NCBI GenBank assembly: GCA_937928685.1
Contig: CALGJU010000213.1
Location: 1-40,833 of the forward strand
Direction of reading: 5' to 3'
DNA from: an uncultured Granulosicoccaceae bacterium
Lineage (GTDB): Bacteria > Pseudomonadota > Gammaproteobacteria > Granulosicoccales > Granulosicoccaceae
Length of the DNA: 40,833 nt
Shown here: positions 1-40,833 of the stretch, piece by piece
Layout: every line of letters starts with the position of its first letter
Position numbering within the stretch: position 1 is the first letter of the stretch
Program-made: the position numbers and the translations under genes
The notes under the pieces: generated by a model
Seen by the model: the letters and a program-made list of their open reading frames with translations, nothing else
The model's database searches: none
What the model was told of the DNA's origin: nothing

Positions 1-42
1 GAACTGTACGACGCTGTCGGAATCAAGCCGATGTGGCAATAG
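1..42 (+). CDS. 3' end of an upstream gene (partial)
   Basis: Frame 1 is open from the first base to a TAG at 40-42 and encodes the last 13 residues, ELYDAVGIKPMWQ. The fragment is too short to assign to a family. In pseudomonads polA often lies beside engB, but this tail does not look like the end of DNA polymerase I. A start codon for the next gene follows about 90 bases later on the same strand. Confidence 0.4.
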   Translation, partial: ELYDAVGIKPMWQ

Positions 43-130
43 CTGAGAGAATGACAAATGTGCATTGCGTAACCGTAGTGCACTGAAATACCGCTATATA
101 AATACTACCAGTACAACGCAAGAGATCACT

Positions 131-1612
131 ATGGGATCAGACAGCCGCACCGCAACGGCCAAGTCTACGAAGCCTCGCCCGAAATGGCGCGATAGGCATC
201 TTAGCCAGTTGAATAATGATCAACTTCAAGAAGTGGGGGCTCATCGAGGCGACATAGTCGCGGTCGTAGGGGTTGAGAAAAACTCCGCAGCCTACTCTGA
301 TGAAACGCCTGTGGCACGGGACGAAGTGCCGCAGAGACAAGCAGGCCCTGATCGAGCGCGGCGAGCGCAAATCGATGATCGTCATTACCGCCGCGAATCA
401 GAGCGTGAACATCCACAGGAGATTAACCCACGACGTGATAGTCGCCCTGATAGCAGGCGCGAACGCTATGAGAATGATCGAAGGCAGGAATCGACACGTC
501 GAAAAGGCGCCGAATCAGTGCAAAGAGACAACAGGTCTCAGCGCAGTCAGCAGGATGCACATAGATCTTCACCTCGTGAACAGGGTAGTGAGGGGCCTCG
601 GGATGAATATGAGGCTCGTCAGCGACGCACCGGCCAGCAGCAATACAACACACGTGATCAAGAGCGGCATCAAGACGCACAGTACAGCGCTGATCGCAAT
701 CCGGCTGGCCAAAAGGTCGATGTTCGTGAGGACCGCAAAGGTGCGTTTGCGAAGTTACTGAGCTTTAAACTCGAAGGGCCGATGAAGTACGGCCTGATCG
801 TGCTTGCCATAGTGGCGATGATCACGGTGTCTTTTATGAAGCCAATTGATCACTCGAGCCAGTCACAGTTAGACAGCGCTTTGACTCGTGCGATGGTCGG
901 GTTCGGTTTGGCGCGTACGCTCAATGGAGTTATTTCGGTGGCGCAAGGAACGGAATTTGCCGTTCAGCCTGCGGGTGTCGGAGTCAATTTCTCACCCGGT
1001 GAAATTCTTGATCCTATTAATGATTTAGTTGAAAGATTTTCATGGGTCATGTTACTCGCCACCAGTTCGCTCGGCATTCAAAAGATATTGCTTGAAGTCA
1101 GTAGCTGGGCTGGAATCAGTATGTTGCTTGCGGGGGCTGGATTGTTTTTTCTGCTCACGCGTATTCGCAACAGTGCAGTCTCATCTATGGCAGATGTGGC
1201 GGGTAAGCTGCTGTTATTGATGCTATTGGTTCGATTTCTCATTCCACTTGGGTCACTGGCGAACGACTGGGTGTACAAGCAGTTTCTGCAACCGCACTTT
1301 GAACAATCGTCGCAACAGCTTGAGATAGCCAGTGAACGTATTAGAGAAATCAGCACCCGCCAAACCGAGGAAGATAAACCTGGCGGCTCATTAAAAGAAC
1401 GTGCAAAAAACCTGTACAACTCAATGACATCAAAATTTGATTTTGACGGCATGTTGAATGACTACAAAAACTCAGCTGAGAATGTCAGTGAACATGCAGT
1501 GAATTTAATTGTTGTCTTTTTACTGCAGACTATCGTCTTTCCGCTGTTGTTTTTGTATCTGATATATCGGCTGTTCAGGTCTTTGCTGCTGCCGCGCAGG
1601 CACTATGCATAA
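131..1612 (+). CDS. Membrane protein with long Arg/Gln-rich disordered N-terminus
   Basis: A 493-residue protein I do not recognise. Residues 40-210 are very rich in Arg, Gln, Asp and Glu with hardly any hydrophobics, so this part is probably disordered and cytoplasmic. The first membrane segment is near residues 217-236. Further hydrophobic segments lie near 305-345 and 357-377, and the last near 457-482, ending in a basic tail. The charged stretch between the last two (about 390-450) looks like a soluble helical loop. The frame is open back to a TTG at 65, but the ATG at 131 has AGAGA upstream at a normal distance and is the better start. The membrane half resembles conserved hypothetical membrane proteins of other gammaproteobacteria. 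Its role is unknown. Confidence 0.75.
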   Translation: MGSDSRTATAKSTKPRPKWRDRHLSQLNNDQLQEVGAHRGDIVAVVGVEKNSAAYSDETPVARDEVPQRQAGPDRARRAQIDDRHYRRESEREHPQEINPRRDSRPDSRRERYENDRRQESTRRKGAESVQRDNRSQRSQQDAHRSSPREQGSEGPRDEYEARQRRTGQQQYNTRDQERHQDAQYSADRNPAGQKVDVREDRKGAFAKLLSFKLEGPMKYGLIVLAIVAMITVSFMKPIDHSSQSQLDSALTRAMVGFGLARTLNGVISVAQGTEFAVQPAGVGVNFSPGEILDPINDLVERFSWVMLLATSSLGIQKILLEVSSWAGISMLLAGAGLFFLLTRIRNSAVSSMADVAGKLLLLMLLVRFLIPLGSLANDWVYKQFLQPHFEQSSQQLEIASERIREISTRQTEEDKPGGSLKERAKNLYNSMTSKFDFDGMLNDYKNSAENVSEHAVNLIVVFLLQTIVFPLLFLYLIYRLFRSLLLPRRHYA

Positions 1613-1664
1613 GGTGCTGCCTCAGATGCGTTTTTGAGGTGTAAGAATGATAAAGTCGAGCGCA

Positions 1665-2309
1665 CTAGTCGCTCGCAGGCTCGTCAGAGTTGCTGCGTTG
1701 AGAGAATTTCGCATCGGGCAAATACATGTCCAGCAACTCATGCGCTTCCTCGACACCGGTTTTCTTCAGTGCTGAAAATAGCTGCAGCGTACACTCAACA
1801 CCGTGATCCTCAAGCGCTTTGCTTGTTTTCATCAGGGCTTGTTTGGCAGCACTGTTGCCGAGCTTGTCACTCTTGGTGAGCAGGCAGTGCAAAGCGGCAT
1901 CGCCCTGCATGACGGAGTCAATCAATTGCCAGTCATAGTCGGACAGAGCGTGGCGAATATCCATGACCACCACCAGGCAGCGTAATGAGTCACGGGTCCG
2001 CAGGTAGTCGCCGAGGGTGGCCTTCCAGTGTTTGATTTGAGACTTCGATACTTTGGCGTAGCCGTACCCCGGAAGATCGACCAGATAATTGCCCGCGGTG
2101 ACCTCAAAGTGATTGATCAACTGCGTGCGACCGGGCGTTTTACTGGTGCGAGCGAGCTTTTTGTTGCGTGTAATGGTGTTGATGGCACTGGATTTGCCCG
2201 CATTGGAACGACCGGCGAAAGCCACTTCGGCGACGCTGTCTTTGGGTAACTGCCCTAGGGTATGGGCGCTCGTAGTGAATTCGGTATTGAAATATATAGT
2301 GTTGATCAT
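1665..2309 (-). CDS. engB: Ribosome biogenesis GTP-binding protein EngB/YihA
   Basis: A 214-residue TRAFAC GTPase needed for late assembly of the large ribosomal subunit. The G1 loop GRSNAGKSS lies near residues 33-41. The switch region has TPGRTQ, G3 is DLPGYG, G4 is TKSDKL and G5 is SALK. These motifs, the length and the N-terminal strand before G1 fit YihA exactly. It is divergent from cytochrome c4 and dsbA, the same neighbourhood as in Pseudomonas. The C-terminal 15 residues are Ser/Asp-rich and variable in this family. The start is the ATG at 2307-2309; no good Shine-Dalgarno sequence is visible. Confidence 0.95.
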   Translation of the reverse strand: MINTIYFNTEFTTSAHTLGQLPKDSVAEVAFAGRSNAGKSSAINTITRNKKLARTSKTPGRTQLINHFEVTAGNYLVDLPGYGYAKVSKSQIKHWKATLGDYLRTRDSLRCLVVVMDIRHALSDYDWQLIDSVMQGDAALHCLLTKSDKLGNSAAKQALMKTSKALEDHGVECTLQLFSALKKTGVEEAHELLDMYLPDAKFSQRSNSDEPASD

Positions 2310-2448
2310 GTTTAGCTGGCCATTACAGTATTGGTGAGCCTATAGAGGCTCGGAATCATTGACCAGTATTTGTTACAATTGCGTCCAGATTTTAGCTGGC
2401 GTTTCGTTCCGGAACGCATTTCCGATTGCAAATAATTCAGGTGTGATG

Positions 2449-3120
2449 ATGCGTAAATCATTATTCGTTTTGTCTTTGTGTGCCGCTGTCGCGAGCACCA
2501 TCGTATCCCCGTCACTGCTCGCCAGTGAATCGAGCAGCAAACCGGCCCAGGCCGTGGAGCTCAAGCCTACCATTGCAAGTGGTGATGCAGCGGCTGGAAA
2601 GTCCTCATCGGCTGTTTGTGCCGGTTGTCATGGAGTAAATGGTGTTGCTGCTATTGCCGAATATCCCAGTCTGGCGGGGCAGGGTGCACCCTACCTGGTG
2701 AAGCAGTTAATGGAGTTTAAATCAGGTGTACGTCAAAACGCGATCATGGCGGGTATGGTAGCGAATCTATCTGAGCAGGATATGCAAAACCTGGCAGCGT
2801 TTTATGCCGAAATGCCGGCGCCCGAAGCTGAATCAGCTAACGAGAATCTGGCGGCCGGCAGGCAAATTTACCAGGGAGGCATTACTTCTATTAGCGTTCC
2901 TGCCTGTATGGGGTGCCATGCACCTGACGGGGCAGGAAACGATAGCGCCAAGTTTCCGCGTCTTGGTGGGCAAAATGCCGGTTACGTCATAGCCGCATTG
3001 CAGAGCTTTCGCTCTGGCGCTCGAGCTAATGATCCGGGTTCAATGATGCAAATGGTGGCAAAGCGTTTGTCTGATGCCGAGATTCAAGCGGTCGCTAATT
3101 ATGTGCAAGGGCTGCACTAG
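2449..3120 (+). CDS. Dihaem cytochrome c4
   Basis: A 223-residue periplasmic electron carrier of the cytochrome c4 family, typically feeding electrons from the bc1 complex to terminal oxidases. A Sec signal peptide covers about residues 1-25 (MRKSLFVLSLC onward). There are two tandem class I haem domains with CAGCH near residue 57 and CMGCH near residue 152. Each is followed by a Met-containing segment for the axial ligand (MAGMVANLS and MMQMVAKRL). The repeat of FKSGVRQN and FRSGARAND confirms the domain duplication. Two ATGs lie together at 2446 and 2449; CAGG at 2438-2441 gives the second the better spacing. The frame is open further upstream, but those residues do not look like a signal peptide. 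Confidence 0.93.
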   Translation: MRKSLFVLSLCAAVASTIVSPSLLASESSSKPAQAVELKPTIASGDAAAGKSSSAVCAGCHGVNGVAAIAEYPSLAGQGAPYLVKQLMEFKSGVRQNAIMAGMVANLSEQDMQNLAAFYAEMPAPEAESANENLAAGRQIYQGGITSISVPACMGCHAPDGAGNDSAKFPRLGGQNAGYVIAALQSFRSGARANDPGSMMQMVAKRLSDAEIQAVANYVQGLH

Positions 3121-3135
3121 CCTGTAGTTCGGTGG

Positions 3136-3153
3136 TCGGCGCTGAGGCGCCGA
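3136..3153 (+). terminator. Hairpin between cytochrome c4 and dsbA
   Basis: A perfect 7-bp stem (TCGGCGC / GCGCCGA) with a TGAG loop starts 16 bases after the cytochrome c4 stop. No T-run follows, so it may be a weak terminator or an mRNA-stabilising hairpin that uncouples the two genes, not a clear intrinsic terminator. Confidence 0.35.
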
Positions 3154-3247
3154 ATCGCCCACTTTATTGCCTTGCTTAGCGCTTGGGTAAGGGCCGGTTC
3201 AGGGCTTGCTTGAGATACTTTACTAAATTAACTGATATGGAAAATTA

Positions 3248-3859
3248 ATGAGAGCACTTTCCGGAGTTTTATTAGCGGGCTTGATTGCCTGTTTTTCTGC
3301 GACTGCCAATGCGCAAACGGGTTATGAGTTGTTAAAGACCCCTCAACAAACGGCAAACCCTGAAAAAATAGAGGTGCTGGAATTTTTTTGGTACGGCTGC
3401 CCGCATTGCTTCCAGTTTGAGCCGCATATTGTCGACTGGAAGAAAACCAAACCAGATAACGTAGAGTTTATCAGTGTGGCTCCGCCGTTGAATCCGGCAT
3501 GGAAGGTTCATTCACAAGCGTTTTACGCGGCTCAGGTACTGGGTGTGCTTGATCAGTTTCATGAGCCAATGTTCAACGCCATTCATGTCGATAAAAACCC
3601 CATGCGTAAGCCGAAAGATGTCATGAAGCTGGTTGACTCGCTCGGTCTTGACGGTGAGAAATTCGGCAAGACGATGAAGTCATTTAACGTAGATGCCAAG
3701 ATCAGGCAATCATTGCAGCAGGCGCGTGACGCTGGTATTTCAGCCGTGCCGACAGTGATCATCAATGGTAAGTATCGTACTAGCGGTTCAGTGGCGGGAT
3801 CTTATCCCAACCTGATCAAAGTACTGAATGAGTTAATTGTAAAAGAGACTGCCGGTTAG
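3248..3859 (+). CDS. dsbA: Periplasmic thiol:disulfide interchange protein DsbA
   Basis: A 203-residue oxidase that introduces disulfides into exported proteins and is reoxidised by DsbB in the membrane. A signal peptide ends near residue 22 (ATANA-QT). The active site CPHC is at residues 51-54 inside FFWYGCPHC. The cis-proline loop AVPT has its Pro at 168. The helical insert between them and the overall length match DsbA. It lies downstream of cytochrome c4 with a 127-base gap. The start ATG follows an A-rich leader with only GGAAA as a possible ribosome site. The gene ends before two strong terminators. Confidence 0.95.
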   Translation: MRALSGVLLAGLIACFSATANAQTGYELLKTPQQTANPEKIEVLEFFWYGCPHCFQFEPHIVDWKKTKPDNVEFISVAPPLNPAWKVHSQAFYAAQVLGVLDQFHEPMFNAIHVDKNPMRKPKDVMKLVDSLGLDGEKFGKTMKSFNVDAKIRQSLQQARDAGISAVPTVIINGKYRTSGSVAGSYPNLIKVLNELIVKETAG

Positions 3860-3869
3860 GAGCTCGGAC

Positions 3870-3903
3870 AAGCCGGGTGAAAGAAATTCCGGCTTGGTTT
3901 TTT
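3870..3903 (+). terminator. Rho-independent terminator of dsbA
   Basis: The stem AAGCCGG / CCGGCTT (3870-3876 with 3889-3895) has a 12-base loop, followed by GG and a six-T run at 3898-3903. It starts 11 bases after the dsbA stop. Confidence 0.85.
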
Positions 3904-3920
3904 ATAAAGAAGAGTGTGAA

Positions 3921-3960
3921 AAAAGCCTGACGGTTGCTTGCAACTGTCAGGCTTTTTTTT
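3921..3960. terminator. Second, bidirectional terminator between converging units
   Basis: The stem AAAAGCCTGAC / GTCAGGCTTTT (3921-3931 with 3946-3956) has a 14-base loop. It is flanked by A-rich sequence on the left and a T8 run on the right, so it can work on both strands. It backs up the dsbA terminator and overlaps the stop codon of the minus-strand coiled-coil gene (3959), for which it is probably the terminator. Confidence 0.85.
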
Positions 3961-5152
3961 AAACGCCGAGCTTGTGCTGCAGCTCATCGATGGTTGCACT
4001 CATTATTCCCTTTTCAGCAGATAGCTGTGCTATCTCCCGCCGTAAGCTGGCAATGTCCGGTGGATTAACACCACTGTTCAGCTGACTGCTCAGCGCTGTG
4101 GTTTGTCTCTGCTGGTCTGCCAATCGTGTGCGGTACTGATCTCGTTCGTAGCTAAGCTTGTCAACAGCTGCCTGCAATTCCCGTATATGTTCAGTAGAAC
4201 CCGGCCCGGCGGCACCGACGCGGTTGTTTTGTTGCTCAGTCAGGATGCGTCTGTTTTCATCCTCAAGCTGATCTAACTGCTCGCGCAGATTGATGACCAT
4301 AGGGCGAAGTCTTGATACTTCAAGCTCCAGATCGTTTGATTGAGAGTTCTCTTTACTCAGCGCTTGTGTAACGGCATGTTTTACTCGTTGATCAAAGCCC
4401 GCCTGTTCCTGTTCGAGCCTGACCGACCACTGACGATAGTCTTCGCGCTCACGCTCAAGGCTGTCGAGCTTATGTTTCAGATTGTGCAGCTCAGATTGTG
4501 CGTCTTCGCGTTCTCGGGCTTCAATCGAAATACGTTTGCGCAAGTCTGCGTTTTCACGGTCAGAAGCACGCAGTTCAACTACCTCACTTTGCAGAGCTAT
4601 GTAGTCGGCATTGCTCTCAACTGATTGCAGGCTTTGCATGTGGTTCTTGCTGTCTGCCAGCTGCATAGACAGTTGTTGTGCAATTCTGTCTTTTTCATCC
4701 GAAGATGACTTAAGTGCTTTGGTGAGGTTTTGCAGTTTGTGGTTTTTAGCCCGTTCATCGGCTAACAGCTGCTGTGCAGATTCTATTTCTGAGCGCGACT
4801 GGTTTACCTGACCACTGAGTTGTCGATGCTGTGACTTGTTGCGCTCAACATCTTCCCTGTTCTGGTCAATCTTTGCATTCAGTGCAGCAATTTTTGTTTT
4901 TAAATTGTTGTTCTCATCGTCAAGCGACTGGTTGGACTTTTTAAACCGTGCGATGACGCGCGAGTGCTCTTCTTCTGTGTCTGAAAGTGTTCTGCGCCAC
5001 TCGCGCTCTACTCGACGGGTGCCTTTTTGTTGCCCCAGTTTTCCAATAGCCCACCCAATCAGTAAACCTACTAACGCAGCCAGTGCAAGAAACACTAACA
5101 TCTTTGTTACCAGGTACATCATAGACGGACTCAATGATGATAAGAATGACAT
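3959..5152 (-). CDS. Membrane-anchored long coiled-coil protein
   Basis: A 397-residue protein of unknown function. One transmembrane segment spans about residues 14-37 (MYLVTKMLVFLALAALVG), followed by the basic RRVEREWRR. From about residue 50 to the end it is nearly all predicted coiled coil: Glu, Gln, Arg, Asp and Leu heptads such as LDSLEREREDYRQW. Two less charged breaks lie near residues 310-320 and 355-365. By charge, the coiled coil should be on the cytoplasmic side. It is the second gene of a unit, 15 bases after the BON/OmpA gene, with GGAG in front of its ATG. The pairing suggests a link between a cytoplasmic rod and a peptidoglycan-anchored partner. That is inference; I cannot name the family. 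Confidence 0.8.
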   Translation of the reverse strand: MSFLSSLSPSMMYLVTKMLVFLALAALVGLLIGWAIGKLGQQKGTRRVEREWRRTLSDTEEEHSRVIARFKKSNQSLDDENNNLKTKIAALNAKIDQNREDVERNKSQHRQLSGQVNQSRSEIESAQQLLADERAKNHKLQNLTKALKSSSDEKDRIAQQLSMQLADSKNHMQSLQSVESNADYIALQSEVVELRASDRENADLRKRISIEAREREDAQSELHNLKHKLDSLEREREDYRQWSVRLEQEQAGFDQRVKHAVTQALSKENSQSNDLELEVSRLRPMVINLREQLDQLEDENRRILTEQQNNRVGAAGPGSTEHIRELQAAVDKLSYERDQYRTRLADQQRQTTALSSQLNSGVNPPDIASLRREIAQLSAEKGIMSATIDELQHKLGV

Positions 5153-5167
5153 TTGACCGGGACTCCG

Positions 5168-6811
5168 TTAGAGATTGAATTCAATTCTTCGATTAGCGGC
5201 ACGACCTTCCCTCGTCTCGTTGTCGCTAATCGGTGCAGTTTCTCCATAACCAATCGGGCTTAAGCGATTAGCTGGAACGTTTTGTTCAACCAGGTAGTTG
5301 CGAACGGCGGTTGCGCGTTCTTTACTTAATTTCAAATTTCGTACCGCGTCACCGGAACTATCGGTGTGGCCGGCTATTTCAACGACCAGATCGCTGTAAC
5401 CCATAATCGCAGCTGCGACATCATCCAGCACTTCTTGTGCGCTTGATGTAAGTGTTGTGCTGTTTTTATTGAACACGATATTTTTTGTTGGTAATGCATC
5501 GAGTTCCTGCATGAGTGACTGAGCCAGTAAATCTTCATCACTGTCTGTGATTGAGTTGTTTACCGAAAAGCTATTCAGTACATCAAGCTTATTGCCGGCA
5601 ATTTCTGTTGCAGCTATAGAAAGGTCACGCCCGATGTCCCGGTCGTCAACGACTCCGTTTAATAACATTTGACCGCTACTGATGTTAAGGCCAAAGTCGT
5701 TAACATCGCGTATTTCTGATGTGACAATGAGGGCATCATCGATCCACTCGGCGCTTGCCACGGTGTTGTCTATGGTTAAGTTGTCTGTGTAGCCATCTTG
5801 ACCGAACAGGTTTTTCAAACCGGTGCGTAAGGCGTTGGCTTCGTTGTCATTAGCAACGAATCCGGTCAGCGTAATTTCGCCATTGGTAGACTGTATACCC
5901 ATTGATGCCGGTCGTTTTTTAACAGGTTTGGAGGCGATGTTATCGGCTACCTGTTTATTCTGCACGGGTGTCGCGTCTGGCTTGACGGTTAGATTGTCTA
6001 TAACGCTGAGCTCTGAGCCGAGCAATCGCTCCGCTGTGGAGATTTTTGCCCGACGAATATCCTCGGCCGTCACGGTGCCAGCCAATACAAGGTCAGATCC
6101 AGTGACTTTAACAATTGGATTGGCAATGCCGTCGAGCTGGTCGATCATTGAAAGCATGCCGTCTATCCACGCGGGAGCAGCGCTGCCTTCAAAGCTCGAC
6201 ATATCGTCTTTGACATTGCCCTTGCCAAACTTACCTGCCAGTGCTGTGTTGATTCGTTGGATGGTGGCGTCGTCTGAAACAATGCCCTGTGTGTTTACTG
6301 ATCCGTCATTGACAACAATGGTCAGCGTAGACGGGGCGGCACCTGTCGCGGCATTGTCAATGACCAGTTGCGTGGAAGAGTTTGTGGCAAGCTGACTATT
6401 GGCTGTGTTTGAATTAGCTGTTTTGGTGCTGTTGGTATCATCAGTTTGTGTGAGTGCTAACTGTTCGGCAGATGCACTGGCGATGGCGGTGGCTCCATCG
6501 ATCGTCAGATTGTTTATTACCCGACTCACACCATAGACGGAAGCCGCTGTTTGTTCAGCTTCCACACGAGCAATATCAGAATTGACCACGCCTGACAAAA
6601 ATACATCCTGACCTTCGACAGAAATGTTATCGACGCCAGTGCCTTGAAGGGCTGCTGTCACACTAGTGGTCAGATCTTGCTCGATAACAGGTTTCAGACG
6701 TTGGTAACAGAACATAGTGACGGCGGCGGTTAGCAGGGTACCTAACAGCACTAGCGACAATGTTGTGCCAACGCCTCCCGCGCGCGACGATCCGGATCTA
6801 TTAGTTTGCAT
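5168..6811 (-). CDS. BON-repeat / OmpA-like peptidoglycan-binding protein
   Basis: A 547-residue protein. One N-terminal transmembrane segment spans about residues 15-35 (TLSLVLLGTLLTAAVTM), so it is an inner-membrane anchor and not a cleaved signal. Then come BON-like units: VFLSGVVNSDIARVEAE near residues 60-105, LVLAGTVTAEDIRRAK near 240-285, ITLTGFVANDNEAN near 310-345, and MLLNGVVDDRDIGRD near 385-420. A Ser/Thr/Asn-rich linker covers about 110-150. The C-terminal OmpA domain (about 430-547) has IVFNKNSTTLT, EIAGHTDSSGD and the RRIEF ending, so it should hold diaminopimelate peptidoglycan. BON plus OmpA recalls mycobacterial ArfA. AGAGAAAG precedes the ATG. It is the first gene of a two-gene unit. 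Confidence 0.85.
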   Translation of the reverse strand: MQTNRSGSSRAGGVGTTLSLVLLGTLLTAAVTMFCYQRLKPVIEQDLTTSVTAALQGTGVDNISVEGQDVFLSGVVNSDIARVEAEQTAASVYGVSRVINNLTIDGATAIASASAEQLALTQTDDTNSTKTANSNTANSQLATNSSTQLVIDNAATGAAPSTLTIVVNDGSVNTQGIVSDDATIQRINTALAGKFGKGNVKDDMSSFEGSAAPAWIDGMLSMIDQLDGIANPIVKVTGSDLVLAGTVTAEDIRRAKISTAERLLGSELSVIDNLTVKPDATPVQNKQVADNIASKPVKKRPASMGIQSTNGEITLTGFVANDNEANALRTGLKNLFGQDGYTDNLTIDNTVASAEWIDDALIVTSEIRDVNDFGLNISSGQMLLNGVVDDRDIGRDLSIAATEIAGNKLDVLNSFSVNNSITDSDEDLLAQSLMQELDALPTKNIVFNKNSTTLTSSAQEVLDDVAAAIMGYSDLVVEIAGHTDSSGDAVRNLKLSKERATAVRNYLVEQNVPANRLSPIGYGETAPISDNETREGRAANRRIEFNL

Positions 6812-7213
6812 TGCTTTCTCTTTTTATTCTTATTCCGGTAGCCAGCCATGCACCGCTCGCGGTTGCGGTGCGACCAGACGGGTCGCCTGGCAGCATGTAA
6901 AGTGGTCCAATTGAATTTTTAGTTATTTTATTACTCAATTGTAGTCTAACCACATCAAACCTCCACGAGACTAGCAAAACTGTGGAATATTGATCCTGAC
7001 CACAACGAAAGTATTTGTGTTTCTGGTGCTATTAGTGGTGCTTGTCTGCTGCGGCGTTGTCCGATTCGAAGTATGGTGGATCTTTGGCCTCACATAAAGA
7101 ACCCTCTAGTGCTTAAAGACGTTAACTGTCAATTCCGCGCCAATGTTTTGACTCAAGCAGGCAGTCCGATAGGCTATTTGCCATGGACAAAATTACCGGA
7201 AGCAGGAGTGGTA
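6812..7213. other. Intergenic region between divergent BON/OmpA and LprI-like genes
   Basis: 402 bases that must hold both promoters. I cannot place a convincing -35/-10 pair. The AT-rich stretch 6911-6945 is the likeliest promoter zone for the minus-strand unit. A possible hydrophobic 35-codon reading frame (6990-7097) is listed separately. A GC-rich segment at 6850-6895 contains short inverted repeats. Confidence 0.5.
6990..7097 (+). CDS. Possible hydrophobic microprotein (TTG start)
   Basis: A TTG-initiated frame of 35 codons encodes a basic-to-hydrophobic segment (KVFVFLVLLVVLVCCGVV) followed by an aromatic tail (RFEVWWIFGLT) and TAA at 7095-7097. It has the form of a single membrane helix, or a signal sequence with a Cys pair. 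GGA lies only three bases upstream, which is poor. It may equally be chance, or a remnant of the neighbouring gene's original N-terminus in another frame. No homology can be claimed. Confidence 0.2.
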   Translation: MILTTTKVFVFLVLLVVLVCCGVVRFEVWWIFGLT

Positions 7214-8650
7214 ATGACCGGCAAACTAATGTGCGTGGTGCTATTGCTGGCGCATCAGCAATTACAGGCAAGCAGTGAGCAGGTACTGATTGAATGTAGC
7301 AGCGCGTCAGTTGATGAGCGTGGCATTGAAGAGTGTCTTGCGGTCACAGTCGCCCAGGCAGAAACCGCACTCAGCGCAATTGAAAATCGTTGGCAGCAGT
7401 GGCTGGAATCTGAAGACAGTAATCCCGATGCTGAGCCTGCAGAGACGACGGTTTCCGCAACATCGGCCACCCTGACCGGCAACTCCAGGGTGATATCGAT
7501 CGTTAACGACACAGCGCTGCAATCCGGTTTGTCTGCACGGGGTGGCAACATCATCAACATCGATGACGATACTCTGTCATTGGATCGACAAGATGAGGTG
7601 TTGGTTGATGAGAAGGTAGACCGTTCCGAACGATTCAGCTTTCTGCCGGCTTTGTTTAGAAGTTTTCGTGATCAGCATTGTGCATGGGAGGCGTCGTTAT
7701 TCGGTAGCGATCGGGTAGAGCCACACTACAAAGCCTGTTTGGTTGCGCAGACGCGCAGCAGAACCAAGGTATTGAATGGCTGGCTTGCCGCCCGGCGTGT
7801 GTTGGCCAAAGAGGGAAGAAGCTATCGAGGCTACTATGTCAAGACATCCACCGGGGCTGTTTTTCAAGCCTGTGATCGTAAAACTGACTGGTGGGTTACC
7901 GGCAGTGATGCCATTGTGTCGGCGCTTGACAGGCGATACGCAGATATCAGTGATCAGGGATTCAACACTGCTTCTGATCTTTTATATGCCGAGCTACGCG
8001 GAAATGTGAGAGGTGCACCTGCTTCAGGGTCAGGCGCTGACTACCGTGCGAGTTTACTCGTTTCACAGATCAATTTATTGCGACCATTGTCGAACAGTGA
8101 CTGTAGTGATCTATCTCAACATCGTGCGGAGCAAGGATCATTCGGTGATGCACGCGCAACAGGGGCAGAAATATCGAGCGCGGCAACGGTTGATGACTAC
8201 GCATCAGCGGGTTTTTTGTACGGCTATTTTAATGTCTGGTTATCCGCCTGCGCGGTAACACAGAACAGTGTCTGTAGTGCTGAAACTGATGCGCAGTTTG
8301 CCAGTGACGGTGAATGGCAATTACGCGTTGATAGGTCGGTGGAAGGTGACTGGAGAATACAGTTGATCTCGACCACGGATGATCAAGTGATCGAAAGACA
8401 GCTGAAAATGCAGATAGATGGAGTGGATGTCTATCTGGGTAACTCGGTGAGAGAGCCGCTGCCTCTGCCAATGAGGCAGGGAGTTGATATCGCGGTAGGT
8501 GAACTGGCGCGTGAGTTTATTATCAAGCTGCGTGAGGGCAGAGAAGTTCGATTTGAATGGCTGGATGAATCGGACGTGATGTCTGAAATCAAGTTTTCCC
8601 TGTTGGGGGTGACTCGTGCTCTGCAATTTTTTGATCAGTCAAAGCCTTAG
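7214..8650 (+). CDS. Secreted LprI-like / NlpE-like envelope protein
   Basis: A 478-residue protein. The frame is open upstream to 6950 and has an ATG at 7073. However, the ATG at 7214 has AGGAG five bases before it and begins a signal peptide (MTGKLMCVVLLLAHQQ), so I start there. Two segments resemble the LprI (DUF1311) lysozyme-inhibitor pattern: ERGIEECLAVTVAQAETAL near residues 35-55, and FRDQHCAWEASLFGS with YKACLVAQTRSR near 145-175. The next part (RGYYVKTSTGAVFQACD ... ALDRRY ... LYAELRGNV, about 200-265) resembles the NlpE C-terminal-like pattern. The C-terminal 140 residues are unassigned. The context is envelope-related, convergent with an XdhC gene. Confidence 0.7.
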   Translation: MTGKLMCVVLLLAHQQLQASSEQVLIECSSASVDERGIEECLAVTVAQAETALSAIENRWQQWLESEDSNPDAEPAETTVSATSATLTGNSRVISIVNDTALQSGLSARGGNIINIDDDTLSLDRQDEVLVDEKVDRSERFSFLPALFRSFRDQHCAWEASLFGSDRVEPHYKACLVAQTRSRTKVLNGWLAARRVLAKEGRSYRGYYVKTSTGAVFQACDRKTDWWVTGSDAIVSALDRRYADISDQGFNTASDLLYAELRGNVRGAPASGSGADYRASLLVSQINLLRPLSNSDCSDLSQHRAEQGSFGDARATGAEISSAATVDDYASAGFLYGYFNVWLSACAVTQNSVCSAETDAQFASDGEWQLRVDRSVEGDWRIQLISTTDDQVIERQLKMQIDGVDVYLGNSVREPLPLPMRQGVDIAVGELAREFIIKLREGREVRFEWLDESDVMSEIKFSLLGVTRALQFFDQSKP

Positions 8651-8689
8651 TCAGCTTAAATCAAGAGACGCTGTCCGGTTCATGAATAA

Positions 8690-8705
8690 CGCTGCTTACG
8701 CAGCG
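8690..8705. terminator. Hairpin between convergent genes
   Basis: A perfect 6-bp stem CGCTGC / GCAGCG with a TTAC loop lies in the 56-base gap between two converging genes. There is no T-run on either side, so termination is only suggested by position. Confidence 0.3.
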
Positions 8706-8706
8706 C

Positions 8707-9651
8707 TTACCAGTGATGAAGTGACATGATTTGTGCCACTATACTGGCCGCTATCACGGCGGTTTGCTTACCATTAATTTGTGCTAAGCCGATCGGCATG
8801 CTGAGCTTTTCTAACTGTTCTTCAGATGCACCTTGTTGCTTTAACCGGTTGTGGAATAGCCGGGCTTTTTTATTTGACCCGATACACCCCACATACTTTA
8901 GTGTGCGATTAGACAGTGCTAACTGACAGAAGCGAAAGTCGAGCTCATGATCACCAGTCATTATGATCACATAGCTGTGTGGTGTCAGATGATCTACCCA
9001 GTCGGGTTTGAGGTCTCTGGTCACTTCGATCTTCGTAACAGTAATAGGTAACACGGCAACCTGCTTGGCAATTTCTACAGCCACGGGGTGATCACCCACT
9101 AGGACCAATGGAATTTCTCTGCTCCGCACAGCGCGCAGAATAGCTGTGCTGTTTTCATGGTTAATCAGCAAGCAGTCTTCAGGTGGGTTGAGTTCGGCAA
9201 AGTCTGTAACTACGGTTGGTTGTGCGACTGTGTTGCCAGAGACGACGTGATTTTGCGCCTCGTTATCAACATTGTTGAATTCCCGAAGCAGGATTGAACT
9301 GATTCCGGCTTGCTGTTGGCGCCTGAGTTCTTGAAGCCAGTCGGGGTAATTGTTCGCGGGGAAGAATTCGTAGGTGATCACACAGTGCCCGTTTGTGGAG
9401 CCGGCGATATTCCCGAGAGCCTGCTGTTCAATGGTGAAATTCGCAGCGGAATTCAGAACCGATCGAGCGGTTGCCAGCATTTGCCTGCATCGACTATCTG
9501 AACTGACCACTGAGTGACAATACTTCTCTGATAAAAACAGGTAGGCGCCAATCTGCTCCGGTGAATTTCCATGCAGCGACGCCACGGTGGCGATCACAAA
9601 CGGATCCCCTTCGGTGTAAAATTCGTGCAGCTTGGAGAGCCATTCTGACAA
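8707..9651 (-). CDS. XdhC/CoxI-family protein
   Basis: A 314-residue relative of XdhC, which binds and sulfurates molybdenum cofactor and delivers it to xanthine dehydrogenase-type enzymes. The N-terminal XdhC_CoxI segment has ATVASLHGNSPEQIGAYL where the family usually has a GSSPR-type motif. The C-terminal Rossmann part has VLVGDHPVAVEIAK, MTGDHELDFRFCQLAL, YVGCIGSNKKARLF and MPIGLAQINGKQTAVIAASI. These are clear family signatures, though the usual GAGHV loop is altered to GDHPV. No dehydrogenase subunits are adjacent. The start is probably the TTG at 9649-9651, with AAGG eight bases upstream; no ATG fits and a stop lies 30 bases further up. Confidence 0.8.
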   Translation of the reverse strand: MSEWLSKLHEFYTEGDPFVIATVASLHGNSPEQIGAYLFLSEKYCHSVVSSDSRCRQMLATARSVLNSAANFTIEQQALGNIAGSTNGHCVITYEFFPANNYPDWLQELRRQQQAGISSILLREFNNVDNEAQNHVVSGNTVAQPTVVTDFAELNPPEDCLLINHENSTAILRAVRSREIPLVLVGDHPVAVEIAKQVAVLPITVTKIEVTRDLKPDWVDHLTPHSYVIIMTGDHELDFRFCQLALSNRTLKYVGCIGSNKKARLFHNRLKQQGASEEQLEKLSMPIGLAQINGKQTAVIAASIVAQIMSLHHW

Positions 9652-10063
9652 CGGACGCGCCTTTGGTTGATACGGGTAACGCTAACAACTGGCTGTGCAT
9701 GATAGAAGATCCGGGAATTATCGGTAACAATAATTTGACGTTACATGACACGTCACGGCTTCAGTACAGTGTCGCTTTCCTGTTGCTTTTTCCATCCCTG
9801 TGAAATTTATCGGAGTCGTTGGGCCCTGTCGAAATGGCTTGATTACCCGGCGCGGGAGCCTCGATGTAGTTGCTAAATGGCCAAATTCTGACACCGGTCT
9901 ATACTCAACTTTATCGTTAGATGTCAATGCCGGGTCTGCGTGATGGTGCTTCAGACTCGATGCAGGCTGATTCGCACCTCATATGGCACGAAGTTTGGCA
10001 GGCAATTAGGTTGATTGCTTGTGCTAATAGACAAAAAAATTCCACGGGACGTATAAGAACAGA
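9652..10063. other. Intergenic region upstream of ompA-like gene
   Basis: 412 bases between divergent genes. Short minus-strand frames here (for example 9718-9927) have no family features or ribosome sites. AAGAACAG before the ATG at 10064 is a plausible ribosome site. I can place no convincing promoter; 10000-10040 is AT-rich. Confidence 0.4.
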
Positions 10064-11257
10064 ATGAATAAAAAATTAATTGCCCCTGTACTGATCGCCA
10101 GTGCCACAGCCTTAAGCGGCAACGCTTACGCGCAATTTTCCGGATCATGGGATAGCAGCTTTAGCAAGCGCCTCTATGTTGGGATTGGTGCGGGTGAATC
10201 GAAACTGGTGCCAGACACCAGTGCAGTAGCGGGGATAGATGTTGTAGAAAATAACGATACCGCCTCCACTCTGACACTCGGTTTTGATTTCAGCAGACGG
10301 CTGACAGCTGAATTTCAATATGCAGATTTGGGAGATTCGATCTTCTCCGGCAATGATGGCATCAGCTATGCCGAAGCCTCATTGAGTGGTTTGTATTACT
10401 TGTGGAATGGTTTAGGTTCGTCTGATTATTTGGACTATGACGGGCTGGACCAGCGCACAGGTTTGTCGCTCTATGGCCGCCTTGGTGTCGGTAAAATGGA
10501 AAACGAAGCGTTGGATTCTGTGCAGTTTGAGCGGGAAAATGATGCTCAACTTATGGCCGGTCTTGGAATCGAGTATGCGTTGAAGTTTGGCTTGGGTATT
10601 CGCGCTGAATATATAAACTTTGACACGGATGCTAAATACCGCGGGCTTAGTGTGCTGTACCGATTCGGTGGTCGTAAAGCGCCGCAGGCACCGCGTGCTG
10701 AGTCTGAGCTTGATTTGCCGACACTACCTGCACCAGCACCCATCGAAACACTTCCACCACCGCCGCCGCCAGTGCCGGAGTTGCTGCCAGAGGTAGACAA
10801 TTCATTGATTGAAGACGTGGTTTCAGATGATGGCGATGGTGATGGGATCAATAACGCACAAGACAATTGTGCTGAAACCCCACCAGGTACTCCGGTAAAC
10901 GCCAATGGCTGTGCGATGTTCAACGGTACACTTGAAGGGGTAAATTTTCTGACGGGCTCTGATACATTGACGGATACCTCTCGCACCATTCTAAACGATG
11001 TTGTTCAGACGCTTATAGCGTTTCCTGAGGTGCGCGTATCAGTAGATTCACACACTGATAGTCAGGGGCTTGAAGCAGCAAATCTTGATTTGTCTCGTAA
11101 ACGCGCTCTATCAGTAGTGAGGTACTTAACAGCACAGGGGATACCGCTTGAGCGCCTTGAGGCTCGTGCTTACGGTGAATCCCGGCCGATTGCTGATAAC
11201 GATACACGTGCTGGTCGTTTGCTGAATCGCCGTGTGGAGTTTCGAACAATTCAGTAG
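10064..11257 (+). CDS. OmpA-family porin with TSP3 calcium motif
   Basis: A 397-residue outer-membrane protein. The signal peptide ends at NAYA (residue 23). Residues 25-205 look like an eight-stranded barrel with alternating hydrophobic strands, for example LYVGIGAGE, TLTLGFDF, LTAEFQYADLG and GIRAEYINFDT. A Pro-rich linker (about 208-240) includes a run of seven prolines. A thrombospondin type-3 calcium motif DDGDGDGINNAQDNC with its partner Cys follows near 257-285. The C-terminal OmpA domain (about 290-397) has VNFLTGSDTL, SVDSHTDSQG and NRRVEF, binding peptidoglycan. The layout matches the OprF/OmpA group with TSP3. It is followed by a strong terminator and then the TSP3-repeat gene. Confidence 0.93.
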   Translation: MNKKLIAPVLIASATALSGNAYAQFSGSWDSSFSKRLYVGIGAGESKLVPDTSAVAGIDVVENNDTASTLTLGFDFSRRLTAEFQYADLGDSIFSGNDGISYAEASLSGLYYLWNGLGSSDYLDYDGLDQRTGLSLYGRLGVGKMENEALDSVQFERENDAQLMAGLGIEYALKFGLGIRAEYINFDTDAKYRGLSVLYRFGGRKAPQAPRAESELDLPTLPAPAPIETLPPPPPPVPELLPEVDNSLIEDVVSDDGDGDGINNAQDNCAETPPGTPVNANGCAMFNGTLEGVNFLTGSDTLTDTSRTILNDVVQTLIAFPEVRVSVDSHTDSQGLEAANLDLSRKRALSVVRYLTAQGIPLERLEARAYGESRPIADNDTRAGRLLNRRVEFRTIQ

Positions 11258-11268
11258 TTGTATTGTTG

Positions 11269-11295
11269 GCCCCGCACCACCGTGCGGGGCGTTTT
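11269..11295 (+). terminator. Rho-independent terminator of ompA-like gene
   Basis: A perfect 9-bp stem GCCCCGCAC / GTGCGGGGC (11269-11277 with 11282-11290) has a CACC loop and is followed by GTTTT. It starts 11 bases after the stop codon. Confidence 0.9.
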
Positions 11296-11552
11296 ATCTC
11301 CCTCCCCGGTATGTAGTAGCACCGGCACCCTCTCCCCCGCTCTCTAATTCTTCACAGCTCAGACACTGCTATGCATGCGCTGACATTCAATGGCCTGTCT
11401 TTGTGGCGTTAAGAATGTTGTTAATTAGAACTGGCGCAATAATTGAAAACAGGTTTGTGCTCGCTGCAATTGGTTTGTACGCCTGCAGTGTTTCGCTTTT
11501 CGGAAAATTATATGGTGCTGGACGCGCCTCTTAGAATTTAAGGTTAGGAAGT

Positions 11553-13322
11553 ATGAAATCTCATCAGGTGAATAAGACGTTGATAGCAAACGGTGTGGCT
11601 GAAACGTTTGGTGCTGTTCAAAGTCGATTGACTGCAAAGGTGATTGGTAGTGTGTTTTTGCTGTCATTATCAAGTGCGGCCCTGGCGGCAGACAGTGATA
11701 ATGATGGTGTTCCAGATAACATAGAGTTGGCGGAGCAAACCGATCCGAACAATGCCGCCAATTTTCTGGACAGTGATGGCGATGGTATTCCCGATTTTCT
11801 GGATATTGATTCTGATGGAGACAACATCCCGGACGTTTCCGAATACGGCAGTAACCCCTATATGGATGCAGATGAAGATGGAGTTCCTGCCTACCTGGAT
11901 GATGACGACGCTGATGCAAGCGTAGGTAACGCAGACGGTAAAGTCAGTGGGCATTTCGATCCGGACGGTAACAACACAGCAGCATTTCAGGACAGCTCTC
12001 ACGATCACCTGGTAGATAGTGATGGTGACAAAGTACCTGATAGTACGGAAATAGCTGAAGGTAGCAATCCGGCAGATCCGGCATCGTTTGTCGATACAGA
12101 TGGCGACTTAATTCCCGATATTATTGACTTTGATAGCGACGATGATGGATTGTGGAATCAGCTGGAAAGCGGTGCGTTGCCTTATTACGATCGTGATTGC
12201 GATGGGGTTCCGGCGTATCTTGATGACGATGATTTTAACTGGGCTGTTGGGAACACCGATGGAGCGGTTCAATCATTATTTGATCCGGATAAAAACGGCA
12301 TAGCATCGTTTCAAGATGCTACTTTCGATACCGCAGACAGTGATGCTGACGGTGTGCCTGATAGTGTAGAAGTATCCGAGGGTACAAGCCCTGAAGATCC
12401 TGCAGCGTATATTGATTCAGATGGCGACGGCATCCCGGATTATCTGGACGACGATGATGACAACGACACAATACTTGATGTGATAGAAGGCAACGGTGAT
12501 GTTGATGGTGATGGCATACCGAATCATCTTGATACGGACAGTGATGGTGACGGGGTGGCGGATTCAGTTGAGGGTATCAATGATGCCAACGGTGATTTTG
12601 TACCGAATTTTGTCGACCCTACTACACAGGCAGAGTCCTCGGGTTCGGATCAAGACAATGATGGATTGTCAGATCAGCTAGAGGGCAACGCCGATACCGA
12701 TCAGGATGGCATTGCAGATTTGCTTGATATCGACAGTGACAATGATTCCATTCCGGACAGTGTTGAAAGCAACAGTGATCTTGATGGTGATGGTGTCCCC
12801 AACTTTCGTGACGATGACAGCGATGGCGATTCAATACCAGATAGTGAAGAAGGCGTGGAAGATATTGATGCTGATCTGCGCGGTAATTTCATAGATCTGG
12901 ATAGTGATGCTGATCAGATTCCAGACGACTATGAATTAACCGGTGACCCCGATGGTGATTTGATTCCAAATTACCTTGATTCTGACAGTGATGGTGACGG
13001 CATTGCAGACATCATCGAGTTGGTGTCAGACACCGATGGTGATGGTATTCCAGACTTCCTTGACTCTGATAGTGATGCTGATGGAATACCCGATGCGACA
13101 GAGCTTGTGGTAGACAACGATGGTGATACCGTTCCAGCGTTTTTGGATATTGATGACAATGACCCAAATGTTACCCGGCCAGTGAGTGGAACCGTACGAG
13201 TGGGTCTTGGTGGTGGTTGTAGTATCACAGGGGGATCCACTGCGGCTGACCCGCTGTTGTTATTGACAGTGCTGGCCAGTGTTATCGGTATGCTTCGACG
13301 GCGAAAAGCCAGGCGCCACTAA
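11553..13322 (+). CDS. TSP3-repeat calcium-binding surface protein with C-terminal sorting signal
   Basis: A 589-residue acidic secreted protein. The signal peptide has a long N-region and ends at AALA-AD (residue 46). Residues 47 to about 540 are back-to-back DxDxDG-type motifs (DSDGDGIPDFLD, DTDGDGIPD and so on), as in thrombospondin type-3 repeats, each expected to bind Ca2+. The first two units (47-154 and 155-261) are a 107-108-residue tandem duplication, and a third unit starts at 262. The C-terminus has GGGCS (residues 553-557), then a DP-led hydrophobic helix and RRRKARR. This is a tripartite sorting tail, closest to the JDVT-CTERM type I know. TTAGGAAGT precedes the ATG. Function is unknown; a calcium-dependent structural or adhesion role is inferred. 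Confidence 0.85.
   Translation: MKSHQVNKTLIANGVAETFGAVQSRLTAKVIGSVFLLSLSSAALAADSDNDGVPDNIELAEQTDPNNAANFLDSDGDGIPDFLDIDSDGDNIPDVSEYGSNPYMDADEDGVPAYLDDDDADASVGNADGKVSGHFDPDGNNTAAFQDSSHDHLVDSDGDKVPDSTEIAEGSNPADPASFVDTDGDLIPDIIDFDSDDDGLWNQLESGALPYYDRDCDGVPAYLDDDDFNWAVGNTDGAVQSLFDPDKNGIASFQDATFDTADSDADGVPDSVEVSEGTSPEDPAAYIDSDGDGIPDYLDDDDDNDTILDVIEGNGDVDGDGIPNHLDTDSDGDGVADSVEGINDANGDFVPNFVDPTTQAESSGSDQDNDGLSDQLEGNADTDQDGIADLLDIDSDNDSIPDSVESNSDLDGDGVPNFRDDDSDGDSIPDSEEGVEDIDADLRGNFIDLDSDADQIPDDYELTGDPDGDLIPNYLDSDSDGDGIADIIELVSDTDGDGIPDFLDSDSDADGIPDATELVVDNDGDTVPAFLDIDDNDPNVTRPVSGTVRVGLGGGCSITGGSTAADPLLLLTVLASVIGMLRRRKARRH
11691..12335 (+). repeat. Tandem coding duplication (about 108 + 107 codons)
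   Basis: 11691-12014 and 12015-12335 encode two aligned units inside the TSP3 protein. The shared order is DSDxDxVPD, a Glu-rich helix, an ADPASF-like stretch, DxDGxxIPD, a Tyr/Pro-rich segment, DGVPAYLDDDD, VGNxDG, FDPD, FQD. They diverge clearly at the protein level, so the duplication is old. Confidence 0.75.
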
Positions 13323-13351
13323 ATGCCCGGTGGTGTTACGTACAGCTGCAA

Positions 13352-14071
13352 TTAAAGCTTAGTTCCGCGTGTCCAGACCCAATCTCTGTGTTTGATTACA
13401 CGGTGAAATGATTGATCGTAGTCACTGGCTTCTATGGTGCAATCTGTACCGCGATGGTTAAGTGTGAGCCGCTGTGCGTGTAACAGCAATCTCTGGCAGG
13501 CAAATTGGCTACTAAAAAATTTATTGTGAATTGATTTCCCGTAGCTGGTATCCCCGATAATGGGATGACTGATGTGCTTCATGTGCTGTCTTATCTGATG
13601 CCTTCGACCAGTCGTTGGCACCACATCCACCAGGCTGTACCGTGAGCTTGGATAGCGATCGACCTCAACGGCGAGCTCTATATGCGCGAGCGTTGTATAC
13701 GACGTGGTGGCATCTTTTCTTGGTTTTTCGGGCGCATCCCGATCCCGTACCGGGTTATCAATCGTACCCTGTGCCTCAGTGTGACCTCTGACTACTGCCA
13801 GATAGTGTTTACTGATTTTTTGATGTCTAAACTGTTCCGATATCGATGCGGCGTCGTCTCTGTTGAGTGCAAACAGCAGCACTCCTGACGTGGGTTTGTC
13901 GAGGCGATGTACTGGAAATACTTCAGCCTTTATCTGTGCCTTTAGCTGATCCAGCGCGTTGTGAGGTTCGTGAAAGTCTATCGTGCTGCGATGAACCAGA
14001 AGGCCGGCCGGTTTATTGATCGCGATAATAAATTGATCGCGATAGAGTATTTCCAGTTCCAGGGTAGGCAC
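13352..14071 (-). CDS. truC: tRNA pseudouridine(65) synthase TruC
   Basis: A 239-residue RluA-family pseudouridine synthase. It lines up from end to end with E. coli TruC, which makes pseudouridine 65 in tRNA: LEILYRDQFIIAINKPAGLLVHRS at the start, the catalytic-Asp motif VHRLDKPTSGVLLF near residue 55, then KHYLAVVRG, RYSLVDVVPTTGRRHQIRQH and HPIIGDTSYG. There is no S4 domain, as expected for TruC. The gene converges with the TSP3 gene across a 29-base gap in which I see no terminator. The sugar-isomerase-like gene lies upstream on the same strand with an 80-base gap, so co-transcription is possible. Confidence 0.9.
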   Translation of the reverse strand: MPTLELEILYRDQFIIAINKPAGLLVHRSTIDFHEPHNALDQLKAQIKAEVFPVHRLDKPTSGVLLFALNRDDAASISEQFRHQKISKHYLAVVRGHTEAQGTIDNPVRDRDAPEKPRKDATTSYTTLAHIELAVEVDRYPSSRYSLVDVVPTTGRRHQIRQHMKHISHPIIGDTSYGKSIHNKFFSSQFACQRLLLHAQRLTLNHRGTDCTIEASDYDQSFHRVIKHRDWVWTRGTKL

Positions 14072-14150
14072 TTTATTCTTGCTTGTTGTTGATCAGGTCG
14101 TTCGGCACCACGGTGGTGCAGTGATCATAAGAGGGTGTGCATCAATGGTA

Positions 14151-15035
14151 TCAGCTGTGTTCTTTGTCATCATGGCTGACGGTCGCCTCGACATCTTCTT
14201 TTTCCAGGCGTTTCCACAAGTCTTCTATCCAGCCCTTCATAATGAGTGATTCTTCCCAGCGATTGGACATTTCCATGCCATCCGGTCCTGTCATCGCATA
14301 GTCAGGCGGGGCCAGTTCGGTTTGAAAGATGAGTGTGTCATCAGCAGATGCGCGCTTTCTCCAATAGCGGAACCCGGTTTCCCACCAGTCGAGAAACTGC
14401 ACAACCCATTTCTGGTGTTGTGGGAACTCGAGTTGCAGCTGGATTTGCTGTGCTGATGACACCCGCCCCTGAAAGGCGTCAGCTCGGCGCAGAATTTTGT
14501 CTACTAACTGTTTTTCGTCTTCGCGCAGCGGTAAGCTGATCTCACGGTCTACGACATAGTGCGATAAGTCGACGCCGAGCTTCATGTCTGGCACTGCTTC
14601 CAGTAGCTTGGTGGTATAACCGAGATCATTCGTCACAGAGTTCCGGTGAGTTTCGAACTCGATATTAACGTTCTCCTTCTCTGCCTCTTCCATCCAATCT
14701 TGGACCATCAATGTGGCTTCTTCCAGGCTGCTTGGCACTACCTGGGCAATAATGTTGACCACCACCGCGTTGAATTCACGGGCCATTTCAAGCACGGGCA
14801 GCACGTCTTCCATACTGGCAGGGAATGCATTGATTACGCAGCCGAGCTCGTGTTGGCGAAACAAGGGCATGGTCTTGTAGGCGGTTTCTCTGTCAGCCGC
14901 AGCAAGATCAATAGCAATGCCGGCAAAGCCTGCGTTTTTGACCCAGGCAAAGTACTCCTCAGTCGTGGCGGTATCGTGGCTACCTCTGCCTGGGTCCATC
15001 GCCCAAAGCGATTGGTATACGTCAAGTCTGGGCAC
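14151..15035 (-). CDS. Sugar-phosphate isomerase/epimerase-like TIM barrel protein
   Basis: A 294-residue protein with the xylose-isomerase-like TIM barrel pattern (AP_endonuc_2 fold). Strand-end motifs are GFAGIAIDL, LGCVINAFP, VVVNIIAQ, VNIEFETHRNSVT, MKLGVDLSHYVV and TLIFQTELAPPDY. Acidic and His residues at these ends (E in FETHR, D and H in DLSHY, E in QTEL) would bind the metal. The substrate is unknown. The start is the GTG at 15033-15035, with a perfect AGGAGG four bases upstream. No sugar operon surrounds it; truC follows on the same strand. Confidence 0.75.
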   Translation of the reverse strand: MPRLDVYQSLWAMDPGRGSHDTATTEEYFAWVKNAGFAGIAIDLAAADRETAYKTMPLFRQHELGCVINAFPASMEDVLPVLEMAREFNAVVVNIIAQVVPSSLEEATLMVQDWMEEAEKENVNIEFETHRNSVTNDLGYTTKLLEAVPDMKLGVDLSHYVVDREISLPLREDEKQLVDKILRRADAFQGRVSSAQQIQLQLEFPQHQKWVVQFLDWWETGFRYWRKRASADDTLIFQTELAPPDYAMTGPDGMEMSNRWEESLIMKGWIEDLWKRLEKEDVEATVSHDDKEHS

Positions 15036-15429
15036 AAGCCCTCCTGATATTCAACGTGGTCAGCGTGATTATGTACTACTAAAGGATTGGTTGCTCAAAG
15101 GATGTAACGACATTCTTATGTGCTGATTTTTTTCAGCGGCGCTATTTGCTCCCCGGACAGCAACTTTAAGTGATTTGAAGTGTTTCATATTGTATACTTC
15201 GCGGTGCCTTGTTTGTCTACAAAAGCTAACTTTACAAAGGTTTACTGAACCGTACTGTGTTCGGAACATCGCACTGGCTACACTTAGCGCGTGTGACAAT
15301 CCGGGCCGGCGACGCCTGTCGACTCAAACTACATACTGCATCAGGGGGTTGGTGCTGATAGTGTCAGTTGTCCCTCAAAATATTTAACAAAATCAAGACT
15401 TACACAATCTGAGCTAAAGGAAATATTAT
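15036..15429. other. Intergenic region upstream of aquaporin gene
   Basis: 394 bases between divergent genes. TATACT at about 15192 resembles a -10 element but has no well-spaced -35. Plus- and minus-strand frames of about 70 codons here lack ribosome sites and recognisable content. AAAGGAAAT before 15430 is a good ribosome site for the aquaporin. Confidence 0.4.
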
Positions 15430-16338
15430 ATGCACTTTCATAATAAGTATCTGGCCGAATTCTTCGGCACATTCTGGCTGGTGCTGGGTGGGTGTGGTAC
15501 CGCAATCTTTGCAGCTGTATTCGCGAAAGACCTGGGAATCAATGTTGGCCTGGTAGGCGTCTCACTGGCTTTCGGTTTAACCGTCCTGACGATGGCTTAC
15601 GCGGTAGGTCACGTATCGGGCGGGCATTTCAACCCGGCAGTGTCGATCGGCCTGTGGGTTGGTGGAAGATTCGGTTTCGGCCATCTTATTCCTTACATCG
15701 TTTTTCAGGTGTTAGGTGCGGTAGCTGCAGCATTCGTTCTACAGTGGTTTGTAACTGACGCTGGTGGTTTGGCGACTGATGCCAATGGCCTGAATGGTGG
15801 TGCCATAGCATCGTTGGCCTCTAATGGCTATGCAGAAGCTTCACCGGGTGGGTTCAGCATGAATTCGGTTATCCTGATGGAAGTCATCATGACTGCTTTC
15901 TTCCTGATAATCATCATGGGTGCTACCGACGAACGTGCTCCAGCTGGTTTTGCACCGATTGCTATCGGTCTTGGCCTGACGTTGATTCACCTGATCTCTA
16001 TCCCTGTATCAAACACTTCTGTTAACCCTGCTCGAAGCACCGGTCCGGCATTGGTATCCCACTTCTTCGGTGAAGGTGGCGACACAGTGATTACCCAGCT
16101 TCCTGTTTTCTGGGCAGCACCGATCGTCGGTGGTGTATTGGGCGCAATTATTTATCGCCTGATCGTATCGGGTGCAGCACCTGCTGACTCTACTCCTGAG
16201 CGTGTTGAGTATCGTGAGCCTGAGTATCGTAGTGCACCGCCAGTGGATCGTGACTATGCTGACCGTGGTGGTGAGTATCGTGGTGATCGTGGTGAGTATC
16301 GTGACTACCGCGAAGAGTATCGCGACGATCGTTACTAG
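15430..16338 (+). CDS. aqpZ: Aquaporin Z with charged repetitive C-terminal tail
   Basis: A 302-residue major intrinsic protein with six membrane helices. The two pore half-helix signatures are GGHFNPAVS (about residue 64) and [14 protein letters not shown] (about 197), with the Arg after the second NPA expected of the selectivity filter. The start [23 protein letters not shown] and the overall pattern are AqpZ-like, so it is a water channel of the inner membrane. E. coli AqpZ is about 231 residues. Here residues 256-302 add a cytoplasmic tail built from short units [12 protein letters not shown] and [10 protein letters not shown], about two thirds of them Arg, Asp, Glu or Tyr. AAAGGA precedes the ATG and a strong terminator follows. 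Confidence 0.93.
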
Positions 16339-16368
16339 TCAGTTTCACTGACCAGTAGTTAGATCAGA

Positions 16369-16399
16369 CGTGGCGCAGCAATGCGCCACGTTTTTTTTT
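16369..16399 (+). terminator. Rho-independent terminator of aqpZ
   Basis: A 9-bp stem CGTGGCGCA / TGCGCCACG (16369-16377 with 16382-16390) with a GCAA loop is followed by nine Ts. Confidence 0.92.
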
Positions 16400-16502
16400 G
16401 CCTGAAGAAAAGTTGCCCGCTGATACACTCGACTGAGAAACCCTCTACGGCGTTCCGAGTGAATGCTTACTCGCGCTCTGCGCGTTATTAATGGACTGAT
16501 GA

Positions 16503-18320
16503 ATGCGTAGCTACGCACGACAGGAAGAGCCTCACGCTAATCGTGATGACTTTGCCAATCTGAAAAAGCTGTCACCGTATGTCTGGCGCTATAGCCGGCG
16601 GGTTGGCCTGGCATTGGCGTGTTTACTTGTCGCAAAGCTTGCCACAGTGTGCATCCCGCTGGTCCTCAAGGGCATTATCGATCGATTGGATGCCTCCTCG
16701 TTGCAGGAGAACCTGCTGGTGGTAGCGCCAATGGCGCTGCTTTTGGCCTATGGCGCGTTGCGTCTGGCCGGTGGTGTTTTTAACGAACTTCGCGACATAT
16801 TATTTGCCCGGGTTCGCTATAGCGCGATGCACCAGATGTCTGTAGATGTGCTGGAGCATCTGCACAGGCTTTCTCTGCGATTCCATCTGGAGCGCAATAC
16901 CGGTGGTATTTCTCGAGATCTGGAGCGCGGAACACGCAGCCTTGCCTCTGTTTTGAATTTATTGGTATTCAGTATATTGCCAACCATTGCTGAGTTTATT
17001 CTGGTTGGTGCAATTTTACTGTTCCGTTACGACTGGCACTTGATGGCAGTGATACTGGTCACGGTTGCGGCCTATGTGATTTTCACTTTATCGATGAGCA
17101 AGTGGCGTATGAGCTTTCGCCACGAAATGAACAAATACGATAGCGAAGCCAATGGCCGTGCCATCGATAGCTTGCTCAACTATGAGACAGTGAAATATTT
17201 TAACAACGAAGAGATGGAGCGTGACTACTACCATGAGCGATTGGACGCATGGCGCAGTGCTGGTCTAAAAACACAAATCAGTTTGTCAGCGCTTAACTTT
17301 GGTCAAGGTGCCATCGTCACGATCGGCGTCACGGTCATTATGATTCTGTCAGCTAAAGAGGTAGCTGCCGGAAACATCACTATCGGTGATCTGGTATTGA
17401 TCAATGCGTTGATGCTGCAGTTGTTCATACCGCTAAGTATTCTTGGCTCTGTATACAGACAGCTTCAATATTCACTTGCCGATATGGATCTTGTGATAAA
17501 GCTGTTGGACAAACCGCCGGAGATAAATGACGTAGATAATGCAAAGCCATTGGATGTGACTGAAGGTGAGGTGTGTTTTCGCAATGTCAGTTTTCACTAC
17601 AATGAAGATCGCAAAATACTTGAACAGGTAGATTTTCGTATTCCGGCGGGACACAAACTCGCGGTAGTAGGTCCCTCAGGATCAGGAAAATCAACACTGG
17701 TTAGATTGTTGTTTCGTTTTTATGAGGTCACTGATGGAAGTATTGAGATTGATGGTCAATCGATCTCCCAATGTACACAGCAGAGCCTGCGGCGTGCTAT
17801 TGGCATCGTACCTCAGGACACTGTGCTATTTAACGATACGATTCGCTACAACATTGCGTACGCAAAAAATGATGCCACTGACGATGAAGTCATTGCTGCT
17901 GCTAACAGCGCTGATCTTGGAGAATTGTTATCGCGCCTTCCCGACGGGCTGGATACCGTGGTTGGAGAGCGTGGTCTTAAACTATCGGGTGGTGAGAAGC
18001 AGCGACTTGCGATATCTAGAGTGATCTTGAAAGCACCGCGTATCATCGTTTTTGATGAAGCGACGTCAAGTCTTGATAGTCAATCTGAGCGTGCGATATT
18101 AGGCGCGTTGGATAAAGCCAGTAGCAATGCGACCACCATGGTCATAGCGCATCGCTTATCCACTGTAGTAGATGCAGATACCATTGTCGTTATGGAAAAC
18201 GGAAGAATTGTAGAGTCCGGGAGCCATGCGGGCTTGCTAGAACAGGAAGGTCTATACCATCGCTTATGGCAGATGCAGCAGAGCAAAGAACAGGATGCCG
18301 GCAACCTTAACCAGGATTAA
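16503..18320 (+). CDS. Atm1-type ABC exporter (fused membrane and ATPase domains)
   Basis: A 605-residue half-transporter. Residues 30-330 form a six-helix type I exporter domain containing LNYETVKYFNNEEMERDYY, a hallmark of the Atm1/HMT1 group that exports glutathione-linked or sulfur/metal compounds. The ATPase domain (about 355-590) has Walker A GPSGSGKST, Q-loop VPQDTVLF, signature LSGGEKQR, Walker B IIVFDEATSS and switch AHRLST. All catalytic residues are present, so it should be active as a homodimer. It starts with ATG at 16503, 104 bases after the aqpZ T-run, so it probably has its own promoter. The true substrate is unknown; heavy-metal or glutathione-conjugate export is the family expectation. 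Confidence 0.9.
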   Translation: MRSYARQEEPHANRDDFANLKKLSPYVWRYSRRVGLALACLLVAKLATVCIPLVLKGIIDRLDASSLQENLLVVAPMALLLAYGALRLAGGVFNELRDILFARVRYSAMHQMSVDVLEHLHRLSLRFHLERNTGGISRDLERGTRSLASVLNLLVFSILPTIAEFILVGAILLFRYDWHLMAVILVTVAAYVIFTLSMSKWRMSFRHEMNKYDSEANGRAIDSLLNYETVKYFNNEEMERDYYHERLDAWRSAGLKTQISLSALNFGQGAIVTIGVTVIMILSAKEVAAGNITIGDLVLINALMLQLFIPLSILGSVYRQLQYSLADMDLVIKLLDKPPEINDVDNAKPLDVTEGEVCFRNVSFHYNEDRKILEQVDFRIPAGHKLAVVGPSGSGKSTLVRLLFRFYEVTDGSIEIDGQSISQCTQQSLRRAIGIVPQDTVLFNDTIRYNIAYAKNDATDDEVIAAANSADLGELLSRLPDGLDTVVGERGLKLSGGEKQRLAISRVILKAPRIIVFDEATSSLDSQSERAILGALDKASSNATTMVIAHRLSTVVDADTIVVMENGRIVESGSHAGLLEQEGLYHRLWQMQQSKEQDAGNLNQD

Positions 18321-18371
18321 GTAGTTGAGGTATGCCGGCCAGTGGGTAAGCTTAAGCGTGCGCTTGTATGT

Positions 18372-19316
18372 CTATTCGTCAACAGCTGCGACAGCAATCG
18401 TGGTGTTGGCGACAATGTCGGCTATTTCGCTATCGAAGTGGCTGTTTGCGCGTGCAAACGCTTCGTTGATGCCGTCACGTAGTGCAAAGGCGTAACGCGA
18501 GCCGGTCGGTGAGCCCCAGAAACTAATGACCTGTCGCAGCTCCTGATCGGACAACTGACTATAGGCATTTTTCAGCATCGCGAGGGTGTAATTTCGATTT
18601 AGTGTGGCCATCTTAGGGCGTCTTGCGTCCGTGACCGAAAAGTACACGCTGTAGTTGTTGGCGCCGATTTCTGAAGGTCGAGCGTTTGCAGCAAATGAAG
18701 ACGCCGCGATTTGATTAATAGAAATATCCAGTTGTAGTTCACTTGCCATAGCAGCAAGGTTCACTGTTTTCAGGAGCTCTTCTGTCTGGTCTGATTTACG
18801 ACTTGTTCTGGCTTCATCAATGGTGGCCGGAATACCTGCGCTGTACGATTCGATGATGCTCTGCGCTTCCAGTAACGAGGCGTCTCTGCCCAGCGGCGAG
18901 TCGAGCCACTTCAATACGACAGCCTGCTCTGATTGGCTGAGAGAGTTGTTAAGTGAGCTGACGATACGATCCCTGAAATTGTCTGGATGGTAGGCAGTTT
19001 TCATGGCAGCGAGTATTTTTTTGTGCATCACTTGCGAATTACTTGACGCGGCAGCTCCCATGCTTAAAAAGCTTTTTCGAACCAGAGGTGCTATTTGTTC
19101 TACGCGAATTTCAGTACTTGAATTCTGGTAAATCGATAGAGCGCCAGATGTGGTTTCCGCTGCAGCGTGGGTCGCCACAGCTGCAGTGACAGGAGTGGTG
19201 TTTGCATCATTCGACAGCGCGAGCTGCGAACATAGAAGCAGAACAGCGCAGAGTGAATAGTTAAGTTGCACGTTTTTCTTTCCGAATGTCTGTTCTGTCG
19301 TTTTGCCATTCGACAT
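18372..19316 (-). CDS. Secreted protein with two DUF2059-like repeats
   Basis: A 314-residue protein if the ATG at 19316 is used. The frame is open to a TTG at 19349, overlapping the upstream gene. A GTG at 19271 with GGAAAG before it would give a tidier signal peptide (QLNYSLCAVLLLCSQLALS). The mature part holds two related segments, LSQSEQAVVLKWLDSPLGRDASLLE and LSDQELRQVISFWGSPTGSRYAFAL, which match the pattern at the end of DUF2059 domains (short helical repeats of unknown role in secreted proteins). It is the third gene of the DUF1800-DUF1501 unit, and its leader starts right at the DUF1501 stop. Confidence 0.7.
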   Translation of the reverse strand: MSNGKTTEQTFGKKNVQLNYSLCAVLLLCSQLALSNDANTTPVTAAVATHAAAETTSGALSIYQNSSTEIRVEQIAPLVRKSFLSMGAAASSNSQVMHKKILAAMKTAYHPDNFRDRIVSSLNNSLSQSEQAVVLKWLDSPLGRDASLLEAQSIIESYSAGIPATIDEARTSRKSDQTEELLKTVNLAAMASELQLDISINQIAASSFAANARPSEIGANNYSVYFSVTDARRPKMATLNRNYTLAMLKNAYSQLSDQELRQVISFWGSPTGSRYAFALRDGINEAFARANSHFDSEIADIVANTTIAVAAVDE

Positions 19317-19345
19317 GGTGATTGGGCAGGGCTCGATTAAGTTAA

Positions 19346-20701
19346 TCAAGCTAAAAATCCTAGTTTGCGTGTATCAAAATTTTTCAAAGAAGGCAGTAAC
19401 TGATCAATTTCCGTACTGTGTAGTCCTAACCAATGCAGCATGGTAGCGGCATATTGGCATACAGCAGTTGTCGGTACGATGCGACCATTTCTGGAGTCAT
19501 CCGGCCCATCAACAAGAATTCTGGGAATTGATCCGTAAATATCACTTCCCGCAACAGCGTTACCCATCACAATATGGTGATTTCCCCAGCCGTGGTCGGT
19601 GCCATCGCCGTTACTGGTGACAGAGCGCCCGAAGTCTGATGTAGTAAAACTGACGACGTTTTCCTGATGACCAATCTCAAGCAGTGCCTGATTAAAAAAC
19701 TCAAGTGCCGAGGCAATGTTGGCGTACAGCGCGGGTTGTTTTTCAAGCTGGTAGTCGTGGGTATCAAAACCGCCAAGCTCGACATAAAACAACTGCCGGT
19801 AGAGGCGAAACTCATCTTTGATGGAAATCAGTTTTGCAACCATCGCCAACTGATCAGCCAATGGGTTATCTTTGGGAACGGGTGTTTGTAGCTCGCCGCG
19901 TTTGGCAAGCGCTGCTCCCACGTTGGTAGACAGGACTAATGCTCTGGACTGTAGCTCGGCGTAAGCCTGTTCAAAAACGTTGTTGTATTGTGCGTGCAAC
20001 AATTGAATAAAGGCTTCGCGGCGCGGCATTTGCCATTTGGATTGGTGATCTCCCATTCCTGCGTAGCTGCGTACGCCGTCACTATTGATATTGAAGGCGG
20101 AAAAATCGCCGCCTGATTGCCAGTCATTGCTGCCACTGAGGCTGATAGAGGCTAGGTTTGGATTGGGTTGATTTCTGCTGACAATATCAGCGGCACGTGC
20201 ACCCCAGCCTGCGTTTGATTGGTGATAGTGATTGAGCTTTTGCCACTGACGAGTCTGATCGTTGTGAGAAAAAAGATGTTCCGGTAAGCGAATAGATTTG
20301 TTGCGAACATCCTCTGCAGTACCTGGTTCAAGCAGGGTGCCGACATTAGATTGAAATGCCAGCTGGCCACTTTCAAATAACGGTTTAAGTGCGGCCATAT
20401 GGGGGTTGAGCCCGACAGCAGTGGTATTGGCCGTTACAGGATTCAGTAACAGGAGATCATTGGCCGGTACAGCAAGATGGCCGCGCCCTTGAGCGTATTC
20501 AGCGTAGCCGGCACCGGCGGCTGGAACGATCATGTTAAATCCGTCATTGCCACCGTTTAAGTGGATGCACACCAGGGCACGATAATCAGCGCCACTTGCC
20601 TGAGCGTGGGCAAACTTTGTCACTGAACCACCGGCCAGACCTGCGCCAAGGATAGTGCGACAACCGAGTTCTATAAATTTTCTGCGAGTGTATTTATTCA
20701 T
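19346..20701 (-). CDS. DUF1501 family Tat-exported protein
   Basis: A 451-residue protein. The ATG at 20701 begins MNKYTRRKFIELGCRTILG, a twin-arginine signal (TRRKF), cleaved near AHA-QA. The frame is open further up, but that overlaps the DUF1800 gene. DUF1501 proteins are sulfatase/alkaline-phosphatase-like in fold. Seen here are CIHLNGGNDGFNMIVP, LAFQSNVGTLLEPG, ELGGFDTHDYQLEKQ, FTTSDFGRSVTSNGDGTDHGWGNH and GSIPRI, all typical. It is 13 bases downstream of the DUF1800 gene, a pairing found widely in Proteobacteria and Planctomycetes. The enzymatic role is not established. Confidence 0.9.
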   Translation of the reverse strand: MNKYTRRKFIELGCRTILGAGLAGGSVTKFAHAQASGADYRALVCIHLNGGNDGFNMIVPAAGAGYAEYAQGRGHLAVPANDLLLLNPVTANTTAVGLNPHMAALKPLFESGQLAFQSNVGTLLEPGTAEDVRNKSIRLPEHLFSHNDQTRQWQKLNHYHQSNAGWGARAADIVSRNQPNPNLASISLSGSNDWQSGGDFSAFNINSDGVRSYAGMGDHQSKWQMPRREAFIQLLHAQYNNVFEQAYAELQSRALVLSTNVGAALAKRGELQTPVPKDNPLADQLAMVAKLISIKDEFRLYRQLFYVELGGFDTHDYQLEKQPALYANIASALEFFNQALLEIGHQENVVSFTTSDFGRSVTSNGDGTDHGWGNHHIVMGNAVAGSDIYGSIPRILVDGPDDSRNGRIVPTTAVCQYAATMLHWLGLHSTEIDQLLPSLKNFDTRKLGFLA

Positions 20702-20714
20702 ATGATCCGTACCG

Positions 20715-22433
20715 CTATCGTTGCACTGCAGCTTCTGGGGATGAGACAAACAGAAACAGCAGGTCTTCTGCCCGAATCTCTGATGATGCGTTTTTACGTG
20801 CGTCAAGCAGGTAGTCCGCCTGCGTGCGCAAATTGTCACTGAGTGGTTTGCCAAGCGTCAGCTTGCTGAGCAATTCGTAGAGCGATTCGCGATCATCATC
20901 CATTAACATCAGTCTGGAAATATCCACTGGCGCTAAATTGCGCTCGGAGGTTGACTCAGTGTTGTTCCAGACGCTGTGGGCAAGCATGGCACTGGTGATG
21001 TCAATAATGCTGCTTTCATTGTGGATCTGAAATTCCGGCGACTTTAAGCCCATATCGCGTATTGCACCGCTCTGGCTAAAGGCGGGTGAGAAGAAATTAA
21101 AAACAGAGGGTGATTGCAATGGTGCTTGTGCCAGTCTGTTTTTTAACCAACCGTAGCTGAAATCCGGATGTGCCGGGTTGCCATTAAATGCCCGCCATAG
21201 AGAGACCAGCCGCACCAGGGGTTCGCGAAGTTTTCCAAAAGCCTCCGGGTCCTGCCGGTATCCATTCATTGCCTCGTCATCGAGCAGTGTGGCTGCCACC
21301 ACAGCACCCATGTTGCCGCGCACGCCGGTGCCGTCATCGTTGAAGGTGTCGGCTACGCGCTTTACAAAACCTGCTGACGGATTGCTGGTGACCAGTTGTG
21401 AGATTAAATGTTTGGCAAAAAAGGGAGCAACATTTTTATGATTAAATATATTGTCCAGTGCATCGTTAAGATCTTGCTCCGCTGTTTGGCCGGCGGGAAG
21501 CACTACGCCGTTTAAAAGGGTTTTTTCTCCGATGTCGTGGCGTGCCTGATAGGCTTCCATCGGTGTATACCAATCCTTGTTTTTCGGATAGTTCCAATTC
21601 TCTACGCCGGTAAAATGCCAGCCGGTAAATACATGTGCAAACGCCTCTATCACCTGCTGATCATAAGTGGGTATCGGTGTACCGTTGTTGTCCAGCAGCA
21701 CAGAGCCGTCAGCCGCCATTTGTACCAGACCGATAGAGAACAACTGAAGTAGTTCCCGGGCGTAGTTTTCATCCGGCCTGATGCCGTTTTCAGGATCAGG
21801 CTTCTGGTTGCCTTTCATGCTGAGGTAGTCGCCCATAATCGGGCTCAGTGTGACAAGCTCCATTAGCTCACGGAAATTGCCGAAACTATTGGCGACTAAG
21901 ATATCGTAGTAGTTGGACAACGCTGCCTGCTCGCCCCCCAGGCCGCCCTGATCAGACACGACAAAGAATTGTGACAAGGCATACGCGACACGCTGTCTCA
22001 GTTGATCATCGGCATTGGTGGCATTTTCAAGCCAGCTGTTCACGTGTTCGCCCCAACGAGGTGGGTTGTGTTGTCGTGTCACTGGCAGCAGAAACGTTGC
22101 AGGTTTCTGCATCTGCTCTGCTACCCATGCCACGTAGCCAATGTCGCGCAAGCGAGCAATACTGGCTTCTGTCGGGCCAAAACTCGCACGATGAAGAAAG
22201 CGGGCGGCCTCGAAGTCATTGTCTATTTTTTGCGGCAGTGCTGCGCCCAGCGAAGGGAGACCGTCAGTATCAATTTTATAGGTGCTGCTGACACTCCCGG
22301 TATCAATACCGTTTTCGTTGAATAGCTTGTCGCCACCTCCGCCGCAGGCACCTAGCAGTAAACCGCCGGCGGCAATCAGTGCACTGGCTGAGAAACGTAT
22401 TGCTGTTTTCTTAAAACCGGAGTTAGTTCGCAT
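20715..22433 (-). CDS. DUF1800 family lipoprotein
   Basis: A 572-residue protein starting at the ATG at 22433 (MRTNSGFKKTAIRFSAS), with lipobox LLGAC followed by GGGGD, so it is probably a lipoprotein. DUF1800 signatures are FEAARFLHRASFGPTEASIARL, QRVAYALSQFFVVS, NYARELLQLFSIGL, VIEAFAHVFTGWHF, LIDNIFNHKNVAPFFAKHLI-like text and PLVRLVSLWRAFNG. The DUF1501 gene follows after 13 bases. The frame is open to 22502, but the upstream residues are Lys-rich and do not resemble a signal. The gene is divergent from recQ. The biochemical role of the pair is unknown. Confidence 0.9.
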   Translation of the reverse strand: MRTNSGFKKTAIRFSASALIAAGGLLLGACGGGGDKLFNENGIDTGSVSSTYKIDTDGLPSLGAALPQKIDNDFEAARFLHRASFGPTEASIARLRDIGYVAWVAEQMQKPATFLLPVTRQHNPPRWGEHVNSWLENATNADDQLRQRVAYALSQFFVVSDQGGLGGEQAALSNYYDILVANSFGNFRELMELVTLSPIMGDYLSMKGNQKPDPENGIRPDENYARELLQLFSIGLVQMAADGSVLLDNNGTPIPTYDQQVIEAFAHVFTGWHFTGVENWNYPKNKDWYTPMEAYQARHDIGEKTLLNGVVLPAGQTAEQDLNDALDNIFNHKNVAPFFAKHLISQLVTSNPSAGFVKRVADTFNDDGTGVRGNMGAVVAATLLDDEAMNGYRQDPEAFGKLREPLVRLVSLWRAFNGNPAHPDFSYGWLKNRLAQAPLQSPSVFNFFSPAFSQSGAIRDMGLKSPEFQIHNESSIIDITSAMLAHSVWNNTESTSERNLAPVDISRLMLMDDDRESLYELLSKLTLGKPLSDNLRTQADYLLDARKNASSEIRAEDLLFLFVSSPEAAVQR

Positions 22434-22585
22434 TTTCACTGCCAATCTGTGAGTGATCCCGGTGCATTTATTTTGTTTTTTTTTCCGGGCTGCGAGATAC
22501 AATGTGGTTGCACCTCGTTGAATCTTCCGCAGGTTGGTGGTCTTATCGGGAGTGCGCCGCTAAAACTTTAAGCAGGTGTTTCGCA

Positions 22586-24721
22586 TTGCCCACACAAAAC
22601 TCAGCCCTTCAATGTTTGCAGAATCTGTTTGGATATCAACAGTTTCGAGGCGACCAGCTAGCCGTTATTGAACGTGCGATAGAAGGACATGACACGTTGG
22701 TATTAATGCCCACCGGTGGCGGTAAAAGTCTCTGCTTTCAAATACCTGCTATTTTGCGTGACGGCGTAGGCATTGTTATTTCGCCGTTAATTGCACTGAT
22801 GCAAGACCAGGTACAGCAGCTGTGTCAGAACGGTGTTCGAGCGGCATATATCAATTCCAGCCAGTCTATGGATGAGCAGCGGCAGGTTGAGGCTCAGGCA
22901 ATCAACGGCGGGCTTGATCTGCTTTATATGGCACCAGAGCGGTTGGTCGGGGCATCAGGACAAGGTTTGCTTTCGCGCCTGCAGATCGCTTTATTTGCGA
23001 TTGATGAAGCTCACTGTGTGTCTCAGTGGGGGCATGATTTTCGACCGGAATATACTCAGCTTTCGTCGCTTGCAGAGAATTATCCGGGAGTACCAAGGCT
23101 GGCTCTGACAGCCACGGCTGATGAAAATACGCGGGAGGATATTCGAAAACACTTACGCCTTGAAGACGCACAATTATTTATCAGCAGTTTTGATCGACCG
23201 AACATTCAATACCGCATAGAAGGCAAGAATAACCCGCGCCAGCAGTTGCTGGAATTTATCAAGTCGGAATATCCCAGAGCTTCTGGCATCGTCTATTGCC
23301 TGTCACGCAAAAAAACCGAGGAAACGGCGGCATTTCTTAAAACACAAGGCATCAATGCCATGTGTTACCACGCTGGAATGGACAGCGCTGACAGGGCGAC
23401 GAATATGCAGCGCTTTATAGTTGAAGAGTCGGTGGTCATGGTGGCAACGGTAGCGTTTGGAATGGGTATTGATAAACCTGATGTACGCTTTGTTGCCCAC
23501 CTCGATATGCCGAAGAGCATAGAATCATACTATCAAGAGACCGGACGTGCCGGACGCGACAGCTTAGCGTCGACCGCATGGATGGTGTACGGACTACAAG
23601 ATGTAATCTCTCTGCAGCAGATGCTTGGCAGCTCTGATGCCAGTCAGGATGTCATTCAGGTGGAGCGTCATAAACTGACGGCCATGCTTGGTCTGTGTGA
23701 AGCCACTGAGTGCCGGCGTAGAACACTATTGCGCTACTTCGGCGAAACACTGGATGAGCCATGTGGTAACTGTGATACCTGTCTGAACCCGGTTGATACC
23801 TGGGATGCAACAGAGGCGGCACGTATGGCGTTATCTGCTGTGTATCGTACCGGTCAGCGATTTGGCAGTTCTTATCTTGTCGATATATTGCTAGGTAAAA
23901 AAGATGAGAGAAGCAGCCGTTTCAAACATGATCAATTAACCGTCTACGGCATAGGTACCGCCTATGACGCTAATACGTGGCGCAGCGTTTTCCGGCAGTT
24001 AATAGCCCGATCGTTGTTAACGACAGATATTGAAAGTAAGGGTGGGTTGCGACTGACAGCAACGGCGCGGCCTGTTTTAAAAGGCGAAGAGCAACTCTCT
24101 TTCAGAGTTGATGATAAGCCTGCAAAACGAAAAAAGGCTCGCAGTGGTGGTAAAACCGTGCGCCCTGAGCATGCAGAGTTATGGGAAAGCTTACGCGAAT
24201 GCAGGAGTGAAATCGCTAGGGAGCAAGGCGTACCCGCCTATGTAATTTTCCATGACGCCACGCTTATGGAGATGGTGGAAAACAAGCCTAAAACCCTGAG
24301 TGCGATGGCTGCAATCTCAGGTGTAGGTGAGGCCAAGCTAGAGAAGTACGGTCAGCAGTTTCTCGATGTAATCAATCAAGAGAGTAGTGCGCCTGATCCT
24401 GAGGACATCAGACGTAAGTTAGTATTGGAATTAGATAAAGGCACTGACATTGCGGACTTGGCTGCACAATGCAAGTTAACGCAATCTCACGTCGATACCG
24501 GGCTCATTACATTGGCAAAAGCGGGAGATTTAGCGCTGGACCGAATCGCTGCGGCATTTGATGAAGATGAACGAAATGAGCTTGAGGCTGAGATTTTGTT
24601 TGCTATCGATACAGGCGAGCAATCACTGAAGCCGGTGTATGAGAGGCTTGACGGTAAATACCCAATGACGTTGTTGCGACTGGTACAGGCGGCGATAAAA
24701 ACTGAAGTGGGAATTGAATAG
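22586..24721 (+). CDS. recQ: ATP-dependent DNA helicase RecQ with C-terminal HTH extension
   Basis: A 3'-5' superfamily 2 helicase acting in RecF-pathway recombination and fork repair. From the TTG at 22586 it has 711 residues. Motifs are [10 protein letters not shown] (motif 0), [14 protein letters not shown] (I), TATA (III), [18 protein letters not shown] (II with the aromatic loop), [14 protein letters not shown] (IV), [16 protein letters not shown] (V) and [11 protein letters not shown] (VI). The zinc site is [12 protein letters not shown] with CGNCDTCL. The winged helix and the HRDC domain ([14 protein letters not shown]) follow. About 110 residues after HRDC are additional. An ATG at 22502 is in frame but adds a Trp/Cys-rich leader with no ribosome site; AGG lies nine bases before the TTG and alignment to E. 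coli RecQ fits the shorter form. The start is uncertain. Confidence 0.93.
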
Positions 24722-24731
24722 TTGAACTTAC

Positions 24732-24755
24732 CTGTGGGCCTATCCTGGCCCACAG
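24732..24755. terminator. Hairpin between convergent recQ and HHH genes
   Basis: A perfect 9-bp stem CTGTGGGCC / GGCCCACAG with loop TATCCT lies 10 bases after the recQ stop and 18 bases beyond the stop of the opposing gene. No clear T-run follows, so it is termination-like by position and stem strength only. Confidence 0.5.
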
Positions 24756-24773
24756 AGTGCGGTCTTGCCGGAC

Positions 24774-25331
24774 TTAGCTGGTTTTTGCTTTCTTTTTAGC
24801 GGGCTTTTTCTTACAGTTTTTGTCTGTCGACTTAGCAGTACAGTCTTTCTTTTTTGATTTTTTCGTGGTTTTCTTTTTTGTTTTACTGTCTTTTTTAGCT
24901 GTAGAATTTGCTTTCTTTTTAGTTGGCTTAGTCGCTTTGCCGGCTTTATCTTTGCTGCTATTTTTAGCTGTTGCCTTTTTAGACGTGTCTTTTTTTGTTG
25001 TGCTTTTACTCGCGGTGCTTTTGCCACTTGGTTTGACTGCGCCTTTGGACACAGACATATACTTTTTGTTCTTTTTAATTAATCCCTCTCCAACGCCTGT
25101 GACATTGGCCAGATCGTTAACGCTTGCAAACGCGCCGTTTTTCTTTCGATAGGCAACAATGGCGCGTGCCTTTTTCTCACCAATGCCTTTCCAGTTTTCT
25201 ATCATGGTGGCAGCATCAGCACGATTAATATCAACCACTTCAGCAGCGAACGAAGATAGTGGAGCCATCAGCAGGGTCATGACTACCAGGCTAATTTGTA
25301 CTATTTTCTGTATTTTATTCAGTGAGTTCAT
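24774..25331 (-). CDS. Periplasmic helix-hairpin-helix protein with histone-like Lys tail
   Basis: A 185-residue protein. The ATG at 25331 has GAGGA seven bases upstream. A signal peptide ends at SSFAAEV (about residue 30). A ComEA-type tandem HhH domain covers about 30-95, with VVDINRADAATMIENWKGIGEKKARAIVAYRKKNGAF and VNDLANVTGVGEGLIKKNK, which binds DNA backbone non-specifically. Residues 100-185 are almost only Lys, Ser, Thr and Ala (KKDTSKKATAK, KKKTTKKSKKK), like histone H1 or AlgP/HU tails, with two Cys in TAKSTDKNCKKK and KKKDCTAK. ComEA is the DNA receptor of natural competence; this version may bind DNA or polyanions outside the inner membrane. No com genes are adjacent. Confidence 0.8.
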   Translation of the reverse strand: MNSLNKIQKIVQISLVVMTLLMAPLSSFAAEVVDINRADAATMIENWKGIGEKKARAIVAYRKKNGAFASVNDLANVTGVGEGLIKKNKKYMSVSKGAVKPSGKSTASKSTTKKDTSKKATAKNSSKDKAGKATKPTKKKANSTAKKDSKTKKKTTKKSKKKDCTAKSTDKNCKKKPAKKKAKTS

Positions 25332-25553
25332 TTTCACATCCTCGAATTCGGGTACGTTTGTAACATCGTATAGCGACCGAATGTAGCAGTAAAAATAGCC
25401 TGATGAATGACAGGTTGGTGTAGTTGTCAATTCTTTTCATTGCTTAACCAATTCTGAAGATCGGTTCAAAGAGACAACAATGCGCTACAACAGCGATTTC
25501 ACTCTTCATCAGGTTCTTGCGAGCCAGCGGTTTCAGAAGTAAGTCGAGTGGCT

Positions 25554-26756
25554 TTATCTAGTGAGTTGTGGACGCTGAATCCATTCCAGCCTGATGCTGA
25601 TCAATAACAATGAAGCAAAGGTCATCCATATTGCGCCACCGATGAGTAGTGTGTTCCAGTTAACCCCTGCGTCCAGTAAGTAACCGAAAATTACCGGGCC
25701 AAGTGCAGTGCCGAATACCATGCACGCATGGGTGAGCGCGCGGATGGCACCAATGTGATCAGACCCATACAGCTCCAGCCATAGTGCACTGACGGCAGGT
25801 GTTCCAATGCCAACGGTTGCTCCAATGAGAGCGTAGTAGATAAACGGCAAGGTAGAGGTTTGCAGAAACACTGCAACAAGCACTGCAGCGATAAAGGGCA
25901 GCAGGTAATACCGCACCACGCGGGCGCCGCTATACCGATCAACCAATACCCCGACGAGTAATGAGCTGAGTACCGCAGCAATTGAATAGGCGGCGATGCC
26001 TGCGGCCCAATAGGGTAGTGTGAATCCTTTACTTTCAGCCAGACTCTGTTGATGAAAAAAAAGTGCGGTGGAAATTATTGATGGTGAAAAAATTGCCGGT
26101 GCCATCATCCAGAATCTTCGATCTCTCATCACTTGCGATCGATTCCATGACGTTGGATCGCTGCTTTGAGTGTGGCTTGATCGACTGACAGTTTTGAGCT
26201 GTTGCAATAACAGTTGTGCAACGATCGCGATAACCATAATGACCAACACAGCGTATACGATCCAGGTTTGCCTCCAGCCGTAGGCACTGATTAGTGCCAC
26301 CGTGCAGAACGGTAGGATGATTTCACCAGTCGAATATCCGAGCCCTACCAGGCTGACACTGCGACCTCTATATTCTGCCTGCACCCGTGATGCGGTGGTG
26401 ATGCCAGTGTGGCCTGACAGGCCCTGGCCGAATAAGCGCAACATAAAGAACGCCAGTATCAATGTAGCTGCAGAGTTGACGTTGGCGATAGTGAAACATG
26501 CCGCCGCCAAGCCGATATTGACAAAGGCGGTGTAAAATCTCAGGTCGAACTGATCGATGAGTTTGCCTAGCCAGATAACAGCAATCGCGCTTAACAGCGT
26601 GCCGATAAAATAGAGGCCACCGATGTCGCCATGGCTCAGATTAAAGGCGCCACGAAGCGCCGGGTTGAACAGCGAGATAAAAAAGGTTTGCCCAAACCCT
26701 GAAGACAGCGTCATCAGAAAGCCGAAGCCGATAGTTGCCGCGAGTGGTTTGTTCAA
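25554..26756 (-). CDS. MFS transporter
   Basis: A 400-residue permease with twelve predicted helices in two halves, separated by a hydrophilic loop near residues 190-215 (SRSSHTQSSDPTSWNRSQVMRDRR, split here by eye). The loop between helices 2 and 3 has GKLIDQFDLRFYT, a relaxed form of the MFS motif A. The start is the TTG at 26756 (LNKPLAATIGF); a stop lies about 60 bases further up and no ATG fits except one inside helix 1. No substrate-specific motif can be read. It resembles small-metabolite uptake or efflux carriers of the MFS_1 type. It stands alone, divergent from the giant lipoprotein gene. Confidence 0.85.
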   Translation of the reverse strand: MNKPLAATIGFGFLMTLSSGFGQTFFISLFNPALRGAFNLSHGDIGGLYFIGTLLSAIAVIWLGKLIDQFDLRFYTAFVNIGLAAACFTIANVNSAATLILAFFMLRLFGQGLSGHTGITTASRVQAEYRGRSVSLVGLGYSTGEIILPFCTVALISAYGWRQTWIVYAVLVIMVIAIVAQLLLQQLKTVSRSSHTQSSDPTSWNRSQVMRDRRFWMMAPAIFSPSIISTALFFHQQSLAESKGFTLPYWAAGIAAYSIAAVLSSLLVGVLVDRYSGARVVRYYLLPFIAAVLVAVFLQTSTLPFIYYALIGATVGIGTPAVSALWLELYGSDHIGAIRALTHACMVFGTALGPVIFGYLLDAGVNWNTLLIGGAIWMTFASLLLISIRLEWIQRPQLTR

Positions 26757-27144
26757 AGACGTAATTACTCTATTCGTGACGCCAACGTGGCTTGTAAGAA
26801 GGCGACGTTGATATTAGTCAATTGTGGAGTTTAATGGCGCCATTTGTGTGGATTCCAACCACTGAGTGGTGGACGTTAAAGCACCATATAGCTGTTAGAT
26901 TGAATAGACTGATAACAGGTCGGGCCTCGCGGATCATACACATGCATGGGCCTTCACCCTAATATTTCTCTTCAGCAGAACTTGAGTGTCCAAGCGTTAA
27001 TGTTGTCTTGTTTGCGCACTCGGTTCACTCCGCATGAATCAATAACTCCATTTGTCGCTCAAATTTGTCTCATTGCTTAAATGGCGTAAAGCAATTATTG
27101 ATATTGCCGTTTCAGATTGGAGAGCCGCTTTTCTATGGAAGAAC
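26757..27144. other. Intergenic region upstream of the giant lipoprotein gene
   Basis: 388 bases between divergent genes. A perfect small inverted repeat ACCACT-G-AGTGGT at 26858-26870 could be an operator. The frame of the lipoprotein gene is open through 27052-27144 with a TTG at 27052, but no ribosome site supports translation from there. I see no clear promoter hexamers. Confidence 0.45.
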
Positions 27145-30100
27145 ATGCATTTTATCAAGCAAATAGCAATGGTTGTGGGCATTGTCTTCCTATTAACAGG
27201 CTGTGGTGTTGACAATAATACTAACGCCCCGGGTTTTGAATCTGCGCTGGTGCAGGTGCCACTGAAAGATCGTCGCATTGCGATTGTCCATTCGCAGACA
27301 AGCAAGGCAGGATTTTACGATCCATTTGCTTATAACCAACTTTTTGCGTCAGTACAGCATCAATCAATGATGGCTGGCATTCCGTTTGATCTGCTCGATG
27401 AAGCAGGCCTTGCGTCGACGGCCAACCTGCTCGACTACGATCTCATCGTTATTCCGAGTTTCACACGTGTGAATGCAGCTGACCGGGCGGCAATAAAAAC
27501 TCGTTTGCTTCAAGCGCAGGAAAATGGAGTGGGCTTGATAGCCTCTGGTGAGTTTCTGTCATTGATGCCTGACGGCTCTGCATTTGCAGACTACAGCAGC
27601 GCGATGGTTGAAGTGCTCGGCGTAGAGCCGACAGAATTTCTAAGTGGAGTGGCTGCCTCTGTCAGGGTGGCCAATAATACCCATCCGGTGAGTAAAGTTT
27701 ATCAGCCAGATGAAGAACTGACTGCCTACGAGCAAATTTGGTTTGGTCATTTCACCGCGGTAGAAGGCGAACAGTCAACACCGCTTACTTTAATTAGGTC
27801 CGGCGCAGCCACTTATAACGGCGCGCAAATAATCGATCGCGCCAGCCGTGTGGTGCACTTCGCGAATGAAGAAGTGATGGCGGATAACAATCTATTGTGG
27901 CGGGTCATTCAGTGGATGGTTTATGGAGACGTAGCGCCTGTGTCACTGCAGGTGTCGAGATCAGATCATGTGTTTTTAGCGCGCAACGATATGGATCAGG
28001 CCATGATAGCCGCGGAGCTTGCGCAAACCGAAATACCGCTGCTGGAAATCATAAAAGAGTGGAAGCGTGACTACAATTTCGTTGGCTCTTATTACATCGA
28101 TATCGGTAATAATCCAGCCGCAGGTGAGTACACTGATTGGGGTGTATCAGCACCGTTGTATCAACAGTATATTGCGCTTGGCAACGAGATCGGCACGCAC
28201 TCGTGGACACACCCGCATCATACCAGCGACCTGACAGCCGAGGAACTAAAGTTCGAATTCCAGGACAGTGCGGCAGAAATTGCAACGCAGATGGGTGTGC
28301 CGGTTGCCGGGGCCGCTGTGCCCGGAAATTCCGAATCGCTGTTTGTAGTGGAAACACTTAATCCATGGCTTGACTACTTGAGCGGTCGCTCTGGAACCGT
28401 TGGTTCCGGCTATCCCGGTGCTTTCGGTTTTCTGGAGCCGCAGCATGACATGATGTACTTCAGCCTAAACCTATCTCCGGATTTTGGTTTGATTGATTTT
28501 CAAAACTACACTCCAGCCCAGGCCAAAGTGATCTGGAAAAGTGAAATTGATAACGCGCTCAAACATGCTCAGCGGCCGATCGTGCATTGGTTGTGGCATG
28601 ACTATGGTCCCACTACGCAGACAGCGGCTGGCTTGTACACCAAAGATATGTTCACTGATACGATTGCTTATGCAAAAGATCTTGGTGCTGAATTCACCAC
28701 CGTAGACGACATGCATAAACGAATTCGTACCTTTGCAGGTGCCAACTTAACGGTCGGGTCGTCCAATGTGATCAACGCGTCGGTAACGGCTGCAGGTGTG
28801 GGGCAGTTCGCATTAAAGGTGGCAGATGATGTACAAATTAAAAAGGTAGAAAACTGGTATGCGTACGATGACGCACAGGTCTTTTTGCCCGAAGACGGCG
28901 GGCAGTTTGAAATATCTCTGGGCCCGGTGGCGGATGCGGTAACTCACATTACTCAGCTGCCGATGCGTGCGCGTTTGATAACATTGACGGGTGACGGTAA
29001 TCAGCTGAGTTTCAGCATGCAAGGTGAAGGTGAAGTAACCATCGAGCTAAGTGAGGGAATGAAGCAAAACGTGTCTGTCACTGGCGCAGATTCATTTACC
29101 GAGAACGAAGGCGTGCTTACTTTGCGCTTTAATAGCTCGTCTATCTACAATGTAGAAATCACGGCTGTGGCTCCGATCAACACAGCGCCTGTTGCGCCCG
29201 GTGGGTCAATAGAGGCGGAGTCTTCGGTGACCACATCCATTACATTGTCTGGTTCAGATAGTGATGGTGATGTGTTGAGTTATTTGATTCAAACTCAGCC
29301 GGTAAACGGCACGCTTGCTGGCACAGCGCCCAATCTTGTGTATGTATCAAACGCTGGCTACGAAGGTGCTGATTCGTTTAGTTACCTGGTTAACGATGGT
29401 GCAGTGGACAGTGAATCAGCGCAGTTTACTGTGGTGGTGACATTACCACCGCCGCCGAATACGGCACCACTTGCGAATGAGCTGGTGCTGGAAACGGTAG
29501 TAGATCAACCGCTGCCTTTCAGGCTAAGTGGAAGTGACAATGAAAATCAACCATTGTCGTTTGCAGTTACCGGGCAACCTGCCAGTGGTGTCATCAGCGG
29601 CACAGTGCCTGATTTGATCTATACGCCAAATGCGGGCTTCTCCGGTCGCGATTCAATTGAATTTACCGTCAGTGATTCAGCCGTAACCAGTACGCCTGGT
29701 ACTGTGGTTTTTAATGTAGAGCCGCAGCTTAGCGAGGCCATTGGTACTATTTCCAACCCTGCCGTTATTGCGTTGGATGGCAACATCACCGACTGGGGCA
29801 ATCTGGTTTCGTTCGGTGAAGAGCCACAAGAGGTGACGGGAGTAAACAACACTATTGACTGGCGTGAGGCGTGGATGGGACATGACGCCACGCATCTGTA
29901 CCTGGCTTATCGTGAGTACGATACAGCTCAGTTGCTGTGGGGTAACCAGATTTTCATCGACACAGACAGTGATTCGGTCAGCGGGTTTCGTGGCTTCTCC
30001 AGAGAGTATACGATTGGTGCGGATTATATGATCGAAGGTAACGCGTTGTTTCGTTATGATTCGGACCTTCAGGATCAGTGGTTGTGGACTTTTATCGGCA

Positions 30101-32013
30101 GTGTAGAAACCGCCGTCAATGGAGATACCGTTGAGCTTAAATTGGCTCGCTCAGCGCTGGATAATCCTGACAACCTACTGTTATTCTTTCGTGGAGACAG
30201 CTCTGCCTCGTCTGGTGATGCGCTGGATTTTTACCCCGATAGTGTTGCCGATCCGGCAGCGGTGCTGCGCAGCAGACGGTTCAGTTACTCAGTGAATCCG
30301 AACCCGAATATAGAAAACTTTGCACCGATTGCGTTTTCACAGTCAATTAAAATCAGTAACAACGCAAGTTATCCACTGACGCTCACCGGCTTTGATCAGG
30401 ATGGGGATCCGCTGGATTTCGTTGTAGATACTCAACCGACACAAGGAACGCTTACCGGAGTCGCGCCGAACCTTGTCTACACGCCAAACGTTGGTGCGAC
30501 TCAGGATCTCATTGCTTTTAGAGTAAACGACGGCACTGCATTTAGTAACTCACGGTCTGTGCAGTTTTTTATGCTTCAACCCCCGAGTGTTAATAACCGA
30601 CCATCCGCTAATAACCAAACACTGAGTGTTGCAGGCCCCTCTGCCTCGTTGTCGATTACCCTTACCGGATCTGATGTTGACGGTGATGCATTGTCCTATC
30701 GTGTGATCAATCAGCCGACTACTGGTACCCTGGCTGGAACGCCTCCTGATCTTACCTACACTGCTTCCGCAAATATTGGTGTGGATAGTTTTACCTATGT
30801 TGTCAGTGACGGTGTGTTAGACAGTGCTGCTGCAACCGTGACTGTTAATGTTGAAGCACTGCCACCGGTTAACATGGTTCCACAGGCAAGTGGCTTGTCT
30901 TTGACGACGGCTTTTGACACTGCCATTGGTGTGACATTGGATGGTGTTGATGCAGACGGTGATACCTTGAGTTACACCGTTGTCACTCAGCCGCTTCTCG
31001 GTACTTTAACCGGCACACCACCGCAACTCACTTATGTGCCGTTCAATGCTGCGGTCGGATCTGATAGTTTTACGTTTAAGGTCAGCGACGGTATAGATGA
31101 CAGTGCAGTGGCAACCGTTGCCATTGACGTCTTGCCGCAAGTGCTTGCTAACAGAGCGCCTGAAGCCAACGGCCAGGCATTGGCAACAGCGTTCGGTATG
31201 CCGTTAAATATAGTGCTGAGCGGCCGCGATCCGGAACAGTCAGTACTTAGCTACAGTACGCTAACCCAACCGCTTGGTGGCACAATTACAGGCACTGCCC
31301 CCAATCTGATTTATACACCGGATGCAGCTTTTACAGGCGTTGATAGTTTCACTTTTGAGGTGTTTGACGGTGAGCTAAATAGTCCGGCCGCAGCGATTAC
31401 GATTGATGTGGGCCCAGCGCCCTCGGGAGCGATCTCGAATCCGGTAAGCACTATGACGGTTGATGGTGCGCTGTCCGATTGGAATGGTTTACAGACATTG
31501 GGTACGGATCCGGCTGACATCGCCGGTATCAGAGCAAACAACCCGCTTGACTGGCGTCAGGCATGGGTAGCCCATAGCACTACCGATCTCTTTATTGCCT
31601 ATCGGAACCATGAAGCGGTCAGCTTGAGCTGGGGTCACGGTATTTACGTTGATGTCGATGGAGATATCAATACCGGTTTTCGTGGATTTTATGGTGAGTT
31701 TCCAATAGGCGCTGATTATCTGATTGAAACTGATGATGTACAGCGTTACACAGGAACGGGCAATAATTGGGGATGGATAACGGTCAGTCAGGCAACGGTT
31801 GCCACTGCCGGTGAGATAGCGGAACTGTCGTTTCCGCTAAGTGCGTTTAATCCGCAGGGGGTGGCGCAGAGTCGGCCACAGAATTTACAGTTTTATTTCC
31901 GTGCCAACAACAGCGCTTTTGGCGGTGATACGGTGGACAACTTTCCCGATGCAGCAAACGACATCGCGGCTCCGTCTGCTCAGAGATCTTTGGCTTATCA
32001 GTTAGCGCCGTAA
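27145..32013 (+). CDS. Giant multidomain lipoprotein: GATase-like, NodB-like deacetylase, Ig-like repeats, two CBM9-like domains
   Basis: A 1622-residue protein. GGAAG precedes the ATG at 27145, and MHFIKQIAMVVGIVFLLTGC gives a lipobox with Cys at 20. Residues 40-260 look like a class I GATase-like Rossmann domain (RIAIVHSQ, YDLIVIPSFTR, GVGLIASGE) without a clear catalytic Cys-His pair. Residues 270-530 resemble a NodB polysaccharide deacetylase, with RNDMD in place of the usual TFDDG and HSWTHPHH as the metal-binding HxxxH. Six Ig/cadherin-like repeats follow in two blocks (about 682-860 and 1055-1425), each built as NxAP...LTGSDxDGDxLSY...GTLTGTAPxLxYTP...DSFTFxVSDG. Two CBM9-like domains cover about 865-1052 and 1428-1622. 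It is probably a surface or secreted polysaccharide-modifying protein. A terminator follows. Confidence 0.82.
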   Translation: MHFIKQIAMVVGIVFLLTGCGVDNNTNAPGFESALVQVPLKDRRIAIVHSQTSKAGFYDPFAYNQLFASVQHQSMMAGIPFDLLDEAGLASTANLLDYDLIVIPSFTRVNAADRAAIKTRLLQAQENGVGLIASGEFLSLMPDGSAFADYSSAMVEVLGVEPTEFLSGVAASVRVANNTHPVSKVYQPDEELTAYEQIWFGHFTAVEGEQSTPLTLIRSGAATYNGAQIIDRASRVVHFANEEVMADNNLLWRVIQWMVYGDVAPVSLQVSRSDHVFLARNDMDQAMIAAELAQTEIPLLEIIKEWKRDYNFVGSYYIDIGNNPAAGEYTDWGVSAPLYQQYIALGNEIGTHSWTHPHHTSDLTAEELKFEFQDSAAEIATQMGVPVAGAAVPGNSESLFVVETLNPWLDYLSGRSGTVGSGYPGAFGFLEPQHDMMYFSLNLSPDFGLIDFQNYTPAQAKVIWKSEIDNALKHAQRPIVHWLWHDYGPTTQTAAGLYTKDMFTDTIAYAKDLGAEFTTVDDMHKRIRTFAGANLTVGSSNVINASVTAAGVGQFALKVADDVQIKKVENWYAYDDAQVFLPEDGGQFEISLGPVADAVTHITQLPMRARLITLTGDGNQLSFSMQGEGEVTIELSEGMKQNVSVTGADSFTENEGVLTLRFNSSSIYNVEITAVAPINTAPVAPGGSIEAESSVTTSITLSGSDSDGDVLSYLIQTQPVNGTLAGTAPNLVYVSNAGYEGADSFSYLVNDGAVDSESAQFTVVVTLPPPPNTAPLANELVLETVVDQPLPFRLSGSDNENQPLSFAVTGQPASGVISGTVPDLIYTPNAGFSGRDSIEFTVSDSAVTSTPGTVVFNVEPQLSEAIGTISNPAVIALDGNITDWGNLVSFGEEPQEVTGVNNTIDWREAWMGHDATHLYLAYREYDTAQLLWGNQIFIDTDSDSVSGFRGFSREYTIGADYMIEGNALFRYDSDLQDQWLWTFIGSVETAVNGDTVELKLARSALDNPDNLLLFFRGDSSASSGDALDFYPDSVADPAAVLRSRRFSYSVNPNPNIENFAPIAFSQSIKISNNASYPLTLTGFDQDGDPLDFVVDTQPTQGTLTGVAPNLVYTPNVGATQDLIAFRVNDGTAFSNSRSVQFFMLQPPSVNNRPSANNQTLSVAGPSASLSITLTGSDVDGDALSYRVINQPTTGTLAGTPPDLTYTASANIGVDSFTYVVSDGVLDSAAATVTVNVEALPPVNMVPQASGLSLTTAFDTAIGVTLDGVDADGDTLSYTVVTQPLLGTLTGTPPQLTYVPFNAAVGSDSFTFKVSDGIDDSAVATVAIDVLPQVLANRAPEANGQALATAFGMPLNIVLSGRDPEQSVLSYSTLTQPLGGTITGTAPNLIYTPDAAFTGVDSFTFEVFDGELNSPAAAITIDVGPAPSGAISNPVSTMTVDGALSDWNGLQTLGTDPADIAGIRANNPLDWRQAWVAHSTTDLFIAYRNHEAVSLSWGHGIYVDVDGDINTGFRGFYGEFPIGADYLIETDDVQRYTGTGNNWGWITVSQATVATAGEIAELSFPLSAFNPQGVAQSRPQNLQFYFRANNSAFGGDTVDNFPDAANDIAAPSAQRSLAYQLAP
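29740..30300 (+). repeat. First copy of duplicated CBM9-like domain (coding)
   Basis: Encodes ISNPAVIALDGNITDW ... IDWREAWMGHD ... LYLAYREYD ... GFRGFSREYTIGADYMIEG. It aligns along its whole length with the C-terminal copy at 31429-32013. The pattern (a small beta sandwich with a DGxxxDW start and an acidic DTDSDS metal-like loop) resembles the CBM9/DOMON-like carbohydrate-binding fold. Confidence 0.7.
31429..32013 (+). repeat. Second copy of duplicated CBM9-like domain (coding)
   Basis: Encodes ISNPVSTMTVDGALSDW ... LDWRQAWVAHS ... LFIAYRNHE ... GFRGFYGEFPIGADYLIET at the very C-terminus. The two copies share WGxxIxxDxDxDxxxGFRGF and the final RRS/QRS-Y strand, so they come from one duplication, separated by four Ig-like repeats. 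Confidence 0.7.
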
Positions 32014-32043
32014 TAGAATTTAATTCATTCCTGATTATTAGCG

Positions 32044-32075
32044 AAAAAAAAGGCCCGATGTAGAGCCTTTTTTTA
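32044..32075. terminator. Bidirectional terminator between giant lipoprotein gene and terC
   Basis: The stem AAAAAAAGGC / GCCTTTTTTT (32045-32054 with 32065-32074) has a 10-base loop. A-run on one side and T-run on the other serve both converging genes. Confidence 0.85.
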
Positions 32076-32096
32076 TCTGCGGATAGCGTGTCAGCG

Positions 32097-32903
32097 TTAG
32101 TGGCTATTGCCGGCGGCACTGCTGTCAGCGAGCATTTTTTTCTTTTCCCGCAAGAGCTTCCGCTGGTAACGGCTTTGCACAACATCTGACAGGGCCATCA
32201 CTACGATCACGAAGTAGAAGGTGGCTTTTGTCATTTGCTGCACTTCGGTGCCCAGTATTTTCATATGTGCCAGATGGCCACCTTCGGATATCAACATGAT
32301 ACCGACGACAAACAGAATAAATAAACCCAATACCTCGTACATTCGGTTTTTCTGAAGAAAATCAGAGACCCGGTCTGCCAGCATAATCATTAGGATGCCG
32401 CTGATTACAATGGCAATTGCCATCACTATGAACACTTTTGTCAGGGCCATAGCGCTTAGGATGGAGTCAAAAGAGAACACAAGGTTCATCAGCACAATCC
32501 AGGTAATGACAGTGATGGCCGAGCTTTGCCTTTTGCTTTCATTATCATGCTCTTCGAGCGACATCATGTGCATGATTTCTTTCATCGCGGTGTAGATGAT
32601 GAAGATTCCACCGAACAACACGATGATTGCGTGAAAGTTGAAATCAAATTCCAGAATTCCCTCCCAGTGAGCCGTTAGCACTGAGCTCTGGAATTTTTCA
32701 ACCAGATTTACCAGCACGAAAAGCAGAATAAGACGGAAACCAACTGCCAGGCCAATACCCCACTTCCGCACCTGGGCCTGTTGATGCGCCGGTGCTCGTT
32801 TCGATTCCAGCGATATATACAGTAAGTTGTCGAAACCAAGAACCGCCTGCAGCAGTACCAGTAGTAACAGAGTGACCAAATTATCTAGAGTGAATAAATC
32901 CAT
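32097..32903 (-). CDS. TerC family integral membrane protein
   Basis: A 268-residue protein with about seven membrane helices. The two conserved acidic helix motifs of TerC are present: LQAVLGFDNLLYISL near residue 20 and NLVFSFDSILSAMAL near 140. These Asp/Asn residues are the likely metal site. TerC relatives export manganese or support metal loading of secreted proteins, and some are linked to tellurite resistance. A His/Glu-rich loop (HMMSLEEHDNESKR, about 112-127) precedes the second half, and the tail is basic. No other ter genes are present, so a tellurite-resistance operon is not indicated. I see no yybP-ykoY manganese riboswitch upstream. The start is ATG, with GGAG about 20 bases upstream, too far to help. 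Confidence 0.9.
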   Translation of the reverse strand: MDLFTLDNLVTLLLLVLLQAVLGFDNLLYISLESKRAPAHQQAQVRKWGIGLAVGFRLILLFVLVNLVEKFQSSVLTAHWEGILEFDFNFHAIIVLFGGIFIIYTAMKEIMHMMSLEEHDNESKRQSSAITVITWIVLMNLVFSFDSILSAMALTKVFIVMAIAIVISGILMIMLADRVSDFLQKNRMYEVLGLFILFVVGIMLISEGGHLAHMKILGTEVQQMTKATFYFVIVVMALSDVVQSRYQRKLLREKKKMLADSSAAGNSH

Positions 32904-33243
32904 TGCCCTCTCGCAGTTAGGAGTTAGTGTGAATGATAAACCACCAGTGTCTCATTGTTTCTGCTGTTTGGCGATTTACTGTAGAGAGATGTAATTGTGG
33001 TAGAAACCAGCGGTTTTTGGGGCGAACAGGTAAAATAATTGTACAGCCGATGAAAATATTCGTGTGTTGGCAGGGTTGGAATGCAAAAATATGAAAAAGG
33101 TGGCTTGAAGTCACTAACAATGCGGCAATGCAACGACGCGAGTGATGAAATTTTCCTATAGTAGGGTGACTGTACCAGACTGTTTCATTCTCTATATTGT
33201 CCTCTCGTCCCGAGCCCTCGTCTCAAGCCTTTAGTTATGACCA
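32904..33243. other. Intergenic region between terC and kinase gene
   Basis: 340 bases between divergent genes. It is AT-rich in the middle. A four-codon frame ATG ACC AAT GGA TAA (33237-33251) overlaps the kinase ATG. No Shine-Dalgarno sequence is visible before 33244. I see no riboswitch fold or convincing promoter. Confidence 0.4.
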
Positions 33244-35415
33244 ATGGATAACCAACGGATACTGAAAGAAGGTGAGCTGGTCCAGTGGTACCGGATAGAG
33301 AAAGTCCTCGGGCGCGGTGGATTTGGCGTCACCTACCTTGCCACTGATACCAACCTTGACCATAAGGTGGCCATCAAAGAATACATGCCTGGTTGGGCGG
33401 TAGAGCGACTGGCTGACAACTCACTTGTGCCTTTGAGTGACACGGTCAGACCGGAGTTTGACCTCGGTGTAAGTAATTTTCTGCGTGAAGCCCGAACACT
33501 GGTGAAGTTTCGTCACCCGAATATCGTCCGGGTGATGACGGTGTTTGAAGCCAATAACACCGCTTATCTGGTGATGGAATACGAAGAAGGGGAAGAGTTC
33601 AAAGCGTATGTTCAGCGTGGTGCGGGCATTGATGAATCGTCTCTGACCTCACTGATTCTCAGGATTGTTGATGGGCTGGATCAAGTGCATCAATACGGTT
33701 TTCTGCATCGCGATATCAAACCGGTCAATCTCATCATTAGAAACGATGGCACACCGGTATTGCTCGATTTTGGTGCCGCGCGTCCGGCAGACGGTGAAGG
33801 TGGTGCACACACAGCGTATATCTCAGCAGGCTATACCCCCATAGAACAGTACCAGGAAGGCGATGGCATGGAAGTCGGTCCTTGGACCGATATTTATGCA
33901 CTGGGGGCAACGCTCTATTACGCGATAAGCGGTAAAACCCCGGTGGGTCCGACCGGTCGTTTGGCGGCTCTGGTGCGAAAGTCACCGGATCCACTGGAAC
34001 CCGCCCTCAGCATTGGCGCCGGGCGTTACAGCGCCCCATTCCTTGAGGCAATTGACTGGGCACTGAGTTTCCGACCGGCGGATCGACCGCGAAACCTGTC
34101 AGAGTGGCGTGAGGCGCTCGATGCGAGCGCAGCACTTGGGGCGCAACGGCTGCGGCCTGACACCCGCAATACTCATCAGCCGTTTATCGGTGATACTGAT
34201 CAGCACGCTTCAACGCAACATTATAGAAAGTCTCAAGTCAGGGAGAGAAACACACGGGGGAATAAATCCGTGGTTGTGCGTTCACTCGGGGCCCTAACGT
34301 TGGCATTACTGCTGGCCATGGGGGGATCGTGGTTATATCGTGGGTATCAGGAACGCAGTGCGTTTGATGCGTTGATGCTGCAGGCGAACAGTGAATTTGA
34401 CAAAGGTGTCTATGTTGATGGCGCGGTACCTTTGTATCGGCAAGTGCTGTCGGTTGATCCAACCAATGTGGCTGCCCGATCTAAGCTTAAGAAGATTGAA
34501 CAGAACGTTCTGTCGCGTGTCAACGCAGAGCTTGATTCAGGTGAAATAGAACAGGCAGAGCAGTCCGTCGGTGAGTTGAGAAAAATCTCATCCAACGACG
34601 ACATAATCAGTGATGTGCAGCTTCGAATACAGCGTGCGCGCCAACAGCAGGACGTAGAAGATCGCCTTGCGCAAGCGCAGTCTATAAATCAATCGGGAGA
34701 TCACCAGCAAGCTCTGGCGCTACTCGGTGTATTGCGAACCGGGATGCAGGATGACCCGAGAGTGGTAAAAATTGAAGCTGATGCACAGGCGGCGATTGAA
34801 GCCGGACAGGCGCGCGAGCTGCAGCTCTCTCAACAACGCGATGAGAAAAAGCGCATAGAGGCCGCAAATGAGCGTCGCATTGCGGCGGCCAATCGTCGTG
34901 CCCGCCAGCGTCGTCAAACGTATAACAGCTATTTGAGTAACGCTGAGGATGCGGTATTGGAAGGCGACATTCAAGCGGCCCGTGACTGGCTAGATGATGC
35001 GCGGTCTCTGCAAATCAATGACAGTCGTTTGAGTGAGTTAGAATCTCGCGTAGTGGCGCAGGAGGCTTACCAGAGAAAGCCTTTGTCCGAGTATGAAGTC
35101 AGCTATGCCACCGGGCAATTTAATGCATTGAGTCGTGCGGTAGAATCTAAAAATCAGCAGGCGATAATCGCTTTGACCGAGGGCAGTCCAAAGCGTCAGG
35201 GGTTATTCGATACCCTGTTCAAGCGCTATACCCGCCTTGATGCGAAAGTAGTGGATGTGAAGACGGCTCTTGATCCCAAGAGGGTTACCGCCAAACTTCG
35301 TATTGAGGCAATGACTTTACCGAATGGTGATATTGTTTATCCTTCTCCCGCTTACCGGGATTCAGAGCTGACTCTGAATCGCGAACGCTATGGTTGGTCA
35401 CAAATTATCTGGTAG
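33244..35415 (+). CDS. Transmembrane Ser/Thr protein kinase with large periplasmic region
   Basis: A 723-residue Hanks-type kinase. The catalytic domain (about 12-285) has the Gly loop GRGGFGVTY, VAIKEYMP with the ATP-binding Lys, HRDIKPVNLI, DFGAAR and the activation-loop region AGYTPIEQY, so it should be active. One membrane helix lies near 342-362 (VVVRSLGALTLALLLAMGG). Outside are TPR/coiled-coil-like helices (about 370-610), very rich in Gln, Arg and Ala. The C-terminal segment (about 615-723: LFDTLFKRYTRLDAKVV ... LTLNRERYGWSQIIW) reads like an NTF2/SnoaL-type fold. The kinase faces the cytoplasm and the rest could sense periplasmic signals. The next gene, after a 348-base gap holding REP-like repeats, is a small Ig-like membrane protein. 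Confidence 0.9.
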   Translation: MDNQRILKEGELVQWYRIEKVLGRGGFGVTYLATDTNLDHKVAIKEYMPGWAVERLADNSLVPLSDTVRPEFDLGVSNFLREARTLVKFRHPNIVRVMTVFEANNTAYLVMEYEEGEEFKAYVQRGAGIDESSLTSLILRIVDGLDQVHQYGFLHRDIKPVNLIIRNDGTPVLLDFGAARPADGEGGAHTAYISAGYTPIEQYQEGDGMEVGPWTDIYALGATLYYAISGKTPVGPTGRLAALVRKSPDPLEPALSIGAGRYSAPFLEAIDWALSFRPADRPRNLSEWREALDASAALGAQRLRPDTRNTHQPFIGDTDQHASTQHYRKSQVRERNTRGNKSVVVRSLGALTLALLLAMGGSWLYRGYQERSAFDALMLQANSEFDKGVYVDGAVPLYRQVLSVDPTNVAARSKLKKIEQNVLSRVNAELDSGEIEQAEQSVGELRKISSNDDIISDVQLRIQRARQQQDVEDRLAQAQSINQSGDHQQALALLGVLRTGMQDDPRVVKIEADAQAAIEAGQARELQLSQQRDEKKRIEAANERRIAAANRRARQRRQTYNSYLSNAEDAVLEGDIQAARDWLDDARSLQINDSRLSELESRVVAQEAYQRKPLSEYEVSYATGQFNALSRAVESKNQQAIIALTEGSPKRQGLFDTLFKRYTRLDAKVVDVKTALDPKRVTAKLRIEAMTLPNGDIVYPSPAYRDSELTLNRERYGWSQIIW

Positions 35416-35763
35416 CCTGTAGCACGCTGTGAGCGGTGGCGCTTTGATCAGAGGTTTGAAAAGATACAGCGTTGTGTTATCGTCATGACAATAAAAAGCG
35501 ATGCGCATGCTGCACGTTGTCGCTGACCGATAAAGTAGATCCTAGTCCTCGGACAGGCTCGCAGGAGCTTGTCCGAGAACTAGGGTCTTGAGCTCCGTTG
35601 TGAGATTTTAGGTCAGATATTACGATCGATAGAGGCGAATAGTCATTCTTCTTTAACGATATGGATCGTAATAGCTGGCCAAAATATCGCGACCGCAGTA
35701 GATCATAGTTCTCGGACAAGCTCCTGGCTGGAGGGCGGTGCAATCAATACCGGAAATACAAAC
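35416..35763. other. Intergenic region between kinase and Ig-like protein genes
   Basis: 348 bases mostly taken up by the REP-like repeats. The long hairpin at 35541-35584 may also act as a transcript end or stabiliser. A minus-strand frame across 35483-35743 is a by-product of the repeats. GGAAATA before the ATG at 35764 is a modest ribosome site. Confidence 0.5.
35535..35728. repeat. REP/BIME-like hairpin cluster
   Basis: A near-perfect 20-bp hairpin at 35541-35584 has arms CCTAGTCCTCGGACAGGCTC and GGAGCTTGTCCGAGAACTAGG with a short loop. It is followed by a second copy in direct orientation at 35697-35728 (AGTAGATCATAGTTCTCGG, then ACAAGCTCCTGG). The direct copies share AGTAGATC upstream of the core, so the layout is forward, reverse, about 110 bases of other sequence, forward. 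This is how short interspersed palindromic (REP) elements are arranged. No transposase is near. Confidence 0.7.
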
Positions 35764-36426
35764 ATGTATCAGGAATCGGCGTTGCGTCGAGTGGTGGCGC
35801 TAACTGTCGCATTGCTTCTGTTTGCGTCGCAAACTATGTCTTCTGTTTCGGCCCGAACACTAACGCAGAGCCGGAATTCAGCACCACTGCAGTTGGCTCA
35901 GCTAAGTAGTGAGCCACCACCCGACTGGCCTGCGGATATTGATATTGATCCGCCGGTGATCGATCATGAGGCACTTGGTACAGGAGTGCCAGGCCAAACT
36001 CAGGAGTTCACAGCAAAAGTCATTGATGATCGAGGTCTGGCCCATGTGCTGCTTTTTCATCGTGATAGTCCGGGTATTCAATATCAGCGCACAGAGATGC
36101 AGCAGACAAACCAGTCGGCTGAATACACGGCTTTGGTCGCAACGGCGCTCGGACAACAAAAGATTGAGTATTATATTGAGGCACTCGATACAGGCGGGAA
36201 TCGTGTACTGAAAGGTTTTCCGTTTTTTCCGCTGGTCAGGCAACTCGAATCAGCGCCAGTGAGCCCGGCACCTGAAGTGGCGTCGGCACCGCAGAGCAAG
36301 TTTATTTATGTGTTGATCGGGGCAGCAGTGGTCGGGCTGGCATTGGCACTTTCAGGTGGAGGCAACGAGTCTACTGATCCTCAGCCGGGTACAGTTCCGT
36401 TGACCATCAATGTTCGGGCCCCGTAG
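35764..36426 (+). CDS. Small Ig-like membrane protein downstream of the kinase
   Basis: A 220-residue protein I cannot assign to a named family. It has an N-terminal signal or anchor (VVALTVALLLFASQTMSSVSA, about residues 10-30). An Ig-like domain covers about 55-160, with PPVIDHEALGTG, FTAKVIDDRGLAHVLLFHR and IEYYIEALDTGGNRVLKG, a pattern seen in extracellular beta-sandwich domains. One membrane helix lies near the C-terminus (KFIYVLIGAAVVGLALALS, about 179-197), followed by GGGNES and a short tail. It may be a partner or target of the kinase. That rests only on position. Confidence 0.65.
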   Translation: MYQESALRRVVALTVALLLFASQTMSSVSARTLTQSRNSAPLQLAQLSSEPPPDWPADIDIDPPVIDHEALGTGVPGQTQEFTAKVIDDRGLAHVLLFHRDSPGIQYQRTEMQQTNQSAEYTALVATALGQQKIEYYIEALDTGGNRVLKGFPFFPLVRQLESAPVSPAPEVASAPQSKFIYVLIGAAVVGLALALSGGGNESTDPQPGTVPLTINVRAP

Positions 36427-36441
36427 GGGCGTCAGGTTCGT

Positions 36442-37317
36442 TTAAGGAAAGCTGATGCCAATCTGGTGGCTGAATTTTTCTCCGGGCGCTAACGATTGTA
36501 AGTCTGGTTTTACTTCAAACACACCATTGGTATCGACAAAGTCACTGGTACCCAGCCAGGGCTCAATACAAACAAACGGTGCATTTGGTTTGGCCCATAG
36601 ACCCAGGTGTGGCGCGCCACCGGTGTCGACGGTAAGCAGTCTTTTTTGCTTGCAACGAAGATGTATGTGATTAGATTTAATATGTCTAAAAACCAGCGCA
36701 TCGTCATTGAAGATATTGTCACTCAGGGTGATGATATTGCCTTTTGCTTCGAACTTTTGTGTTTCAGTGTCGAGCAATCCATCGTCGTTCAGGCGGTGGC
36801 GTAACAGTTGTTCTGTTCTGTTGAATTGAATATCGAAATCGCTGAGTGTGGTTGCACTATTCAATGCCAGTGCAAAGGCCGGGTGTGACCCAATGGTGAA
36901 CAACATATTGCTGTTATCGTGATTAAACACATCGTAGCGAATATCTATGCCGGTGTTATGCAACGTGAAGTGTACTTGTAGTTCAAATTTCCACGGATAT
37001 TGCCGCAGTGAATCATCGCAGGATTGCAGTCGCATGCCGACACTTGAATCGTCAGAGGTTTGCATAGGTTCAAATGTGCTGCGTCGTGCAAACCCGTGGC
37101 GAGCCATTTGATAGTTTTTGTTGTCAATCGTTGTTTGGTTGTTTTTTAATGCGCCAACGATCGGGAAAAGAATTGGCGCCCGGCCGGTCCAGAAGCGCTC
37201 ATCGCCCTGCCACAGCATTTCCTGTTCGTTGTTTTTCAGGCTGCTCAGCTCTGCACCCAGCGGGTTAATCTGAGCCGTTATGCTGTTGTGCCTAATCGTG
37301 TGCCTTATCGTGTGCAT
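36442..37317 (-). CDS. Aldose 1-epimerase family protein (GalM/LacX-like)
   Basis: A 291-residue mutarotase-fold protein that interconverts sugar anomers. Visible family marks are LGAELSSLKNN, APILFPIVGAL, MARHGFARRSTF (first catalytic His), FTIGSHPAFAL (second His) and PFVCIEPWLGTSDFVD (catalytic Glu). The order and length match the LacX/YeaD-like branch more than classical GalM. The first codons are a 12-base tandem repeat giving HTIRHTIRH, which may extend a shorter ancestral start. It follows the GlyGly-CTERM gene on the same strand after 89 bases. No galactose genes are near. Confidence 0.85.
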   Translation of the reverse strand: MHTIRHTIRHNSITAQINPLGAELSSLKNNEQEMLWQGDERFWTGRAPILFPIVGALKNNQTTIDNKNYQMARHGFARRSTFEPMQTSDDSSVGMRLQSCDDSLRQYPWKFELQVHFTLHNTGIDIRYDVFNHDNSNMLFTIGSHPAFALALNSATTLSDFDIQFNRTEQLLRHRLNDDGLLDTETQKFEAKGNIITLSDNIFNDDALVFRHIKSNHIHLRCKQKRLLTVDTGGAPHLGLWAKPNAPFVCIEPWLGTSDFVDTNGVFEVKPDLQSLAPGEKFSHQIGISFP

Positions 37318-37406
37318 AGGGTCGACTTGGGTTTTATAGTTCAGAGAGCTTAGCAGTATTGATTGAGATGCACTTCAGGCCACAGCAAGCCGTAGCATTC
37401 AATAAA

Positions 37407-38753
37407 CTATACGTATTCGCGGTTGCGAAAAACCCGGATAGAGAATAGCAGAGCAAGCAGCGAGAATGGGTTGAATGCACCGCCACCGCTACCACCATTG
37501 TCCGGAGTTGTGCTTTCAGGCGTGTCGCCGTTGGCGATACTGCCGTTGTCGTTCTGGGGTTCATCGTTTTGCAATCCGCTACCCGTGGTCATTTCGGGGC
37601 TTTCGGATTCAAGTATATAGTCGGGTATGATATTAGGAGCTTCCGCTTCGGTGATTTCAATAACCGGCGCATCGTAGCTCAGTGTTTGTGTCAACGTGGC
37701 GGGTGCCGGATTATCGCTTATAAACGTACGTTGAGCTTCGCTCCAGTGAACTGCTGGCAGGGGGGTAGTGGGGTTGTTTTTTATATGTTGTAGTGTGCCG
37801 TCTTCCACTGGTAGCCCTAACAACTGCCCGAAGTAATGGGCTGTCTCGAATTGGTAGTGTGGCGATTTTCCCTGCAATACGAAATTGTTTGTAGCGTGGG
37901 CTGAGGTGGCGGTGCTTGTGGTGCCATCAGCGCCACGAAAGATAAAAGTCGCAAGATTGTCTGAAATGCCGAACGCAGCAGCATTGATGCTAAGCCAGTT
38001 AGCAATCTCGGTGGACGGGTCAATGTCAGTAGCAAGCTCAGCTGCAGTCAGATAGATAAGCTGTTCAAGCTTAAGCGTGATTCCCAGTGAGTCGGCAGCC
38101 AGACCTTCCATGATATGCAGGGATTCAAGTGCAAAGATATGGCCCTTGTCGTCCATGCCAACAGAATCAGTGTTTGAGAATACGTAGTTTTCGTCAATTA
38201 GTGCAGTGAGTTTTACCTGGGTAGTGGGCTGAAAAGACGTGTTGCCAGAGGGTGTGGTTCTTACTTCCACAACGTTTTCGTTCTGCAGCCGGTCAATAGA
38301 ATAGACCCGATCTGATATCCGAAATACACCGCTCCAGACACCTTCGTGCAGGGTCATGCGAAACCAGTGTGGTGGCAGTGTGGCGTCAGCGTTGTCCGGG
38401 TGGATCAGTCGGCCTGTCAGGAAGCGCACGTCTTCGAGATCAATATTTGACTCGTCGGTTGGACCGAAATCGGTGGAGGGCATATAGACCGGAACGCCAT
38501 CGCGAATTATTTCAGACGGCGTAAACTCGACATCATAGATCGTGCTCAGGCCGGCGACGTTCAGGTAACTCAATCTTGCGCCGGACAGGGGGTTGTTCTG
38601 CTCCGGAGCGGGGAATTCTATGCTCGTGACAGAACTGCCGGTCACAGGCAACGTTTCACTGACAAAGCGAAAGCTTGCGTATTGCTGCGCTGATGAGGCA
38701 CCGCTGATGGTGAGTAGCATCAACACCAGTAGCGGGGCTAGATACCTCGGCAT
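37407..38753 (-). CDS. Secreted zincin-like protein with GlyGly-CTERM-like tail
   Basis: A 448-residue protein from the ATG at 38753. The frame is open to 38825, but the extra 24 residues are basic and precede a clear signal peptide, MPRYLAPLLVLMLLTISG ending near SSAQ. The N-terminal half looks like a beta-rich propeptide (DVRFLTGRLIHPDN, VWSGVFRISDRVYSIDRL), as in reprolysin-like metalloproteases. The second half has the matching helices (LESLHIMEGLAADSLGITLKLEQLIYL), but in place of HExxHxxGxxH it has ETAHYFGQLLGLPVEDG, so the metal site looks lost. The C-terminus has an acidic Ser/Thr/Gly linker, then GGSGGGAF, a hydrophobic helix and FRNRE. This is the rhombosortase GlyGly-CTERM plan. 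The aldose epimerase gene follows. Confidence 0.7.
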   Translation of the reverse strand: MPRYLAPLLVLMLLTISGASSAQQYASFRFVSETLPVTGSSVTSIEFPAPEQNNPLSGARLSYLNVAGLSTIYDVEFTPSEIIRDGVPVYMPSTDFGPTDESNIDLEDVRFLTGRLIHPDNADATLPPHWFRMTLHEGVWSGVFRISDRVYSIDRLQNENVVEVRTTPSGNTSFQPTTQVKLTALIDENYVFSNTDSVGMDDKGHIFALESLHIMEGLAADSLGITLKLEQLIYLTAAELATDIDPSTEIANWLSINAAAFGISDNLATFIFRGADGTTSTATSAHATNNFVLQGKSPHYQFETAHYFGQLLGLPVEDGTLQHIKNNPTTPLPAVHWSEAQRTFISDNPAPATLTQTLSYDAPVIEITEAEAPNIIPDYILESESPEMTTGSGLQNDEPQNDNGSIANGDTPESTTPDNGGSGGGAFNPFSLLALLFSIRVFRNREYV

Positions 38754-38991
38754 GGTTCGACTCGTGTAAGATTTCCCGCACAATTTAATGCGGCTTAAAG
38801 TGTTGTTAGCGCGCGATAACCGCATCTCTTGAGCTTAGTGCATTCTCCGGATTTTGCCGGGATAACAGCCTCTACGGTGATAACTGATTGTGCAAGCTAG
38901 AGGCCAGATTCATGAATAATAGCTATGGAGTATCGGTTGCGGCGCTGAAAAACAGTGGTTTCCTTAGCTGAAAATAGAATCAGCAGAAACC

Positions 38992-39016
38992 AAAAAGCCA
39001 GCAGGACGCTGGCTTT
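38992..39016 (-). terminator. Rho-independent terminator of gltA
   Basis: The stem AAAGCCAGC / GCTGGCTTT (38994-39002 with 39008-39016) has loop AGGAC. Read on the minus strand it is followed by a run of Ts. It lies 75 bases past the citrate synthase stop. Confidence 0.8.
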
Positions 39017-39090
39017 CGGTAGGAGTTACTTTGATAAAATGACCGGTGAAACCCTGGCGGATTTACAGTGTTCTACAGGTACTGAGCACG

Positions 39091-40374
39091 TTATGACGGA
39101 TAGTCGCGCTTCGCCGGTCCGGTGTAGATTTGACGTGGTCGACCAATTCTAAATTCAGGGTCATTGTGCATTTCCATCCAGTGCGAAATCCACCCCACGG
39201 TTCGCGCCATAGCAAACATCACGGTAAACATGTTCATCGGAATATTCAGTGCACGAAGGATAATGCCTGAGTAGAAATCGACATTCGGGTAAAGTTTGCG
39301 GTCTTGAAAATACTGGTCGTTTAATGTGGCTTGTTCCAGTTCGAGAGCGAGGTCAAACAAAGGCTGGTCGCCGTCGAGATCGTCAAGTAGTTCGTGGCAT
39401 AGCTTGGCAATAATTTTGGCTCTCGGGTCAAAGTTTTTGTAAACCCGGTGACCAAAGCCCATCAGGCGGAATGGATCGTCTTTGTCTTTTGCCCGTGCAA
39501 TAGTGGTTTCAATAGTTTCACCGGATTGCTCAATTGCCTCAAGCATGTTGATCACTGCTTCGTTCGCGCCGCCATGTGCCGGACCCCAAAGGCTTGCGAT
39601 ACCTGCGGCAATAGAAGCAAATGGATTGGCTCCGGAGCTGCCGGCAAGACGAACCGTTGAAGTACTCGCGTTTTGTTCGTGGTCTGCGTGCAGGATCAAC
39701 ATCACTTCCAGTGCTTTGGCAGCCACCGGGCTTTGTACGTAGTCCTGAGCGGGAACGGCAAACATCATATGCAGAAAATTTTGCACGTAGTCCAGATCGT
39801 TGTCCGGATACATAAACGGCAGGCCGCGATGATGCTTGTAACAGTAAGAGGCAATGGTGGGCAGCTTGGCAATCAAACGGTGAGCCGAGATCTCACGATG
39901 TTCAGGGTTATTGATATCAAGCGAATCGTGATAAAACGATGAAAGCGCGCCAACGGTGCCTACCAACATGGCCATCGGGTGCGCGTCATATCGGAAGCCA
40001 TTGATAAAATCCCTGATGTTTTCATGCACCATGGTGTGGGTTTTAATGGTCGAATTAAATTGGCTGGCTTCTGCGTCTGTTGGCAGTTCCCCGTTCAACA
40101 GCAGGTAGCACATTTCAAGGTAGCTGCTCTTTTCGGCCAATTGATCTATCGGGTAGCCGCGGTGCAGCAGAATGCCTTCTTCGCCATTGATGAAAGTGAT
40201 GCTGCTTTTACAGCTGCCGGTCATTCCATAGCCGGGATCGTAAGTAAAATAGCCTGTGTCTTTGTACAGGTTCTTTATAGCGATACAGCCAGGACCGTGT
40301 GTGCCCTCAAGTACGTCAAAGTCCGTGGATTTGCCGCTTGTATTGTCGGTTAGAGTAATTGTTTTTTGAGTCAT
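39091..40374 (-). CDS. gltA: Citrate synthase (type II)
   Basis: A 427-residue enzyme condensing acetyl-CoA and oxaloacetate, the entry step of the TCA cycle. Active-site regions are all present: [28 protein letters not shown] (catalytic His), [15 protein letters not shown] (His and the following Arg) and [10 protein letters not shown] (catalytic Asp). The N-terminal beta-rich extension ([20 protein letters not shown] ... [22 protein letters not shown]) is the mark of the hexameric, NADH-inhibited gammaproteobacterial type. The gene starts with ATG at 40374 and is divergent from argG. A terminator lies downstream. Confidence 0.97.
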
Positions 40375-40714
40375 TGACGGGTCCGATATTCAGTGCTTCT
40401 GGAGCAATAGTCCTTTAACAAGCTGATTAGAGGTAGATGTTGGCAGAAAGTTGCGTGGACTGAGTATATGCCAAGTTTTGCTAAACATTGACTATATTTA
40501 CTATAGTCACTGCCTATACTGGCTGCGGAGTGGGTGTTGGGTGACACCAGACACCATGGTTCCAAAAAGCCTGCCATTTGTTTCAGTTCCAACCGTGGTT
40601 GCTACCGGCAAATGCGGTAAAACGGCGCTGCGACTGTTCGAGTTTACTGTCTTTTTTGAGGTAAAATGATCGGCCCGTCAGGGCTACATTGAAGTCAAAC
40701 CTGGAACCTCCTAC
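40375..40714. other. Divergent gltA / argG control region
   Basis: 340 bases holding promoters for both genes. The notable element is the inverted repeat at 40489-40509. TATACT (40513-40518 plus strand) resembles a -10 box, but TTGACT upstream is too far for a normal promoter. On the minus strand TATACT lies near 40462-40467. No ARG box of the ArgR type is evident. Confidence 0.45.
40489..40509. promoter_or_regulatory. Candidate operator: perfect inverted repeat
   Basis: TGACTATA-TTTAC-TATAGTCA is a perfect 8-bp inverted repeat with a 5-base spacer, 114 bases upstream of gltA and 205 bases upstream of argG. The size and spacing suit a dimeric helix-turn-helix repressor or activator. The regulator is unknown. 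Confidence 0.5.
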
Positions 40715-40833
40715 ATGTCATCAGTTAATAAAGTTGTGCTTGCCTACTCCGGTGGATTGGATACCTCGGTCATACTGCGTTGGTTGCAGGAAGAGTATGA
40801 CTGTGAAGTGGTGACATTTACTGCAGACCTCGG
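40715..40833 (+). CDS. argG: Argininosuccinate synthase, N-terminal part (runs off window)
   Basis: The first 39 codons from the ATG at 40715. [16 protein letters not shown] is the ATP-pyrophosphatase P-loop of argininosuccinate synthase, and [17 protein letters not shown] continues the family pattern. The enzyme joins citrulline and aspartate in arginine synthesis. It reads plus, divergent from gltA, with GGAAC about 10 bases upstream as a weak ribosome site. Confidence 0.93.

Follow-up and report, generated by a model that had tools for sequence, protein, structure and literature searches.

A three-domain core layout and the theme of a deacetylase acting on Pel or GAG are already known, and the described systems closest to the locus treated here are, as far as the accessible parts of their reports go, PelA of Pseudomonas (CE21; PMC12022489), PelADA of Bacillus cereus (CE26/CBM114; PMC13254593) and Agd3 of Aspergillus (CE18/CBM87; PMC7229062). 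PelA, which deacetylates Pel before export, has an alpha/beta domain before the deacetylase, a first motif (MT1) of the form His-x-Asp-x-Asp, the HxxxH of MT2 and the MT5 histidine and lacks the MT3 arginine, and the His two residues before the base Asp has been proposed to activate this base (PMC12022489). PelADA is a stand-alone Pel deacetylase outside the cytoplasm in which an alpha/beta/alpha binding domain, the carbohydrate esterase (CE) and a beta domain follow each other, with adjacent Asp-Asp in MT1, a base-coordinating Arg late in the protein (R458) and, in the available text of the report, no description of tail modules (PMC13254593). Agd3 has the same three-domain order with a GATase-like domain devoid of the catalytic triad, adjacent Asp-Asp in CM1, a distance between CM1 and CM2 of >120 and R613 in CM3, and its homologues have a GH114 partner gene (PMC7229062). 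From published residue numbers, MT1 and MT2 are 70 residues apart in PaPelA, 132 in Agd3 and 87 in PelADA (PMC12022489, PMC7229062, PMC13254593).

The gene compared here with these systems lies on the forward strand at 27145..32013 of the window, the whole analysed stretch of 40,833 nucleotides from an uncultured Granulosicoccaceae bacterium. Translation of the open reading frame confirmed a protein of 1622 aa from the ATG at 27145; the longest frame opens at a TTG at 27052 (1653 aa), and the ATG starts a signal peptide (27145..27204) ending in the lipobox LLTGC with Cys20, the sole cysteine of the 1622-aa lipoprotein. Asp at position +2 after the lipobox cysteine is a signal for retention in the inner membrane; the residue after Cys20 is Gly, thus this signal is absent. 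The core unit (residues 36-671) consists of a GATase/ThuA-like alpha/beta domain without the nucleophile cysteine (27250..27954), a NodB-like (carbohydrate esterase) domain (27952..28764) and, probably, a conserved beta-rich domain that closes it (28765..29157), the fold of the latter being assigned by analogy. The NodB-like domain has MT1 as RNDMD (R280-D284, 27982..27996), MT2 as HSWTH (352-356, 28198..28212), an MT3-like AVPG in which the Pro is kept and the Arg is absent (28315..28326) and MT5 as LWHD (483-486, 28591..28602). The tail is built from Ig-like (Big_9) repeats 1-2 (29176..29742), a first CBM9-like module (29773..30303), Ig-like repeats 3-6 (30316..31434) and a second CBM9-like module (31459..32010), all on the same strand, with the limits of the Ig-like repeats set by eye.

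For the NodB-like domain, Pfam Polysacc_deac_1 (PF01522) gave 21.0 bits with the whole protein and 22.4 with the core at a cut-off of 23.1, and 25.5 in the whole-genome scan, and all 16 homologues scanned matched this family at E<=1 (best 1.8e-7). Ten of its 12 PDB matches at E<=10 are chains of the deacetylase or esterase type (best E 4.2e-4, the remaining nine 0.026-0.27), one of them being named xylanase, which we take to be of the CE4 type. The CE4 polysaccharide deacetylases (PF01522) share MT2, MT5 and the Pro of MT3 with the lipoprotein and provide its nearest PDB sequence matches, but their first motif is TFDD, and the lipoprotein differs from them in MT1, in the absent MT3 Arg and in its extra domains. 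For the alpha/beta domain, ThuA was matched by one of 16 homologues at 4.2e-4 and by a Sulfitobacter homologue at 0.0026, under the cut-off, while the PDB returned a beta-galactosidase chain at E 0.17. A class I glutamine amidotransferase was considered and rejected because the catalytic Cys is absent, the core unit being free of cysteine in 15/16 homologues including that of the window, with three cysteines in that of an Akkermansiaceae MAG (L021). Conservation, the Pfam and PDB matches and the counterparts in Agd3 and PelADA, as accessible in their reports, make this domain a candidate carbohydrate-binding domain like CBM87 or CBM114 (PMC7229062, PMC13254593).

The Ig-like repeats have strong library support (Big_9, E 8.8e-63 over six stretches of the whole protein). 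The CBM9-like module is a true repeated family, of which the window genome has seven copies, distributed over three giant open frames. None of 23 copies matched a CBM9 Pfam family at E<=1, the first copy matched no Pfam family at this threshold, the best match of the 23 was at 0.0096 (Mann_GBD_bact), and no PDB match was obtained at E<=1; CBM9 proper was thus rejected and the label 'CBM9-like' kept by eye. The giant lipoprotein of GATase-like, NodB-like, Ig-like and CBM9-like parts that had been proposed in the earlier note is therewith confirmed, with weaker support for the GATase part and with a resemblance only to CBM9. The same note had not recognised this combination of parts; the order of the core has been published for Agd3 and PelADA, and the tail of Ig-like and CBM9-like modules is additional to it. 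CBM9-like modules also occur elsewhere in the window's MAG, three of them together with Big_9 in a lipoprotein-like open frame of 2467 aa (L042, G000:C79, 843-8243, minus strand) that in addition has glyoxal/galactose-oxidase-like, F5/8C, PKD, propeller-like and cytochrome-c-like parts, and two of them with Big_9 repeats in an open frame of 1948 aa (L043, G000:C63, 1465-7308, minus strand) with GHL6/GHL10-like and GH42-trimerisation-like parts, all under Pfam cut-offs.

The core unit was found in 12/48 genomes of the order, including the window genome, and one of them has a second copy. A search of 398 genomes of the phylum with the single sequence returned the window genome only, and a profile of the NodB part gave four matches in 369 genomes of the class, two of them weak and two strong, namely the window genome and G664, whose protein is the core alone in a lipoprotein-like frame of 723 aa and has RNDMD as well. 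Scanning of genome contigs yielded 15 loci, of which 11 belong to Granulosicoccaceae MAGs (one MAG having two) and one each to another gammaproteobacterium (L020), to Akkermansiaceae (L021), to another verrucomicrobium (L022) and to Lewinella (L023). The plasmid search added seven records, all from Rhodobacterales, with 36-38% identity over 94-98% of the core unit, of which two are plasmids from a single Sulfitobacter indolifex strain whose homologues share one protein accession. Among the 11 Granulosicoccaceae loci, eight have two CBM9-like modules, L009 and L013, the latter truncated where its contig ends, have one, and L019 has none. L013 is a second copy, 63% identical to that of the window, in the same MAG as L009, and L019 (8001-10538) has a different tail, by eye with TSP3 and RTX repeats instead of Ig-like and CBM9-like parts. 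When a set of 20 proteins was searched with a CBM9-like profile built only from sequences of other lineages, the four alphaproteobacterial homologues in it matched (whole-protein E 5e-10 to 2.5e-20), with three or four copies of the module at their start. Its presence at one terminus of the enzyme in one class and at the other terminus in another class points to a role of the module related to the substrate of the enzyme.

In 7/7 plasmid records the homologue, annotated as hypothetical protein throughout, is situated inside a pel-like cluster that also contains galE and a galactosaminidase-like gene. It is followed by galE in all seven, in the order glmS then galE in three Cereibacter records, with the pel genes further on; pelF is annotated in six and pelG in five of the seven stretches, with a DUF3492 protein and a hypothetical protein at the places of pelF and pelG in Cereibacter sphaeroides, while the L061 stretch ends within pelF and the Paracoccus cluster crosses the start of its record. 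The galactosaminidase label is backed by tblastn similarity to the hydrolase part of PelA and is taken from the record annotation in L059, L061 and L089-L091; of three proteins scanned with Pfam GH114, that of L058 was over the cut-off and those of L059 and Paracoccus (a GalE fusion) were under it. The Paracoccus protein (L060, 18367-20616, plus strand, 749 aa) is a GalE with a C-terminal GH114-like part (E 0.0022, below the Pfam cut-off), possibly a fusion of UDP-GalNAc supply and polymer cleavage. On both Sulfitobacter indolifex plasmids (L061, L091) the cluster is the same; a HipA-type gene lies upstream of it, and it encloses a RES/Xre pair.

The PelA-like protein next to the homologue has neither HIDGD nor HTYSH nor the MT5 His in 4/4 aligned sequences (L060, L089, L090 and L059, of which L089 and L090 are near-identical), and in the same alignment PelA from four genomes of the window's order retains all three. 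With PelA as tblastn query, L060 was matched at E 1e-35 and L058 at 2e-16; the Sulfitobacter PelA-like protein, for which no PelA tblastn match was found at E 1e-5, is labelled from position and alignment and has a length of only about 410 aa in L059, the annotation of L061 and L091 showing no more than a 172-aa frame. In Cereibacter sphaeroides EBL0706 the PelA-like gene (L058, 21953-24015, minus strand) is annotated as two ORFs; it is single in both C. azotoformans records. As these PelA-like neighbours are without the motifs, the homologue is the obvious candidate for the missing deacetylase. Its end shows weak RTX-like matches in the three homologues scanned, and genes for TolC and an ABC transporter are located nearby in Sulfitobacter, which makes secretion of the Rhodobacterales homologue by a type I route likely.

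This plasmid cluster context is the strongest evidence for the reading that we favour with a probability of about 0.62, according to which the lipoprotein would be anchored at the surface and, with the help of a metal, would N-deacetylate a Pel-like (alpha-1,4-GalNAc) polysaccharide outside the inner membrane. Chief among its competitors is a surface deacetylase for foraging, which would act on environmental polysaccharides such as chitin or acetylated algal glycans and not on self-made Pel; we consider this doubtful, yet the neighbourhood of the gene in its own lineage is in line with it, as the gene is unlinked to pel in the window's genus. The flanking genes code for RecQ, HHH, MFS, TerC, a kinase, an aldose epimerase and citrate synthase (MFS and TerC by eye), and the order RecQ - gene - TerC, common to 6/11 Granulosicoccaceae loci (L009, L010, L014-L017), is uninformative on function; with no polysaccharide cluster among these genes, the window neighbourhood was rejected as a functional clue. 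Further away in the window, DUF1800 and DUF1501 genes are adjacent (19346-22502, minus strand), a pair that is often found together. In favour of foraging are also the presence of the CBM9-like module on the galactose-oxidase-like giant and the weakly GHL6-like protein of the same MAG, as in scavenging repertoires, and the occurrence of the family name Granulosicoccaceae in the accessible parts of kelp-microbiome papers.

Co-occurrence with PelG bears on both readings. Within the order, PelG is found in 34/48 genomes, in 11/12 carriers of the core unit vs 23/36 non-carriers, a difference that is not significant (Fisher P 0.081). The one carrier without PelG is the window's own MAG, in which neither pelG (E<=1e-10) nor pelA (E<=1e-5) was found, a weak absence because this MAG is 77% complete. 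Outside the order, 3/5 carriers, one of them an Akkermansiaceae MAG, have PelG vs 23/369 genomes of the class (binomial P 0.0022), a sample in which three of the 23 matches are weak and which for verrucomicrobia and Lewinella is no more than a rough yardstick; the PelG scan did not find it in the genomes of L022 and L023, a point for foraging. Both this enrichment and the location of 7/7 plasmid homologues inside pel-like clusters argue against foraging and for a Pel-like substrate. The surface polysaccharide enzyme, possibly PelA-like, that had been suggested earlier gains support from these two observations and from the motif pattern, and none from PelG inside the order.

RNDMD, HxxxH, PG and WHDYG are invariant in 20/20 aligned homologues, an alignment that spans four classes or phyla and sequences from 34% identity upward; such constancy down to 34% identity rules out chance. 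The non-standard first motif RNDMD and the retained HSWTH noticed earlier are both present in the lipoprotein. MT1 and MT2 are 68 residues apart in 17/17 homologues, 71 in four plasmid homologues and 66 in the PelA of one genome of comparison (G010). In profile alignment (hhalign) with PelA from the window's order, HIDGD falls opposite RNDMD and THTYSHPF opposite THSWTHPH, at a probability of 25 (alignment A1) or 50 (A6), reached by 0/100 column shuffles and 4/60 block shuffles of the PelA profile; as 4/60 block-shuffled profiles reach the score, it reflects mainly the MT2 block and is no proof of descent, and the RNDMD-HIDGD pairing is co-linear and not independently significant. In Asp-x-Asp, the 68-residue gap and the lacking MT3 Arg, the motif pattern resembles PelA more closely than CE18 or CE26. 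The lipoprotein replaces by Arg, in 20/20, the His of the PelA motif (His526) as accessible in its report (PMC12022489), and we infer that R280, two residues before the base Asp, takes the role of this base-activating His. The lipoprotein differs from PelA in having no GH166 hydrolase domain, in being a lipoprotein or secreted, in its Ig-like and CBM9-like modules and in the weakness of the sequence relation.

That the protein is a divergent member of CE18 or CE26 and not of a separate family appears improbable, although the three-domain order and the GH114 partner are shared with the Agd3 homologues as far as their report is accessible (PMC7229062). At E<=1, Pfam Agd3_CE matched neither in the scan of the window genome nor in 16 homologues, by which CE18 membership in terms of this family was rejected; the profile matched nowhere in 299 genomes of the phylum either, a scan that is hence uninformative on the spread of Agd3_CE. 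No Agd3 chain was among the PDB matches at E<=10 of a set in which the presence of Agd3 and PelADA chains is unconfirmed, no sequence match between PelADA as accessible in its report and the lipoprotein was seen (PMC13254593), and DxD stands in the place of DD. The best reading is that the family sits beside CE18, CE21 and CE26 and, beyond the borderline Polysacc_deac_1, matches no named CE family; no description of it was among the papers listed by a literature search, and the enzyme type appears to be undescribed. A binding or scaffold protein that would hold a Pel-like polymer at the surface by a NodB-like domain no longer catalytic could account for the missing MT3 Arg, the odd MT1 and the many tail modules, and the Rhodobacterales PelA-like proteins are examples of such domains being retained although the motifs are absent, but MT1, MT2 and MT5 residues unchanged in 20/20 sequences of at least 34% identity from four classes or phyla are unlike a decayed enzyme, so that this reading is quite improbable and a dead binding or other non-enzymatic protein in general unlikely.

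For the favoured Pel-like deacetylase, a mechanism can be proposed, all catalytic steps of which are predictions from sequence, as are the fold, the metal site, the substrate and the location. The Cys-free GATase-like domain would guide the polymer chain, as do CBM87 and CBM114. D284, H352 and H356 are predicted to hold a divalent metal, and D282, activated by R280 within MT1, would deprotonate the metal-bound water, with H485 as putative catalytic acid that protonates the leaving amine. The Ig-like repeats may form a stalk, and the CBM9-like modules may keep the enzyme on the polymer or the matrix. In the Rhodobacterales, the homologue with its RTX-type end, presumably secreted, has probably taken over the deacetylation of which the PelA-like protein is no longer capable. 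In the window's order, PelA retains its motifs in 7/7 genomes compared, five of them carriers; a second deacetylase is therefore not obviously needed, and in Granulosicoccaceae the lipoprotein would be an additional deacetylase of the outer surface beside an intact PelA.

A further-reaching version, which is tentative and to which we give somewhat less than even odds, would see here a new CE family that has a base-activating Arg in its first motif (RNDMD) and acts outside the cell. In Rhodobacterales, PelA would then be a dead scaffold, with hydrolysis provided by the GH114 protein and deacetylation by a type-I-secreted, CBM-studded enzyme, so that Pel would be exported acetylated and tailored thereafter, and Granulosicoccaceae would possess a second, tunable deacetylase on the outer surface. 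If true, the combination of a motif-less PelA-like protein with an intact enzyme outside would demonstrate that deacetylation need not be coupled to export, and such clusters would allow the scaffold role of PelA to be probed apart from its chemistry. A family annotated only as hypothetical protein in seven plasmid records would then also have a likely substrate.
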